This document shows positions 1 to 64,000 of a stretch of 64,000 nucleotides of DNA, piece by piece. Origin of the DNA: Baaleninema simplex PCC 7105 (GTDB lineage: Bacteria; Cyanobacteriota; Cyanobacteriia; Cyanobacteriales; Geitlerinemataceae); assembly GCF_000332355.1 (NCBI RefSeq), contig NZ_KB235958.1:3799721-3863720 (forward strand), given 5' to 3'. The notes under the pieces are model-generated. The model was given only the letters and a program-made list of their open reading frames with translations. It was not told the origin of the DNA and did not search any database. Position 1 is the stretch's first letter. Each line of letters opens with the position of its first letter. Both the position numbers and the translations under genes were made by a program.

Positions 1-1437
1 CATGAATCCCTTGAAACATTGAAATATCCATCGGAGAGTTGGTCGATCGGTTAGACGACCTAACTGATTTTTGACGCCAGTTTTTAGCCGCTTCAAAGTT
101 TTCCGAATTTGTCGTTGTCCCAGAGTGTAAACCAATAAGCATAAGCCCATAATGAATCCCAAAGCTTCAATCCGGTGAGGAGATTTAAGAAAAACGCTAT
201 CCGTTAAAAATAGCGGGTCTTTCAGAAAGCCAAAACCTCGTTCGACTGACTGTTGCTCTTTGTAGTTCGAGAGCATTGAATCAGCGGTTAATTCTTCTGA
301 GTTTAAAACATTCGTCGCCAAGATAAATCGTCCGGCACTTCGTTTTTTTATCTCGACTGAAGCTTCATCAATTGTGACGTTCGCTTTGACTTGATAGACC
401 CCAGAATTTTCCGTAATTTCTAAATCGGTAATTTGGTGATACTTCGACTTTCTTAAAAGGCGAAATGCTGCTTTTTCGGCATCAGCGGCACAAGCAAATT
501 CTCGAACACTTAACTCTCGGAGTTTCTTTTGGGCGGACTCACCATCTTTCTGGATTTTTCTCTAATTTTTTTAAATCTGATTCTTTCCTTTTTTGACTTT
601 CGACTAATAACCATCTTTGCTCAACATCGGCATAGTTTTGTTGAGATTCTTGAAAACGATAACCCGTAAGTTGACTCGCTTTTAACTCGCTTTCCTCTAC
701 CGATTCTACTAAATTCTTCGCTGCTTTTACCGTCACGGGAACTCGACTCAACCATTTAACTTCCTTGGCAATTTGTAGATTTTCCTGGGTGTAAAAAGCA
801 CTATCAGCCACCGTTAAACTTTCAAACTGAAATTGTTTTTAAACTCAACCATCGATCGACCAAATTGCTTTGAGTCTGAGTCGTTTCCCGAACCCATCTT
901 CATCCAAAGTGGCACATCGCCATCTCCAGTGCAGATTAAATTCATCAGAAATTGCTTTAAATCCGGGCGATGGTCTCTTGAATATCCGTAAGTAATTTCA
1001 ATCGTTCCCGATTCCCCGGAGTTAGGGTAGTCTCCATGAACGTGAAACGAACTTGAGTCGAGATGGTTGGAATTTACCGTTAATTCATACTTTTTTACCG
1101 TGGCTAAGGCAATGGCCACAAAAATTCGATTGAGTCCAAATCGATAAATTTTATCGAGAACCCTGCCCAGTCGATCGTCATTTAAATACTCGGCTTTAAT
1201 TCCTTCTCCCAGTAGGTTTTCTACCGCCTTACTTTCAAAGAAATTCTTAAAAATATAAAGAGGGGATGACACTAATCCCATGCCATTTAAAATCATGGCT
1301 TTAACGACGAGACCCGCGCTAACTTTTTCCGTCTTTTTTTCTCCGAGTAAGTCGTTGACGATTTCGACAATTCCGATTTCGTCAATGATTCCCGCCACTA
1401 ACCCCAAGTGGTCTAAATTTTTGACCTCTACCGACAT
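1..1437 (-). pseudogene. IS1634-family transposase, frameshifted, runs off left edge
   Basis: Translation of the minus strand gives an IS1634-type transposase in three pieces. The first, 1437 to 814, is a DUF4277-like N-terminal region with the HLDSSSFHVHG stretch. The second runs 811 to 539. The third, in another frame, runs from about 545 to the window edge and has the conserved C-terminal block SVERGFGFLKDPLF followed by LGFIMGLCLLVYTLGQRQIR. Joining the pieces needs one frame change near 830 (a short T run, AATTTC where AATTTTC would keep frame) and one near 550 (an A run). All parts are collinear and well preserved, so the inactivation is recent, or the frame changes are sequencing errors in homopolymers. 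The C-terminus and one IS end lie outside the window. Start is the ATG at 1437. Confidence 0.85.
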
Positions 1438-1525
1438 AGTCTCTTCCTTTTTCTGATGGCTACATTTTTTGATGATGACAGAGTCTCTTCCTTTTTCTGA
1501 TGGCTACATTTTTTGATGATGACAG
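1438..1525. repeat. Two perfect tandem copies of a 44-bp unit upstream of the transposase
   Basis: Positions 1438-1481 and 1482-1525 are identical 44-bp units beginning AGTCTCTTCC and ending GATGATGACAG. They start immediately upstream of the transposase start codon at 1437, so this is the left flank or end region of the IS. A duplicated end segment could affect transposase expression or mark an aborted transposition. From 1526 to 1736 nothing recognisable is seen. Confidence 0.85.
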
Positions 1526-1736
1526 AAAAGCTTGCCGGAAGTCATTCTGCATATCCTACTATTTTTGTCAAGTCAGTTGGCTCTTGAATGTTATTTTCAA
1601 GTCAAGGGGTCAGTTGGCTGAGTCGAAATACCTAATTCCTTTCCGATTCAATTTATACTACTTATACACTACATTTGAAGTGCGGAATGTGGGTTCTAAT
1701 GCAATCCACTTCACTGTTATCGTTCCACTGGGATTT

Positions 1737-2039
1737 ATGATTTGGCTGATTGGCGGAACGAGCGAAAGTCGATCGATCGCCTTGCAGCTCAGTCAGCAGG
1801 GGTGCAGTTGGGTGGCAACGGTGGTGACTCCCTCTGCGGTGCGTCTCTATCAGGGGTTGCCGGGACAGATTCATTTTGGGCGGTTGGATGGGATGGCTGC
1901 CACGACTCGAGAAACGGGATTCGATCGCACGGTACTTTACGTGATTAGTCCGGCGTTGGAGGCTCGAACTGAGGCGCGATCGCAGCTTTACAGTCCCGGT
2001 CACAGTCACCTTTTTCGCCCCTCTTCACCGAAAAGCTAA
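1737..2039 (+). pseudogene. Chimeric remnant: 5' part of cobK joined to probable 3' end of cobM/cbiF
   Basis: The first ~135 bases (1737-1871) are almost identical to the start of intact cobK at 4370, beginning at the same ATG and encoding MIWLIGGTSESR. Weaker similarity continues to about 1892. The same frame then switches to a different sequence, RETGFDRTVLYVISPALEAR followed by SQLYSPGHSHLFRP. That resembles the C-terminus of precorrin-4 C11-methyltransferase (CobM/CbiF), which ends in a similar LY..xx.HLFRP pattern. The open frame of 100 codons is intact but lacks most of both enzymes, so it cannot have either activity. It is probably the scar of a deletion between duplicated cob genes. 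The cobK part is certain; the cobM assignment is from memory of the family. Confidence 0.7.
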
Positions 2040-2263
2040 GGTCTAAACTGAAGTTGTTCAAATTCCAAACTCTACTGTTTCGTTGCGGGGTAGAATTCGA
2101 CCGTAATCACGAACAAGTTTTATTGCGTTTTTGGGAGTGTATCTCACTTTTGTAAAAACATGAGTCTGTTGGAGTTTGAATAGCTCGATCGCAAAACCCA
2201 ACCACAGCCAAATCGATTGCAAAAGCTCATGCCTAATGAATTTACAGTTTAAAATCAAGTTCA

Positions 2264-2345
2264 TGGCTCTTCTGAGTTTAGGATGACAGAAAAACTAATT
2301 TCATAAGATTTCAAAAAGTTTTAGCTATCGAATCCTAAATCTTGT
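2264..2345 (+). mobile_element. Diverged ISL3-like element end
   Basis: Starting at GGCTCTTCTGAGTTTAGG (2264), about 80 bases match, in inverted orientation, the right arm of the 121-bp element at 5225-5345, with scattered differences and one small gap. No opposite end or target duplication was found near it, so it is a decayed one-ended copy. It occupies the otherwise empty, AT-rich 2040-2481 gap upstream of the AraC gene and may contribute to that promoter. Confidence 0.6.
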
Positions 2346-2481
2346 GCATAAAACCATACATTTTCGACGCAAATTTTGAAAACCCAAGCTTATTCACAAC
2401 TCAATTGAACCCGCTATAGACATAGAAACTGAAGCCCTCAAAACTGTTGATGTTTATAGTAGAGAAAACTTAAATTCGTGG

Positions 2482-3390
2482 ATGTTGCCCGTGAACTCAT
2501 CTCCCATCGTACTCGACCACCGCCAGGCCAATCCAACGGAAGGATTGCTGCCTCGACCAACCGTCTTGTCTAGCATTGGGTGGGAAAGCATTCGTCTGGA
2601 GTTGTACCAACAGCCGAAGTTCTCTACGGCAGAGCATCAACATACTCTGCACGCGATCGCCCTCAACCTCCCCAATGCTTCGAGTAACGCGACTGGATAT
2701 CGCTGGCTCGACGGCAAGCGTCATCAGGAAGCGCGTCCGGTCGGGAGCATTGCCGTCATTCCTGCCGGAGTTTCCCACCGTTGTAGCTGGGATTGCGAAG
2801 CAGAGTTCGGGGTGCTGGCGTTAGAACCCGATTTGCTCGAACAGGTTGGACGGGGTTGGGTAAATCCCGATCGCATCGAGCTATTACCGCAATTTATGGA
2901 TGTGGGTGACGAGTTCGTTCGTAGCCTGTTTCTCATGTTGAAGATGGAAGTCGAATCGAGCGGCTTGGGCAGTTCCTTACTTGTAGATAGCCTGAAAACG
3001 AGCCTAGCGATTCACCTGCTGCGCCACTATTGCGCCACTAGTCCCCGACTATCGAGTTTTACAGGTGGACTATCTAAAGTCAGACAAGATCGGGTCAAAG
3101 CATACATCGATGCCCATCTCAATCAAAACTTAAAGCTGGTGGATTTAGCCGCGATCGCCCAAGTCAGCCCCGCCTACTTTGCCCGCCTATTTAAGCAAAG
3201 TGAAGGTATAACGCCCTATCAGTACATCTTGAAACAGCGGGTAGAGAAGGTACGAGCGTTGTTGAAGCACAGCGAACTGAGTTTGACAGACATTGCGGTC
3301 AGTGTCGGCTTTTGCGACCAAAGCCATATGACTCGGTGTTTCAAACGCCGAGTTGGTATGACTCCAACCGAGTTTCGTCAAGGTGAATAG
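2482..3390 (+). CDS. AraC family transcriptional regulator
   Basis: 302 residues. The C-terminal ~100 residues form the double helix-turn-helix of the AraC/XylS family: first HTH around LVDLAAIAQVSPAYFARLFK, second around LTDIAVSVGFCDQSHMTRCF, closing with the family signature GMTPTEFR. The N-terminal ~190 residues look like a cupin-type sensing domain (HTLHAIALNLPNAS region, PAGVSHRCSWDCE), whose ligand is unknown. It probably controls the dienelactone-hydrolase-like gene 90 bases downstream on the same strand; this is inference from adjacency. Both genes lie between a truncated and an intact cobK start, which suggests they arrived together by insertion. Confidence 0.9.
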   Translation: MLPVNSSPIVLDHRQANPTEGLLPRPTVLSSIGWESIRLELYQQPKFSTAEHQHTLHAIALNLPNASSNATGYRWLDGKRHQEARPVGSIAVIPAGVSHRCSWDCEAEFGVLALEPDLLEQVGRGWVNPDRIELLPQFMDVGDEFVRSLFLMLKMEVESSGLGSSLLVDSLKTSLAIHLLRHYCATSPRLSSFTGGLSKVRQDRVKAYIDAHLNQNLKLVDLAAIAQVSPAYFARLFKQSEGITPYQYILKQRVEKVRALLKHSELSLTDIAVSVGFCDQSHMTRCFKRRVGMTPTEFRQGE

Positions 3391-3480
3391 CAAGAATATT
3401 CTAAGACTGTGCGGTTTTGTTCTAGCCCGTCGTTCGACCGAATTTCTAGACTGACGACAGGTGTTTCTGGGAAAACAACT

Positions 3481-4197
3481 ATGCCTGTCGAACGTGCTGA
3501 AGTAACCGTCACTACTCCAGATGGAAAGATGTCTGCCTTTCTGTGCAAACCCGCAGTCAGCGATCGCCTACCCGCCGTTTTGTTACTCATGGAGGGGTTC
3601 GGCCTCACTGGTCATATTCGCGACGTGGCCGTTCGCATCGCTGAAGAGGGATACTTGGTGATGACTCCCAATTTGTACTATCGCGAGGGAAACGACACTG
3701 TCTTTGGTTACGATCGAGTTGAAGCGGCCATGGCAACGATGTATCGATTGGATTTCGGTGAGCCGATCGAGCGCGATTTAAAAGCGGCGATCGCATTCCT
3801 CAAAGCTCGCCCCGATGTAGACCCCGAGCGCATCGGCGTTACCGGATTTTGTCTCGGAGGTGGACTTACCTTTCTCGCCGCCTGTCGCTTTTCTTCGGAT
3901 ATTACCGCTGCTGCCCCCTTCTACGGCATGGTACTGGATGAGTGGCTCGATGCGGCAAAAGATATTACCGTACCGATGATGTTGTTTTTTGGGGGACGAG
4001 ATCCTTTTATTGGGCGCGATCGCATCGAGCAAATCGAAACCCGCTTACAGACACTTGGCAAAGCTTACACTTTGAAACTTTACCCCGAAGCCAATCACGG
4101 ATTCTTTTGCCACGAGCGAGAATCTTATCACCCAGTCGCGGCAACTGATGCTTGGCAGGAACTGACTTGTTTTTTTCGCAGTAATTTGCAAGAATAA
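3481..4197 (+). CDS. Dienelactone hydrolase family protein
   Basis: 238 residues from the ATG at 3481. The frame is open further upstream, but that extension does not look like the family. It is an alpha/beta hydrolase of the dienelactone hydrolase family with the expected triad: Cys124 in GFCLGG, Asp174 in GGRDPF and His206 in NHGFFC. Cys instead of Ser as nucleophile is typical of true dienelactone hydrolases, which open lactone rings in chloroaromatic breakdown. Most cyanobacterial members have no known substrate. It is cytosolic, with no signal peptide. It follows the AraC regulator closely and precedes cobK, with which it has no known functional link. Confidence 0.9.
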   Translation: MPVERAEVTVTTPDGKMSAFLCKPAVSDRLPAVLLLMEGFGLTGHIRDVAVRIAEEGYLVMTPNLYYREGNDTVFGYDRVEAAMATMYRLDFGEPIERDLKAAIAFLKARPDVDPERIGVTGFCLGGGLTFLAACRFSSDITAAAPFYGMVLDEWLDAAKDITVPMMLFFGGRDPFIGRDRIEQIETRLQTLGKAYTLKLYPEANHGFFCHERESYHPVAATDAWQELTCFFRSNLQE

Positions 4198-4369
4198 CTC
4201 GTCATGAATTGTAATGTTGACGAGCGCAAATTGAAGGGTTGAATCTCCGATTTTAAAAATAGATGTGACTGTTTTTGAGGTGACGTTCGCTCCGAGATTG
4301 TAGAAAAATCAGAAGCATAAATCACAACAAAACCTTGTCCTTATTACAGTATAAAGTTACGGCGAAACT

Positions 4370-5098
4370 ATGATTTGGCTGATTGGCGGAACGAGCGAAA
4401 GTCGATCGATCGCCCAGCGGCTCAGTCAGCAGGGGTGTAGTTGGGTGGCAACGGTGGTGACTCCCTCTGCGGTGCGTCTTTATCAGGGGTTGCCGGGACA
4501 GGTGCAGGTGGGGGCGTTGGATGCGGAGAGCGTTCGAGGGGCGATCGCCAAGTATGGAATCCGTGCGATCGTCGATGCTTCTCATCCCTTTGCCACCGAG
4601 ATTTCTCATCTGGCGATGTCAACCGGACTTCCCTATTTGCGTTTCGAGCGTGAAGACTATCCCTTAGAACCACCTGCGGAATCTTTACCCGATTTAGAGG
4701 CTCTCTTTCAGCCACAGTACCTCGAAAACCGTCGAGTTTTGCTGACGCTGGGAGTCAAAGCCCTGCCCCGATTTCGACCTTGGCAGCAGCGTTCCCGTCT
4801 CTGGGCGCGTATTTTACCCACGGCTGAGGCGCAGGCGCTCCAAGCTGGGTTTTCTAAAGAACAGTTGATTTGCGATCGCCCCGGAACGGATATTGCAGCA
4901 GAACGGGCGCTCTGGCAACGGTTACAGGTGGATACAGTCGTCACGAAAGCCAGCGGCGCACCGGGAGGAGTTCCCGTCAAGTTAGCCGTCGCGCGAACTT
5001 TGGGCGTTCGGCTCTTAGTCGTCGATCGTCCGTCTCTAGCTTATCTGCAGCAAACCCAGGATTTAGATGAGGTTGTAGCGTTCTGTCTTCAACAGTAG
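4370..5098 (+). CDS. cobK: Precorrin-6A / cobalt-precorrin-6A reductase
   Basis: 242 residues, usual length for CobK/CbiJ. The N-terminal nucleotide-binding motif GGTSESR (residues 6-12) and the later DASHPFATEIS and TDIAAERALWQR stretches are typical. The enzyme reduces the macrocycle of precorrin-6A with NAD(P)H in corrin ring synthesis. The start is the ATG at 4370; the duplicated copy at 1737 begins at the same codon, although the sequences upstream of the two differ completely. It is separated from the rest of the cobalamin cluster (cbiD onward, 9515) by the mCpol gene and the PIN/AAA pair, unlike the tight packing on the other side, so the accessory genes probably split an older cluster. 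Confidence 0.93.
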   Translation: MIWLIGGTSESRSIAQRLSQQGCSWVATVVTPSAVRLYQGLPGQVQVGALDAESVRGAIAKYGIRAIVDASHPFATEISHLAMSTGLPYLRFEREDYPLEPPAESLPDLEALFQPQYLENRRVLLTLGVKALPRFRPWQQRSRLWARILPTAEAQALQAGFSKEQLICDRPGTDIAAERALWQRLQVDTVVTKASGAPGGVPVKLAVARTLGVRLLVVDRPSLAYLQQTQDLDEVVAFCLQQ

Positions 5099-5224
5099 TC
5101 TTGAGGGGTTTTGCTGAATCTTGAAACCCTATCATTTTTTGCAACCTCTGGGGCGATTTTGGTCAATCTGCTATATCTGGCTTGCTTGTACTGTAATACT
5201 TTTCATATTATGCCACATTTTATT

Positions 5225-5345
5225 GGGTCTTCGGAGTTTGTAACTGAAACCGTATAATCCAATACAAAAAAATCAAAATTCGAGAGCCAAAACCTTTGAA
5301 ATCTCGTGAAGTTAGTTTTTCTGTCACCCTAAACTCCGAAGAGCC
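5225..5345. mobile_element. 121-bp miniature inverted-repeat element, ISL3-like ends, 8-bp target duplication
   Basis: The left end begins GGGTCTTCGGAGTTT at 5225. The right end, read inward on the minus strand, begins GGCTCTTCGGAGTTT at 5345, so 14 of the first 15 bases match. The element is bracketed by a perfect 8-bp direct repeat ATTTTATT at 5217-5224 and 5346-5353. ISL3-family elements have GGCTCTT-type ends and make 8-bp duplications, so this is most likely a non-autonomous ISL3 derivative mobilised in trans. It carries no open frame. The right target copy touches the stop codon (5354-5356) of the minus-strand mCpol gene, so the insertion spared that gene by a base or two. Confidence 0.85.
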
Positions 5346-5353
5346 ATTTTATT

Positions 5354-6754
5354 TTATTTTCTTATATTAGTCGATCTGGCTTGTTCCAGTTTCTTCTTTT
5401 TCCAGTCTCTCAAAGACAAAAATAAATCTCTAGGATTAAAAGAAGGGAATTTTCCAGTAGAAATTACCTGTAGAACAAAATTAAATAAATACCATAAAAA
5501 AGTAACAATATAAATAGTAGGTTCAAGCCAATCCCACCCTCCTTTTTGGTTGACAATCCAGAAACTAAATAAAAATAGACATACTAGTATAAATCCATAT
5601 GCTAATGACCAAAATTTAGCAAAATTGTTAGATGTTTTATGTTCGAGATTATTGCGTTCATTCTCCAGCATTTGACAATAAGATTGAAGGCGATTGAATT
5701 CACTTTCTGAAACTATAGAACTTTCATTTACAACAATTTTGCTTCTGGTATGAAGTGTTTCTGCCAGACAAGTAAATGCATAAGTTTTTCTATAAATCAA
5801 GTTATGAATTAAGTCTTTTTCGTCAAAATTAGGTTCCTTAAATATTTCAAGTGAGTGTATACTGCTAATGTTCTTGAATCTTAGAATAGTATATACATCA
5901 ACCAAATAACCTTTGGCAAATGCAGTTACATCAAATATATATTCAAATGGATTTGAAGAATATATAAGATTGGATATTTCTCGATCTAAAAATTGATAAT
6001 CTAAAACTTTAGTTTCAAGAGTAAGACCTTTTAATGCCATATATCTTTGGCGATCGGCGGGTTCCATATCGATATCTAATAGAGTTTGTGGATCGTCAAT
6101 TTTTTTAGAATATTTCCCTTCACTTAGAGCGTCAAGTAGATCGGATATTTTTTTACTTATATTTTTTAATTTATCAGTTTCAGAAAGCCTTTTACCTCTA
6201 TCTTCCATTATGCCGATCAAAGTAACATGGTTAAGATCCCTATAATTTGCAGCACAATGAGCAATTACATTAATGTAAGGATCTGGATTTTCAGAAGTTG
6301 CAAAAATATACAACTTAGTCGGCATCAAGTTATCTTCAATTTCGAGCCTTTTGCTTGTCATGAGAATACCTCCTTTATCCTTATTCTTAATCTTCATCAA
6401 ATTGAGCAATGCTTGATTCGCGCTATCACCAACTCCACAGCTCATAGACAAGCCAGTAAAGCTATTAAATATAGATAATATTTTTTCTAAAAAAATATAT
6501 TCATTTTTCATATAATTATACTTTATTAAAATGTCATCTCCTCCAGAAAATATCAACTCTGCACCACTTGTAGACTCAACAAAAATCTCAATTTTAAAAA
6601 TTGCCAATTTAATACTTTCGGATAAATGAATTGCTTCTTTAACTCTACCACTATTAAGCAGATTTTTTATGGCATTTCCAATATTGTCTCCATCAAAAAA
6701 AGCATACCTAATTACTTTTGATTGAGATTCACTAGATTTGTCAAGGATCTGCAT
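5354..6754 (-). CDS. mCpol (minimal CRISPR polymerase) - Rossmann-like - two-TM membrane protein, candidate anti-phage signalling protein
   Basis: 466 residues from the ATG at 6754; a TTG at 6814 would add 20 residues of unlikely sequence. Residues 14-160 look like the mCpol family, a shortened Cas10-type palm: RYAFFDGDNIGNAI (metal-binding DGD at 21-23) and LIFSGGDDILI (GGDD at 71-74). Such proteins make small cyclic nucleotides. A middle region (about 165-340) has alternating strands such as VTLIGIMED and YIFDVTAFAKGYLVDVYTIL that suggest a Rossmann-like, perhaps CARF-like, fold; this is inference. After a charged helical stretch come two membrane helices (about 382-401 and 413-431) and a basic tail. 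In the described Panoptes system the mCpol enzyme and a two-TM effector are separate genes; here they appear fused. The gene is much richer in AT than its neighbours and lies among miniature elements, which supports horizontal acquisition. Confidence 0.75.
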   Translation of the reverse strand: MQILDKSSESQSKVIRYAFFDGDNIGNAIKNLLNSGRVKEAIHLSESIKLAIFKIEIFVESTSGAELIFSGGDDILIKYNYMKNEYIFLEKILSIFNSFTGLSMSCGVGDSANQALLNLMKIKNKDKGGILMTSKRLEIEDNLMPTKLYIFATSENPDPYINVIAHCAANYRDLNHVTLIGIMEDRGKRLSETDKLKNISKKISDLLDALSEGKYSKKIDDPQTLLDIDMEPADRQRYMALKGLTLETKVLDYQFLDREISNLIYSSNPFEYIFDVTAFAKGYLVDVYTILRFKNISSIHSLEIFKEPNFDEKDLIHNLIYRKTYAFTCLAETLHTRSKIVVNESSIVSESEFNRLQSYCQMLENERNNLEHKTSNNFAKFWSLAYGFILVCLFLFSFWIVNQKGGWDWLEPTIYIVTFLWYLFNFVLQVISTGKFPSFNPRDLFLSLRDWKKKKLEQARSTNIRK

Positions 6755-6820
6755 TATTTCTGAACTCGATAGCAAGAACTGAGGGAGAAATGGCAGTCGC
6801 GCGAACTGTAACAATTTTTC

Positions 6821-6950
6821 TAGGGCGTGTCATCAATTAAATTCAGATCTCAGTTAGGGAAAGGCATTCAGCGATTTCAGTCTCAGATCGGATTAAAGCC
6901 TGAAATTCAGTATTGGCAAGGATTCCACAGCTAATTTATGACAGTCCTTA
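6821..6950. mobile_element. 130-bp miniature element with imperfect terminal inverted repeats
   Basis: The left end TAGGGCGTGTCATCAATTAA (6821) and the right end read inward on the minus strand, TAAGGACTGTCATAAATTAG (6950), match at about 16 of 20 positions. TAGGGCGTGTCATCAATT-type ends are common on cyanobacterial insertion sequences. No coding capacity. It sits between the start of the mCpol gene and the broken cbiD copy, so it may contain or replace part of the mCpol promoter. No clear target duplication was seen. Confidence 0.55.
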
Positions 6951-6953
6951 GAA

Positions 6954-7248
6954 CAATTGTCAAGAGGAAGCAGAATGGCTCGTTCGGGGTACACACTTCC
7001 AGTCTTTGCAGTGGCGGCGGCGAAAGCGGCTCTGACTCATCTGCTCGAACAACCGTTGGTCGTGATGAGGAGTAATGCTATTTGGATTCTTCAATCCTTC
7101 CGTGGCAAGGATTTTGGCTGAACAGCATCATTAGAGTGCAGCACTACCCAACCGTTTACTCTAGAAACGGCGACGGAAAAACCCGTTCGCGCACCTTCTC
7201 CATCTCAACTCAATTTACAAACAACGATCGCCCTAGCTCCCGTAAAGC
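6954..7248 (+). pseudogene. Truncated 5' copy of cbiD, interrupted by a 96-bp insertion
   Basis: 6954-7055 and 7152-7248 together match the start of intact cbiD at 9494 onward with few differences, including the CAATTGTCAAGAGGA leader and the ATG (6975, against 9515). The match stops near 7248, so only about 65 codons remain. The insertion at 7056-7151 breaks the frame. The remnant lies 2,540 bases upstream of the intact gene, with the PIN/AAA pair between the two copies. It is non-functional. Confidence 0.85.
7056..7151. mobile_element. 96-bp insertion with imperfect inverted ends inside the cbiD remnant
   Basis: Comparison with intact cbiD shows extra sequence from TTGGTCGTGATGAGG to CACTACCCAA. 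The two ends are imperfect inverted repeats (TTGG.xGTG.TG.. on both, ending near TAATG). A CCG triplet flanks each side, which may be a short target duplication. It looks like a small non-autonomous element, but no family is recognised. Confidence 0.5.
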
Positions 7249-7332
7249 CTCGTCCTCCATTCAATTTGTCGAAAATCGTAACTTATAATCATATCACAAA
7301 CAGCGCCTTACACAACAAAATTCACCCAAAAA

Positions 7333-7788
7333 TCAAGGAACATAATCGTATCCTTGCAAATCGCTGTCTAAAGACCATATAAAAACACGATAGTTCGGTG
7401 TTTTCCTCCTCATCTTTTCCCATTCCTTGACAATCGAAAGATCGCCCATCCCCGCACCCCGCATAGCTGAATCAGGAAAACGATTCAGCCACTCTCCCAC
7501 TTCCTCTAAATTCGGAAGTTGCATAACTTGCCAAGGTGCATCTCCAGCGATCGACTTTTTAACTTGTTCGACAAATAATTTAGCGAATCGGCGTCGGTTC
7601 CTACCCTCACTGAGTTGAGCGATATGGTTTCCGGTTTCGTAGACAGCTGCCATCGGTAATAGAAGATTTATCTCTTCCTCAATGAACTGTTCTAACGCTT
7701 CCATAACTTGAGTGCGATCGCTATTCATCATCGGAATATTGAGAAGATTACAAAATATCGAGGTATCGACAATTGCAACAGCTCTCAT
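7333..7788 (-). CDS. PIN-like nuclease, partner of the adjacent AAA ATPase
   Basis: 151 residues from the ATG at 7788, which shares one base with the stop codon of the ATPase gene (TAATG), so the two are translationally coupled. The open frame extends further upstream, but only inside the ATPase gene. PIN-type acidic residues are in place: Asp8 in VDTSIF, Glu51 in AVYETGNHI, Asp116 in GMGDLSI and Asp141/Asp143 in WSLDSDLQGY. PIN domains are metal-dependent RNases or DNases, and many are toxins. The pairing with an SMC/RecF-type ATPase resembles ATPase-nuclease defence pairs such as PARIS or Gabija in layout, though the nuclease fold differs. Function is inferred. Confidence 0.75.
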   Translation of the reverse strand: MRAVAIVDTSIFCNLLNIPMMNSDRTQVMEALEQFIEEEINLLLPMAAVYETGNHIAQLSEGRNRRRFAKLFVEQVKKSIAGDAPWQVMQLPNLEEVGEWLNRFPDSAMRGAGMGDLSIVKEWEKMRRKTPNYRVFIWSLDSDLQGYDYVP

Positions 7789-9095
7789 TATTCCGACTCT
7801 CCCACTACAGAAAGAGAAGCCAACCACTCCTTCGCTTTCCGTTTCTTTTGTTCCGTTCCAGGATGCTGCTTGACAAAACGTTCCAACAGTCCACGAGTCA
7901 TCAAATGTCCGACAGAACCCTGAGCAATTAACTCGGGATAGTCTGGAATATCCTGCAACCGAATTAACTGACTCGAACCATTTTCTGGACTTCGATAGCA
8001 AAATACAGTTTCGGGAACGGCTTCGTCTGGTAAAGCGTCGAGCAGTGCTGGATTGTGACTGCTAATTAAAACCCGCAAATCTCTTTTTTTGGCGATGTTA
8101 GAAATCCGCTCCAACAAATCAGCGGCTCGGCTCGGATGTACGCCGTTATCGATTTCTTCAATCACCACCAGGCTTTGTTCCGGTGCAGAAAGCATCGCCG
8201 CAGCAATCGAAAGTACGCGCAAGGTTCCATCTGAAAGTATCGAGGCGTCGTAGGTGGTTGATGTCCCCCCAAAGGTTTCAGTTAACTGTAACATCACTTC
8301 GTCGCGAGGGGTTTCGATAAAACTAATGTCTTCAATATCTTGTTCGGGGAGACTTTGAACGAAGTCTAATACAGACCTTTTTAACTCTGGATTTTGACAT
8401 AAATTATAGATGACGCCGGACAGATTTTCGCCATGTTCTTTGAGGACTTTATCGGCTTTATGACCATAGGCACGCATCGAACTCGGCTCGGGTTCGAGAA
8501 AGACAATACTACTTAACCAGCGAACATATTTTTCAGCGACTTTGGGAATAATCTGACGACTTTTAGGGTTTTCTTGACGAAAGCGTATTTCACTGAGAAG
8601 CTGTGTAAAAATTGCCATGTGGCTGCTACAAACGATGCTCGGTTTTTTGCCGCCTCTGGCGAAATTGTTATAGGTGACAAATACATCGCTTCCTGCTCCT
8701 TGAGGTGCACTGGTAATCTCGTAGAGAGGAACAGTTGAGGTGCGACTGGTGATTTTTTCTTTGGCGACGTGGAGAGCGCCATCTTCTCCGAGACTCAAAT
8801 CAATTGAAAAATCTTTCCATTCTGAATCTGTGGTTACACAAGAAATGCCAAAGGTTTTTGAGTTTCGATATCCCAGGTTCTCGACGCCGCCTCGGAAGAT
8901 AGTTTCATCGGGTTTATAAATTCCTCCTAAAAAGCTGAGTCTTTCTCCTTCAGCAATTTTTGCGAGGAGACGCAAGGCTTCAATGACGTTGCTTTTTTCC
9001 GAGGCATTCGCACCAATCAAAACGGTGAGCCGTCCGAGTTGTAACTTTCCCGATTGATAACTCTTGAAATTTCTTAATTCGATTTGAGTCAGCAT
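7788..9095 (-). CDS. AAA family (ABC/SMC-like) ATPase with altered Walker A
   Basis: 435 residues of the COG4637/AAA_21-type RecF-SMC-like ATPases. It begins with the classic MLTQIELRNFKSYQSG strand. Walker A at 28-35 reads GANASEKS: the glycine before the catalytic lysine is Glu (GAA for GGA). The signature LSDGT is at 287-291, Walker B LVVIEEID at 309-316, and a late SSHNPALLDALP stretch holds the switch histidine. Everything except the P-loop glycine is intact. The downstream PIN gene overlaps its stop by one base. Such ATPases commonly act as sensor or regulator of an attached nuclease in phage defence. The start ATG at 9095 begins the conserved first strand. Confidence 0.85.
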   Translation of the reverse strand: MLTQIELRNFKSYQSGKLQLGRLTVLIGANASEKSNVIEALRLLAKIAEGERLSFLGGIYKPDETIFRGGVENLGYRNSKTFGISCVTTDSEWKDFSIDLSLGEDGALHVAKEKITSRTSTVPLYEITSAPQGAGSDVFVTYNNFARGGKKPSIVCSSHMAIFTQLLSEIRFRQENPKSRQIIPKVAEKYVRWLSSIVFLEPEPSSMRAYGHKADKVLKEHGENLSGVIYNLCQNPELKRSVLDFVQSLPEQDIEDISFIETPRDEVMLQLTETFGGTSTTYDASILSDGTLRVLSIAAAMLSAPEQSLVVIEEIDNGVHPSRAADLLERISNIAKKRDLRVLISSHNPALLDALPDEAVPETVFCYRSPENGSSQLIRLQDIPDYPELIAQGSVGHLMTRGLLERFVKQHPGTEQKKRKAKEWLASLSVVGESE

Positions 9096-9307
9096 TAAAA
9101 ATACTCCGATCTATCTTTGCCAATTGAATCTAAATTCACCCAGCCCTTGGATGATTTTGTGAAATGCTTAAACGGGTGCATCTGAAAATTGAAAAATAGA
9201 TAAAAATGCGATTCTTCTTGTCTCGATCGAGGTAAATGTAAAAAGTTTTCTGGTTGTTTTGGACTTAGGGAAATAAACAGAGTTTATGAAAGTCTGAAAG
9301 CGTTGGC

Positions 9308-9335
9308 GTAGGGGCGAACGGCCGTTCGCCCCTAC
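9308..9335. repeat. 28-bp perfect palindrome
   Basis: The arm GTAGGGGCGAACGG is followed directly by its exact complement, giving a 28-bp perfect palindrome. This is a well-known type of dispersed palindromic repeat in cyanobacterial genomes, and similar GTAGGGGCGAACGGCCGTTC units occur in many strains. It lies in the 9096-9514 gap between the AAA gene and cbiD. It could act as a bidirectional transcription barrier or a substrate for a REP-type transposase. Nothing else was recognised in that gap. Confidence 0.8.
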
Positions 9336-9514
9336 AATGGTCTTGGTATTATAGACAACCCAATTACACCGCAATTCCAAGAGAACCAGTCTTCTTATCT
9401 TGTTAATTTTCGTCTTATTCTGTACAAAATCTGAATAGGGATTGAGGGTTGGCAAGTCACAATTTGCGACAACATCTCTACTCTATTTTAAACCAATTGT
9501 CAAGAGGAAAACGA

Positions 9515-10672
9515 ATGGCTCGATCGGGGTACACACTTCCAGTCTTTGCGGTGGCGGCGGCGAAAGCGGCTCTGACTCATCTGCTCGAACAACCGCCGAC
9601 TCTGGAAACGGCGACGGAAAAACCCGTTCGCGCACCTTCTCCATCTCAACTCAATTTACAAACCACGATCGCTCTCGATCCCGGTGAAGCCACGATCGCC
9701 ATCCAACAAGTCGCCACCCTCGATCGCACCACCGCTCTCGCCATCTGTCTCAGCGATCCTGGCGACAACCTCGATTTAACCCGCAATACCCCAGTTTGGG
9801 CTTGGGTTCAACGGGTCGAACGTAATAATATAGATTCAGAAAACAACCTAATTCTCGAAGCCGGTGAAGGGTTAGGACGCACCGCCACTGGAGAACCCGC
9901 ATTCTACGCCTACGCTCGTCGGTTGTTCGATCGCAACCTGCGTCCGCTGATTCCCCCTCGACATCAAGTCACAGTCCGGGTTATTTTGCCAGAAGGTCGT
10001 CGACTGGCTCAACAAACCTCTAACGCCGCGTTCGGAATTCTCGACGGTTTGGCACTTCTGGGAACTAGCGGGATTTCTCAACCGCACTCGGCGACGGAAC
10101 AGTTAGAAGACTATCGATCGCACCTTCAAACCGCTATCCAAGACACGCCACATTTAGTATTTTGCATCGGACATAACGGACAGCGCACCGCTCGCCGTCT
10201 GGGAATTGACGATCGCCACATCGTCCAAACGGGAAACTGGATGGGAGCCATGCTCGTCGAAGCGGGGTTGCGCGGGGCGGAATCTGTGTTATTGCTGGGC
10301 TATCAAGGTAAATTGATTAAACTGGCGGGTGGCATTTTCAACACCTCCAGTCACGTCGCAGATGCCAAACTCCCCATTTTGGCGGCGGCGATCGCTCAGG
10401 TGGAGGTCAATTCAACGGAGACTGAGGGCGATCGCCTCTCTCTCATCCAAACCGTTCTCAACGCACCCACCGCCGAAGTCGCCCATCAACAGCTCGTTTC
10501 CGCCGGTCTTGCCGAACCTGTCTTTACCCGGTTAGCCCGTCAAGTCAGTACTCGCGCCCGAGCTTACATTCAAAAATATGCCACAGTGGATGTCAAGATG
10601 GGAACCGTTCTGTGCGATCGCCAAGGAAACGTTATCGCTCAAGATAGATCGTTAGGGAACAGTGAACAGTGA
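9515..10672 (+). CDS. cbiD: Cobalt-precorrin-5B C1-methyltransferase
   Basis: 385 residues from the ATG at 9515, preceded by AAGAGGA at good spacing; an upstream in-frame ATG at 9449 lacks this and precedes the conserved start. Family landmarks are SGYTLPVFAVAAAKAAL, the TLPEGR-like VILPEGRRLA, FGILDGLALLGTSGI and IGHNGQRTARRLG. CbiD transfers a methyl group from SAM to C1 during ring contraction on the anaerobic (early-cobalt) route. The last residues (LGNSEQ) and the stop codon are encoded by a short tandem repeat tract, so the C-terminus could vary between strains. It converges with cobH. Confidence 0.93.
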   Translation: MARSGYTLPVFAVAAAKAALTHLLEQPPTLETATEKPVRAPSPSQLNLQTTIALDPGEATIAIQQVATLDRTTALAICLSDPGDNLDLTRNTPVWAWVQRVERNNIDSENNLILEAGEGLGRTATGEPAFYAYARRLFDRNLRPLIPPRHQVTVRVILPEGRRLAQQTSNAAFGILDGLALLGTSGISQPHSATEQLEDYRSHLQTAIQDTPHLVFCIGHNGQRTARRLGIDDRHIVQTGNWMGAMLVEAGLRGAESVLLLGYQGKLIKLAGGIFNTSSHVADAKLPILAAAIAQVEVNSTETEGDRLSLIQTVLNAPTAEVAHQQLVSAGLAEPVFTRLARQVSTRARAYIQKYATVDVKMGTVLCDRQGNVIAQDRSLGNSEQ

Positions 10673-10697
10673 GCAGTGAACAGTGAGCAGTGAGCAG
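10658..10697. repeat. Heptamer tandem repeat (GAACAGT/GAGCAGT)
   Basis: About five copies of a 7-bp unit alternating GAACAGT and GAGCAGT span the end of cbiD and the intergenic gap before cobH. Short tandemly repeated heptamers are typical of cyanobacterial intergenic DNA. The tract supplies the cbiD stop codon (TGA at 10670-10672). Confidence 0.8.
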
Positions 10698-10712
10698 GGA
10701 AGAAATTGTCAA

Positions 10713-11312
10713 TTATAAATAAGCTAGAGCGTTGACGATCGCCGAAGCTACCGCCGAACCTCCTTTTCGTCCCCGTACCTGAATTTGAGGAACCTCCACC
10801 GCAGCTAACGCCTGTTTCGCCTCTTCCACCGCCACAAACCCAACCGGAACCCCCACCACGAGAGAGGGTCGAACGTTTCCCAAGTGAATCTGTTCGACTA
10901 ACGCCAGTAACGCCGTGGGTGCGTTCCCGATGACAAAGATTCCTGTGGGATAATGCTGAGTTAAGGTTAACAGTCCGGCGGCGGTGCGAGTGGTTTCCAG
11001 GTTGGGAGTCTCGGCGTCTGGGGCATAATCTAAGGCACAAGGGATCTGACTGTATCCCAAGGCTTTCAGCGTACTCGAAATGCCCATTTGCACCATGCGG
11101 ACATCGACAATTACCGGATTCTGAGCTTGTAACGCCGCCACTCCCGCCGCGATCGCTCCCGAACTGAACTCGAACAAGTCCAGTAACTCGAAATCAGCCG
11201 TGGCGTGGATCGCCCGTCGAATGACAGCGTATTCTTGAGGAGGTCGGGTGTGAGTGCCGATTTCTCGATCGATAATATCAAAGCTTTCGGCGGTGATGGG
11301 ATGGATTTGCAT
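10713..11312 (-). CDS. cobH: Precorrin-8X / cobalt-precorrin-8 methylmutase
   Basis: 199 residues, normal length. CobH/CbiC moves the C11 methyl group to C12, giving hydrogenobyrinic or cobyrinic acid. Family features are HPITAESFDIIDREIG at the N-terminus with RRAIHATADFE (catalytic histidine region), VDVRMVQMGIS, VIGNAPTALLAL and the C-terminal RGRKGGSAVASAIVNAL. It is transcribed leftward in a three-gene run, downstream of cbiB and cobC, with 15 bases between it and cobC. Also called cbiC. Confidence 0.94.
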   Translation of the reverse strand: MQIHPITAESFDIIDREIGTHTRPPQEYAVIRRAIHATADFELLDLFEFSSGAIAAGVAALQAQNPVIVDVRMVQMGISSTLKALGYSQIPCALDYAPDAETPNLETTRTAAGLLTLTQHYPTGIFVIGNAPTALLALVEQIHLGNVRPSLVVGVPVGFVAVEEAKQALAAVEVPQIQVRGRKGGSAVASAIVNALAYL

Positions 11313-11327
11313 CGGGTGAATCGGGTC

Positions 11328-12449
11328 TTATTTCTGGAGAATTTGCTCGAGACTGGTGAGGAGTCGCTCGTTTTCGGCGGGAAGGCGAACGGCGATGCGG
11401 AAGTAGCGATCGCCTAATTCTGGGAAACTGAGACAGTCTCGGATGAGAACTTGCTGAGATTTCAGTAAATCCCGTTGAAGTTGGGAACTGGGAACCTCTG
11501 TTTCGACTAAAATGAAATTCGCCGCACTGGGACGGGGAGTCAATCCCGGTAACGTCTGCAATCCTTCCATTAAAGCCGTTCGGGTGGGAGAAAGCCAGTC
11601 CCAAGTTTGTTGTTGAAACCCGCGATCTTGAAGCGCTGCGATCGCCGCCACTTCTGCCAGTATATTGACGGGCCAGGGATCGCGCCACTGTTGCCAGCGT
11701 CGGAGATAATCGGGACGAGCGATCGCATACCCCAACCGCAAACCGGGGAGACTGTAAAATTTGGTGAGCGATCGCAACACGACGAGATTGGGAAAGTCTA
11801 AAATCAAATCCAACAGGCTTTGCTGGAGATCGAGCGGTAAAAAGTCCATAAAGGCTTCGTCCACCACCACCAACGCAAACTGTTCGAGATAGGGTAACAG
11901 CACCTCGCGAGGGGTGAGGGTTCCCGTGGGATTGTGGGGATTGTTCAGCAGCAGTCCGCAGGATTTCCGTGGCGGCGAACTGGGAAATTCGATCGCTCTT
12001 TGCGGTGACGGGGTTTTCAAATCCATCGGTTGCGCGACTACCTTGGCGTTAAAAGCAGCGAGCGATCGATGGTAGTCTGCAAAGGCGGGTGTCACCAAAT
12101 AAACGGTATCGAGTCGAGCTAGTTCTCGTCCGATCCAAGTCAGTAACTCAGCGGCTCCATTTCCCGGTAAAATCCAGTCAGCGGGTAAGTTGTGAAAATC
12201 GCTCAGTGCTGCACGCAGGCGATCGTAACTGGGATCGGGATAGGCGGTGAGGCGATCGAGATGGGTAGAAATCGCCGTCAGCACCGATTGAGGCGGTCCC
12301 AAAGGATTGATACTCGCCGAAAAGTCTAAAATGTCCTCCGGCTTGCAATTGGCGTATTGCGCGGCCCAATTGCGGTTTCCGCCGTGGGTGGGACGGGATG
12401 CGTTGGCGGGAGTGCGATCGCGATCGGGGAATTTGGAAGAAGCAGTCAT
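11328..12449 (-). CDS. cobC: Threonine-phosphate decarboxylase / class I-II aminotransferase (CobC/CobD type)
   Basis: 373 residues. PLP-dependent fold I enzyme: substrate-side motif LPGNGAAELLTWI, LLLNNPHNPTGT, VVVDEAFMDF and the Schiff-base lysine Lys230 in RSLTKFYSLPGLRLGYA. In the cobalamin context this family makes (R)-1-amino-2-propanol phosphate from threonine phosphate, the linker used by CbiB, whose gene lies 21 bases upstream. It resembles histidinol-phosphate aminotransferase in sequence; the location between cbiB and cobH supports the cobalamin role. Naming follows the cyanobacterial cobC convention (Salmonella cobD). Confidence 0.88.
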   Translation of the reverse strand: MTASSKFPDRDRTPANASRPTHGGNRNWAAQYANCKPEDILDFSASINPLGPPQSVLTAISTHLDRLTAYPDPSYDRLRAALSDFHNLPADWILPGNGAAELLTWIGRELARLDTVYLVTPAFADYHRSLAAFNAKVVAQPMDLKTPSPQRAIEFPSSPPRKSCGLLLNNPHNPTGTLTPREVLLPYLEQFALVVVDEAFMDFLPLDLQQSLLDLILDFPNLVVLRSLTKFYSLPGLRLGYAIARPDYLRRWQQWRDPWPVNILAEVAAIAALQDRGFQQQTWDWLSPTRTALMEGLQTLPGLTPRPSAANFILVETEVPSSQLQRDLLKSQQVLIRDCLSFPELGDRYFRIAVRLPAENERLLTSLEQILQK

Positions 12450-12470
12450 GCTTTTAAAAGTATCAGATCC

Positions 12471-13472
12471 TTAAGTCGTCGCAGTTCCCAAAGTCAGAAG
12501 TAACACAACACCGACACTCAGCCAAAGCAAAAAACAGATGCGATCGAGCGTCAAAGCCTCCCGAACCACCTCGGGTGTAATCGGACGCAGCGAATCCCCC
12601 ATCAGCGGCTTAACTTTAACCACTCCCCGATAAACGTTCTTTCCCCCAACCCGAACTCCCAAACTCGCCGCATACGCGCATTCACTCCAACCGGAGTTGG
12701 GACTAGGATCGGCGGCGGCGTCTCGCTGACAGAGTTGTATGACTCTGCGAGGATGTCGAGACAGAAGAGCCAGCGTCAACACCGTGAGACGACAGGGAAG
12801 CCAAGTCAATCCATCTTCGAGTTTGGCACTACTCCAACCGAGATGAGTATAAGGTGCTTCTCGATAGCCCACCATCGAGTCTAAGGTACTGGCGGCTTTG
12901 TACGCCAGCGCCAGAGACGCACTCCCCAACGGTGTCGCCGCTCCGATTAAACCATAGAATAACGGCCCCATAACTCCATCTACTGCATTCTCAGCGACGG
13001 TTTCAAACACTGCGCGAAGAACTTCCGATCGCTCCAAATCCTGAGTATCGCGGCCGACATAACGACTGAGGCGATCGCGAGCCTCGGGTAAATCGCCTTG
13101 CATCACCGGGACGAGGACATCTTCCGCCGCATCGCGCAAACTGCGTCCGGCCAAACAGGACGCCAGTAAAATCGCGTCCAAACCGACACCCAACCAAGGA
13201 TCGATCCGACGCGCGAGGGTGACGAGACCCCATCCCAGCGCACCACTTCCCACAACTAGAATAACCGTCAGCAGAACTCCCGCCAATTTCATGGCGATCG
13301 CCGACTCGGTGACTGACTTATTCGCCTTAAACACCCAATCCGTATACCGACGAATCAACCAACCCATCCCCTGTACGGGATGCGGCCAGTTCCAAGGATC
13401 GCCGACCCAAAAATCGAGTATCGCCGCCACAACAGGAGCGATCGCCGCATATCCGTCAGTCCACTCAGTCAT
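12471..13472 (-). CDS. cbiB: Adenosylcobinamide-phosphate synthase
   Basis: 333 residues, polytopic membrane protein of the CbiB/CobD family. It attaches aminopropanol (phosphate) to the propionate side chain of adenosylcobyric acid. Landmarks are LDFWVGDPWNWPHPVQGMGW at the start, ARDRLSRYVGRDTQDL, VAENAVDGVMGPLFY, YKAASTLDSMVGYREAPY and a closing membrane helix LLWLSVGVVLLLTLG. It is divergent from cobQ, with 54 bases between the two start codons, so their promoters must overlap there. First gene of the leftward cbiB-cobC-cobH run. Confidence 0.93.
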   Translation of the reverse strand: MTEWTDGYAAIAPVVAAILDFWVGDPWNWPHPVQGMGWLIRRYTDWVFKANKSVTESAIAMKLAGVLLTVILVVGSGALGWGLVTLARRIDPWLGVGLDAILLASCLAGRSLRDAAEDVLVPVMQGDLPEARDRLSRYVGRDTQDLERSEVLRAVFETVAENAVDGVMGPLFYGLIGAATPLGSASLALAYKAASTLDSMVGYREAPYTHLGWSSAKLEDGLTWLPCRLTVLTLALLSRHPRRVIQLCQRDAAADPSPNSGWSECAYAASLGVRVGGKNVYRGVVKVKPLMGDSLRPITPEVVREALTLDRICFLLWLSVGVVLLLTLGTATT

Positions 13473-13526
13473 CTCGCCAGGTCAGATAAGATGAAATGTT
13501 TTGAGAACAAGGTCAAGATCGACACC

Positions 13527-15017
13527 ATGAAAGCACTCTCGATTTTAGGAACATCTTCCAACGCTGGCAAAAGTTGGCTCGTCACTGCATTCGGGGCCTG
13601 GTTGCGTCGCCAAGGGGTTAACGTCGCGCCTTTCAAAGCGCAAAATATGTCCAATAACTCCTATGTCACCCTAGAAGGCGGCGAAATCGGTCGCGCTCAG
13701 GCGGTTCAGGCGGCAGCCTGTGGCGTGCGTCCGATCGCACAGCATAACCCCGTTCTACTCAAGCCTTCGGGAAACGGCACATCTCAACTCGTGTTACTCG
13801 GAGAACCCCAACAGCATCTGCAAGCGAAAGACTACTATCAACATATCGATCGCATTTGGCAGGTGGTGGCGCAAACCCTCGACGATTGGCGCGATCGCTG
13901 CGATGTCTTGTTACTCGAAGGTGCGGGAAGTCCCGTTGAGTTAAATTTAATGCACCGGGACATCGTGAATCTGCGTCCGATTCAATATCTCAACGGACGT
14001 TGGCTGCTGGTGGGAGACATCGAACGCGGGGGCGTTTTTGCTCAAATCGTCGGAACTCACACCCTCATCCCCGACGCCGCCAAACCTCTGGGATTGGGAT
14101 TTATCGTCAATAAATTTCGCGGCGATCTCAGTTTATTTGAAACGGCGGGTCAATATTTCGATCGCCATTTACCTAACTTTCCCTACCTCGGCACGTTGCC
14201 CTACCGTCAAACCCTGCAACCGGAAAGTGAAGACAGTTTGTGTCGAGAAGCGGAAGAATCCGGCAGCGGCGCGAAATTTGCTTGGATTCGCTTTCCTCAC
14301 CTGTCGAATTCTCAAGATAGCCAACCCTGGCAGCTCGATCGCGGCATTCGCACCTGTTGGGTAACGACCCCAGACACCCTCGCCGACGCTCGAGCCATTA
14401 TTCTGCCAGGTAGTAAAAATACAATTCAAGATCTGAATTGGTTGCGAGAAACAGGCTTAGCCGACGCAATTCACAGCGCAGCGAAGCGAGGCGTTCCTAT
14501 CGTGGGAATTTGCGGCGGCTATCAGATTTTAGGGCGAAAACTCTCCGATTTAGACGGATATGCGGGAATAGCGGGTGATGTAAAAGGGTTAGATTTGTTA
14601 CCCATTGCCACGCAATTCGCCCCTCGTAAAGAAGTCCGTCAAGTCAGAGCGATCGCCGATAATGAAACCTGGCAAGCCTACGAGATTCACATGGGACAAA
14701 CCCAACAACTCGCCTCAAATCCCAACGTTGCAGTCGAACCCCTTCTCAACATCGAAGTGGGAGGAAACAAGCGATCGGAAGGTCTCCAATCTCGCAGCGA
14801 CGCCAACTCAGGACAGGTGTGGGGAACCTATCTCCACGGTTTGTTTGAATCGACCGCGATGCGTCAAAGGTTAGCACGACTGGCGCGGGTTGAGAAGTAC
14901 GAACCGGGGGCGATTCCCTGGCCAGTTCACCAAGCCTCCCTGTACGATCGCATGGCGGATGTTCTCGAGGAGTATTGTGACTTAGACCCGATTCGCGCTT
15001 GGATCGGACTGAGCTAA
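13527..15017 (+). CDS. cobQ: Cobyric acid synthase (glutamine-hydrolysing)
   Basis: 496 residues from the ATG at 13527, which opens the conserved LSILGTSSNAGKSWLV strand; upstream in-frame ATGs at 13491 and 13380 lack family similarity and the latter overlaps cbiB. The N-terminal half is a dethiobiotin-synthetase-like ATPase (GTSSNAGKS, FKAQNMSNNSYVT, LLLEGAGSP). The C-terminal half is a triad glutamine amidotransferase with the nucleophile Cys in VGICGGYQILG and the closing His in WGTYLHGLFE. It amidates four side chains of adenosylcobyrinic acid a,c-diamide. A cobalamin riboswitch lies just downstream and controls the following genes rather than this one. Confidence 0.94.
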   Translation: MKALSILGTSSNAGKSWLVTAFGAWLRRQGVNVAPFKAQNMSNNSYVTLEGGEIGRAQAVQAAACGVRPIAQHNPVLLKPSGNGTSQLVLLGEPQQHLQAKDYYQHIDRIWQVVAQTLDDWRDRCDVLLLEGAGSPVELNLMHRDIVNLRPIQYLNGRWLLVGDIERGGVFAQIVGTHTLIPDAAKPLGLGFIVNKFRGDLSLFETAGQYFDRHLPNFPYLGTLPYRQTLQPESEDSLCREAEESGSGAKFAWIRFPHLSNSQDSQPWQLDRGIRTCWVTTPDTLADARAIILPGSKNTIQDLNWLRETGLADAIHSAAKRGVPIVGICGGYQILGRKLSDLDGYAGIAGDVKGLDLLPIATQFAPRKEVRQVRAIADNETWQAYEIHMGQTQQLASNPNVAVEPLLNIEVGGNKRSEGLQSRSDANSGQVWGTYLHGLFESTAMRQRLARLARVEKYEPGAIPWPVHQASLYDRMADVLEEYCDLDPIRAWIGLS

Positions 15018-15044
15018 AGTGTGGTAGCATTTTGAGAATTATGG

Positions 15045-15175
15045 CTCTGATGGAGGTCAGCCATCAGACGTAAGGGGGAAAGATCGGTGAAAATCCGGCA
15101 CTGTCCCGCAGCTGTGAAGGAGTCAAACCGCTGTTACGGCGTTTCTCCCAGTCAGAACGCCCGCCATAATGTGGG
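15045..15175 (+). promoter_or_regulatory. Cobalamin (B12) riboswitch
   Basis: The conserved core GGTGAAAATCCGGCACTG, then TCCCGCAGCTGTGAAGG, runs from 15086 to 15120. A B12 box AGTCAGAACGCCCGCC follows at about 15150-15165, where the consensus is AGYCMGGAGACCNGCC. A hairpin CTGATGG-CCATCAG precedes the core. It lies on the plus strand, about 170 bases ahead of cobW, so adenosylcobalamin binding should repress cobW and, if co-transcribed, cobN and cobO. An AAACTGC/GCAGTTT hairpin at about 15242-15271 lies between the aptamer and cobW and could be part of the expression platform, but has no clear T-run. Confidence 0.93.
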
Positions 15176-15342
15176 GAGCGATCGAGTTCCAAAATTGACG
15201 ATAGACAACGGACAATTTATCAAAAGTTGACAATCAAAAAAAACTGCAATTTCTTCACAAAAAAGCAGTTTCAAAAAAACAAAAATTGTCAATCATAAAC
15301 TGTCCATTAACAACTTATCTGCGAGGTACAGATAACGCGATT

Positions 15343-16434
15343 ATGCATAAAATTCCCGTTACGATTATTACTGGGTTTCTCGGTTCTGGGAAAACCACCC
15401 TGATTCGGCATTTACTCCGCAACAATGAGGGACGACGAATCGCCGTCCTCGTCAACGAATTTGGCGAAGTAGGCATTGATGGCGATTTGCTAAAAACTTG
15501 TCAAATTTGCGACGACGTTACTGAGGAAAACGTCAGCAATTCAGACGCAAACAAAACAGAAAATTCCGAACTGAATTCCACCATTTTAGAACTCACCAAC
15601 GGCTGTTTGTGCTGCACAGTGCAAGAAGAATTTTTGCCCACGATGCAAGAACTCCTCAAACGCCGCGATCGCATCGATAGTATCGTCATTGAAACGTCGG
15701 GATTGGCATTGCCAAAACCCCTGGTTCAAGCCTTTCGCTGGCCCGAAATTCGCACCGGAGCCACCGTCGATGGCGTCATTACCGTTGTAGACGGCGCAGC
15801 CCTCGCAGAAGGGCAATTAGTCGGAGATATCGACGCGCTCAATTCCCAGCGACAAGCCGACCCCAATTTAGACCACGAAACCCCCATCGAAGAGTTGTTT
15901 GAAGACCAACTCGCCTGTGCCGATTTAGTATTACTCAGTAAATCCGATTGTATCTCCGAAGAAAACTTACCCAAAGTTCAAACTTGGCTGCGGGAAAACT
16001 TGCCCGATCGCGTCAAAGTCGTGTCGTGCGATCGCGGACAAATGAGTATTGACGTACTCCTCGGATTTAACGCGGCGGTAGAAGACAATTTAGACAGTCG
16101 CCCCAGCCATCACGACCATGAAGAAGAACACGAACACGACGACAACATCAACGCCGTACAAATTAAAGCAGCGCAAGAATTTGCACCCAAGGCTCTAATC
16201 TCACAATTACAGGAATTACTGGAAACCCAAGAAATTTATCGAATTAAGGGATTTGTCGCCGTTCCCGGTAAAGCCATGCGTTTGGTATTACAAGGAGTCG
16301 GTCGTCGTTTCGATTACTTCTACGATCGCCCCTGGAATCCCGACGAACCCCGCGAAACTCAACTGGTGTTCATCGGCGAGAATCTCGATCGATCGGCGAT
16401 CGAAACAGCCCTTCTGTCTCCAACTTTAGTGTAA
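15343..16434 (+). CDS. cobW: CobW-family GTPase metallochaperone
   Basis: 363 residues from the ATG at 15343. P-loop GFLGSGKTT (11-19), the metal-binding GCLCC motif (87-91), a SKSD guanine-specificity motif, and a His/Asp/Glu-rich stretch SHHDHEEEHEHDD before the C-terminal CobW_C domain. COG0523 GTPases load metals; this one, directly behind a cobalamin riboswitch and ahead of cobN, most likely delivers cobalt to the chelatase. A polar 20-residue insert (EENVSNSDANKTENSE) precedes the CxCC motif. The upstream ATG at 15286 was not used because the family starts at KIPVTIITGFLG. Confidence 0.92.
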   Translation: MHKIPVTIITGFLGSGKTTLIRHLLRNNEGRRIAVLVNEFGEVGIDGDLLKTCQICDDVTEENVSNSDANKTENSELNSTILELTNGCLCCTVQEEFLPTMQELLKRRDRIDSIVIETSGLALPKPLVQAFRWPEIRTGATVDGVITVVDGAALAEGQLVGDIDALNSQRQADPNLDHETPIEELFEDQLACADLVLLSKSDCISEENLPKVQTWLRENLPDRVKVVSCDRGQMSIDVLLGFNAAVEDNLDSRPSHHDHEEEHEHDDNINAVQIKAAQEFAPKALISQLQELLETQEIYRIKGFVAVPGKAMRLVLQGVGRRFDYFYDRPWNPDEPRETQLVFIGENLDRSAIETALLSPTLV

Positions 16435-16545
16435 TCGAAGCCCTTAAAGGCAACAGGGAATCGAGCAGGTGTTAGGTGGAGCTTCTGACCCCTCGGGAGA
16501 TCGAGAAAACGAACAGGAAACTTACCCAAACCCCTAACTCTCGAC

Positions 16546-16573
16546 CGTTCCCCGTTCCCCGTTCCCCGTTCCC
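16546..16573. repeat. GTTCCCC heptamer tandem repeat
   Basis: Nearly four perfect copies of CGTTCCC in tandem just upstream of cobN. The same heptamer in opposite orientation occurs upstream of secF (about 48409-48440). Typical cyanobacterial short tandem repeat; no function shown. Confidence 0.8.
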
Positions 16574-16587
16574 TCAATCGTTTCACC

Positions 16588-19500
16588 ATGCACCGCATCG
16601 CCGCCACACCGGGGGGATGGAGTCCAGACACCGAAGGGGTGATTATTCTGGAACAAACCCCCGCACCCCTCATCGTTCTCACCGCCGCCGACACAGAAAT
16701 CCAAACCCTGGCGTCCAGCCTGTCTCTGTTACCCCCAGACTTTCCAGAGTTTCGAGTAGCGAACCTGCTGCAACTCCAGCAGGAACTGAGTATCGATTGC
16801 TATGTCGATTCCGTCTTACAGCACGCGAAAGTCGTCGTCGTGCGGCTGTTGGGAGGGCGCAGTTACTGGAGTTACGGGATCGATCGCCTGCAAGAAATCG
16901 CCGAATTTCAAGGTGTTACCCTAATCGTATTACCTGGGGACGATCGCCCCGATCCCACCCTGATGAGTCTCAGTACCGTTCCCTTGTCCGTCGCCGATCG
17001 CCTCTGGCATTATTTTGTTGAAGGAGGAGCGGAAAACCTGAGTTACGGCCTGCAATATCTGGCTCGAACCTGTCTCGACAAACCTTACAATCCGCCGTTT
17101 CCGAAACCGATTCCCCAATGGGGAGACTATCCGCGCAAGTTTCCAAACTCCGAGAATCGACCCACTGTCGCCATCCTCTTTTACCGCGCCCACTTCCTTT
17201 CCGGCAACACCCGCGTCATCGATGCCCTCTGCGACGCCTTAGAATCCCGCAATCTCGCGCCTCGTCCCCTGTTCGTTCCCTCCCTGCGCGATACCGAGAT
17301 TCAAAAACAGCTTTTAGCGTATTTCGAGAAACAGTCGATCGATCTTCTCCTCAACACCACCGGATTCTCCCTCGCCAAACTGAACGCAGACTCGCCGCAA
17401 GTGGACTTTTGGCAACGGTTAGACGTTCCCATCCTACAAGCGATCCTCAGCGGTGGAAGCGAAGCACAATGGCGGGAACAGTGGCGGGGACTTGCGCCGC
17501 GAGATATTGCGATGAACGTGGCGTTACCGGAAGTTGACGGACGCATTATCACTCGTGCAGTGTCCTTCAAAGCCGAACAAATCCAACATCCGCAACTGGA
17601 AACGACGGTGATGGCTTACGAACCCAAAAGCGATCGCGTGGCGTTTGTCGCCGAACTCGCCGCGAACTGGGTCAAACTGCGGCGATCGCATCCCCAAGAT
17701 CGCAAAATCGCCCTCATCCTCGCCAACTACCCCAATAAAGACGGTCGCCTCGCCAACGGTGTCGGATTGGATACCCCCGCCAGTTGTCTGGCAATTTTAC
17801 AGGCGTTACAGGCGGCGGGATATACCCTAACTCTCGATCCCCCATCCAACGCGGAAGCCTTACCCGCAACCCCTGCCGAACTGATGGACTGGCTCACGCA
17901 GGGCATCACCAACGATCCGGAAGGACAAGACTTGCGCCCAGTTTATCAAACTCTTTCGGGAAAGGATTATCAAGCGTATTTTCAGCAGCTTCCGACTTCC
18001 GTACAACAAGGGATTCGCGATCGCTGGGGAGACGTCGATCCTGACACAGACATTCCCATTTCTGGGGTGCAAGTGGGTAACATCTTTGTCGGGATTCAGC
18101 CATCGCGGGGTTACGATCGCGATCCGTCTTTGAACTACCACGCCCCAGATTTAGAACCCACTCACGATTATTTAGCTTTCTATACCTGGTTGCGTCACCA
18201 CTGGGAAGCGCAGGCGATCGTCCACGTGGGGAAACACGGAAATTTAGAATGGTTGCCCGGTAAAAGTTTAGCCCTCTCCGATCGCTGTTATCCCGAAGTG
18301 GCACTCGGGCCGATGCCCCATTTTTACCCCTTTATTGTCAACGATCCGGGGGAAGGGGCGCAGGCGAAACGTCGCGCACAAGCCACGATTCTCGATCACC
18401 TGACGCCACCGTTAACGCGGGCCGAACTGTACGGGGCGTTGCATCAGTTAGAAGCCCTCATCGATGAATATTACGACGCCCAAACCCTCGATCCGAAGCG
18501 ATTGCCCGTGATTCGCGATCGCATCTGTGCCATTGTCGCCCAGGAAAACCTGAATCGAGACCTCAGTTTGCTGCCGGGATTATCTCCGATTTTGCCTCAA
18601 CTCGAGATTTCATCGAGCGATCGCCTTCTCAATCGATCGAACGATAGCAATGTCTTCAGTGAATTTATCACACAGACGGACGGCTATCTCTGTGAACTCA
18701 AAGAAGCCCAAATTCGCGACGGTTTGCATATTTTGGGGCAATGTCCCCAAGGGCAACAATTGCGCGATACGATCGCCGCGATCGCACGCCAACCGAGTGC
18801 GGGACGTCAGGGGTTAACGCGGGCGATCGCCGAAGATTGGGGCTGGAATTTCGACCCTCTCACCGCAGATTTAGGGGAAGCGATCGCAAACTTGGAGATT
18901 CCCGAAACGGCGACACCGAAGTTACCCAAACGTCAATTACATACCGTTGGCGATGCAGTTGAAGTATTGGAACATCAAGCGGCATACTGGATCGATCGCT
19001 TAATCCAAGCAGAACAGACGGGGGAAACTGGGGGCGATCGTACCCATTCCCCAAAAATCGGTTTCCACGCCGCCACCGAACTCACCTGGATTCAACAGTG
19101 GCTTTTACCGAGACTCAACCAAACCACCCAGGAAATTACACATTTACTCCACGGCTTAGACGGCGGTTACGTCCCCAGCGGGGCTTCCGGCGCACCGACA
19201 CGGGGACGCACTGACGTACTCCCAACCGGGCGCAATTTCTACAGTGTGGACATTCGCCGACTTCCCACCGAAAGCGCCTGGGACGTAGGGCGCAAAGCCG
19301 CCGAAACCCTCATCGAGCGCTACACTCAAGAAGAAGGCGAGTATCCCAAAACCCTAGGACTGTCCATGTGGGGAACCGCCACCATGCGAACCGGCGGCGA
19401 CGACATGGCGCAAGCCTTAGCACTGTTGGGAGTGCGCCCCCTGTGGGACGGAGTGGGGCGTCGGGTGTTAGATTTCGAGATTTTACCCCTTTCCGTTTTG

Positions 19501-20463
19501 AAACGTCCCCGCGTCGATGTCACCCTGCGGATTTCGGGTTTTTTTCGAGATGCCTTCCCCAACCTCATCGATTTGTTCAATGCAGCAGTGGACGCCGTAG
19601 CCGCCTTAGACGAACCCCCCGATATGAATCCCCTCGCCGATCTCGTTCGGGAGGATACGCGACATTGGCAAGAGACGGGATTTACGACAGAAGACGCAGA
19701 AACCCGCGCCCGTTACCGCGTTTTTGGCTCGAAACCCGGTGCGTATGGGGCGGGACTCCAGGGGTTAATCGAGGCGCAAAATTGGGCGAGCGATCGCGAT
19801 TTAGCCCAAGCTTATATTAATTGGAGTTGCTACGCTTACGGGCGATCGTCTGCTGGGAACTCTTCAACCGGAAAACTGCGATCGACCTCCGTTCCCGACG
19901 TATTTCAACAACGACTCGAACAACTGCAAATCGTCTTACACAATCAAGATAACCGAGAACACGACCTACTCGACTCTGACGATTATTACCAGTTTCAGGG
20001 TGGTTTAGTCGCCGCCGTTCGCGCCACCCAGGGAAAAAATCCCAAAGCCTATTTTGGGGATAATTCTCGTCCGCAACAGCCGCGAATTCGCGCGTTAGAA
20101 GAAGAAATTAGCCGCGTTTACCGTTCCCGCGTTATCAACCCAAAATGGATTGCTGGGGTAATGCGTCACGGCTACAAAGGCGCGTTTGAAATGGCGGCGA
20201 CAGTAGATTACCTGTTTGCTTACGACGCGACAACTCACAGCGTCGCCGATTTTATGTATGCTGGCGTTGCCCAAGCCTATATCTTAGACGATGAGGTTCG
20301 AGAATTTATCCAAACGCATAATCCTTGGGCGTTGCGGGATATGTCAGAACGCCTGTTAGAAGCGCACCAACGGGGACTGTGGCAGCAGGTTTCCCCCAAT
20401 ATGTTAGAACAGCTTAGGGCGATCGTTTTAGATGCAGAAGCAGATATTGAAGGAAAAATCTAA
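16588..20463 (+). CDS. cobN: Cobaltochelatase subunit CobN
   Basis: 1,291 residues, the usual size of the large chelatase subunit, which resembles magnesium chelatase subunit H (BchH/ChlH). Landmarks are LFYRAHFLSGNTRVIDALCDAL, the HVGKHGNLEWLPGK block that contacts the macrocycle, GPMPHFYPFIVNDPGEG, YPKTLGLSMWGTATMRTGGDD and RISGFFRDAFPNLIDL. CobN inserts cobalt into the corrin ring in an ATP-driven complex. The other chelatase subunits (CobS/CobT, or ChlD/ChlI recruited from chlorophyll synthesis) are not in the window. It lies behind the B12 riboswitch and cobW, 8 bases before cobO, so it is probably in one operon with cobO. Confidence 0.95.
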   Translation: MHRIAATPGGWSPDTEGVIILEQTPAPLIVLTAADTEIQTLASSLSLLPPDFPEFRVANLLQLQQELSIDCYVDSVLQHAKVVVVRLLGGRSYWSYGIDRLQEIAEFQGVTLIVLPGDDRPDPTLMSLSTVPLSVADRLWHYFVEGGAENLSYGLQYLARTCLDKPYNPPFPKPIPQWGDYPRKFPNSENRPTVAILFYRAHFLSGNTRVIDALCDALESRNLAPRPLFVPSLRDTEIQKQLLAYFEKQSIDLLLNTTGFSLAKLNADSPQVDFWQRLDVPILQAILSGGSEAQWREQWRGLAPRDIAMNVALPEVDGRIITRAVSFKAEQIQHPQLETTVMAYEPKSDRVAFVAELAANWVKLRRSHPQDRKIALILANYPNKDGRLANGVGLDTPASCLAILQALQAAGYTLTLDPPSNAEALPATPAELMDWLTQGITNDPEGQDLRPVYQTLSGKDYQAYFQQLPTSVQQGIRDRWGDVDPDTDIPISGVQVGNIFVGIQPSRGYDRDPSLNYHAPDLEPTHDYLAFYTWLRHHWEAQAIVHVGKHGNLEWLPGKSLALSDRCYPEVALGPMPHFYPFIVNDPGEGAQAKRRAQATILDHLTPPLTRAELYGALHQLEALIDEYYDAQTLDPKRLPVIRDRICAIVAQENLNRDLSLLPGLSPILPQLEISSSDRLLNRSNDSNVFSEFITQTDGYLCELKEAQIRDGLHILGQCPQGQQLRDTIAAIARQPSAGRQGLTRAIAEDWGWNFDPLTADLGEAIANLEIPETATPKLPKRQLHTVGDAVEVLEHQAAYWIDRLIQAEQTGETGGDRTHSPKIGFHAATELTWIQQWLLPRLNQTTQEITHLLHGLDGGYVPSGASGAPTRGRTDVLPTGRNFYSVDIRRLPTESAWDVGRKAAETLIERYTQEEGEYPKTLGLSMWGTATMRTGGDDMAQALALLGVRPLWDGVGRRVLDFEILPLSVLKRPRVDVTLRISGFFRDAFPNLIDLFNAAVDAVAALDEPPDMNPLADLVREDTRHWQETGFTTEDAETRARYRVFGSKPGAYGAGLQGLIEAQNWASDRDLAQAYINWSCYAYGRSSAGNSSTGKLRSTSVPDVFQQRLEQLQIVLHNQDNREHDLLDSDDYYQFQGGLVAAVRATQGKNPKAYFGDNSRPQQPRIRALEEEISRVYRSRVINPKWIAGVMRHGYKGAFEMAATVDYLFAYDATTHSVADFMYAGVAQAYILDDEVREFIQTHNPWALRDMSERLLEAHQRGLWQQVSPNMLEQLRAIVLDAEADIEGKI

Positions 20464-20471
20464 GGAAAATC

Positions 20472-21098
20472 ATGACCAATTCTATTACACCTCCAGAAGA
20501 GTTAGCTCGGTTGCAAAAGATTAAAGCCGCTAAAGATCGATCTCGCATGGATCGCCAAGGGAACGAAAAAGGCTTGTACGTTCTCTTTACGGGATTGGGA
20601 AAGGGAAAAACCAGCGGGGCGATGAATCTGGTGTATCGCCATCTCGCCCACGATTTACGAGTGGCGGTGGTTCAATTTATTAAAAATGACAGTGCGTTTC
20701 CCGACGGCGATCGCATCATGTTAGAAAAACTCAACGCGGCAGGATTTCCAGTCAGTATCGATACCCTCGGCGGCGGGTTTACCTGGGAAACCCAAGACCC
20801 CGATCGCGATCGCTTGATGGCAGAACAAGCTTGGGAAAAAGCCCTAGAATTTATTGCCGATCCTGAGATTTCTCTTGTAGTTTTAGACGAGTTACATATC
20901 GCCCTCAAAAAAGCTCGTTTAGACCTCGCTCCGATTCTCGCGGGCATTCAATCTCGTCCGCCCCATTGTCACGTCGTCAGCACCGGACGTTATGCGCCCC
21001 AGGAATTAATCGACGCCGCCGATTTGGTTACAGAAATGACTCGTATCAAACACCCAATTAGTGCGGGAATTCCCGCTCAAATTGGCATTGAATACTAG
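20472..21098 (+). CDS. cobO: Corrinoid adenosyltransferase (BtuR/CobO type)
   Basis: 208 residues. BtuR/CobA family: P-loop GLGKGKTS at 41-48, preceded by LYVLFTG, then VAVVQFIK, LGGGFTW, VVLDELHIAL (Walker B) and HVVSTGRYAPQELIDAADLVTEM. It transfers the 5'-deoxyadenosyl group of ATP to the cobalt of cob(I)yrinic acid diamide or related corrinoids. It starts 8 bases after the cobN stop and is the last gene of the riboswitch-led run. Confidence 0.94.
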   Translation: MTNSITPPEELARLQKIKAAKDRSRMDRQGNEKGLYVLFTGLGKGKTSGAMNLVYRHLAHDLRVAVVQFIKNDSAFPDGDRIMLEKLNAAGFPVSIDTLGGGFTWETQDPDRDRLMAEQAWEKALEFIADPEISLVVLDELHIALKKARLDLAPILAGIQSRPPHCHVVSTGRYAPQELIDAADLVTEMTRIKHPISAGIPAQIGIEY

Positions 21099-21255
21099 AG
21101 AGTTTAGAGTGTATTTCGGTGTCGATTTTGAAATTTAAAAAATATTTAAAATCACCGAAATACACCATTTAAAATTTAAAATATACAGAGATATGATATC
21201 TCAAATTCACAAAAACATCCTTCTACGTTCCCCATTGACTTAGGCTTGTTATATA

Positions 21256-21810
21256 ATGTTCTTCAAAATCGAACCGATTAGCTTAGGAGCCAAACCTAGC
21301 TTATTAACTCAGCTACGAGAACTCGCCAGCGATTATCCAATTATCGATCTCGAAGCACTCAGCCACCTTCCCAAAGGTACGTTAGGTTACGAATATGCTC
21401 GATATATGCTGGAGAATAAAATTCAGCCCCTTGAAATTAGTCCCAAATTACAGGCGATCGCCGAGCAAAAACCCTTTGCATTTCGATTTACCATAACTCA
21501 CGATCTTTTCCATGTATTGCTAGGATTTGATACCAGTCATGCTGGCGAAATTGGTGTTTTTGCTTTTACAGTCGCTCAAAACTACAGCATATGTATGAGT
21601 GCATTTCATCCGTTGGTTCGATTTATCTACCCGTTTGCTTTATTAAAACAAAAAAAAGCCATTTGGGAAAATTCACGTCGAGGATATACTTTAGGTAAAC
21701 AAGCTGACTGTTTGCTACTGTATCAGTTTGAAAAAGATTGGACTTGCTCGATCGATAAAATCCGTGATAAATTAGGTTTGGTGTTACCAGAAGAGTGTAA
21801 AGAAGGGTAA
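21256..21810 (+). CDS. Coq4-family protein
   Basis: 184 residues. It carries the Coq4 zinc-ligand pattern HDxxH...E: His82, Asp83, His86 and Glu98 in THDLFHVLLGFDTSHAGE, plus GTLGYEYARYM and the late RRGYTLGKQAD. In mitochondria Coq4 is needed for ubiquinone ring assembly and was reported to act in ring decarboxylation. Cyanobacteria make plastoquinone, so the role of this homologue is unclear. It stands alone between cobO and ispG with an AT-rich leader. Confidence 0.85.
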   Translation: MFFKIEPISLGAKPSLLTQLRELASDYPIIDLEALSHLPKGTLGYEYARYMLENKIQPLEISPKLQAIAEQKPFAFRFTITHDLFHVLLGFDTSHAGEIGVFAFTVAQNYSICMSAFHPLVRFIYPFALLKQKKAIWENSRRGYTLGKQADCLLLYQFEKDWTCSIDKIRDKLGLVLPEECKEG

Positions 21811-22404
21811 AGTGTGTGCTGGTATCGATCTTTTTATTTTAAAAACAGTGCGTTACGTGAGAAATTCTCAACTTGACTTTCGTTGGTTTTTGTTATCTGC
21901 TAACCAAAGCATTTTATGTTTTATAAAATCAAGACGCTACAAAAAAGTAAATATGTCAACATAGCAGTCTCAAATAAATTGTCAAAAATTAAAACACTAG
22001 AGAAAATCAGATTTACCGTTTCCCATTCTCCGTTCCCGATTCTCTTTTTGTCTCAATTGTGTTACACAACTGATTTAGAGTTGCTATATTCTTTAAGCTT
22101 TTTTAAGACATGAAAACCTGCCACTTTTCAGATAAGAAAGAAGGACAGGCTTTAAGACTCCGGTACCCGGTACGTCGCTCAGGGCGATCGCCTGTGTCTT
22201 CACCCGAACCGATCGCACTTGCATCTAATTCATCTCCAAAAATTCTACAAGTTCGAGTCGTTGGGTTCCCACCACGAGCAATGCGATCGATTCCGATCGC
22301 CGGTCAAGCCACCTTGAACTCACAGGTTTGCATCCCAAAGCGTCCCCATCTATGGCAACCTGAAAAATAACGTCTCGTTGCGATCGACGAACTTCACAGG
22401 ATCT
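21811..22404. other. 594-bp intergenic stretch without a supported gene
   Basis: AT-rich first half, then a GC-richer half with HIP1 sites leading into ispG. Two short open frames (21916-22113 and 22110-22370) have no recognisable family, no convincing ribosome site and poor codon character, so they are not called. No tRNA, terminator with T-run or repeat was found. Confidence 0.6.
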
Positions 22405-23625
22405 ATGCAAACACTGCCAACTCCTACCCAAAGCCCCGAAACCCCCGCCGCGTTCGACACTACCATCCATCGCCGCAAAACCCGTCCCGTTCGGGTGGGT
22501 AACGTCACCATCGGCGGCGGACACCCCGTCGTCGTGCAATCGATGATTAACGAAGACACGATGGACCTCGAAGGATCGGTGGCCGCCATTCGCCGCCTTC
22601 ACGAAATCGGGTGTGAAATCGTGCGCGTCACCGTTCCCAGCATGGCGCACGCCAAAGCCTTAGCCGACATCAAACAAAAACTTCGCGACACCTATCAAGA
22701 CGTTCCCCTCGTCGCCGACGTTCACCACAACGGCCACAAAATCGCCCTCGAAGTCGCCAAGCACGTGGATAAAGTTCGCATCAATCCCGGCTTATACGTT
22801 TTCGAGAAACCCAAATCCGATCGCACGGAATACACGAAAGCCGAATTTGAGGAAATCGGCAGCAAAATCCGCGAAACCCTCGAACCCTTGGTGGTATCTC
22901 TGCGAGACCAAGGAAAAGCCATGCGAATCGGCGTCAACCACGGTTCTCTGGCCGAACGGATGCTGTTTACCTATGGCGACACCCCCGAGGGAATGGTGGA
23001 ATCGGCCTTAGAATTTCTCCACATTTGCGAGTCCCTCGACTATTACAACCTCGTCATCTCCCTCAAAGCCTCTCGCGTCCCCGTTATGCTGGCTGCCTAC
23101 CGCCTCATGGTTCGACGCATGGACGAGTTAGGTATGGACTATCCCCTTCACCTCGGCGTCACGGAAGCCGGAGATGGGGAATACGGACGCATCAAATCCA
23201 CCGCAGGTATTGGAACCCTCCTGGCTGAAGGAATCGGCGACACGATTCGCGTGTCTCTCACGGAAGCCCCAGAAAAAGAAATTCCCGTCTGTTACAGCAT
23301 TCTCCAAGCGTTGGGATTGCGAAAAACGATGGTCGAGTACGTCGCTTGTCCCTCTTGCGGTCGGACGCTCTTTAATTTAGAAGAGGTTCTCCACAAAGTT
23401 CGCGAAGCCACGAAACATTTGACGGGATTGGATATTGCCGTGATGGGTTGTATCGTCAACGGTCCGGGCGAAATGGCCGATGCCGATTACGGGTACGTCG
23501 GCAAACAACCCGGATTTATTTCGCTCTATCGCGGTCGCGAAGAAATCAAGAAAGTTCCTGAAGATCGGGGTGTTGAAGAGTTGATCGATCTCATTAAAGC
23601 TGACGGCCGTTGGGTCGATCCTTAA
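22405..23625 (+). CDS. ispG: 4-hydroxy-3-methylbut-2-enyl diphosphate synthase (ferredoxin type)
   Basis: 406 residues from the ATG at 22405. IspG/GcpE makes HMBPP from MEcPP in the plastid-type MEP isoprenoid pathway, using a [4Fe-4S] cluster held by the cysteines of [11 protein letters not shown] and CIVNGPGEM. The TIM-barrel part has [20 protein letters not shown] and [16 protein letters not shown]. In cyanobacteria electrons come from ferredoxin. An ATG nine codons upstream (22378) is possible but not conserved. Monocistronic by appearance. Confidence 0.96.
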
Positions 23626-23891
23626 CCGAGACCTTCCACAACCCATCCGTTTTCAGATCGATGGTGGAGACGCGCCTTCATCTTTCTCGGGTCTAGCCGC
23701 TATAGGACGCTCTAGGACGCTCTGCCATCGACCCTTGTGTTAGCGATTTTGCTTAAGATTCATTGTCAAACGGGGTTTTTAACGGGATGCGATCGCTGTG
23801 AAAACCGCTCCAACTCGATCGATTCGAGTGTGTTAGAGTAGGCATAACTTATCCAACACGTTTCTGAACTCTGAAGCTAAGGCATATCGAC

Positions 23892-25157
23892 ATGACAACT
23901 CGTGGGCTGGTCGTTGGCGCAACGGTCGTAATGCTGAGTACCGTAACGATTATCGGTGCGGGCATTCACATGAAAGGTCAAGCGTTCTTTCAGGATAGCC
24001 CGAAAGAACTCATAGATGAAGTTTGGCAAATTATTAATAAGAATTATGTCGATGCGACCTTCAATCAAGTCGATTGGCGAGCAGTTCGTAACGACTATCT
24101 AAATCGTTCCTATACATCTCAAGAAGAAGCTTACGATGCCATTCGCGAGATGCTCGAACAACTCGAGGATCCCTACACGCGCTTCATGGATCCGGACGAG
24201 TTTCGCAGTATGCAAATCGATACCTCCGGGGAGTTAACGGGGGTCGGCATTCAACTAGCCCAAGACGAAGAAACCAACAAACTCGTGGTGGTTTCTCCCA
24301 TTGAAGACACGCCAGCCTTTGAAGCGGGAATTCAATCTCAAGATATCATTGCCGAAATCGACGGTCGCAGCACTGAAGGCATGGATATCAACGAAGCCGT
24401 TAACTTAATTCGCGGTCCGGTTGGCTCGGAGGTGGTGCTGACAGTTCTTCGCAACGATCGCGAAATCGAATTTCCCATTACTCGCGCCCGCATCGAAATC
24501 CATCCGGTTCGGTACAGCTACCGAGAAGATTTACCCGGTGGGGTGGGATACATCCGCTTAACCCAGTTCAGCCAACTGGCCACCGAAGAAATGCGCGACG
24601 CGATTCGGGAGTTGGAAGATCGGGGCGTCGAAGCTTACGTTCTCGACTTGCGAGCCAATCCCGGTGGGTTATTGCAAGCAAGTATTGAAATCGCGCGGAT
24701 GTGGCTTGACGAAGGTAAGATCGTGTCTACGGTAGACCGTCAGGGGATTTCGGAAGTGCAACGAGCGAACGGTCGCGCTCTTACTGACAAACCGTTGGTG
24801 GTCTTGGTAGACGGCGGTTCGGCTAGTGCCAGCGAGATCCTATCCGGGGCGTTGCAAGATAACGATCGCGCGGTCTTGGTCGGAACCCAAACCTTCGGTA
24901 AAGGGTTGGTACAGTCGGTGCGTCCGGTGGGGAACGGTTCCGGTTTGGCGGTGACGATCGCCAAATACTTTACGCCCAACGGTCGCGATATCAATCAAGA
25001 AGGAATTCCGCCCGATATCGAGTCGGAGTTAAGCGAAGAGTCTCGCGAAGCCCTGAGAACCGATCGCACCCTCATCGGCACCCTGCAAGACCCGCAGTAT
25101 TCCCAAGCCATTGAAGTGCTGCAAAGTGCTAGCATCGCCACACAATCCCCGGAGTGA
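23892..25157 (+). CDS. ctpC: Carboxyl-terminal processing protease, CtpC type (S41)
   Basis: 421 residues. An N-terminal membrane anchor or signal segment (about 5-25, LVVGATVVMLSTVTIIGAG) sends it to the thylakoid lumen or periplasm. A PDZ domain lies around 105-190 (GVGIQLAQD, SPIEDTPAFEAGIQSQDIIAEIDG). The S41 catalytic dyad is Ser312 in DGGSASASEIL and Lys337 in TFGKG, 25 residues apart as in the family. CtpA in cyanobacteria trims the D1 protein of photosystem II. The start KRGLVVGATVVMLS-like and PKELIDEVW sequences resemble the CtpC paralogue, whose substrates are less clear. It converges with the glycerate kinase gene, one base apart. Confidence 0.88.
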   Translation: MTTRGLVVGATVVMLSTVTIIGAGIHMKGQAFFQDSPKELIDEVWQIINKNYVDATFNQVDWRAVRNDYLNRSYTSQEEAYDAIREMLEQLEDPYTRFMDPDEFRSMQIDTSGELTGVGIQLAQDEETNKLVVVSPIEDTPAFEAGIQSQDIIAEIDGRSTEGMDINEAVNLIRGPVGSEVVLTVLRNDREIEFPITRARIEIHPVRYSYREDLPGGVGYIRLTQFSQLATEEMRDAIRELEDRGVEAYVLDLRANPGGLLQASIEIARMWLDEGKIVSTVDRQGISEVQRANGRALTDKPLVVLVDGGSASASEILSGALQDNDRAVLVGTQTFGKGLVQSVRPVGNGSGLAVTIAKYFTPNGRDINQEGIPPDIESELSEESREALRTDRTLIGTLQDPQYSQAIEVLQSASIATQSPE

Positions 25158-25158
25158 A

Positions 25159-26214
25159 TTAATTGAAAATTGCGCCGATCGCGCGATCGGCGTTCAGTCG
25201 GACGACCAATTGTCGGCGGGAGCGATCGCCGATTAACGGTTCGACGAATAAATCCGGGTGCAAGGCGTTCCAAAAATATTCCACAAAGGCGAAAATCTCG
25301 TCGTCCGACATCCCGTCTTTTCCTCGGGCGATCGCGTCGCGTTCGGCTTGCAATCGCCACTGTTGGCTGAGACGGTAATCGACGGGGTACAAGACCATCA
25401 GGCGATCGAGCCGTTCCCACAGCGGTAGATAGTCCCGCAAACGGGCGTTACAATCTCGAGCGAAGGTTTTATCCACCTCCGTCGCGATCGGAGGTGGAGC
25501 GTTGTCGAACAGGGCAGGATCGACAGGTTCGACACCGACAAACCACCCTTCAAACAAAACAATATCCGCGCGATCGACCCGTTCGGACGCCGTGCGATCG
25601 CCGTCTCCACCGTAAGCCGACTTATCGAAACGCGGCACCTCAACCGGGATTTGCCCCCGACGCAGGCGATCGAGAACTTCAATTCCTAACGGTACGTCGT
25701 GAGTTCCCGGCGGTCCGCGACGCACCAATCGCGGATCTTCTGCCTTGAGTTGCTGGCGTTCCCAATGCGTTTTATACAAATCGTCGATGGACAAACTGAC
25801 CACCGCGTACCCCAACTCGTCCAGAATCTCCGTCAGGGCCGCAGCGAGGGTGGTTTTGCCCGTTCCCTGTCCCCCGAGAATCCCTTGAACGAGAGGGCGA
25901 TCGATCGAACGGCGAATCTCTGCCAGTTGTTGCGATAGCGGCAGCCACAAGGTCCATAGCGTGGCGAAAAACGGGGCGTCCGGTTGCGAAGACAGCGGCA
26001 GGCGATCGAGCCTCGTTTGGGCGATTTGGCGCAACAGTTGCCACCGTCGCGCGATCGCCTCTCGAGCGTTCTCTACCGAAATTCCGAACGCCTGCGATCG
26101 CCGGGAATCTTCTAACTCCCAATCTACCAGCCACGCCAACGCCGATTCGTCGAGCGATCGCGATCGCGTCGCCGCTCCTAGAACCTCTTCTAACTGCGCT
26201 GTTCGATCGTCCAT
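25159..26214 (-). CDS. glyK: D-glycerate 3-kinase (P-loop, plant/cyanobacterial type)
   Basis: 351 residues. P-loop GGQGTGKT at 114-121 in a P-loop kinase fold like PRK/pantothenate kinase, followed by VVSLSIDDLYKT, RGPPGTHDVPLGIEVL, VPRFDKSAYGGDGDR and DIVLFEGWFVGV. This matches the GLYK type that phosphorylates D-glycerate to 3-phosphoglycerate, the last step of photorespiration in plants and cyanobacteria. The N-terminal ~100 residues are helical. It ends one base after the ctpC stop on the other strand; a short polypurine repeat tract lies upstream. Confidence 0.88.
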   Translation of the reverse strand: MDDRTAQLEEVLGAATRSRSLDESALAWLVDWELEDSRRSQAFGISVENAREAIARRWQLLRQIAQTRLDRLPLSSQPDAPFFATLWTLWLPLSQQLAEIRRSIDRPLVQGILGGQGTGKTTLAAALTEILDELGYAVVSLSIDDLYKTHWERQQLKAEDPRLVRRGPPGTHDVPLGIEVLDRLRRGQIPVEVPRFDKSAYGGDGDRTASERVDRADIVLFEGWFVGVEPVDPALFDNAPPPIATEVDKTFARDCNARLRDYLPLWERLDRLMVLYPVDYRLSQQWRLQAERDAIARGKDGMSDDEIFAFVEYFWNALHPDLFVEPLIGDRSRRQLVVRLNADRAIGAIFN

Positions 26215-26224
26215 AATTCAGTCA

Positions 26225-26341
26225 AGGGAGCAGGGGAGAGGGGGAGCCGGGGAGAGGGGGAGTGGGGAAGTGATTACGCAAAAGGTTCGGTAATCACTTC
26301 AAGGGAGAGGGGGAGCCGGGGAGAGGGGGAGAGGGGGAGCA
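26225..26341. repeat. Purine-rich minisatellite (GGGGAGAGGGGGAGC type)
   Basis: Several imperfect copies of GGGGAGAGGGGGAGCC on the plus strand, in two blocks split by a unique stretch (26266-26301). The strand bias for purines could allow triplex or G-rich structures. It lies between the glycerate kinase start and ndhS. Confidence 0.7.
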
Positions 26342-26415
26342 AGGGAGAAACTGTCAACGGTCTCCACTGTTGACTGCTCACTGTAAAAGGCTGGTGACTG
26401 TAAAAAGTCCCGTTA

Positions 26416-26613
26416 TCACTTCTTACGTCCGGCTTTCGCATCCACTAATTCCAACTCCGACAGTAAGAACGTGACCGAGTGGTCCCAGTTTCCGCCTTCA
26501 AACAGAACCGCCGCTTTGCCGTCGCTAACGCGCTGCACCGATCCTTGAAACTCGTAATACGTATCGTCGGGGTTTACGACTCGTACAGCCGATCCCGGAA
26601 GAATCATCGTCAT
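26416..26613 (-). CDS. ndhS: NAD(P)H-quinone oxidoreductase subunit S
   Basis: 65 residues. [19 protein letters not shown] and [19 protein letters not shown] match NdhS, the SH3-like peripheral subunit that forms the ferredoxin-binding site of the photosynthetic NDH-1 complex. It acts on the cytoplasmic side of the thylakoid membrane in cyclic electron flow and respiration. ATG at 26613 (MTM); the second Met is also possible. Single gene with a miniature element just upstream. Confidence 0.9.
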
Positions 26614-26673
26614 GGGTACTCAGTAACTCAGTGTTAAATTTACGTAGGCTCGAGTTCGGATTTTAACCCGGTA

Positions 26674-26760
26674 GGACTTACGCAGTTCAACCAAAACTAC
26701 ACTAAATGGGGAAGTCGGTGGGCATTGCCCACCCTACAAATGGTGTAGATGCGTAACTCC
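26674..26760. mobile_element. 87-bp miniature inverted-repeat element
   Basis: Ends GGACTTACGCA (26674) and, read inward on the minus strand, GGAGTTACGCA (26760) match at 10 of 11 bases. An internal hairpin GGTGGGC-ATT-GCCCACC lies at 26717-26733. GGACTTACGCA ends are frequent on small dispersed elements in cyanobacteria. It lies between ndhS and rodA, upstream of ndhS. The remainder of 26614-26879 shows nothing else. Confidence 0.6.
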
Positions 26761-26879
26761 CGTCCGGTCTGTGGCGCAAATAGCTCGCGCCCACCGACCG
26801 CCAATTGTCAAAGGTATTGTACTATTTTGTTCTCTCGGCGACTCGAACCTTGGAAATTTCCAAGAGGAACGACTCAGCC

Positions 26880-28130
26880 TCAGAATTTCAAACGCTGTCG
26901 GTAGTTGGCAACCGATTCCACCAGTCCGAAGGCGATAAAATTCGTCAACAGCGCCGATCGCCCGTAACTCAGCCAAGGCAGTGGAATTCCCGTGACCGGC
27001 GCTAAGCCGATGGTCATGCTGATATTGACGATCGCCTGAAAAACGATCGTCGATAACACGCCCACGCACAACAGCGACCCGAAATTATCCTTGGCATTTT
27101 GTGCCAGAATCACCAAACGCAGGCAAATCAACCAAAACACCAAGACTACCGATATCGCGCCGACAAAGCCCAATTCCTCACCCACCGCCGAGAAAATAAA
27201 GTCCGTGTGCTGTTCTGGGATAAAGCCGCCTTGAGTTTGCGTGCCGTTGCCCCAACCGCGCCCCCAAAATTCACCCGCACCGATGGCAATACGGGATTGA
27301 ATCAAGTGATAGCCCCCACCGAGGGGATCGCGATCGGGGTCGAGAAACAGAATAATTCGGTCTTTTTGATAGGGTTTGAGAAGGTTCCAAAATACCTCGC
27401 CCAACTTCCCCGACAGTAAATTAATTCCCAAGGCGATCGCGGCTCCAATCCAACGTCCGGGGATAGTCAGCCAAGCCAACACGCCCATTCCCGCCACCCA
27501 CACGAACCAGGCCGGTAACAGCGTCCCGAACAAAATCGCCGACACCAGAGGCGATACTAACAAGACCAACCAACCGGGGTTGGCGTTCGCCCAATACAGC
27601 ATCCCGATCGTAATAGCCCCGAAGACGAGGGAGGTTCCTAAATCCGGTTGTAAAAACACCAATCCCCACGGAACCGCTGTAACGGCTAGAGTTTGTAGCA
27701 CTACCGGAAAACTAGCAGCCGTGCGCGATTCCAATACGGCCGCCAGGGTGACGATCAACCCTAACTTGGCGAATTCCGACGGTTGCACGTGAAAGCCGCC
27801 GATGGAAATCCACCGCTGCGCCCCCAAAGCCGTCGTTCCGACAAAAATAACGGCCAGCAGAGAGAGGTTCGTAATGCCATATACGATCCACTTCCACTGC
27901 ACCAGTACGTCGTAACGCCAACGGGCGATCGCCAGTGCGATCGCCAGGCCGATACCTCCAGTTAACCAATGTTGCCACCAGTCGGTATAGTCGGCGTTGA
28001 GTTGAGTACTGCGAATCATCAAACCGCCGAACACTGTCAGACCGACGACCGAGATGGCTAAAAACCAATCTAACGACTTCCAAGGCTGTACAAGCTTTTG
28101 CAGGCTGAAACGAGGGAGAGATTTTTGCAT
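26880..28130 (-). CDS. rodA: Rod shape-determining protein RodA (SEDS peptidoglycan polymerase)
   Basis: 416 residues from the ATG at 28130; an in-frame ATG at 28223 would overlap the mrp gene by 50 bases and adds basic sequence not typical of RodA. About ten membrane helices. SEDS signatures include GAQRWISIGGFHVQPSEFAKL, FLQPDLGTSLVF and the C-terminal GLAPVTGIPLPWLSYG. RodA polymerises glycan strands during side-wall growth together with a class B PBP. It lies 43 bases downstream of mrp on the same strand. Confidence 0.93.
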   Translation of the reverse strand: MQKSLPRFSLQKLVQPWKSLDWFLAISVVGLTVFGGLMIRSTQLNADYTDWWQHWLTGGIGLAIALAIARWRYDVLVQWKWIVYGITNLSLLAVIFVGTTALGAQRWISIGGFHVQPSEFAKLGLIVTLAAVLESRTAASFPVVLQTLAVTAVPWGLVFLQPDLGTSLVFGAITIGMLYWANANPGWLVLLVSPLVSAILFGTLLPAWFVWVAGMGVLAWLTIPGRWIGAAIALGINLLSGKLGEVFWNLLKPYQKDRIILFLDPDRDPLGGGYHLIQSRIAIGAGEFWGRGWGNGTQTQGGFIPEQHTDFIFSAVGEELGFVGAISVVLVFWLICLRLVILAQNAKDNFGSLLCVGVLSTIVFQAIVNISMTIGLAPVTGIPLPWLSYGRSALLTNFIAFGLVESVANYRQRLKF

Positions 28131-28173
28131 GAGACGCTGAAACGGTGAGACGAGGCGGCGAGTTTGACGGGGC

Positions 28174-29262
28174 TTATTTCGACAACGCTGCGACTGAGAC
28201 TTTTGCCGCAATCTGTTTGGCAACCATCGTCAGCTCTTTGGCCGAAGCGGACTCGGGACGGGAAACGACAATGGGAACACCTTCGTCGCTGCCTTCCCGC
28301 AGGGGAATTTCCAACGGAATCCGACCGAGGAGGGAAACGCCGAGTTCCTCGGAGGTCTTTTCGCCGCCCCCCGATCCGAAAATATCGTACTGGCGATCGG
28401 GAAGGTCGGGGGGAACGAAGTAGCTCATGTTCTCGATGATGCCGAGGACGGGAACCCCCAACTGCTCGAACATTTTCAGCCCTTTACGAGAGTCGAGAAG
28501 AGCGACGCGCTGCGGCGTGGTGACGATGGCGACGCCGGCCATGGGAACCGCTTGCGCTAGGGTGAGTTGAGCGTCTCCGGTTCCGGGGGGCATATCGACA
28601 ATGAGATAGTCGAGTTCGCCCCACTGCACTTGGTAGAGGAACTGACGGATGACGCCGTTGAGCATAGGACCGCGCCAAATGACGGGTTGGTCTTTGTCGA
28701 TGAGGAAAGCCATCGACACCAATTTGACGCCGTGGTTGAAGGCGGGTTCGAGGACTTCTTTTCCGTCGGGAGCTTGCCGAACCATGACTTTAGCATCGGC
28801 CAGACCCAACATATTCGGACCGTTGGGGCCGTAGATGTCGGCGTCGAGAAGTCCCACTTTTGCCCCGGTTTGGGCGAGGGCGACGGCCACGTTGACGGCG
28901 ACGCTGCTTTTACCGACCCCACCTTTCCCGCTGGAGATGGCGATGATGTTTTTCACGCCGTCGATGCCTTGGCGATCGGGAAGGGAGGCTTGTTTGGGGG
29001 TTTCGGCCGTTACGTCTACTTCCACGGCTTCGACGCCGGGGAGGGTGCGAACGGCTTTTTCGCAGTCTTCGACGATGAACTCCCGCAGCGGACAGGCGGG
29101 GGTGGTCAAGACGAGGGTAAATTTGACCGTTCCCCCCTCGATCTCCACGTTGCGGATCATGTTCAATTCCACCAAACTTTTTTGAAGTTCGGGGTCTTGC
29201 ACCGGGCGCAAGACGTTTAAGACGGATTCGGGGGTCAGGTCTTTCGAGACGGTCGGTTCCAC
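28174..29262 (-). CDS. mrp: Mrp/NBP35-type Fe-S cluster carrier ATPase
   Basis: 362 residues. N-terminal DUF59/MIP18-like domain (1-85; VLNVLRPVQDPELQKSLVEL, TTPACPLREFI), then a deviant Walker A P-loop ATPase starting at 111 (SGKGGVGKSS) with GLLDADIYGPNGPNMLG. Mrp/ApbC/HCF101 proteins bind and transfer [4Fe-4S] clusters; HCF101 in chloroplasts serves photosystem I. The usual C-terminal CxxC of bacterial ApbC is absent here (YFVPPDLPDRQYDIFGSGGG in its place), as I recall for cyanobacterial members. It is upstream of rodA on the same strand. Confidence 0.92.
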   Translation of the reverse strand: MEPTVSKDLTPESVLNVLRPVQDPELQKSLVELNMIRNVEIEGGTVKFTLVLTTPACPLREFIVEDCEKAVRTLPGVEAVEVDVTAETPKQASLPDRQGIDGVKNIIAISSGKGGVGKSSVAVNVAVALAQTGAKVGLLDADIYGPNGPNMLGLADAKVMVRQAPDGKEVLEPAFNHGVKLVSMAFLIDKDQPVIWRGPMLNGVIRQFLYQVQWGELDYLIVDMPPGTGDAQLTLAQAVPMAGVAIVTTPQRVALLDSRKGLKMFEQLGVPVLGIIENMSYFVPPDLPDRQYDIFGSGGGEKTSEELGVSLLGRIPLEIPLREGSDEGVPIVVSRPESASAKELTMVAKQIAAKVSVAALSK

Positions 29263-29509
29263 TAAAACCTCCTGATGTTAAACGTTTCGGCTGTGAGTTT
29301 CGCGAGCGAACGCAGACGAAAATGTATCTTTTTGTTGTGAAAAATGTACGTTCTTAAACAGTATTCTAAATTGTCCGCAACATTCCTTATGATATTTAAG
29401 GCCGCGAACTCTGTGGGAAACGCAGTCGCCCCGAGGAAGACCAGATGCGCCAGCAAGCCCATATACTAAGTCTTCCGAGCTTACGATCGTTTTGTGATAT
29501 CACTCCGTT

Positions 29510-30541
29510 ATGAATGTAACTTCGAGTCCTTCTACGTCCTCTACGCCCGCCCGTCCCCCGGAAGATTCGCGATCGCGGATCGGCCAGTTCATGAAAGAAT
29601 TACAGGATGAAATTTGCCAAGGATTAGAGCAGATCGATGGCCGGGAACGGTTTCGGGAAGATTCGTGGGAGCGTCCTGAAGGCGGCGGCGGGCGATCGCG
29701 CGTGATTCGCGAAGGTGATATTTTCGAGCAAGGGGGCGTCAACTTTTCGGAAGTGTTCGGTCCGCAGCTTCCCCCGTCGATTTTGAAGCAGCGACCCGAA
29801 GCAGAAGGTCACGGGTTTTACGCCACGGGAACCTCAATGGTGCTGCACCCTCGCAATCCCTACATTCCCACGGTTCACTTAAATTACCGCTATTTCGAGG
29901 CCGGGCCGGTGTGGTGGTTCGGCGGCGGGGTGGATTTGACACCGTACTATCCTTTTGAAGAAGACGCTGCTGGCTTCCATCAAACCATTAAAGCAGCTTG
30001 CGATCGCCACCACTCGGAGTATTATCCCGTTTTCAAACGTTGGTGCGACGAATACTTCTATTTGAAACACCGCCAAGAAACGCGGGGCGTCGGCGGGATT
30101 TTCTTCGATTACCAAGACGGCCGGGGCGAACTCTATCGCGGCCCCGACCCGGACGGGCCGGCCGCGACTTACAGTAAAGAACTCGGCGCACTCGAACCTC
30201 GGGATTGGGAATCGCTGTTTGCTTTCGCGAGAGATTGCGGAAAGTCCTTCCTTCCGGCTTACGAACCCATCGTTCGACGGCGTCGGGGCATGGAATACGG
30301 CGATCGCGAACGCAATTTCCAACTGTACCGACGCGGCCGCTACGTGGAATTTAATTTAGTCTACGATCGCGGGACGATCTTCGGCCTGCAAACGAACGGC
30401 CGTACTGAGTCGATTTTGATGTCTTTACCGCCGCTCGTGCGCTGGGAATACTGCTACGAACCGGAACCGGGAACCCCAGAAGCCAAGCTGTACGAGACCT
30501 TCCTCAAACCGCAAGACTGGGCGAACTGGACGACGGCGTAA
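29510..30541 (+). CDS. hemF: Oxygen-dependent coproporphyrinogen III oxidase
   Basis: 343 residues. HemF decarboxylates coproporphyrinogen III to protoporphyrinogen IX with O2, feeding haem and chlorophyll. Landmarks are [59 protein letters not shown] and [13 protein letters not shown], then the C-terminal [23 protein letters not shown] at 29510; nothing upstream competes. Divergent from mrp across a 247-base gap. Confidence 0.95.
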
Positions 30542-30932
30542 CCGGAACGACGGTCGTTCGGGCGCGATCGTATCTTCCCTCGAGGGGTCTTCGCTTTTCC
30601 GTCTGTCAAAGGCGGAAGAAGAGATGTTTGGTATCCTAGATCCGAGACGGTAACGCGCTGAAGATTTCTCGGGTAAGGGCGTGAGTTCGCACCCGAATCG
30701 CTCTCCCACAGAGCAAGTCCGAACGGACAACACGGGCCAATCCCCGAGCGCGTTTGAAAAGGCCGACGGAAATCGCGATCGAGTTCAAGCGGGAGATCTC
30801 GCCCTCGATCGGGTACAATTGCTCGCTGAAACGGTTTGCTAGAGCGTTCTGCTTGGAGGCAGACCGAGTCGAGCGAGAAGTTCCGGAGCGCTAACCGGAA
30901 CGTGTCGAGTTTGTAAGTGCGAGGAAGGGTCT
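30542..30932. other. 391-bp gap between hemF and the STAS gene
   Basis: No supported gene. Open frames on the minus strand here are shadows. A GGTACAATT sequence around 30814-30822 could be a -10 box for the STAS gene, but no convincing -35 box was found. Confidence 0.4.
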
Positions 30933-31301
30933 GTGATCCACATCGAGCAGAAAACACATACTACCCAAGACGGGACGACTGTAATCGTTCTGGCACCTGC
31001 AGGTCGTCTTGATATTACGACGGCTTGGCAGTTTCGCCTCAAACTTCAGGAATGCATCTCTAAACTGAGCCGCCACGTGGTCGTAAACCTCGGACAGGTA
31101 AATTTCATCGATAGTTCTGGTTTGACATCTTTAGTTGCTGGAATGCGAGACGCCGATAAAGTTAAAGGCAGTTTTCGTATCTGTAACGTGCATCCAGAGG
31201 CCAAACTGGTGTTCGAGGTCACCATGATGGATTCCGTGTTTGAAATTTTCGAGACGGAGGAAGAAGCCCTCGAAGGCGTTCCCCGAAACGTGGCCAGCTA
31301 A
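30933..31301 (+). CDS. STAS-domain anti-sigma factor antagonist
   Basis: 122 residues, starting at a GTG (30933) preceded by GAGGAAGGG, a strong ribosome site. SpoIIAA-like STAS domain: VIVLAPAGRLDITTAWQFRL, VVVNLGQVNFIDSSGLTSLVAGMR (the serines of IDSSGL are the usual phosphorylation site) and FRICNVHPEAKLVFEVTMMD. Such proteins bind anti-sigma kinases in partner-switching pathways. No kinase or phosphatase gene is adjacent, so the partner is elsewhere. Confidence 0.9.
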   Translation: MIHIEQKTHTTQDGTTVIVLAPAGRLDITTAWQFRLKLQECISKLSRHVVVNLGQVNFIDSSGLTSLVAGMRDADKVKGSFRICNVHPEAKLVFEVTMMDSVFEIFETEEEALEGVPRNVAS

Positions 31302-31511
31302 TCCGAAACGTCGGTTCTGCGTCCTCCCAATTTGGGAGATCCCCCCGCTTCCGATGCGCTCGGAAACGGGGAACGCGCTACCGTTGCGACTGTCTCGACC
31401 GTGACGGGAACGAGACCGCAGTAGGAACGCCCCTAACGCACGCCGTGCTCGGCCCAACGCCAGATCGCGCCCGAGACCTTATTAAGTCCTTCAACCCCCA
31501 GTAAACCTCCT

Positions 31512-32228
31512 GTGGATAACGTCCGTACTGTTTCCGATACTAAACGAGCTTTTTATCGCCTCCACATGCGACCGGTCAATTCGATCTATCGCCGGGTCGT
31601 GGAAGAGTTGATGGTCGAGATGCACCTGCTCTCAGTTAACGTAGATTTTAAATACGATCCCATTTATGCCCTCGGGGTGGTGACGGCGTTCGATCGCTTG
31701 ATGCGGGGGTATCAGCCGGAGCGCGATCGCACGTCGATTTTTGAAGCCCTCTGTCGCGCCATCGACGACGATCCCGATCGCTATCGTCAGGATGCTGCGG
31801 CGGCGATCGCTGCCGTCGAACCCCTCTCGACCGAAGAGTTAACGGCAATTCTGGCACAGCCGGAAAGTCGCGAAGCTGACAATCCCGTCGCACAGCAACT
31901 TCAGGCGATCGCCAGTCGAGATAACTTTAAATACAGCCGTTTGTTCGCGATCGGCTTGTTTTCGGTTATCGAACGGGTCGACGGAGAATTAGTGAAAGAC
32001 AAGAAAAAACTGTCCTCGCTTTTGGAAAAAGCCAGCGCAGCCCTACAGTTGTCGGATGACAAACTCCAAAAAGATCTCGAACTCTACCGCAGCAACCTCG
32101 AGAAAATGGAGCAGGCTCAAAGCGTGATGGCCGACATTCTCGCCGCCGAACGTAAAAAACGCAGCGAGCGAGAGAACGCCAAACAAACCACAACTGACAA
32201 ACCCGCACCCGAATCTCAATCGTCATAG
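31512..32228 (+). CDS. thf1: Photosystem II biogenesis protein Psb29/Thf1
   Basis: 238 residues from a GTG at 31512 (MDNVRTVSDTKRAFYRLHMRPVNSIYRRVVEELMV-type N-terminus, a family hallmark). All-helical, with FKYDPIYALGVVTAFDRLM and YSRLFAIGLFSVIERV, and a C-terminal coiled coil rich in Lys, Glu and Gln (about 175-225). Thf1 takes part in PSII repair and interacts with FtsH proteases at the thylakoid membrane. Single gene, same strand as the STAS gene upstream. Confidence 0.93.
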   Translation: MDNVRTVSDTKRAFYRLHMRPVNSIYRRVVEELMVEMHLLSVNVDFKYDPIYALGVVTAFDRLMRGYQPERDRTSIFEALCRAIDDDPDRYRQDAAAAIAAVEPLSTEELTAILAQPESREADNPVAQQLQAIASRDNFKYSRLFAIGLFSVIERVDGELVKDKKKLSSLLEKASAALQLSDDKLQKDLELYRSNLEKMEQAQSVMADILAAERKKRSERENAKQTTTDKPAPESQSS

Positions 32229-32371
32229 CGTCAGAAACGGACATCGAGACTTACACTCTGGGGGCGGACGAGGATTCGCCCCCAGTCGGTTGTTGGAGAA
32301 AATCTCAGGCTCGATCGGGCCGAGTACGACCAGATGTAGCTTAACCCGCATTCCACCTAGCCATTGCGAAC

Positions 32372-33130
32372 CTATCGAGATGCCACTTTACCAAACCGGC
32401 GATCGCGCTGCTGGTAAGATAACAACGCCTGGCGGAACGCCTCGCGATCGAACTCCGGCCAAAGCGTATCCGTCACGTACAGTTCCGCATAGGCCACCTG
32501 CCACAACAAAAAATTACTAATTCGCATCTCGCCACTGGTGCGAATCAGCAAATCGGGATCGTCCAACTCCACCGTGTACAGATGACGGGCGAACAACTCG
32601 CGATCGATCGCCGCTGGGTCGAGTTCTCCCCGCTTGACTTGCTCGGCAATGGCGCGACAGGCTTCGACGATTTCTTGTCGTCCGCCATAATTCGTCGCCA
32701 CCGTAAACTGAATGCCTGTGTTGTGAACCGTTTCCTCCATCGCGCGATCGATTTCGGCCCGCAGCGACGGCGGTAGCGTCTCTAAATTCCCGACAAAGCG
32801 AATGCGGACGTTTTCTTCCATCATTTCCCGTAACTGCTGCCGCAACACCCGCTCGAACAACGTCATCAGAAAATCTACTTCTTCTAACGGGCGACCCCAA
32901 TTTTCCGTCGAAAACGCATAGGCCGTTAGCGCCTCGATGCCCCAATCGTCGCAGCATCGCAACAAATCCTTGAGAGCGTCTACCCCCCGTTGGTGGCCGA
33001 CGATCCGGGGTAAGCCCCGACCTTGCGCCCAGCGGCCGTTGCCGTCCATAATGACCGCCACGTGTTTCGGCAAGCGAGCGGGATCGAGATCGACAGGTAA
33101 CGTTCGTAAGAGAGTTTGCTTGGCACTCAT
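32372..33130 (-). CDS. uppS: Undecaprenyl diphosphate synthase (isoprenyl transferase)
   Basis: 252 residues from the ATG at 33130; an in-frame ATG at 33235 lies against the tnpB right end and is not family-like. cis-Prenyltransferase: [13 protein letters not shown] with catalytic Asp29, [25 protein letters not shown] and [25 protein letters not shown]. It makes the C55 lipid carrier for cell-wall and envelope glycans from the MEP pathway products. It follows lysA and cdaA on the same strand, but a tnpB element now separates it from cdaA. Confidence 0.95.
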
Positions 33131-33207
33131 ACCGGATTCCTCAGTGTTCCACCAGACTGCTCGATCGACTACGCACTGACTCGCTTGCGTTCCCGACGTT
33201 AACCCCT

Positions 33208-33260
33208 GCATTTTGACACACTCCCCGCGAGTCACGCGACGGGGATTCTGGGTTCAAACA
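33208..33260 (-). ncRNA. Right end of the tnpB element and predicted 3' part of its omega (re)RNA
   Basis: Read on the minus strand just past the tnpB stop, GAATCCCCGTCGCGTGACT followed by CGCGGGGAGTGTGTCAA forms the CCCCG/CGGGG hairpin typical of IS200/IS605-type right ends. In TnpB systems the guide RNA scaffold overlaps the gene's 3' end and this right end, and the guide is the flanking DNA right after it. Here the flank reads AATGCAGGGGTTAACG. The exact RNA ends are not determined. Confidence 0.65.
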
Positions 33261-34378
33261 GCAAAAGCAGGCTGAGCCTGACTGACTTCACCTAACCCAC
33301 AGGTCGATGCCCCAACCTGTTTGATATTGATGGCGGCGTTTTCGTCACGCTCGTTTTCTTTCCTACAGGACGGACAGCGCCACCGCCTGACGCTTAAATC
33401 TAGCTCGTCCAAAATATGTCCGCAGCAGGAACAAGTTTTACTGGATGGAAACCAGCGGTCGATATAGGCAACGACTTTCTCTTTCTTCTGGGCGACCCAT
33501 TCCAAGATTTGCAGGAACGACCGAAATCCCAAATCGGATACTTTGCGTCCCCAAAGCCGCTGCATGGCTTTTAGGTTCAACGTCTCGAAATAGAGAACGT
33601 CAAACCGATCGGTCAGCCAGTGAGCCAGTTTCCAGAACCAGTCCTCTCGCCTGTGGGCGATATCCTCGTGGCGGCGAGCTAGATTCTTCCGGGCGCGTTC
33701 TCGGTTGTTCGACCCCTTCTGCTTGCGGGACAGCTCTCGGTTCGCCTTCTGGATCTCGCGGAGAGATTGCTTGAAAAACAGTGGTGCGTCAATGCTGAAG
33801 CCTTCAGAGGTCGTGAGAAATTGCTTCAGTCCGAAATCAAAGCCAGCGCTTTTACCCGTCTCGACTTTGAAGATCGGCTCGGAGGGGGGATCTACCGTGA
33901 CGAACATAAACATCTCCCCCAAGGGAGTTCGTTTAATCGTCACAGTTTTAACCTTTCCCTCAATTTCTCTAGACTTCCAGAACTGATACACCCGACCGCA
34001 GATCTTAATTCGGTTTCCACCGAGAAACTTGTAGCCGTTTTGCTTGAGGGTAAACGACTTGTAATTTTTGACTTTCTTAAACCCAGGAGGGCGAACCCCT
34101 TTCTCCTTATGTTTGAAAAACGACTGATACGCCTTCTCGATGCGTTGGCAGATGTCTTGTGCCGCCTGTGCGTTAACGGACTTCCAGAAGGGGTTCCGTT
34201 TCCGCAGTTTGGCAATATGCTTCTGAAGTTTGGCGCAGTTCAAGTGCTTGCCCCACATCCGGTAGTACCGACGGTGTAGGGCGATACAGTGGTTGTAAAT
34301 CCCCCCCGAAGCGTTCACCATGCGTTTCAGGTGACGGTTCCGCTCGTGGTTGTAAAGCTTGAACTTCAGTGTTTTCAT
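33254..34378 (-). CDS. tnpB: TnpB-type RNA-guided nuclease of an IS200/IS605-like element
   Basis: 374 residues, full length for TnpB. RuvC-like residues are all present: Asp181 in AGFDFGLKQF, Glu265 in YFETLNLKAM and Asp345 in ERDENAAINIKQ. The zinc-ribbon cysteines are C316/C319 and C335/C338 (CSCC, CPSC). TnpB cuts DNA matching the guide of its omega RNA and helps keep the transposon in place. No tnpA is present, so the element depends on a transposase elsewhere. It is inserted between cdaA and uppS, breaking a leftward cell-envelope gene run. The C-terminal tail after the second ribbon is short (GASTCGLGEVSQAQPAFAV). Confidence 0.93.
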   Translation of the reverse strand: MKTLKFKLYNHERNRHLKRMVNASGGIYNHCIALHRRYYRMWGKHLNCAKLQKHIAKLRKRNPFWKSVNAQAAQDICQRIEKAYQSFFKHKEKGVRPPGFKKVKNYKSFTLKQNGYKFLGGNRIKICGRVYQFWKSREIEGKVKTVTIKRTPLGEMFMFVTVDPPSEPIFKVETGKSAGFDFGLKQFLTTSEGFSIDAPLFFKQSLREIQKANRELSRKQKGSNNRERARKNLARRHEDIAHRREDWFWKLAHWLTDRFDVLYFETLNLKAMQRLWGRKVSDLGFRSFLQILEWVAQKKEKVVAYIDRWFPSSKTCSCCGHILDELDLSVRRWRCPSCRKENERDENAAINIKQVGASTCGLGEVSQAQPAFAV

Positions 34379-34440
34379 GAGAACGATTCTACCAAACCCA
34401 CGGCGTCCTTATGCCGTGCGAGTCGCTTTTCCACCCCGCG
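34379..34440 (-). mobile_element. Left-end region of the tnpB element with hairpin
   Basis: Upstream of the tnpB ATG, the minus strand reads GCACGGCATAAGGACGCCGT, whose arms CACGGC/GCCGTG (34406-34424 region) pair. Left ends of IS200/IS605 elements carry such subterminal hairpins recognised by TnpA. The exact cleavage point cannot be set without an empty site. From 34440 to 34564 nothing else is seen. Confidence 0.5.
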
Positions 34441-34564
34441 CTGAAGCACCAGGAGATCGAGAGATATCCCGAGCATTTTCGTATACGGTCGTCCCGCGCC
34501 AGACGAGACAACGGCGGGGTAATTCCGCCGCCGTTGCCCGAACTGCTGCCATCAATGAGAGTCG

Positions 34565-35509
34565 TTACTTCTTATCGCTCGAGGCCGAGGACGATCGCCG
34601 GAAAAACCGCGCGATCGCCGCCCCACCACGCGAACTCAAGCGACGGCCGAGACTACGCCAGTTCGGAGCGACCACTTCTCCGTCTACCGTACTCGAAAAC
34701 CGCGCTTCCAACAGTTCCTTTAACTTACTGCTCGTCAACGGACGGTTGAGCGACCCCCGTTCCGCCAGGGAAATCGACCCGGTTTCCTCCGACACCACCA
34801 CGCACAAACAAGTTTTGACCCGTTCGGTAATCCCCATCGCCGCACGATGTCGCGTTCCCAACTGGCGAGACGCTGTGCGTTCCGACAACGGCAAAATAAT
34901 CCCCGCCGACACGATGCGCGATGCCCGAATCAACACCGCCCCGTCGTGCAGCAGCGTACTGGTTTGAAAGATCGTCTGCAACAACTCTTTCGACACTTCT
35001 GCATTGAGTTTGACGCCGGGGACTGAAAAATCTCGTTCGTCGATGGGTTGTTTCGTCTCCAACACCAGCAAAGCACCCGTGCGGTTTTGCGAAAGTTCCT
35101 TGATCGCATCGACGACTTCGTCCACGACACTGTCGGCCTTGGGCAGACTTTCTCTCGAGGACTGAAACAACCCGCCAATATCGCCGCGACCGAGTTGTTC
35201 GAGAAACTGGCGGAATTCCGACTGCAACGTCACCGCCATAGCCACGGCCGAGACGATGGTAATTTTATCGAGGACGAAGTGCAGTAATTTGAGATTTAAC
35301 GTACTGCTGAGACCGGCGGCCAGCACCAACACGACTAGCCCCTGCACCATCCACAGCGTGCGGCGTTCTCCGATCGCCACCAAGATCGTATAGGTCAGAA
35401 CGAAGACCAATCCGAGATCGATCGCCACCCAGAACTGCTGGATCGATCGCAACAGCGAGGACGGATTCCCGCTGGAGTTCGCTAGCCATTGCTGCCACAG
35501 AGATTCCAT
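34565..35509 (-). CDS. cdaA: Diadenylate cyclase (CdaA type)
   Basis: 314 residues. Three membrane helices in the first ~95 residues (VAIDLGLVFVLTYTILVAI, LVVLVLAAGL, ITIVSAVAMAVTL) precede a DAC/DisA_N domain with the catalytic DGA (189-191, LLHDGAVLI) and the ATP-contacting GTRHRAA (218-224). It condenses two ATP to cyclic di-AMP, which in cyanobacteria is linked to osmotic balance and day-night survival. Downstream of lysA by 128 bases. A 7TM-HD phosphohydrolase in the same window (41619) could be its degrading counterpart. Confidence 0.94.
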   Translation of the reverse strand: MESLWQQWLANSSGNPSSLLRSIQQFWVAIDLGLVFVLTYTILVAIGERRTLWMVQGLVVLVLAAGLSSTLNLKLLHFVLDKITIVSAVAMAVTLQSEFRQFLEQLGRGDIGGLFQSSRESLPKADSVVDEVVDAIKELSQNRTGALLVLETKQPIDERDFSVPGVKLNAEVSKELLQTIFQTSTLLHDGAVLIRASRIVSAGIILPLSERTASRQLGTRHRAAMGITERVKTCLCVVVSEETGSISLAERGSLNRPLTSSKLKELLEARFSSTVDGEVVAPNWRSLGRRLSSRGGAAIARFFRRSSSASSDKK

Positions 35510-35637
35510 CGAACTCTGGATTCTCCTCGTACTGCTGTGTTATCCAAAAAACGTCTCGAACGATATCCCAAACGATAAAAGAACGCTGCCTCAACCCGAG
35601 CTTGGCTCGACGAAGCGATCGATCTCCCTCGTCATCG

Positions 35638-37050
35638 TTAGCGATCTTCCATCGACACCAACCGCTCGGGCAAGCGGTCTTGCCGAAGTAAATCGGCGTC
35701 AGTTTCTCGCTGTAGGACGATATTGGCTTCTCCGTTGCCAACTAAAACGGCCGCCGGACGCGGTAACCGATTGTAATTCGAGGACATACTGTAATTGTAG
35801 GCTCCCGTCCCCATCACGACGAGAACGTCTCCAGCCTGGGTTTTCGGAAGTCGCACGTTCGAGACCAACACGTCTCCGGACTCGCAGTGTTTGCCCGCCA
35901 CCGTCACCGTTTCAGTCGCCGGGGCGCTCATGCGGTCGGCCACGACCGTTCGATACACCGATTGATAGGTGATCGGACGGGGATTGTCGGACATTCCACC
36001 GTCTACCGTAATGTAAGTTCGGATTCCCGGCACGGTTTTCTCTGCGCCGATGGTGTAAGCCGTCACGCAAGCCGACCCCACCAGCGATCGCCCCGGTTCG
36101 CAGAGCAAACGAGGTAACGGCATCCCCGCCTCGCGACAGGCTGCGGTGACGTTCTCACAGACGGTTTTCACCCACTCGTCGATGCTAGGGGGATCGTCGG
36201 CTTCCGTGTAACGAATGCCCAAACCGCCCCCCACGTTCAGTTCGGTAACGGGGAGACCGTAGGCTTTCGCCCGTTGCCACCAGGACACCATGACTTTCGG
36301 TAAGTCGCAGTGGGGCTGTAACTCGAAAATTTGCGATCCGATGTGGGCGTGCAAGCCGATACAGGACAAACTCGGATGTTGGCTGACGAACTCTAACACG
36401 GCGTCGAGGGAGTCGGGGTCGAAGCCGAACTTGCTATCGAGATGTCCCGTTTGGATATATTCGTGGGTGTGGCATTCGATACCGGGAGTCAACCGCAACA
36501 TCAACCGTACGGGGGTCGGACGATGTTCGCTCAGCGATACCAGAATGTTTAAATCGTTCCAGTTGTCGGCGACGATAGTGATACCGGCCTCGATCGCCCG
36601 TTGCAGTTCCCGGCGGGATTTGTTGTTGCCGTGGAGGTAAATGCGATCGGGCGATACCCCAGCTTTTAGCGCCGTGTACAGTTCGCCGCCGCTGACGACG
36701 TCAGTTCCCAACCCTTCACTGGCGACGATGGCACAGACAGCCAGACAACTCCAGGCTTTCGAGGCAAACAACACGAGACTGTCGCCGTCGTAATAGCGTT
36801 GAAAGGCGTCGCGATACTGGCGACAGGCTTCTCGCAGCGTGGCTTCGTCGAGGATGTAGAGGGGGGTTCCGAAGCGGCGAGTTAGGGTGGTGACGTCGCA
36901 ACCGCCGATTTCTAAGGTGTCGTTGTCGTTGACTCTGGCGGTGAGAGGAAACAGTTCCTGATTGGGGGAACGGGTGTCGGTAGAACCCTCGTTTGAGGGC
37001 AGGTAGGACAAACCAGACGTCGGGGATTCAACAGGAGGAGTCGATACCAT
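35638..37050 (-). CDS. lysA: Diaminopimelate decarboxylase
   Basis: 470 residues, normal length. Fold III PLP enzyme that makes L-lysine from meso-diaminopimelate. PLP lysine Lys98 in LVLFASKAWSCLAV, then GTDVVSGGELYTAL, GLHAHIGSQIFEL, ELNVGGGLGIRY, LCEPGRSLVG and a C-terminal GAYNYSMSSNYNRLPRPAAV. The N-terminal ~45 residues are a variable extension. Divergent from rimI. It probably starts a leftward transcription unit with cdaA and originally uppS. Confidence 0.95.
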   Translation of the reverse strand: MVSTPPVESPTSGLSYLPSNEGSTDTRSPNQELFPLTARVNDNDTLEIGGCDVTTLTRRFGTPLYILDEATLREACRQYRDAFQRYYDGDSLVLFASKAWSCLAVCAIVASEGLGTDVVSGGELYTALKAGVSPDRIYLHGNNKSRRELQRAIEAGITIVADNWNDLNILVSLSEHRPTPVRLMLRLTPGIECHTHEYIQTGHLDSKFGFDPDSLDAVLEFVSQHPSLSCIGLHAHIGSQIFELQPHCDLPKVMVSWWQRAKAYGLPVTELNVGGGLGIRYTEADDPPSIDEWVKTVCENVTAACREAGMPLPRLLCEPGRSLVGSACVTAYTIGAEKTVPGIRTYITVDGGMSDNPRPITYQSVYRTVVADRMSAPATETVTVAGKHCESGDVLVSNVRLPKTQAGDVLVVMGTGAYNYSMSSNYNRLPRPAAVLVGNGEANIVLQRETDADLLRQDRLPERLVSMEDR

Positions 37051-37257
37051 GATTTGAGATAAATACGCGATCGCGAGTCGAGCAACATCTTCGGCGGGCT
37101 ACCTGCACGGCAACCGCGCCGACAGGTTTCAAACCGTTTTCAAGGAGACGTTCGAGGAAGGTCGAGCCGAAGTCCAGTAACTCGAACTTACATCTACTAA
37201 ATCTCTAGTGTACAATCTAGGGCTGCTGATTCCGAACGCTTTCGATCGATTCTTCCC

Positions 37258-37806
37258 GTGACCCATCTTCATCTCAAACCGCTGTCCGTCGAGGACTTGC
37301 CCTCTATTGTCGAACTCGATCGCACCTGTTTCGGCCGACTGTGGACGGAAGCGGGATATCGACGGGAACTCGAAAGTCCCAACAGCGACTTGCCGGGTCT
37401 GTTCGCCACGGACGAGAACGGAGTTTCTCTCGTGGGTTTGGGCTGTCTTTGGGCGATTCTCGACGAAGCCCACCTCACCCTTTTGGCCGTTTTGCCTCCA
37501 TACCGACGGCACGGGTTGGGGCGGTTGTTGTTGCAGGCGCTGTTGCGATCGGCCCGACAGCGGGGTTTAGAGCGAGCTACCTTAGAAGTTAGTACTGCTA
37601 ATCACGCTGCACGATCGCTCTACGAACAATTTGGCTTTCGAGAAGCGGGACGACGACAGGCATATTATCCCAATGGAGAGGATGCGTCGATTTTGTGGTT
37701 AAGTGGGATACAAAATGCCGGTTTTTTACAAAAATTAGAAGATTGGGATCGTCAACTTCTACATCGCCTCGATCGCCAAGGTTGGAAAATCTTAAAAACT
37801 TGTTAA
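37258..37806 (+). CDS. rimI: Ribosomal protein S18-alanine N-acetyltransferase
   Basis: 182 residues from a GTG at 37258. GNAT fold: CLWAILDEAHLTLLAVLPPYRRHGLGRLLLQALL holds the acetyl-CoA motif A (RRHGLG), followed by LEVSTANHAARSLYEQFGF. The match of LEVR/LEVS..N..A..LY..FGF is the RimI signature. It is longer than Escherichia coli RimI (148) by a C-terminal extension, as commonly seen in cyanobacteria. Divergent from lysA across about 200 bases. Confidence 0.88.
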   Translation: MTHLHLKPLSVEDLPSIVELDRTCFGRLWTEAGYRRELESPNSDLPGLFATDENGVSLVGLGCLWAILDEAHLTLLAVLPPYRRHGLGRLLLQALLRSARQRGLERATLEVSTANHAARSLYEQFGFREAGRRQAYYPNGEDASILWLSGIQNAGFLQKLEDWDRQLLHRLDRQGWKILKTC

Positions 37807-38305
37807 ATCTCGAGATTTTTACGACGAGAAGGGCGATCGCGTACTGCGAGACTCGCCGCCGTAGCAAGACCCAAGCGAGGTTTGCTATGCTAATTCCTAC
37901 AAAACAAAAGCGATCGCCGCCGTGACTCTACGCGGCTCGAGCTTGCCTACGAAACGCGACGGGTCGATGTGATTCTCAACTCCACTTTTGACGTTAAGTC
38001 CCTTTAGAAACCGCTAACAGGATTGTTTTTGCTAAAATCAACCTACGAGAAGCCAGTCTGGGATCGTTTCAGTCAAGGGTTTTATTCCCGTTCTGAAACG
38101 AAAGGCGCGGGGAAGTTCCCCATCTCCCGAGCGCGGTCGGTCAGAAGGTCGAAGCACTTCCCAAGCACCGAACGAGTGCGACAGAGTGCCAGGAGCGCGA
38201 GAATCCCCCGCCCCCCGAAATTCCCCTGTCCGGGGAGCGTCCGAGACGTTTTCCCCCTTTGCCTGGGAACCCGCCTTCAACACTGTTCGGTATCGGAAGT
38301 ACGCC
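37807..38305. other. 499-bp gap upstream of clpC
   Basis: No supported gene. The stretch is AT-moderate to about 38035 and GC-rich after that. The TTGTTTTTGCTAAAAT sequence near 38021-38036 may be promoter-like for clpC, leaving a leader of about 260 bases. An open frame that extends clpC upstream to 38186 is not conserved-looking. Confidence 0.4.
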
Positions 38306-40774
38306 ATGTTTGAACGATTTACAGAAAAAGCCATCAAAGTAATTATGCTCGCCCAGGAGGAAGCTCGCCGCTTGGGACATAACTTCGTCGGCACGGAGCA
38401 AATTCTCCTGGGTTTGATCGGTGAAGGCACCGGCGTCGCGGCCAAAGTTCTCAAATCGATGGGGGTCAACCTCAAAGACGCGCGCATCGAAGTCGAAAAA
38501 ATTATCGGTCGCGGCTCTGGATTCGTAGCCGTGGAAATTCCCTTCACCCCCCGAGCCAAGCGCGTCTTGGAACTGTCCCTCGAAGAAGCTCGCCAACTGG
38601 GACACAATTATATCGGCACGGAACACCTGTTGTTAGGCTTGATTCGCGAAGGGGAAGGCGTGGCCGCCCGCGTGTTGGAAAATCTCGGCGTCGATCTCTC
38701 GAAAGTCCGAACGCAAGTGATTCGGATGTTGGGCGAAACGGCAGAGGTGGCCGCCGGCCCCGGTGGCGGACGCACCAAAACGCCGACCCTCGACGAATTT
38801 GGCTCCAACCTCACCCAAATGGCGGTTGAAGGCAAACTCGATCCGGTGGTGGGACGCCAAACGGAAATCGAGCGGGTCATTCAAATTCTCGGACGCCGGA
38901 CTAAAAACAACCCGGTGTTGATCGGCGAACCGGGGGTGGGTAAAACGGCCATCGCCGAAGGTCTGGCGCAACGCATCGCCAACGGCGACATTCCCGACAT
39001 TTTAGAAGACAAACGGGTCGTTACCCTCGATATCGGCTTGTTGGTGGCAGGGACGAAATATCGCGGCGAATTCGAGGAACGCCTCAAGAAAATCATGGAC
39101 GAAATCCGTCAGGCGTCCAACGTGATTTTGGTCATCGACGAGGTTCACACCCTCATCGGAGCAGGGGCCGCCGAAGGTGCGATCGATGCGGCGAACATCC
39201 TCAAACCGGCGTTGGCACGGGGCGAGTTGCAGTGCATCGGGGCGACGACTCTCGACGAATACCGCAAGCACATCGAACGAGACGCCGCTCTCGAACGTCG
39301 CTTCCAACCGGTAATGGTGGGCGAACCCAGCGTGGAGGAAACGATTCAGATCCTCTTCGGACTGCGGGAGCGCTACGAACAACACCACAAGCTGAAAATT
39401 TCCGACGAAGCCCTCGATGCGGCGGCGAAACTCTCCGATCGCTATATTAGCGATCGCTACCTGCCCGACAAAGCCATCGACCTCATCGACGAAGCTGGCT
39501 CTCGCGTGCGTTTGCTGGAATCGCAACTGCCTCCGGCAGCCAAAGAACTCGATAAAGAACTGCGGAACGTCCTGAAGGAGAAAGACGACGCCGTGCGATC
39601 GCAAGATTTCGATCGCGCTGGGGTGCTACGCGATCGCGAAATGGAAATCAAAGCTGAAATCAAAGCGATCGCCCAAAGCAAAAAAGGCGACACCAGCAAC
39701 AGCGAAGACTCTCCCGTCGTCAACGAAGAGGACATCGCCCACATCGTCGCCAGTTGGACGGGAGTTCCGGTGAACAAACTCACCGAATCCGAATCCGAGA
39801 AGCTGCTGCACATGGAAGACACCCTGCACCAGCGCCTCATCGGACAAGACGAAGCCGTTCGCGCCGTCTCCCGCGCCATCCGCCGCGCTCGCGTTGGCTT
39901 GAAGAACCCCAACCGCCCCATCGCCAGCTTCATCTTCTCCGGTCCCACGGGGGTCGGTAAAACCGAACTCACCAAAGCCCTGGCGACCTACTTCTTCGGA
40001 TCTGAAGAAGCCATGATTCGCCTGGATATGTCCGAGTACATGGAACGTCACACCGTTTCCAAACTCATCGGTTCGCCGCCGGGATACGTCGGATACAACG
40101 AAGGCGGACAACTCACCGAAGCGGTGCGTCGCCGTCCTTATACCGTGGTGCTGTTCGACGAAATCGAAAAAGCCCACCCCGACGTCTTCAATATGCTGCT
40201 GCAAATCCTTGAAGACGGTCGCCTCACCGATGCCAAAGGACGCACGGTAGACTTCAAAAACACCCTGCTCATCCTCACCTCGAACATCGGGTCTAAGGTC
40301 ATCGAAAAAGGTGGCGGAAGTCTCGGATTCGAGTTCGCCGACGACCAAACCGAAGCCCAGTACAACCGCATTCGCAACTTGGTCAACGAAGAACTCAAAC
40401 AGTACTTCCGTCCCGAGTTCCTCAACCGTCTCGATGAGATTATCGTCTTCCGTCAACTCACGAAAGACGAAGTTAAGGAAATCGGCGATATCTTACTCGA
40501 GGAAGTGTTCGGCCGCTTGACGGAACAGGGTATCAAGCTCGAAGTCACCGAGAAGTTTAAAGATCGTTTGGTCGAGGAAGGATACAACCCCAGTTACGGG
40601 GCGCGTCCGTTACGTCGGGCGATTATGCGCCTCCTCGAAGACAGCCTCGCCGAAGAGATTCTCTCGGGACGCGTTCAAGACGGAGATACCGCCTTGGTGG
40701 ATGTGGACGATGAAGGGAAGGTGACGATTAATTTGAAAGAGCGTTCTGAAGAAATGCTCGTAGCAACCGAGTAG
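38306..40774 (+). CDS. clpC: Clp protease ATP-binding subunit ClpC
   Basis: 822 residues from the ATG at 38306, which opens [32 protein letters not shown]-type sequence, the canonical ClpC start. Double Clp-N repeats (1-145), first AAA module with [16 protein letters not shown], a UVR/M coiled-coil insert ([23 protein letters not shown]), then the second AAA module with [17 protein letters not shown]. It unfolds substrates for ClpP-type proteases in the cytosol and is essential in cyanobacteria, with roles in quality control of photosynthetic proteins. It is followed by a strong terminator. Confidence 0.97.
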
Positions 40775-40792
40775 GTTGAAGGTTGAAAAGCG

Positions 40793-40827
40793 ATCGGAGT
40801 GGGATAAGTTCCACTCCGATTTTTTTT
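40793..40827 (+). terminator. Intrinsic terminator of clpC
   Basis: Perfect 10-bp stem ATCGGAGTGG / CCACTCCGAT with an 8-base loop GATAAGTT, directly followed by seven Ts. A classic Rho-independent terminator 18 bases after the clpC stop. Confidence 0.93.
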
Positions 40828-40830
40828 GTC

Positions 40831-41033
40831 TTCACCACAGAGACACAGAGGACACAGAGAGGGCTTGGGGTTCGCGATTATAAGTTGGGTGGGATTCACC
40901 ACAGAGACACAGAGGACACAGAGAGGGCTTGGGGTTCGCGATTATAAGTTGGGTGGGATTCACCACAGAGACACAGAGGACTTCACCACAGAGACACAGA
41001 GGACACAGAGAGGGCTTGGGGTTCGCGATTATA
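40831..41033 (+). repeat. Tandem 64-bp repeats (CACCACAGAGACACAGAGG type), left array
   Basis: Units starting TTCACCACAGAGACACAGAG at 40831, 40895, 40959 (only 23 bases) and 40982. The first two are identical 64-bp units, and the last is cut at about 41033. The core repeats the 9-mer-like CACAGAGGA. The inverted form of the same core flanks the other side of the GxxExxY gene (41456-41611). Both arrays together bracket that single gene. Confidence 0.92.
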
Positions 41034-41071
41034 GTTTTGTGATACTTTAGACGCTACAGAGATATGGAAAA

Positions 41072-41452
41072 ATGGGAGAGATTAGTAATATTTCGGGACA
41101 GGTGATTGGAGCGGCAATTGAAGTACATCGAGAGTTAGGACCGGGTTTGTTAGAATCGACTTATGAGGCGTGCTTGGCTCGTGAATTAGAGCAGAAAGGC
41201 GTACAGGTCGAGCGTCAAGTCGAACAACCTGTGATTTACAAGGGACTGCATTTAGAGTGTGGATACCGTTTGGATTTGCTTGTCGAAAAACAAGTTATCG
41301 TAGAACTAAAGTCCGTCGAAACCCTTCTTCCCATTCACGAAGCGCAGCTTTTAACCTATCTCAAACTTCGCAATCTACGACTCGGACTCCTCATCAACTT
41401 TAACGTCCCAGTCCTAAAAAAAGGCATAAAACGTCTGATAAACGGCTACTAA
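41072..41452 (+). CDS. GxxExxY protein (PD-(D/E)XK nuclease superfamily, PDDEXK_3)
   Basis: 126 residues. It carries the eponymous GxxExxY motif as GLLESTY (25-31) and a PD-(D/E)XK core: Asp68 in [10 protein letters not shown] and Glu78-Leu-Lys80 in VIVELKSVE, then [11 protein letters not shown], the helix common to this family. Biochemical function is unknown, though a nuclease role is expected from the fold. The gene is alone, between inverted arrays of the CACAGAGACACAGAGG repeat, and begins about 40 bases after the left array. This arrangement suggests the protein and the repeats form one mobile or repeat-maintaining unit. Confidence 0.88.
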
Positions 41453-41455
41453 ATC

Positions 41456-41616
41456 CCTCTGTGTCCTCTGTGTCTCTGTGGTGAACAAAATCCGAGCGAG
41501 TCTCATCAAAAAAGACTAAACCTCTCTGTGTCCTCTGTGTCTCTGTGGTGAACAAAATCTGAGCGAGTTTCATCAAAAAAGACTAAACCTCTCTGTGTCT
41601 CTGTGGTGAATCCCAC
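41456..41616 (-). repeat. Tandem repeats, right array, inverted relative to the left array
   Basis: Three copies of CTCTGTGTCTCTGTGGTGAA, the first two with an extra CTCTGTGTC, begin near 41456, 41522 and 41589, spaced 66 bases apart. The spacers AACAAAATCYGAGCGAG and TCATCAAAAAAGACTAAAC differ from those of the left array. The last copy ends GTGGTGAATCCCACC, the exact inverse of GGTGGGATTCACCAC in the left array. The array ends just before the stop codon of the 7TM-HD gene (41619). Confidence 0.9.
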
Positions 41617-41618
41617 CA

Positions 41619-44171
41619 TCATTTATTTGATAAAACCGCTTTCGGATATGCAATGCGCTTGTGATTGAACTGTTGCCAAACCTGGACGAAAATCTCGGCA
41701 ATTTTGCTCATATCCGATCGCGTCAATCCCGAATCCACGAGTTGATTGTCCTGCCATCGCGCCCGAAGAATTTTGTTCACCATCGAAAAGGCTTCATCTG
41801 GAGTGGCATCTTTCAACGACCGCAGTGCTGCTTCGCAAGAGTCCGCTAACATGACAATTCCCGTTTCTCGAGATTGGGGAATCGGCCCCTCATAGCGGAA
41901 ATCCGGTTCGCAAACGTCGCGATCGCTGCGATGTTTGGCTTGATAGAAAAAATAAGCGATGAGCATCGTCCCTTGGTGTTCGGGAATAAACGCCTGAATC
42001 GCTTTAGGAAGGCGACTTTTTCTCGCCATCACCAACCCTTCGCTCACGTGCTTTTTAATAATCGAGGCACTTTTCCACGGATCGTTAATGCGATCGTGTT
42101 TGTTCGGGCCGCCCATTTGGTTTTCCACAAAACTCAACGGATCGTGCATTTTCCCGATATCGTGATAGAGCGTTCCCGCCCGCACCAACTCCACATTACA
42201 GCCCAACGCCTTCGCCGCCGACTCGGCCAAAGTGGCCACGAACAACGTATGTTGGAACGTTCCGGGAGCTTCGGCTGCCAAGCGTTTGAGCAGCGGACGG
42301 TTGGGGTTCGACAGTTCTGAGAGACGAACCGGCGTGACCAGGTCGAACAGATGTTCGAGATAGGGACTGACGCCTAAAACAACGATACTCCAGGCAACGC
42401 CCCACAGACCTTGTAAGAGCGCTCCTTTCAGGGGAAGCGACCACACCGGCCCGAGAGTGCCGTAGAGGAGCAGTTCGGTCGCGGTGACGAGGAGATAGGC
42501 GATCGCCTGGGATACCCCGACACCCACACCTAACAGGGCGAGTTCTTCGCGCGATCGCAAGCGTCCGGCGACGATGCCCCCCAATGCACCACTGACGACG
42601 CCAGCGATCAGATAGCCGAACTCGATTTCTAACCCCAAGGGCATGAGGATACCGAGGATCGAAACGACGGTTACGCCCATTAACGATCCGTAAAAGCTGC
42701 CCACAGCTAAGCCGATCGCGGGAAGACTCGTCGTCGGAACGCCAAACATCACGAGAATCGGAGCGCTCAGGCTCAGTATCAACACTAACAGGCGATCGCG
42801 CTGGCGAATTTTCGGATGGACTCGTTTTTCGATCGCGCAATACAGAGACGTTCCCACCCAGACGACCCCTCCGAAGGCAATCCAGCCCAACCCGTTGACG
42901 GGGTCGCGCCGTACGAGGTTAAAGTGATCGAGGAGCGCGAATTGAGACGGCGTGATGGTGTCCCCGGCTTCAACGATGATATCGCCGCGATCGACGCTCA
43001 CAAAAACCACATCCTGGGCGGCGGCCGCTTGTTCGGCGCGTTCGCGGGTTTTCTCCTTATCCACCGTTAAGTTGGGTTCCAAGGCGCTCGTTAGCAGTAC
43101 CGTCGCGAAGGCGTTGCTGCGGGCGTTCGGTTGCAGGGCCGACAGCTGCATGGACACGGAAGCTTCGATCGATTCGGGCAGTACCCCTTGCGAGATACCT
43201 TGGGCTAACATCTGCTTGGCCACCTGTAAGACGTTTTTTTGCGTTTGCTGCCATTGGGCGTCGGACAAGTCGAACAGGGTGCTGGTATAAATCAATTGCG
43301 AGTCGACATAGGGAACCTCCGACAAACTGGCGATCGCGATGGTGTACCGTTGTCGAACGGTCTCGATTTGACGAACGAGTTTGTCGAACTCTTCGTCTGA
43401 GGCGCGATCTCGATAAGCGCGAAGTTGCTGTGTCGCTTGACGGGTCAGGCTGTTGGGCGTTTGGAGCAAGTTCGACAATCCTTGAGACACGCCGTTGAGA
43501 GCGCCGAGGCGAGTGGCTTGCAATAACTCGTCGTCGGCGTTCTCGAGGCGATCGCCGCTATCTTCGGAGGGGCGATCGAAAGGACTCGAGACTTCAGAAT
43601 TTTCGGGCGGTTCGATCGCCCATTGAATCGCTTGCCATTCCCACACCGAACATTCTCGCAAGTACCGTTGAATGTCAGTCGACAGAATGCCCGTCGCCAC
43701 GTAAGGAAATTCGCCAACGAGATCCCGTAGGGCGTTTCCCTGTTCCAAATAGCCTTCGATGGTGTTGAGGACGCGGGTGTTGACGACCGGATCTCCCACG
43801 AGAACGGGCGTTGCTCCGACGCGGGCGTTGCGGCGGTTTTCCTCGGTACTTTGAGTGTCTCTGACCTTCGCCGATTCGGGGGCGACAATCGTTTTCGACG
43901 CCTGACTTCCCACCCCGAGTTCCGGTTGATTGTAGAAGCGCTGACCCAGCGTTCCCGTCAGACAGAACACAGCGACGGCGATCGACACGGGACTGGAAGT
44001 CGTCCGCTTCCGGGAGGATTTTACCCCGAGTTCTGGGCGGTGCCGTCTGTTCGACGACGCCACGACCGCAGGGGAACCGGCCGCACCGCTTTCGCGGCGG
44101 TGCGTCGCATTTTCGCGCCACCGATGCCATTGGCGGCCGAGCTGCTGTGTCAGAGTTTGCAGGGCTTTCAT
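41619..44171 (-). CDS. 7TM-HD family phosphohydrolase (PgpH-like, possible c-di-AMP phosphodiesterase)
   Basis: 850 residues from the ATG at 44171; a GTG four codons upstream is possible. An N-terminal helix is followed by a large extracytoplasmic 7TMR-HDED domain, seven membrane helices in the middle, and a C-terminal HD domain with LYHDIGKMHDPLSFVENQ, the HxxHD-type metal site, and RSLKDATPDEAF. Listeria PgpH of the same architecture hydrolyses c-di-AMP, and CdaA in this window makes it, so that substrate is likely. Its 3' end abuts the GxxExxY repeat array. Confidence 0.9.
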   Translation of the reverse strand: MKALQTLTQQLGRQWHRWRENATHRRESGAAGSPAVVASSNRRHRPELGVKSSRKRTTSSPVSIAVAVFCLTGTLGQRFYNQPELGVGSQASKTIVAPESAKVRDTQSTEENRRNARVGATPVLVGDPVVNTRVLNTIEGYLEQGNALRDLVGEFPYVATGILSTDIQRYLRECSVWEWQAIQWAIEPPENSEVSSPFDRPSEDSGDRLENADDELLQATRLGALNGVSQGLSNLLQTPNSLTRQATQQLRAYRDRASDEEFDKLVRQIETVRQRYTIAIASLSEVPYVDSQLIYTSTLFDLSDAQWQQTQKNVLQVAKQMLAQGISQGVLPESIEASVSMQLSALQPNARSNAFATVLLTSALEPNLTVDKEKTRERAEQAAAAQDVVFVSVDRGDIIVEAGDTITPSQFALLDHFNLVRRDPVNGLGWIAFGGVVWVGTSLYCAIEKRVHPKIRQRDRLLVLILSLSAPILVMFGVPTTSLPAIGLAVGSFYGSLMGVTVVSILGILMPLGLEIEFGYLIAGVVSGALGGIVAGRLRSREELALLGVGVGVSQAIAYLLVTATELLLYGTLGPVWSLPLKGALLQGLWGVAWSIVVLGVSPYLEHLFDLVTPVRLSELSNPNRPLLKRLAAEAPGTFQHTLFVATLAESAAKALGCNVELVRAGTLYHDIGKMHDPLSFVENQMGGPNKHDRINDPWKSASIIKKHVSEGLVMARKSRLPKAIQAFIPEHQGTMLIAYFFYQAKHRSDRDVCEPDFRYEGPIPQSRETGIVMLADSCEAALRSLKDATPDEAFSMVNKILRARWQDNQLVDSGLTRSDMSKIAEIFVQVWQQFNHKRIAYPKAVLSNK

Positions 44172-44418
44172 ACGCGAAACCACGCTCGGTGAGAAGACAG
44201 AACCTCACAGGCTATATTATAAAGTCGCCTTGTGGGGATGCAGCACTGGACGACGATCGCCCGACCGATCGCCCAACTGTCTGTCGTCTTCCGTGACAGA
44301 TCGGGTTGTGGAACCTTCGGGGCGATCGCACGCCACAAAGTCCAGTTGAATAAAAGCGTCGTAAGAATTCCCTCGACCGTCGCGCGATGCGGTCGATAAC
44401 TCCCGAGGTGACCTGTCC

Positions 44419-44613
44419 ATGTTCTCTGCATCTGTCGTTCCCTTAGCTCTCGGCTCGATCGCTGCAATTCTCTGTGCCGGGGCTGACGAAGAAATTGAAT
44501 CCGTTCTCGCAGGCGCGATCGCCATCGTCTGTTTCGTCGTCGCGTTGTGCTTGGCGCCGACCGCCGTGCAACTGCTGTTCTTAATCCTGTGTTTGTTGTG
44601 GCAGCGTCGCTAA
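44419..44613 (+). CDS. Small membrane protein, unknown function
   Basis: 64 residues, about two hydrophobic helices (VVPLALGSIAAILCAGA and IAIVCFVVALCLAPTAVQLLFLILCLL). The ATG at 44419 is preceded by GAGGTGA at suitable spacing. It ends with a four-base overlap with the 3' end of the convergent histidine kinase. Not recognised as a named family; the ribosome site and good hydrophobic pattern support a real gene. Confidence 0.5.
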   Translation: MFSASVVPLALGSIAAILCAGADEEIESVLAGAIAIVCFVVALCLAPTAVQLLFLILCLLWQRR

Positions 44614-46586
44614 CAGTTGGCGCGATCGCCGACGTCTGCCGTAGAACTCGAAGGGGCGCGCTGGGCTAATGGAATCGTTAACGTCACGGTCGCTCCCCGT
44701 CCGACCCCTTCACTGTACAGGGAAATCGAGCCGCGCATCATCTCCATCAAGTTTCGAGAAATTGCCAATCCCAAGCCCGTTCCACCAAATCGCCGCGTTC
44801 GCGACCCGTCAATCGTAACGAAAGGCTCGAACAGTTTGTCGAAATCTGCTGGCTCGACACCGATACCCGTATCGCTGATTTCGACGACAGCTCGTCGGTC
44901 TACGGCATTTTCCGACTCGGGTTCGTCGAGTTCGATGCGGGTTGAAATTGAAATTTTGCCAGTGTCTGTAAACTTAACGGCGTTACTTAAAGCGTTGAGG
45001 CAGACTTGTTTGAGCTTGCCCGCATCGGCCCGAACCCACAGCGATCGCTCGTCGTCCGATCTCCCACACAAATTTAACTCTAACCCTTTTTCTCGGATCG
45101 CTGCCGCATATAAATCGATGGCTTCTTGGAGGATCTCGTGCAAATCGACTGTTTCGACGGCTACTGTCAGCGTTCCCGCCTCGATTTTAGAAATATCCAA
45201 AATATCGTTGATAATCCCGAGCAGGTGAACGGCAGCGTCGTCTGCTCGCTGTAGAAAGTCTCGTTCTTCGTCTTTATTATCGCAAAAGCCGTCCCGCACG
45301 AGACGAACGCTGCCGATAATGCCGTTGAGGGGCGTTCGCAGTTCGTGAGAAATTGTCGTGAGAAATTCGCTTTTGAGCTGGTTGGCAGTTTTGGCTTCTT
45401 TCCAAGCCGCTTCGAGTTCTTGCGCCCAAGATTTCAACCGTTCGATGGTGCGGTTGAGGGCGGTGGCCAGTTGGTTGAATTCGTGAATGAAAAAACTCTC
45501 GGGAATCGGTTCGGAGGCGGTGTTACATTCGACGTTTCGGGCGTATTCGCCGAGCTGTTCGACCGGACGGGCTAAATCTCGGGCTAGATACAACGTCGCG
45601 ATGAGGTTGGCAGCCAGTAAGCCCAAGACGAGATTGAACATGACTTGACGAATGGGTTCGAGTCCGGCGAGCGCGTCGTCGAGATCCGTGACGGCCAGGA
45701 TTACCCAGCGATCGCCTTCTTTTCCCGTCGTCAAGGGAGACGGCATGGCGGTATAACCTGCCAACAGTTCTACGGTATCGGATTCAAAGGCAAAGAGATG
45801 CAGGAAGTTCTGATTTCCAGCGAGGGCGCTTCCGATGAGGTCGCGCAGACGTTGGCTGTTGGCCGTGGCGTCCACGCTCAAGCCCACCTGGGACGGAATG
45901 GGATGTTCCAAGAAGATACCGTTAGAATCGATCGCCACGGTCGAACCGGTGAGCGACCCGGGCCGGTTTTCCGGTTCGTTGGGTTGATACAAGATCGATC
46001 GCAAGGTCAGAGCATAACGGAGCGCGTCCGTTCCGTCGTCGGCTCGCACGTAAACGGGAGCGCTAAAGTTGAGATAGGTTTCGCCTCGGGGATTGTCGGT
46101 CTCGTCGTCGATATCGGCTGCGATCGGGTCGGGAACGCGGGCGCTCACGTAAATGGCATTGTTATGAAACGGTGACGCCGTCACTCGAGACGCCCAATAG
46201 TCCGAAGCGGACGCCTCGAAGATCGGGCGATCGCAAGTACTGGCGATGGGACGTTCGGCCTGCAAGTCCGCCACTTCAACGCAGCGCACGGTCGGAGGAA
46301 GAGACTTGACAAAACGATCTAAAAATGCTTGTGCTTCGCTCGGAGATCCCGATTTAATAGCAGCGGCTTCGCTGGCTGCACTGACGCTGACCTTTAAAGC
46401 GTTGACGCTCTCGTAAATACTATTGCTCTTACGAACGGCGCTTTCGGTCAAGTTTTGGCGGGCGGTTTCGAGTAAGCTAGAACGAGCTTTGCGATAAGTC
46501 ACGTACTGTCCGATCGCCAACACCGGAACGCTGAGCAGCAAGATGCGCGATAGCAAAATACGACGAAAGGAAGTCGGGCCGAACAT
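44610..46586 (-). CDS. Membrane sensor histidine kinase
   Basis: 658 residues from the ATG at 46586 (a GTG at 46625 is less likely). First membrane helix at about 10-25 (LSRILLLSVPVLAIGQYV), a periplasmic cache-like sensor of ~275 residues, a second helix (MFNLVLGLLAANLIATLYLA), a HAMP-like linker, then HisKA with the phospho-acceptor in TISHELRTPLNGIIG. HATPase boxes are NALSNAVKFTD, EISDTGIGVEP and RRFGGTGLGLAIS. No response regulator gene is next to it, so it is an orphan kinase; signal unknown. Confidence 0.92.
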   Translation of the reverse strand: MFGPTSFRRILLSRILLLSVPVLAIGQYVTYRKARSSLLETARQNLTESAVRKSNSIYESVNALKVSVSAASEAAAIKSGSPSEAQAFLDRFVKSLPPTVRCVEVADLQAERPIASTCDRPIFEASASDYWASRVTASPFHNNAIYVSARVPDPIAADIDDETDNPRGETYLNFSAPVYVRADDGTDALRYALTLRSILYQPNEPENRPGSLTGSTVAIDSNGIFLEHPIPSQVGLSVDATANSQRLRDLIGSALAGNQNFLHLFAFESDTVELLAGYTAMPSPLTTGKEGDRWVILAVTDLDDALAGLEPIRQVMFNLVLGLLAANLIATLYLARDLARPVEQLGEYARNVECNTASEPIPESFFIHEFNQLATALNRTIERLKSWAQELEAAWKEAKTANQLKSEFLTTISHELRTPLNGIIGSVRLVRDGFCDNKDEERDFLQRADDAAVHLLGIINDILDISKIEAGTLTVAVETVDLHEILQEAIDLYAAAIREKGLELNLCGRSDDERSLWVRADAGKLKQVCLNALSNAVKFTDTGKISISTRIELDEPESENAVDRRAVVEISDTGIGVEPADFDKLFEPFVTIDGSRTRRFGGTGLGLAISRNLMEMMRGSISLYSEGVGRGATVTLTIPLAQRAPSSSTADVGDRANC

Positions 46587-46625
46587 AGGCAAAAGCTTCA
46601 AAGGCTGGAACCATCCCGAACGCAC

Positions 46626-46956
46626 AAAATCTCGTCAGCCGAGATCGCCACTCATCTCTACGACAGCGAGGGAGCTAGGGAGCTTCAGTGCGATCGCCCA
46701 CTGCCGCGACTGCCGAGCGAAAACGCCCAGTGCGATGCAAGCGACATCTGACGGAAGGTTAGGGACAGCGATCGACGAGGACGCCACGCCGTTCTCTGGC
46801 GCGATCGCCCGTAAAAGTTACTAGGGGGAAATCCCGAGAATCCGTTGCATTTCACATCCGACAAAGACCGCTATAAAGGGGAGTTGCCAGTTAGGATACA
46901 ACGTTTATTTGTTCATTGTAGAGGTTTCTGGTTCGAGACGGCGGTAAAGCGAGGGT
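46626..46956. other. 331-bp intergenic stretch
   Basis: Between the 5' end of the histidine kinase gene and the end of the 136-residue membrane protein gene. No supported gene, RNA or clear terminator seen. Confidence 0.5.
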
Positions 46957-47367
46957 CTACTCTCCTTTAGAGAGGCTTTCCGATGTTGGAGAAACGACCC
47001 ATTTCCACAGGGGATGGGACGGCCCGGTACGATGAATGCGGTACAGTTGACGTTCTAAGCGTCGGCGTTCGATCTCCGGCAATCCCCACAGAAGGTTGCG
47101 GCTTTGCCACAGGAGGACAGCCAGGGTGTTTCCCGTACATAGCCCTAACCCGATCGCCGCCCAAATACGATGGCGAAATCCATACCACACGGCGACCCAA
47201 GTAAAATACTCGACCCACAACGCGATCTCGTGGCGCAACCGCCACAGACTCCAGATCCCGACGCTCGACCACAGTAAACCGACCACGATCCAACGGGCAA
47301 CGACGGTCAGGCGATGCAGCCGTTGGAGTTGCCGCTTGAAGTTCGGGAGGGTGGGGTCGTCGTGCAT
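46957..47367 (-). CDS. Conserved membrane protein, unknown function
   Basis: 136 residues with two or three hydrophobic segments (VVARWIVVGLLWSSVGIWSL, YFTWVAVWYGF, WAAIGLGLCTGNTLAVLLW) and a basic middle (LPEIERRRLERQLYRIHRTG). The start ATG at 47367 begins HDDPTLPNFKRQLQRLHRL. It is downstream of secF by 54 bases on the same strand and could be in the same transcript. No family function recognised; similar short proteins are known from other cyanobacteria, as far as I recall. Confidence 0.7.
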   Translation of the reverse strand: MHDDPTLPNFKRQLQRLHRLTVVARWIVVGLLWSSVGIWSLWRLRHEIALWVEYFTWVAVWYGFRHRIWAAIGLGLCTGNTLAVLLWQSRNLLWGLPEIERRRLERQLYRIHRTGPSHPLWKWVVSPTSESLSKGE

Positions 47368-47421
47368 GAAGTCGTCGTCGGGACGAACGGGATGCTACCT
47401 GGAAAGTTTGTCAGCGAGCGA

Positions 47422-48393
47422 TTACGATCGCTCTTCCTTTGAGGTCGGCGTCTCGGAAACGGTAACGGCTTCGACCGGTTGGGGACGAGACGATCGCCAC
47501 AAGGCCAGCGCCGCACTCGCGATGAAAATACTCGAATATGCCCCCAGCGCAAACCCGATCGAGAGCGCCAGGGCAAAATACTTCAGCGTTTCGCCGCCGA
47601 AGATAAAAATTGCCACCAGGGGCAACAACGTCGTGGCTGTGGTGTTGATCGATCGCGTCAAGGTTTGGTTGACCGCTTCGTCTACGACCTCGTTAATCTC
47701 CCACTCAGGTTTGAGTTTGAGGATTTCGCGGACGCGATCGTAGATGACCACGGTATCGTTAACAGAAAATCCGATAATTGTCAAGAGCGCGACCACGAAC
47801 AAACTATCCGCCTCGAAACTCGAGACGAGTCCAAGCAGCGAAAACAGTCCGACGGTAATCCAAACGTCGTGCAACAGGGCAACGATGGCAAAAACGGCAT
47901 AATCGAATTGGAAACGAAGACTCAAATACAAGACGATACCCACGCTGGCCGCCACCAGCGACGCCAACCCCGCCCGCAGCAACCGCCGTCCGATGGTGGG
48001 GCCGACCGTATCGATTTGCAGTTTCTCGGGATCGAACTGGCCGATTTCCGTTTCTAACGCGTCTTGCAAGCGCGATCGCTGCTCGACCCCCAAATCTCCC
48101 GTCCGCACCAACAATCCCTGTTGATTTTCACCGATGACCTGTACGTTATTCCCCAAGCCCTGGGATGTCATCACCTCTCGCGCCACTGAGACATCGATGG
48201 GCGCGGCGCAGTTATCGGGAATCGAACAGTCCCGTTCCAACTGCAAGCGCGTACCTCCGGCAAAATCTAAGCCGAGGGGAATCGGGGCCCCAAACTGGCC
48301 GAACGATATAGCCATCGCGATCGTTCCGATCGCCGCCAGTGCGATCGACAGCGACCACCAAAAATTTCGTTGTTGGGTAACGCTCAGTTTCAT
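47422..48393 (-). CDS. secF: Protein translocase subunit SecF
   Basis: 323 residues from the ATG at 48393; the frame opens earlier but only through a GGGGAAC repeat tract. Six membrane helices with a first periplasmic loop. Signatures: [68 protein letters not shown] and [18 protein letters not shown]. SecDF uses proton movement to assist late steps of Sec export. It is the downstream partner of secD (152 bases) in the pdhB-secD-secF run. Confidence 0.95.
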
Positions 48394-48408
48394 CAGTTTG
48401 GGATGGGG

Positions 48409-48440
48409 AACGGGGAACAGGGAACGGGGAACGGGGCGGG
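48409..48440. repeat. GGGGAAC heptamer tandem repeat
   Basis: Four to five imperfect GGGGAAC units just upstream of the secF start codon (reading + strand). It is the inverted form of the tract upstream of cobN. In the secF leader it could influence translation if the tract length varies. Confidence 0.75.
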
Positions 48441-48545
48441 GGTTCCCCAAAACTTGAAAATCTAACTGGGTCGGTTTTCGGGTTGACTCGAAACGCTGTC
48501 CCGAAAACCCTTCACTTTAAGATAAACGGGGGGGTTGGGTTGAAA

Positions 48546-49952
48546 TTAGTTGTTCGCCAAATTCGGACAGAACAGTTCCGGTTTTTTGAGGTCGGGCAGA
48601 GTCAACACGTAAAACAGCAGCGTTCGGCTACAGGTAATCGCAGTAAACATACTGACGCCGACACCAATGGCTAAAGTGACAGCAAAGCCTTTGACCAATC
48701 CCGCGCCGAACCAGAACAGCGCCAAACACGCGATCAGCGTCGTCACGTTACTATCCAAAATACTGGAAAACGCCCGGTAAAATCCCGACTCGACCGATCG
48801 ATACAAGGTCTTGCCCGATCGCAGTTCTTCCCGCGTGCGCTCGAAAATCAAGACGTTCGCATCGACCGCCATACCGATACTGAGAATAAATCCAGCAATT
48901 CCCGGTAAGGTCAGCGTGACGCCCAGCAACGCATAACAGGAAAGCGTCAATACAGCATAAATGGCCAGAGACACGTCGGCAATGATACCGGGTAGGCGAT
49001 AGTAGACCACCATAAACCCTAACACCAACACCAAGCCTCCGAGACCGGCGTAGATGCTGCTGCGGATGCTGTCTCGGCCGAGGGTCGCTCCGACCGTTCG
49101 GTTTTCGACGATTTCGATGGGAACGGGTAACGCCCCAGCCCGCAGTTGAGTCGCCAGCGTGTTCGCTCGCTCTAGAGTAAACTGTCCGTCGATGCGAGCG
49201 CCACCTCCCGTAATCCCGGTTTCGGCGTATTCAGCCCCGACACCGGGGTCGCTAATCAGTTCGCCGTCGAGAAAAATCCCCAACCGCCGACCGGTTCCCG
49301 CAATCCGTTTCGTCAGTTCGGCAAACTTGTCGCCCCCTTCGCGATCGAAATCGATGGTGACGCTCCAAATTCCTTCGAGTGGAGTCGAGGCCACGTTGGC
49401 GTCTTCGAGGTTTTTACCGGTCAAACCCACCTTTTCGTACAGACGAGCGTTGAGTTCCCGAATTTGCTCTTCTTTGGCAGCGATCGCCTGGCGAATTTCC
49501 CGCTGCTGTTCGGAAGTTCCCTCGAGTTCGAGCTGTTCTTGCTTCTGCAACAGTTCGAGTAACTCTTCCTGTCGGACTCTCAACTGCGCCCGAACTTCGG
49601 GATTTTTCGTTTCCTCTCGAAACTCCAGTTGCGCCGTTCCTCCCAGCACCCGTTCGGCTTGTTCGGGATTGTTGACGCCGGGAAGCTGCACTGAAATTCG
49701 GTCTTCTCCCACCGTTTGAACTTGAGGTTCGCTCACCCCCAGTCCGTCGACGCGGTTGCGAATCACGGTCAGTACCGCCTCCATCTCGCGGGAGGTAATC
49801 GTCTGGATTTCTTCAGTCGGTTGCACCTGAATGGTAAGTTGCGACCCACCTTCGAGGTCTAATCCCAAGCGAATCGGGACTTGAACCAAAACCACGATCG
49901 CAGCTAAGAGCAAGACGGCGATGAGAACGAGTAGAGACTGCTGTTTTCGCAT
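48546..49952 (-). CDS. secD: Protein translocase subunit SecD
   Basis: 468 residues, typical of the shorter cyanobacterial SecD. First helix [20 protein letters not shown], then [17 protein letters not shown], a large periplasmic P1 domain with [22 protein letters not shown]-type sequence and a coiled Gln/Glu-rich insert ([21 protein letters not shown]), then five more helices with [18 protein letters not shown]. Works with SecF and SecYEG at plasma and thylakoid membranes. Follows pdhB by 50 bases. Confidence 0.95.
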
Positions 49953-50002
49953 AACGACGACTGGGAGGGGAACCTGCTTTGAGAGTATCAGAAACGAGAC
50001 GG

Positions 50003-50986
50003 CTACACTTTTAACGCCACCATGTTCTGAACCGCTTCGACGATTTGATGCGGTTGCACGATCGTCAGCCGTTCGAGCATTCCGTTATAGGGCGTCGGAA
50101 TGTCTTGTGAAGACAAACGAATCACGGGGGCGTCGAGTTCGTCGAAGAAATGGTCGTTAATGGTGGCGATCAGTTCGGCTCCGACACCGCCAGTTTTCAT
50201 ACATTCTTCGACGACGATAACGCGGTGAGTTTTGCGAATCGAATTTCCGATGGTTTCGAGGTCGTAGGGCTTGAGGGAAATCAAGTCGATAATTTCGGGA
50301 TCGAACCCCTCTTTTTCTAAGGTTTTTGCCGCTTGCGTGCAGTGGTGGCGCATCCGCGAGTAGGTCAAAATCGTCACGTCTTTTCCGTCTCGCACCACTT
50401 CGGCTTTATCGAGGGGAACGACGTATTCGCCCTCGGGTAAGTTTTCTTTGAGGTTGTAGAGCAGCACGTGTTCGAAGAACAACACTGGGTTGTTGTCACG
50501 AATAGCGGCTTTGAGCAAACCTTTCGCGTTGTATGGGGTCGAACAAGCGACGATTTTCAACCCCGGAACGGCTTGAAAGTACGCTTCGAGCCGTTGGGAG
50601 TGTTCGGCACCGAGTTGGCGTCCGACACCACCCGGACCGCGAATCACCATAGGAATTTTGAAGTTTCCGCCGGAGGTGTAGCGCAACATCCCGGCATTAT
50701 TGGCGATTTGGTTGAAGGCCAGGAGCAGAAACCCCATGTTCATGCCTTCGATGATGGGTCGCAACCCTGTAATCGCCGCACCTACGGCCATCCCCGTGAA
50801 ACTGTTTTCGGCGATGGGCGTATCGAGCAGGCGCAGTTCGCCGTATTTTTGATAGAGGTCTTTGGTAACTTTGTAGGAACCGCCGTAGTGACCGACATCC
50901 TCTCCGAGGACGAAGACGGTCTCGTCTCGCGCCATTTCTTCGTCGATGGCTTCTCTTAAAGCGTTGAAAAATAAGGTTTCTGCCAT
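50003..50986 (-). CDS. pdhB: Pyruvate dehydrogenase E1 component subunit beta
   Basis: 327 residues, usual length. Transketolase-like Pyr domain: [43 protein letters not shown] (thiamine diphosphate glutamate in the PIAE motif) and [19 protein letters not shown], with the C-terminal swivelling domain [10 protein letters not shown] and [15 protein letters not shown]. It forms the E1 alpha2-beta2 heterotetramer that decarboxylates pyruvate; pdhA is elsewhere. Upstream of secD on the same strand. Confidence 0.96.
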
Positions 50987-51068
50987 TGCAACGGGCTGTG
51001 AACAGGGTTATTGATTTTAGTCGATCCAAGTTATTCTACCTGAAACCGCGTCGTTGTTTGGGACTCGA

Positions 51069-51103
51069 ACCAGTCACCAGTCGCCAGTCACCAGTCACCA
51101 GTG
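51069..51103. repeat. CCAGTCA/CCAGTCG short tandem repeat
   Basis: Four units of about 7 bases (AGTCACC, AGTCGCC, AGTCACC, AGTCACC) between pdhB and the TIGR03943 gene. Typical short tandem repeat tract of cyanobacteria. Confidence 0.7.
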
Positions 51104-51150
51104 AAGACAGCGAACAGATCGCAGTGTCTCCTTATCTCCTTATCTCCTCG

Positions 51151-51909
51151 TCAATAACTGTAGGGATTTTCGGGTTCGGGAACGGATTCGATCGCCTCGG
51201 CTAAAATTGCCACCTGTCGTCGGTCTTGTAAGACTGCTGAGAGGATTTTGCCGCGCACGCGCACCCAAGTATCGGGAGGGTAGGCTTGGCGTTCGTCCGT
51301 CAGTTTGACCGGTAAACCGACGGGATAGGCATCGGCCGCGCAACAGGTGATGGTGAATCGCGCCACGATAAAGTAATTTTCGGGGAGGTCGGGGGCGTGA
51401 ATGACGAAACCCACGACATCGACGGGGTCTCCGGCGTAGGCGTCGGGTTCGGGGTACACGCTCAGGGTACGCGTCCAGTCGATAATCGATCGATCTTCTG
51501 GATTGAGGTTGGCTCGGAAACTCTGGGGTTCGACGCGAGTAATGGCTAAGGCATCGGTAACGCCGCGTTCGAGGGCGACTTGGCTGGTAAAGGGACGGGG
51601 CGTTATGACCAATCCCGCGAAAGCGGCGAGTAGGAGTAAGGCGGAACTCCAACCGGGGGGAAACAGGCTGATGTGTTGTTGGGGAACGATCGGAAGGCGA
51701 CGACGTTTCCACAGTTGCAGGCTTTTCCAGGTGGCGACGAGGAGAAAGCCGATCGCGGCGGCGACACACAGCCAGGTATAGGCGGGGTGGATGAGAATCC
51801 GCAGTTTCCCGTTCAGCCAGTATTTCAGGATCAGAACTCCCCAAGCGGCGATCGCCAGGTTGTCGAGCCACAGAAGCCATTTCGGGTCGGATTTTGGGGC
51901 AGTTTGCAT
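51151..51909 (-). CDS. TIGR03943 family putative permease subunit
   Basis: 252 residues. Three or four N-terminal hydrophobic helices (LAIAAWGVLILKYWL, YTWLCVAAAIGFLLVAT, SALLLLAAFAGLVI), then a soluble domain with RFTITCCAADAYPVGLPVKL and TWVRVRGKI, the hallmark of the TIGR03943/DUF1980 family. This family usually sits beside a permease (DUF318/TIGR00299-type partner) and the pair is often linked to metal handling. No such permease is in the window. Upstream of it is ribF, 58 bases away on the same strand. Confidence 0.85.
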   Translation of the reverse strand: MQTAPKSDPKWLLWLDNLAIAAWGVLILKYWLNGKLRILIHPAYTWLCVAAAIGFLLVATWKSLQLWKRRRLPIVPQQHISLFPPGWSSALLLLAAFAGLVITPRPFTSQVALERGVTDALAITRVEPQSFRANLNPEDRSIIDWTRTLSVYPEPDAYAGDPVDVVGFVIHAPDLPENYFIVARFTITCCAADAYPVGLPVKLTDERQAYPPDTWVRVRGKILSAVLQDRRQVAILAEAIESVPEPENPYSY

Positions 51910-51966
51910 CTGTTACTGGGGCTTATCGGGATAACGGACGGTGAGAAGGTGACTGGCGCGAAACAG

Positions 51967-53034
51967 TCAACTGTACTCACTGCTTGGGGTTCGTCGATCG
52001 CGGTCTGCGGCGAACGTCGTCTGTGCGAGTTGTTCGCGAGCGGATTCACAGTCCTGTTGAATTTGGGTTTTCAAGCTGTCGATCGAGTCGAATTTATGTT
52101 CGGGACGCAAGAAACCCGTTAAATGTAACGTCACGGTGCGATCGTATAAATCTCCCTGCCAGTCGAGCAGGTGAACTTCGACGGTGGGGCGATCGCCGGC
52201 TACTGTGGGACGACAGCCGAAGTTCGCGACGCCGGGAACGACCGTCTCGCAGTTGTCGATTTCGACCCAAGTACTGTAAACGCCCCAACGGGGTAAAAAC
52301 TTATCGGGAGGCAGTTGTAAGTTGGCGGTGGGGAAACCCAACTGACGCCCGAGTTGTTGACCTTTCACCACCGTTCCGATGAGGCGGTAGGGTCGTCCTA
52401 ACAGTCGGTTCGCTTGGGCGAGATTGCCCAGTTCTAAGGCATGACGCACGATGGAACTGCTAATGCGATCGTCTTCTAAACAGCGAAGACCGACGATGCT
52501 AGTCCGAATTCCGTAGGCGGCGGCCAAGTCTTGCAAATCGACGACGCTACCGGAACGGTTTCGTCCGAATCGGAAGTTTTCGCCGACGCTGACGTGCTTC
52601 GCCTCGAGATGGCGCACCAAAATTTTTTCGACGAAGGCTTCGGGGGTCAAATTCACTAATTCGCGATCGAACGGAAGTAAGACCACCTGATCGACGCCGA
52701 GGGTTTTGAGATAGTCGACTTTTTCCCGTACGGGTGTCAGTAACAACCGCTTGCGACCGCTGAAAAACTCCTGGGGATGGGGGTTAAAGGTTACGACTGT
52801 GGTGTAAGTCCGACCTCCACCCCGCACCTTCGAGTCCTTCGAGTTGAGGTCGACGGAACGAGGGCGATCGAGGTTCGCGCCACTCGGATCGCGGAGCGAG
52901 ACGTCTGCATCTGGTGTGGTGTCGTGCAGGACTTCCCGAATCACTTGCTGGTGTCCGAGGTGGACGCCGTCGAAATTTCCGAGTGCGACTTTTGCTGGTT
53001 TTAAAACTGTGGTTAAAGAAGAAGTCACCCACAC
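51967..53034 (-). CDS. ribF: Bifunctional riboflavin kinase / FAD synthetase
   Basis: 355 residues. The N-terminal nucleotidyltransferase has the GNFDGVHLGHQ motif (HxGH), TFNPHPQEFF and VGENFRFGRNRSG. The C-terminal riboflavin kinase has NRLLGRPYRLIGTVVKGQQLGRQLGFPTANL, GVYSTWVE and GVANFGCRPTV. It makes FMN and FAD. A ~28-residue polar insert (SLRDPSGANLDRPRSV and onward) between the HxGH helix and the VVTF strand is unusual and lengthens the protein from the usual ~310-330. No clear promoter read. Confidence 0.93.
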   Translation of the reverse strand: MWVTSSLTTVLKPAKVALGNFDGVHLGHQQVIREVLHDTTPDADVSLRDPSGANLDRPRSVDLNSKDSKVRGGGRTYTTVVTFNPHPQEFFSGRKRLLLTPVREKVDYLKTLGVDQVVLLPFDRELVNLTPEAFVEKILVRHLEAKHVSVGENFRFGRNRSGSVVDLQDLAAAYGIRTSIVGLRCLEDDRISSSIVRHALELGNLAQANRLLGRPYRLIGTVVKGQQLGRQLGFPTANLQLPPDKFLPRWGVYSTWVEIDNCETVVPGVANFGCRPTVAGDRPTVEVHLLDWQGDLYDRTVTLHLTGFLRPEHKFDSIDSLKTQIQQDCESAREQLAQTTFAADRDRRTPSSEYS

Positions 53035-53091
53035 AGGCTTGATGGGATAAATAAGGCTTGCAATCTCGAACCCACGACGTGCGTGCGGCCT

Positions 53092-53994
53092 CTAGACTGA
53101 AACTTTAGCATCTTCTGAGGAATCGGGCATCAATACAGCCAGGGGCGAGGCAATTTGTAGCGTCATCCCCTCGCGAGCCATCACGCTGTTCGGAAAAGCT
53201 GCTTTGACTTGTTTACCGACGTTGTCGAGAAAGTCGTCGTTGTGAAGAGGGTCGTGATGAAAAATGACGAGTTGTTTGACCTTGGCGGCTTTGGCGACTT
53301 TTACGGCTTCTTGCCACGTCGAATGTCCCCAACCTTTTTTACTCGTGGTGGGAGAATGGTACTCTTCATCGGTGTAGGTGGCGTCGTAAATAATCGCGTC
53401 GGCGTTGCGAGCTAGATTGAGGACGTTGGGATCGAGGCGGTCTCGGTAGTGTTCGGTATCGGTAATGTAGGCGACGGCGTGGCCGTTCCAGTTGACGCGA
53501 TAGCCGACGGCTTCGCCGGGATGGTTGAGTAAGGCGGTTTCGACGGTAACGGAGTCGAGGGAGACCGTCTGACCGATTTCGAGGTCGTTAAATTCTAACT
53601 GCGCTCCCATAATCTGCAAGGGAACTGGGAAGTTTGGGTGGAGCATTTGGTCGTTGAGTCGCTGTTCGATCGTGGCGCCGTTGGGTGCGACTGCTCCGTA
53701 AATCCGAAATTTGTTTCCTTTGACGAAGGCGGGAACGAAGAACGGAAAGCCTTGAATGTGATCCCAATGGGAATGGGTGAAGAACATATAGGCTTCGACG
53801 GGCATTTGCGAGAGTAGGTGCTGACCTAGCACCCGTAGTCCCGTTCCTCCGTCGAAGATGAGGCGCTTTCTCCCCACGCGCATTTCAACGCAAGGTGTAT
53901 TTCCACCGTATCGAACTGTTTCGGAGCCAGGACAGGCAATGCTACCTCTAACGCCCCAGAAATGAACCGTGAATTGGTCTTGCATGCTAGACAT
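53092..53994 (-). CDS. MBL-fold metallo-hydrolase
   Basis: 300 residues. Metallo-beta-lactamase fold with THSHWDHIQGFPFF (His74, His76, Asp78, His79), LNHPGEAVGYRV, AYITDTEHYRDR and the late HHDPLHND. The start HFWGVRGSIACPGSETVRYGGNT is the signature of a widespread group (COG1235/PhnP-like) that includes cyclic nucleotide phosphodiesterase and RNase Z-like enzymes; the substrate is unknown. Either of two nearby ATGs (53994 or 53985) could start it. Confidence 0.88.
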   Translation of the reverse strand: MSSMQDQFTVHFWGVRGSIACPGSETVRYGGNTPCVEMRVGRKRLIFDGGTGLRVLGQHLLSQMPVEAYMFFTHSHWDHIQGFPFFVPAFVKGNKFRIYGAVAPNGATIEQRLNDQMLHPNFPVPLQIMGAQLEFNDLEIGQTVSLDSVTVETALLNHPGEAVGYRVNWNGHAVAYITDTEHYRDRLDPNVLNLARNADAIIYDATYTDEEYHSPTTSKKGWGHSTWQEAVKVAKAAKVKQLVIFHHDPLHNDDFLDNVGKQVKAAFPNSVMAREGMTLQIASPLAVLMPDSSEDAKVSV

Positions 53995-54585
53995 GGGTGT
54001 TTTTCGCTTCGATTGGCGATAGCGGTTCGGAAGTTAGGTCGGATTTAGGGTTTGGGATTTTTGCGAACGCGCTGACGGAAAAGGGCGCTCTCGCTCCGTC
54101 GGCTTGCTGGGTCGATGCGTCGGCTGTCCTCGCCAGCGAACAGCTCGGCTTTTTCATCCTGACGGGGAATGTTTCGAGCTGGCAGTCGGGAAACTGCCGT
54201 TGAAGGACGACCTCGTTTCTTTCACTAGCCTAACCTCGATCGCGACTTTTTTGGCAAGTTCGCCTGTCCTTCAGTACGATCTCGCAGCCGAGCGATCGCC
54301 GCCGACCTCGAGATGGAAATCGTCGAGGTCGAACGAGATGACTCAATTCGTTTAGCTTAGCAGTTGAAGTTCGCAACTGTCTTCTCGTCAACGGTCGCCC
54401 CCCTCAAGGTCAGAAGGTCAGATCGTTTGAAACGAGGTTCGCCGTCTTCGACTCTGACGCGCGATCGAGTCGGGCGAACGTCTGGGGTCTCGATTTCAAA
54501 CGCAAGCTGACCCGCATTTATGACAACAGACGGGGGTTGGGGTAGCCGAAATTTTACGGGCGATCGCGTTGCTGGCGATCCGACC
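53995..54585. other. 591-bp intergenic stretch without a supported gene
   Basis: Between the start of the MBL gene and the end of the cyAbrB gene. Short open frames on the plus strand (53997-54203, 54104-54355) have no recognisable family and no convincing ribosome site. No RNA gene, T-run terminator or repeat was identified. Confidence 0.5.
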
Positions 54586-54972
54586 TTACTCTTCGTCTTC
54601 TTCTGCGCCGACTTGTTTCAAATGGATGTGTTTGCGACCTAAAGAGATCTCGAATTCGTCGCCGGGTTGAAGACCCATTTGTTTGGTGTAAGCCGCGCCG
54701 ATCAGTAAGTTTCCGTTCGACTGCACGCTGATGCGATAGCTGGCACTCCGTCCGCCCCGTCCGTTCGAGGGTTGTTTGCTGTCGAGCTGAATCCCCTCTG
54801 CATCGATCAGTGCGTTGAGGAACTTCATCATGTTGACTCGTTCGACGTTATTTTTTGTGACGGTGTAATAGCCACATTGTCGAGCCTTTTCCTCTTTCGG
54901 GAGGTTTCCCAGCTCTTTGACTTTTTCTAGCAAAGCTTGACCAGTCAACGGTTCGTTACTCGGGTTACTCAT
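54586..54972 (-). CDS. AbrB-like cyanobacterial regulator (cyAbrB)
   Basis: 128 residues. N-terminal PLTGQALLEKVKELGNLPKEEKARQCGYYTVTK-type region and a C-terminal AbrB swapped-hairpin DNA-binding part (YRISVQSNGNLLIGAAYTKQMGLQPGDEFEISLGRKHI), the inverse order of Bacillus AbrB, as in the cyanobacterial clade. cyAbrB proteins bind DNA broadly and tune carbon and nitrogen metabolism. Which paralogue (cyAbrB1 or cyAbrB2) cannot be decided by eye. Acidic tail EEDEE. Confidence 0.9.
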   Translation of the reverse strand: MSNPSNEPLTGQALLEKVKELGNLPKEEKARQCGYYTVTKNNVERVNMMKFLNALIDAEGIQLDSKQPSNGRGGRSASYRISVQSNGNLLIGAAYTKQMGLQPGDEFEISLGRKHIHLKQVGAEEDEE

Positions 54973-55298
54973 TAACTTCTCTCTAAAACGATAGACAACC
55001 TGTCGATACTATTGTATCTTAACTGAAGTTTCATTGAAATAAAATTCTTAATTTCGTATCAACTTATTTTGCAAACTTAGATCGGATCGCCAACGGCAAA
55101 TCCTCCAACATCCCTCGACGATTGAAACTCCATCTTTACCTGGGGGCGATAGAATCGGGAGAGGCGATCTCAGAGGTTTCGAGAGTCGGGGGACTCTCGA
55201 GGTCGGTGCTGAGATGCAAATCGGCTTGAAATCTTTCCCCAAACTCCCAACAAACCGGTAGTGGAGAGTGAGGAACCGATAAAAATTAGGAGAGGTCG
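54973..55298. other. 326-bp divergent promoter region (cyAbrB / Rrf2)
   Basis: AT-rich near cyAbrB (up to about 55080), suitable for its promoter, then mixed. A partial inverted repeat GAGAGTCGGGGGACTCTC lies at 55183-55200 (GAGAGTC-GGGG-GACTCTC), about 100 bases ahead of the Rrf2 start, and could be an operator. No gene. Confidence 0.5.
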
Positions 55299-55742
55299 AT
55301 GAAGTTAACCACCCGAGGCCACTATAGCGTCAAAGCTCTCTTAGATTTATGTGCCAACGCCCGCGATCGCCCGACTTCTGTTAAAGCGATCGCCGAACGG
55401 CAAGGTTTACCTGCGCCTTATTTAGAAAAGCTATCCATTGCCTTACGTCAAGCGGGATTAGTCACATCTGTACGGGGCGCGCAAGGAGGATATCAACTGG
55501 CTCGAAGCCCCGATCGAATTTCCCTCGGACAAATTCTCGAAGCGGTCGGTGAAACGCTCGATCCCTTACCTCATCATACTCCTGACGCGGAGAGGGCTGA
55601 AGATTGGGTCACGTTCGTCTTGTGGAACCAACTGCACCGAAAGCTTAAAGAAGCACTTTACAGTATCTCTTTAGAAGATCTCTACCACGACGCTCGCAGT
55701 TGGCAAGCGGCGCAGGGAGAACAGACGAGTTTTGTCGTTTAG
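55299..55742 (+). CDS. Rrf2 family transcriptional regulator
   Basis: 147 residues. Rrf2 winged helix: [60 protein letters not shown] and [14 protein letters not shown]. The three-cysteine Fe-S binding loop of IscR is missing; the C-terminal part has no cysteine and the only one is in LDLCAN. It may therefore sense something else or bind a cluster atypically. SD-like AGGAGAGG precedes the ATG by a few bases. pyrR starts 29 bases after its stop. Confidence 0.9.
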
Positions 55743-55770
55743 CCGATGTCGATTACTGGCCAGTCGTGTT

Positions 55771-56325
55771 ATGAAAATTGTGGAAATTCTTTCTGAGGAA
55801 GAAATCCGTCGAACCCTGACCCGCATTGCATCTCAAGTCATCGAAAAGTCAGGACAGCCCGATCGATTAGTCCTGTTGGGGATTCATACTCGAGGTGTCC
55901 CCCTAGCCCAAATGTTAGCCAGCCAAATCGAAGCGCTGGAAAACGTTTCAGTTCCTGTCGGCGCTCTCGATATTACCTTTTACCGAGACGACCTCGATCG
56001 CATTGGCGTGCGAACGCCAGAAAAAACGGATATTCCGTTCGATCTAACGGATAAAATCGTCATCTTAGTCGATGATGTCATTTACACCGGTCGCACGATT
56101 CGCGCCGCCCTCAACGCCGTTCAAGAATACGGTCGTCCCGAGGCGATCGCGCTGGCGGTTTTAGTCGATCGCGGACACCGACAGCTACCGATCCATCCCG
56201 ATTTTACGGGAAAAGTTTTACCGACGGCGAAAGAGGAACAAGTTAAAGTCTACCTGAAAAATTGGGACGGTCGCGACACCGTCGAACTCCTCAAGCCGCT
56301 CGACGAAGAGGACGTCGTCACCTAA
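55771..56325 (+). CDS. pyrR: PyrR bifunctional pyrimidine regulator / uracil phosphoribosyltransferase
   Basis: 184 residues from the ATG at 55771 ([20 protein letters not shown]), usual PyrR length. The PRPP loop [15 protein letters not shown] lies at 97-111, preceded by [13 protein letters not shown], the PyrR-specific arm. In Bacillus PyrR attenuates pyr operons by binding mRNA with UMP; in cyanobacteria it may act mainly as UPRTase. The frame opens earlier at 55732 but that would overlap the Rrf2 stop. Probably co-transcribed with the Rrf2 gene. Confidence 0.93.
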
Positions 56326-56693
56326 AGCGTTGGTCTGCGCGATCGATTCGTCCCTCCGTTACGAACTGCGGCGAATCCGGGCGCGCTCCGAGCTACATTT
56401 TCGGACGTTTTTAAACGATATACCGGCATTTCTTCTGACGGTTCGTTGTCATTCTACAGGAGTCTTCTCGTGCGTCTTGTCCAATCCGTTATCGAAAGTC
56501 GGAATCGAACGTTCGCTATCCCGCGTGTTGACGACGCCTTCTAGATAGTTGAAGTCCGGCGCGATCGGTGTCGGTCGTGCTGACTTCAACTGTATTGTGG
56601 TACTGGCGTTTCTCTCGTCCCCAATGTTTGATACAGTGAGGAGCGGTTTTCCCAAGAGTCTTAATTCCTTACCCGACTGGGTAAAATTGTTGA
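56326..56693. other. 368-bp gap between pyrR and lspA
   Basis: No supported gene, RNA gene or terminator recognised. Open frames here are poor. Confidence 0.5.
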
Positions 56694-57170
56694 ATGTCCA
56701 AGCGACGATATAAAAACGCTTTGTTTTGGATCGCGGCGGTGGTGAGTACGATCGCCGATCGACTCGCGAAAATTTGGGTCGTCCAAACCTTCGAGCTGTT
56801 TCAATCGATTCCCATCGTTCCCGGCGTTTTCCACTTTACTTACGTCACCAACACAGGGGCGGCGTTCAGCTTGTTTTCGGGGAGCGAATGGTTGAAGTGG
56901 CTGTCGCTGTTGGTGAGCTTGGGGCTGATCGCCCTGGCTCTGTGGGGACCTCGTATTAATTTTTGGGAGCAGTTCGGGTACGGATGTATTCTCGGCGGTG
57001 CGGTGGGAAACGGGATCGATCGCTTCGTTCGGGGAGAAGTCATCGATTTTCTCGATTTTCGCTGGATTGACTTTCCCGTGTTCAACTTAGCCGACGTTTC
57101 GATTAACATCGGGATGTTTTGCTTGATTCTCGTGGCACTGCGATCGCCGAGCGATCGCGAGAGTCGCTAA
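56694..57170 (+). CDS. lspA: Lipoprotein signal peptidase (signal peptidase II)
   Basis: 158 residues with four membrane helices. The family's two catalytic aspartates sit in GNGIDRFVRGEVIDFLDF and FNLADVSINIG. Other landmarks are the opening ALFWIAAVVSTIADRLAKIWVV and FHFTYVTNTGAAFSLFSG. It cleaves prolipoprotein signal peptides after lipidation in the plasma membrane. ATG at 56694. Convergent with the RpaB-like gene across 75 bases. Confidence 0.94.
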   Translation: MSKRRYKNALFWIAAVVSTIADRLAKIWVVQTFELFQSIPIVPGVFHFTYVTNTGAAFSLFSGSEWLKWLSLLVSLGLIALALWGPRINFWEQFGYGCILGGAVGNGIDRFVRGEVIDFLDFRWIDFPVFNLADVSINIGMFCLILVALRSPSDRESR

Positions 57171-57245
57171 TGTGATGATGGGATGACCTGATGATGGAAC
57201 GATATCGATTTCTCTCCTCGTCACCTCATCTCTAATGCAGTCGCG

Positions 57246-57983
57246 TTAAAACGAAATGGGTTCGCGATACTGCGTCAACCGTTGCGCGACGTAACCAAAG
57301 CCACGAATCGTCAAAATGAGTTCTGGATTTTTCGGATCGTCTTCAATTTTGGCTCGCAATCGCGCCACATAAACGTCGATCGCTCGTAAGTCCGATTGGC
57401 GATTTGGCGGATACCCCCACAACTTTTCTAAAATCTCGGCGCGAGAGACGGGTTCTCCAGCACGCTCGAACAGCAGCTCGAGAAGTTTGAATTCAGTATA
57501 GGTCAGCCAAACGCGTTGACTGTTTTTGTAAACCTGTTGGCGATTGGTGTCGATCCGCAAAGAACCGATTTCGAGGGTACCTGGGGGAGTCTCGCGGGCG
57601 GGAGACACATCTCGCAACCGCCGTAGGATCGTTGCGATACGGGCTTCGAGTTCTCTGGGACTGAAGGGTTTGACCAGGTAATCGTCAGCTCCGGCTTCGA
57701 GTCCGGCGATTCGGTCTTTGATTTGCGAGAGAGCCGAAAGCATGATGATGGGAACTTGCGATCGCTCCCGTAGTTGTTGACAGACCTGACAACCATCGAG
57801 TTCGGGGAGCATCACGTCTAACACGATGAGATCGGGTCGTTCGTCCTCAAAGCACTCGAGCGCCGAGCGACCGTCGCCGACCGTCGCCACGTCGTAACCT
57901 GCCATCGACAAGCGCACTTGGAGCATTTGACGGATCGCAGCATCGTCATCGACAACTAAGATTTTATCTTTGTTTCGTTTCAA
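57246..57983 (-). CDS. OmpR-family response regulator, RpaB/Ycf27-like, TTG start
   Basis: 245 residues if started at the TTG at 57983, which is preceded by AAGGAG with 7 bases spacing. A further 30 codons are open up to an ATG at 58073 but read as non-family sequence. Receiver domain 7-120 with acidic pair Asp12/Asp13, phospho-acceptor Asp56 (LIVLDVMLPELDG) and Lys105 (DDYLVKPFSP). Winged helix: LTYTEFKLLELLFERAGEPVSR and DVYVARLRAKIEDDPKNPEL, ending TIRGFGYV. The closest known type is RpaB, which regulates high-light genes through HLR1 sites; its receiver linker differs, so it may be a paralogue. An HLR1-like box lies upstream. Confidence 0.88.
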   Translation of the reverse strand: MKRNKDKILVVDDDAAIRQMLQVRLSMAGYDVATVGDGRSALECFEDERPDLIVLDVMLPELDGCQVCQQLRERSQVPIIMLSALSQIKDRIAGLEAGADDYLVKPFSPRELEARIATILRRLRDVSPARETPPGTLEIGSLRIDTNRQQVYKNSQRVWLTYTEFKLLELLFERAGEPVSRAEILEKLWGYPPNRQSDLRAIDVYVARLRAKIEDDPKNPELILTIRGFGYVAQRLTQYREPISF

Positions 57984-58104
57984 AACTTCACTCCTTCCGT
58001 TCTTGAAACACTGCCGGCGATCGCTGCCCTCGACAAAGCGAACGCTGGAATTCCCGTGCAGATGAGTCAACATTGGGTTCGGATTTTGATAACATTTTTT
58101 TCAA

Positions 58105-58122
58105 AATGTTATATTATGTAAA
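58105..58122 (-). promoter_or_regulatory. HLR1-like box upstream of the RpaB-like gene
   Basis: On the minus strand TTTACATA-AT-ATAACATT (58122 to 58105) fits the HLR1 pattern of two TTTACAWW-type octamers separated by 2 bases, with 2 mismatches in the second half. It overlaps an inverted repeat ATAACATTTT/AAAATGTTAT (58089-58112). It lies 122 bases before the TTG start. Suggestive of autoregulation but not proven. Confidence 0.4.
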
Positions 58123-58214
58123 GTTGTTCGGTCAAGTCTCGTTCCGACCGTATCCTTCAAAATCCTTACAGGGTAATGCTTTAAATTATATCTGAGTTTG
58201 ATTTTCGCGTTTTT

Positions 58215-58242
58215 AAACCTGAGAGCAATTGCTCTCAGGTTT
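58215..58242. repeat. 28-bp perfect palindrome
   Basis: AAACCTGAGAGCAA followed by its exact complement TTGCTCTCAGGTTT. It lies between the RpaB-like promoter region and the strong promoter at 58276. No T-run follows, so it could be an operator for a dimeric regulator rather than a terminator. Confidence 0.75.
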
Positions 58243-58275
58243 CGTTACAAATGAAAATCAACAACGTTTTTTAAC

Positions 58276-58304
58276 TTGACAAAAAGCAATTAATGATATA
58301 TATA
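58276..58304 (+). promoter_or_regulatory. Strong sigma-70-type promoter
   Basis: TTGACA at 58276-58281, spacer of exactly 17 bases, then TATATA at 58299-58304, followed by a likely start site near 58311. The -35 box is perfect and the -10 box fits 5 of 6 bases of TATAAT, with optimal spacing. It is the strongest promoter-like sequence noticed in the window. Confidence 0.75.
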
Positions 58305-58310
58305 CTCTGT

Positions 58311-58530
58311 CCGTTGCAAGCTCGTTAAGGTCTCATCGTAGAATCGATCTTCTCAGTGCTAGAATGGCGACAGCCTTCAGGTTGAAAATCCGCCGATATC
58401 GTTCTCCAAACAGGAGAAACGGTTGTAATAGGAAAATAAAAAGGGGCTGAAAATAGCGAAAATCCTTTAAATCGCGAGTTCGCTCGAACTCTGCCAAACG
58501 CAAGTTCGGGCAACCTGATTTATGGCAACA
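58311..58530 (+). ncRNA. Candidate untranslated RNA or long 5' leader
   Basis: Downstream of the 58276 promoter, about 450 bases lack a good open frame before the small RHH gene at 58767. Local hairpins are visible: TTCTCC-AAACA-GGAGAA (about 58402-58418) and GAGTTCG-CT-CGAACTC (about 58482-58497). No match to tmRNA, 6S or RNase P RNA was recognised. The 3' end is a guess, and it may equally be the leader of the downstream gene. Confidence 0.35.
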
Positions 58531-58766
58531 GTGGTGTCAACCCAGGCCCACACTGTCCTCAAAAAGACCAAAAAACGACGAGCGCGAACTCTCGGGTCTC
58601 GATCCTCCGATCGCCCAAGAGTTATCACTCGGTGATCGCGTCCGGCCTCGCTCGAGGTGAGTTGACGGGAGCGCCGCGCGCCGACCGACTCCCCCGAAAT
58701 TATCGAGGGGAACCTTCAAATCAAGACTGTTCATGTCTCCTTCGTGGCGGTGAGCTAGATAATCCG

Positions 58767-58988
58767 ATGCCAAATCCATTTCTGGGCGTGAGAATTCCGC
58801 CAGACATCCACGAAGCGATTCTCGCGCGAATGCAGGAAACGGGAGAATCCAAATCCGATATCGTCATTCAGTCGCTGCGAGCTTACCTGGGCTTGCCATC
58901 GTCCCACGATCGCCTGACTCAGGTTGAGGAGCGACTCGCCATCCTCGAACAGAAATTTCTCGAGCGGGAGTCGATCGAGGATCGATAG
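58767..58988 (+). CDS. Small ribbon-helix-helix-like protein with coiled coil
   Basis: 73 residues. FLGVRIPPDIHEAILARMQETGESKSDIVIQSLRAYLG fits a CopG/Arc-type ribbon-helix-helix DNA-binding fold (beta strand, helix, G-E-S turn, helix). It is followed by a short coiled coil (RLTQVEERLAILEQKFLERE). Probably an autonomous regulator. It follows the strong promoter and long leader at 58276. No toxin gene is adjacent, so a toxin-antitoxin role is not supported. Confidence 0.7.
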   Translation: MPNPFLGVRIPPDIHEAILARMQETGESKSDIVIQSLRAYLGLPSSHDRLTQVEERLAILEQKFLERESIEDR

Positions 58989-59129
58989 CGCTATCGTTCG
59001 ACGAGCGAGAGAAGGGCGATCGGCCATAAGATAAGGTCACGCAGAAGACCGCAATAAAATTCAGGAACGGCGATCGATCGCCGAGTAGCTTATAGCGCAC
59101 GTCCGTCCATTTTCACGTCTAGCACGATC

Positions 59130-61430
59130 GTGACTTCTCCCAAACCTCCTCGCGATCCCCAAGCGCGTTCTCCCCAGACCGAACCTCCACCGACGCAAGC
59201 CCCGAGAACGATCCTCTCAACGGTGACGCAAGTCGCACGACACCTTCAGGCGAAGGTGAACTTCGGGCAACTGGTCCTGAAGCCGAACGCTCGCGTCCCC
59301 GAGCTGTGGGTTCGAGACGCTCGAGTCCCTAAAGCCCAAGTGTACCCGTTGCTCGGCGATCGCTACCTACTCGGGCGGTCTTCTCAATGCGACATCGTCG
59401 TTCCGACTCCCCTCGTCAGCAAAACGCACGTATCTCTAACGCGCGATCGCCAAAACCGCCGCGATCGCTTCGTCCTGCGGGACGAAAACTCGACCAACGG
59501 CGTCTACATCCGCAAGCGACGAATTCGCAAACTGCCCCTCAAACACGGCGATATTCTCAGCCTCGGTCCTCCAGACTTAATCGATGCGGTACAGATTCAA
59601 TTTCACAACCCGCCCCCCTGGTACGCCCGCGCTTTTCGCTGGAGTGCCTACAGTTTTACAGGAATCTGTGCCCTCGGCGCGATGTGGGTTCTCGCCGAAT
59701 GGCAGAAATTCGCCGTGCGTCCCCTCCCTCGCTCCGTGACCGGCCCCGTCGTCGTCTACTCCCGCGACGGCGAGCAGCCCTTACGGGAACCCTACAGCAC
59801 CAGCCACGCCGAAAATCCCACGCTCGCCGATTTCGGCCCCTACCTCCCCGACGCCGTCATCGCTTCCGAAGACAGCCGTTTCTACTGGCATTTGGGCATC
59901 GATCCCATCGGCGTCGCCCGAGCGGCCGTTACCAACCTGCGAGGGGGCGAAATTCGCGAAGGGGCCAGCACCCTCACCCAACAACTCGCTCGCAACCTCT
60001 ATCGCGACTACGTGGGAACTGCCGATTCTGCCGGCCGCAAACTGCGAGAAGCCGTCGTTGCCCTCAAGCTCGAAACCTTCTACAGCAAAGACAAACTGCT
60101 GTTAACCTATCTCAACCAAGTCTTTCTCGGCATCGACTTGTACGGGTTCGAGGACGCCGCTCAGTTCTACTTCGGCAAATCTGCCGACGCCCTTACCCTC
60201 TCCGAAGCGGCCACCCTAGCGGGAATCCTACCCGCTCCGAACCGCTTCAACCCCATCCAAAACTACGATCTCGCCGTTCAGTACCGCGATCGCGTCATCG
60301 CTCGGATGCGAGCCTTGGGGACGATCTCCCAAGAAGAAGCCGATCGCGCTCGGCGATCGCGCATCGAGATCGACCCCAGAGCGCGGGAAATTCTCGAAAG
60401 TACCGTCGCCCCTTACTTCTACGATTACGTTTTCGTAGAACTCGAACGGTTGCTCGGTGAAGAACTGGCTCGCGAGGGCAACTTTATCGTCGAAACGGGA
60501 CTCGATCCCCAAATGCAAGCCCAAGCTGAAAACAGCCTGCAACAGTACGTCCGCACTGAAGGCGCTCAACTGGGGTTTTCTACCGGGGCGTTAGTTTCCC
60601 TAGACTTCCGCAACGGCGAGATTATCGCCATGACGGGAGGGGTCAGCTATCGAGACAGCCAGTTCAACCGCGCGACTCAAGCTCAACGACAACCCGGTTC
60701 GACCTTTAAAGTCTTCGCTTACGTCGAAGCCCTCGAACGGGGAATTTCGCCCGGCACGCAGTTTTCTTGCGCTCCCTTGACTTGGCAGGGTCGGGGATAC
60801 AGCGGGTGCGAGCGCAGTAGCGGCAGTATCGATATGTATCGCGCCTTGGCGCAGTCAGAAAACGCCGTAGCGTTGCGCGTGGCTCGGGAAGTGGGACTCG
60901 AGGCCGTCGTCGATCGGGCGCAGGTCATGGGTATCGAGTCGGAACTCAATCCGGTTCCGGGGTTGGTATTGGGACAAAGCGAGGTGAACTTGCTGGAGAT
61001 GACCGGGGCTTACGGAATTTTGGCCAACGAGGGACAGTGGAACCAAGCTCACGCCATCCGTCGGATTCTCGATAGCAGCGATTGCAGCGATCGCGACGAC
61101 TTCCGCACCTGTCGCACCATTTACGATTACGCTGAAGACGAACCGATCGGGCGTCAGGCGATTTCCTCGGAGGTAGCGGCATTGATGACAAATATGTTGC
61201 GCGGCGTTATCGAAAACGGCACTGGGGCGAACGCCTATTTAGGGCTGGGAGAAGCGGGAAAAACAGGAACGACCGATTACAGCGTAGATTTGTGGTTTAT
61301 CGGTTACGTTCCCGAACGGGCGATCGTGACGGGGGTTTGGTTGGGCAACGACGACAACAGCCGAACTTATGGCAGCAGCGGCAATGCAGCCCAGTTGTGG
61401 CGCAATTATATGCGTCGGGTTTTGGATTAG
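59130..61430 (+). CDS. Class A penicillin-binding protein with N-terminal FHA domain
   Basis: 766 residues from a GTG at 59130. A Pro-rich start is followed by an FHA domain (about 68-160: LLGRSSQCDIVV, VSKTHVSL, DENSTNGVYIRKRRI), a membrane helix at about 173-190, a GT51 glycosyltransferase with catalytic Glu247 in VIASEDSRFYWHLG, then a transpeptidase with STFK (Ser524, Lys527), SEN (576-578) and KTGT (711-714). All catalytic motifs are intact. The FHA domain sits on the cytoplasmic side and would bind phosphothreonine proteins, linking wall synthesis to Ser/Thr kinase signalling. Confidence 0.94.
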   Translation: MTSPKPPRDPQARSPQTEPPPTQAPRTILSTVTQVARHLQAKVNFGQLVLKPNARVPELWVRDARVPKAQVYPLLGDRYLLGRSSQCDIVVPTPLVSKTHVSLTRDRQNRRDRFVLRDENSTNGVYIRKRRIRKLPLKHGDILSLGPPDLIDAVQIQFHNPPPWYARAFRWSAYSFTGICALGAMWVLAEWQKFAVRPLPRSVTGPVVVYSRDGEQPLREPYSTSHAENPTLADFGPYLPDAVIASEDSRFYWHLGIDPIGVARAAVTNLRGGEIREGASTLTQQLARNLYRDYVGTADSAGRKLREAVVALKLETFYSKDKLLLTYLNQVFLGIDLYGFEDAAQFYFGKSADALTLSEAATLAGILPAPNRFNPIQNYDLAVQYRDRVIARMRALGTISQEEADRARRSRIEIDPRAREILESTVAPYFYDYVFVELERLLGEELAREGNFIVETGLDPQMQAQAENSLQQYVRTEGAQLGFSTGALVSLDFRNGEIIAMTGGVSYRDSQFNRATQAQRQPGSTFKVFAYVEALERGISPGTQFSCAPLTWQGRGYSGCERSSGSIDMYRALAQSENAVALRVAREVGLEAVVDRAQVMGIESELNPVPGLVLGQSEVNLLEMTGAYGILANEGQWNQAHAIRRILDSSDCSDRDDFRTCRTIYDYAEDEPIGRQAISSEVAALMTNMLRGVIENGTGANAYLGLGEAGKTGTTDYSVDLWFIGYVPERAIVTGVWLGNDDNSRTYGSSGNAAQLWRNYMRRVLD

Positions 61431-61535
61431 CTCGCAGTAGCGATCGCGTGGGGGTTTCTGTCGTCGCAGCCCGATCGCATCCCGTTCGATGTCAAAATAG
61501 GTCAAGTTAATTTGTAAGTTGTCAACGAAAACCCT

Positions 61536-62285
61536 ATGACCTTGCTTGCAACGCTACAGCGAGCCTTCGATCGCGGACAAGCCCTCAAAATCATCAGCGG
61601 ACTGACGAACTTCGACGCCGATCGCGTCGCCCGCACGGTGAAAGCTGCCCATCTCGGCGGTGCTACCTTTGTCGATATCGCCGCCGACGCGGATTTGGTG
61701 CGCTCGGCCAAATCCATTACCGACCTTCCGGTGTGTGTTTCGGCGGTAGAACCGGAAAAATTCGTTCCCGCTGTCGAGGCTGGCGCCGACCTCCTCGAAA
61801 TCGGAAATTACGATGCTTTTTACGCTTTAGGACGCCGCTTTGAAGCGCCCGAAGTCCTACAGCTAACCCGCGAAACTCGGGCATTGTTCCCCGAAATTAC
61901 CCTGTCGGTGACGGTTCCTCATATTTTGGCGCTCGACGAACAGGTGCGTTTGGCCGAAGCCTTAGTCGAAGCCGGTGCTGACATTATCCAAACCGAAGGC
62001 GGCACCAGCAGCCAACCCGTTCACGCCGGAACGCTCGGACTGATCGAAAAAGCTGCGCCGACGTTGGCCGCGGCGGCTGAAATTTCTCGCGCCGTATCGG
62101 TTCCCGTGTTGTGCGCCTCTGGGCTTTCTAGCGTGACGGCACCGATGGCCGTGGCGGCCGGTGCGGCTGGAATCGGCGTCGGTTCGGCAGTCAACCGTCT
62201 CGAAAGCGATCTCGAAGCGATCGCCGCCGTTCGCGCGTTGAGCGAAGCCTTGGCGTCGGTCAGCCGCGATCGCCTGTCGGTCTAA
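61536..62285 (+). CDS. ycf23: Ycf23/DUF561 protein
   Basis: 249 residues. A TIM-barrel-like protein: LKIISGLTNFDADRVARTVKAAHLGGATFVDIAAD, PVCVSAVEPEKFVPAVEAGADLLEIGN and GADIIQTEGGTS with a phosphate-loop-like ending (AAGAAGIGVGSAVN). It matches Ycf23, a protein encoded in red-algal and other plastid genomes and in cyanobacteria. Function is unknown; transcription or nitrogen-linked roles have been suggested. Same strand as the PBP gene upstream, 105 bases apart. Confidence 0.9.
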   Translation: MTLLATLQRAFDRGQALKIISGLTNFDADRVARTVKAAHLGGATFVDIAADADLVRSAKSITDLPVCVSAVEPEKFVPAVEAGADLLEIGNYDAFYALGRRFEAPEVLQLTRETRALFPEITLSVTVPHILALDEQVRLAEALVEAGADIIQTEGGTSSQPVHAGTLGLIEKAAPTLAAAAEISRAVSVPVLCASGLSSVTAPMAVAAGAAGIGVGSAVNRLESDLEAIAAVRALSEALASVSRDRLSV

Positions 62286-62306
62286 ACGGTCAAGATTTCG
62301 AGATAG

Positions 62307-62341
62307 AAGAGACAGAAACGCGATCGTTCGGTTTCTCTTCT
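62307..62341 (+). terminator. Possible terminator hairpin after ycf23
   Basis: GAAGAGA-CA-GAAAC pairs with GTTTC-TCTTC around a GCGATCGTTCG loop. No long T-run follows (TTCAC), so termination is uncertain. Confidence 0.35.
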
Positions 62342-62352
62342 TCACGATCTGC

Positions 62353-62391
62353 GATCGACTGTCCCTCGATCGACTGTCCCTCGATCGATCC
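62353..62391. repeat. 17-bp direct repeats, CGATCGACTGTCCCT
   Basis: GATCGACTGTCCCTC occurs twice in tandem (62354 and 62370), followed by a third partial GATCGATCCC. The rest of the 62286-62680 gap holds an AT-rich region likely to carry the fba promoter. Confidence 0.6.
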
Positions 62392-62680
62392 CTTGTGGTG
62401 ACGTTATCTGCAACGTCCCTACGGGGATCGTTTCGTTGGATTGCAGTTTTTTATCAAAAAAATTTGGAATTTTAATCGAAGCCAGTCCTTTAACTGTTGC
62501 TGTGGGCTTGCGATCGACCCTTAGCAAGATTCCTTTAACCCAGGTCGGCCGGGATCGATATTTCGATCGAGATATTGTAATTATTCGCCAACGGATGAAA
62601 TTTATCTTAATATTGTTGTAATCAACTTGCTAGTTTGATAAACGCTAGCTCGGAAAGCGGAATTTAACAGGAGGAAGTTT

Positions 62681-63760
62681 ATGGCGTTAGTCCCCATGCG
62701 CCTGCTGCTCGACCACGCGGCAGAAAACGGTTACGGTATCCCGGCGTACAACGTCAACAATATGGAGCAGATCCTGGCGATCATGCAAGCGGCTGATGAA
62801 ACCAACAGCCCCGTGATCCTCCAGGCATCTCGCGGTGCGCGTAAGTACGCGGGTGAAAACTTCCTGCGTCACTTGGTGATGGCGGCAGTCGAAACCTATC
62901 CCCACATCCCCGTGGTGATGCACCAAGACCACGGCAACAGCCCCGCCACCTGCTACTCTGCCATCCGCAACGGTTTTACCAGCGTGATGATGGACGGCTC
63001 CCTCGAAGCTGACGCGAAAACCCCCGCTAGCTTCGAGTACAACGTCAACGTTACCAAAACCGTCGTTGATGTAGCTCACTCGATTGGCGTTAGCGTTGAA
63101 GGCGAGCTGGGCTGCCTCGGTTCTCTCGAAACCGGTAAAGGCGATAAAGAAGACGGTCACGGTGCAGAAGGCGTTCTCAGCCGCGAGCAACTGTTGACCG
63201 ATCCCGACGAAGCCGTGGAATTCGTCGAGCGCACTCAAGTTGACGCTCTGGCAGTTGCCATCGGTACCAGCCACGGTGCTTACAAGTTCACCCGCAAACC
63301 GACGGGTGAAATTTTAGCTATCAGCCGCATTGAAGAAATTCACAGCCGTCTGCCCAACACCCACTTGGTCATGCACGGTTCTTCCTCCGTGCCGCAAGAG
63401 TGGTTGGATATGATCAACCAATACGGCGGTCAAATTCCCGAAACCTACGGCGTGCCTCTCGAAGAAATTCAAAAAGGCATTAAGAGCGGCGTTCGCAAAG
63501 TCAACATCGACACCGACAACCGCTTGGCTATCACGGCGGCAATTCGCGAAGCGGCGGCGAAAGATCCTTCTAACTTCGATCCTCGCCACTTCATGAAACC
63601 CTCTATCAAGTACATGAAACAAGTGTGCGCGAAGCGTTACGATGCGTTCGGCACGGCTGGCAACGCCACGAAGATCGAGCAAATTCCGCTGGATGAATTT
63701 GCGGCGAAATATGCCAGCGGCGAACTGGCTGCGAAAACCAAGTCTGCGGTTTCCGCCTAG
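62681..63760 (+). CDS. fba: Fructose-bisphosphate aldolase, class II
   Basis: 359 residues, typical for the Calvin-cycle class IIB enzyme of cyanobacteria. Zn ligands and substrate residues: [51 protein letters not shown] and [13 protein letters not shown]. It makes FBP and SBP in carbon fixation and glycolysis. An AGGAGGAAG ribosome site lies 7 bases before the ATG. Followed by a strong terminator at 63810. Codon use is highly optimised, as expected for an abundant protein. Confidence 0.97.
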
Positions 63761-63809
63761 TTGACTGTTTAACTGGCGTCACGTCTGACGTTAACCGAAC
63801 AAGATTGTA

Positions 63810-63839
63810 GGGGTAGTGCCTTGGGAACTACCCCTTTTT
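63810..63839 (+). terminator. Intrinsic terminator of fba
   Basis: Perfect 8-bp stem GGGGTAGT / ACTACCCC with loop GCCTTGGGA, followed by five Ts. It lies 50 bases after the fba stop codon. Confidence 0.93.
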
Positions 63840-63902
63840 CAGCGAGCGGCGATCGGTGAGCCGCGAACGGTGTTTTAGACGGAATCCGAATTTCAACGCT
63901 TC

Positions 63903-63934
63903 GGCTCCGCTCGGACTCAACGCTGAGCGGAGTC
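63903..63934. repeat. Inverted repeat GGCTCCGCTC/GAGCGGAGTC
   Basis: Ten-base arms with one mismatch around a 12-base loop. GGCTCCGCTC-type hairpins are widespread dispersed repeats in cyanobacteria. No gene is seen from 63761 to the right edge. Confidence 0.6.
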
Positions 63935-64000
63935 GAGGACTCAAACAATAATTTCAACGAGCGCGACAAGCTTTTCCATCCCCCGAAGGGAGAGGGGTAG

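Follow-up and report, generated by a model that had tools for sequence, protein, structure and literature searches.

The open reading frame at 1737-2039 of the window (the whole stretch of 64,000 nucleotides that was analysed) is a chimera: it opens with 44 cobK codons and continues, in the same frame, with the final 56 codons of cobM and the cobM stop. It is very probably a scar, left as the novel joint when the boundary between cobM and cobK was partially duplicated. Which of three routes made the scar (tandem duplication in place, capture of DNA from a relative, or a larger duplication followed by deletion) is much less certain. The features at the site, in window positions, are:

1737-2039, forward strand: chimeric ORF
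1737-1868, forward strand: duplicate copy of the cobK 5' end, codons 1-44, recognised by base identity to the cobK at 4370 and by CbiJ/CobK profiles
1869-2039, forward strand: duplicate copy of the cobM 3' end, last 56 codons and stop, recognised by base identity to the intact cobM and by TIGR01465
1865-1868, forward strand: ACAG microhomology at the novel joint, present in cobK (CCGGGACAG) and in cobM (GACGAACAG)
2040-2080, forward strand: duplicate of the sequence 3' of cobM, 37 of 41 bases identical past the intact cobM stop
4370-5098, forward strand: intact cobK, cobalt-precorrin-6A reductase, above the NF005970 cut-off and with PF02571 E 5.6e-62

Translation of 1737-2039 gives 100 residues and then a stop. 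In BLAST, window 1736-1890 was similar to the start of cobK (92% identity) and 1865-2079 to the 3' end of the intact cobM (96% identity, with the alignment ending at 2079), and base-by-base comparison placed the join after position 1868. The head is identical to the window's intact cobK (4370-5098) at 127 of 132 bases, and the tail to the intact cobM (L021:6838-7674) at 165 of 171. As a protein, the head matches PF02571 (CobK/CbiJ; residues 2-61, E 3.5e-8 in Pfam) and NF005970 (residues 1-52, E 4.1e-11). Residues 31-94 of the chimera align to positions 183-247 of the CobM model TIGR01465, which is 247 positions long (E 1.2e-7), and the tail by itself (window 1881-2039) to model positions 202-247 (E 1.4e-6); no family match was returned for the tail by itself in the Pfam search. 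An earlier note on this DNA had described an in-frame union of a cobK start with a cobM end, which is borne out by the translation, by NF005970/PF02571 and TIGR01465, and by the DNA identity. The comparison it proposed, of an intact cobM against 1893-2039 at the DNA level, also gave a match, and the identity extends over the whole tail.

Neither parent protein is present at full length. Against TIGR01465 the chimera scores 31.3 bits, with a cut-off of 259.65, and covers model positions 183-247 of 247; the PF02571 match covers model positions 2-63 of 234. Of the CobK/CbiJ precorrin-6A reductase (PF02571, NF005970) it has the first 44 of 242 residues, the remaining 198 being gone, and of the CobM/CbiF precorrin-4 C11-methyltransferase (TIGR01465) the last 56 of 278, without the first 222.

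Both parent genes are intact. The TIGR01465 scan of the genome gave one match above the cut-off, at C4:3796915-3797652. The intact cobM ORF (C4:3796837-3797673, which is L021:6838-7674) scores 299.8 bits against the cut-off of 259.65 and lies just outside the window, beside cobJ, with its stop 3.8 kb upstream of the chimera. The absence of cobM reported in the earlier note is thus correct for the window, but not for the genome, and the candidate explanation that cobM was lost and left a remnant was rejected with the finding of the intact gene upstream. Intact cobM and intact cobK flank the chimera on either side and on the same strand, in the order cobM - chimera - cobK on one scaffold; the adjacency of cobM to the chimera and the distance between them rest on that scaffold, as two 100-N runs lie between them. 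Upstream of the intact cobM are a CbiG-CobJ ORF, a CbiE-CbiT-CobI ORF, and a sirohydrochlorin chelatase-like ORF, and downstream of the window's cobK are cbiD, precorrin-8X methylmutase, a CobD-like decarboxylase, CbiB, and CobQ. The window's CobK is 81% identical to that of Nodosilinea sp. P-1105. Against PF02571, the CobK proteins of this genome, G018, and G002 reach 198-210 bits, below the 218-258 bits of the remaining full-length matches in that search, a difference that points to a separate CobK lineage.

The proposed course of events starts from an ancestor with cobJ, cobM, and cobK all in one direction. A segment running from cobM codon 223 through the spacer to cobK codon 44 would have been duplicated, with one copy running into the next at the 4-bp ACAG common to both genes. 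The product would be whole cobM - spacer - cobK head fused to cobM tail - spacer - whole cobK, with both genes left intact. Different inserts would have entered the two spacers afterwards or, should a related strain have supplied the second copy, already in that donor.

The joint is built as in a partial duplication: the segment's 3' boundary runs straight into its 5' boundary, with the cobK head standing before the cobM tail. The match also extends beyond the cobM stop, as duplication at the DNA level predicts, with 37 of 41 bases in common. After that the spacers of the two copies differ, and only a single base is common before the cobK start codon. The location of the join at an ACAG common to cobK and cobM makes it look like illegitimate recombination, and the motif fits such an origin as a single observation chosen after the fact; four or more common bases occur in 1.9% of all possible cobK/cobM joins. 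Novel joints of tandem duplications in bacteria form a general class of rearrangement. The present joint is alike in that a segment end is fused to a segment start at short homology and the parents are whole, and it differs in that the copies have diverged by about 4% and the spacers hold different inserts. The mechanism is ordinary.

In Nodosilinea sp. P-1105, the one relative returned by a scan of relatives' contigs with cobK, the cobM stop is at L073:7994, the cobK start at 8001 (6 bp apart), and the cbiD start at 8907. In G018 cobM ends at L023:1457 and cobK starts at 1495. From the order in P-1105 and G018, we infer that the parent genes were adjacent in the ancestor before the event. When the tables of 59 genomes were read by eye, cobM and cobK were found within 1 kb of each other only in G018 besides G000, and this adjacency is not general in the order but rare. 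The earlier note had explained the joint by deletion of an older cobM-containing cluster. Such a deletion is not needed: the intact cobM is in place beside cobJ, the observed order (cobM, then the cobK-cobM chimera, then cobK) is the one that a duplication would produce, and partial duplication is the simpler source of the joint because cobM and cobK are neighbours in P-1105.

The version closest to that deletion idea is that a larger cobM-cobK unit was duplicated and that a deletion then took out everything between a point within the first cobK and a point within the second cobM. The order and the joint would be identical, and the ACAG suits a deletion as well as a duplication. This route is unlikely, as it takes two events where one suffices and as self-comparison of the 19-kb region revealed no larger duplicated flank beyond the head, tail, and spacer, IS copies and short repeats aside.

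Among the relatives searched and the matches listed, the chimera itself was found nowhere else. In a protein search of the 59 relatives, a match over both halves was obtained only in the genome's own sequence, and the widest other spans into both halves were G002 (residues 2-72, a CobK) and G048 (residues 22-88, 36% identity, E 0.008). Some match to the chimera protein was given by 267 of the 291 genomes of the order, with no second chimera among the matches listed. In the literature on cobM/cobK fusion, cobalamin, cyanobacteria, and recombination, none of the titles and abstract openings listed concerns a cobK-cobM joint.

The surroundings of the scar are rich in inserted DNA:

L021:8505-8604 and 9622-9721 (window -1216 to -1117 and -99 to 0): two stretches of exactly 100 N each, surrounded by IS sequence
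1-1695, reverse strand: remnants of an IS1634-family insertion sequence, lying upstream of the scar, NF033559, with the ORF in broken pieces
2482-3390, forward strand: AraC-family regulator (HTH_18, HTH_AraC), in the insert between the scar and the intact cobK
3481-4197, forward strand: dienelactone-hydrolase family protein (DLH, E 4e-53), in the same insert

The interval between cobM and the chimera holds a VapB-like antitoxin, a PIN protein, IS1634-family sequence, and the two N runs. The right end of the IS1634-family element is near window position 1695, at which the alignments to many places in the genome also break off. The two spacers thus differ in their inserts, vapBC and IS between cobM and the chimera versus AraC and hydrolase between the chimera and cobK, and P-1105 has neither insert between cobM and cobK. 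A short dispersed repeat is present in inverted copies (87%) at window 2263-2333 and 5278-5347, flanking the AraC-hydrolase-cobK block; it occurs at 76-81% in at least 17 other places of the genome, with 40 of 269 candidates scored.

Since the two sets of inserts are wholly different, a simple tandem duplication requires at least two later insertions. A single step would suffice if DNA was captured from a related strain: an incoming cobM-AraC-hydrolase-cobK segment would recombine homologously on its cobK side and, on the other, undergo an illegitimate join at ACAG with the resident cobK, giving in one event the resident cobM, vapBC, the resident cobK head fused to the donor cobM tail, AraC, hydrolase, and cobK. 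Capture is a variant route to the same scar, possible but rather less likely than not. It accounts for the differing spacers better than duplication in place, for a head and tail about equally diverged from their partners (127/132 and 165/171), and for a chimera without an excess of changes. It also requires that two strains carried different inserts at this one site. The 59 relatives include no genome of the same genus; neither a donor nor a sister strain is among them, and the search for a donor of the AraC and hydrolase genes in eight genomes gave matches of only 24-37% identity. In transformation, homology-facilitated illegitimate recombination is anchored by homology on one side. It would give the same joint, different inserts, and divergence at the level of strains. 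That the scar is the fossil of such a one-sided capture, made in one step and anchored by homology at one end and by four bases at the other, is rather doubtful.

Several observations speak against the duplication scar: besides the differing inserts and the rarity of the adjacency, the chimera has no excess of changes, and N runs lie between cobM and it. Runs of exactly 100 N usually represent scaffold gaps of a size that is not known, but these two may also stand for withheld sequence. The first base of the window directly follows the second 100-N run, and the site has IS copies on both sides, as might be expected of an assembly artefact at an IS-rich contig end. An artefact is nevertheless very improbable: the chimera starts 1.7 kb from the window's first base, the window is free of N, and the chimera differs from the intact genes at 5 of 132 and 6 of 171 bases, so it was not built from their reads. 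A false assembly join of reads was considered unlikely, with about 4% divergence spread over both halves.

The duplicated piece is probably a dead gene remnant. That it represents a new functional fusion protein of 100 residues is hardly credible. The frame is open across the joint and ends at cobM's own stop, which is weak evidence, because random joins and simulated copies often stay open: 33% of random cobK/cobM joins read through to the cobM stop, and 75% of simulated copies were still open after 7 random changes and 56% after 14. The retained parts of both enzymes are small (44/242 and 56/278 residues), and the fusion was conserved neither among the 59 genomes nor among the matches listed from the 291. 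No promoter-like site was found on the forward strand in 1440-2480; the reverse strand has one, with 1.6 expected over the two strands together. The chimera showed no sign of selection or expression.

The age of the scar was sought in an excess of change in the chimera, and this dating was abandoned, as there is no excess and the changes are too few. The head of the chimera and that of the intact copy are equally distant from P-1105 (28/132 each), and the tails differ from it at 32 and 33 of 153 bases, respectively. When codon rows were polarised by eye, four changes were derived in the chimera, five in the intact copies, and two were ambiguous. If a dead copy had taken 71% of the changes, the probability of four or fewer out of nine would be 0.09. 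A faster-decaying dead copy would predict more changes in the chimera, which counts against this reading, in numbers too small to decide.

Further foreign-looking DNA is present in the cluster. The gap between cobK and cbiD (window 5099-9448) is 4.35 kb long and holds two defence-like units, while it is about 170 bp in P-1105 (L073:8736-8906), where the cobJ-cobM gap is the filled one. One of the units is a single ORF of 486 residues at 5354-6814 on the reverse strand, in which residues 37-150 match mCpol, the minimal CRISPR polymerase (PF18182, E 2.3e-19), and residues 166-452 match PADLOC CARF_m9--CARF_TM (E 1.5e-46). In a published system, mCpol is paired with the membrane effector 2TM-beta (PMC12657230; PMC12657218), and the words fused and fusion are absent from the main text of PMC12657230. 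Judged by its predicted domains, the ORF could be a candidate one-protein version of the mCpol system. The second unit, at 7333-9095 on the reverse strand, comprises an AAA ATPase ORF (PDC-M07A, E 2e-193) and, overlapping it, its partner ORF (PDC-M07B, E 1.1e-59); in PADLOC the two count as a candidate defence pair.

Recognition of the scar corrects an annotation trap, as the chimeric ORF would otherwise pass for a truncated CobK, and cobM of this strain is not lost. Foreign DNA appears to have landed repeatedly in the intergenic gaps of this B12 cluster, while its biosynthetic genes stayed whole. If the one-sided capture were true, the joint would record natural transformation in a cyanobacterium.
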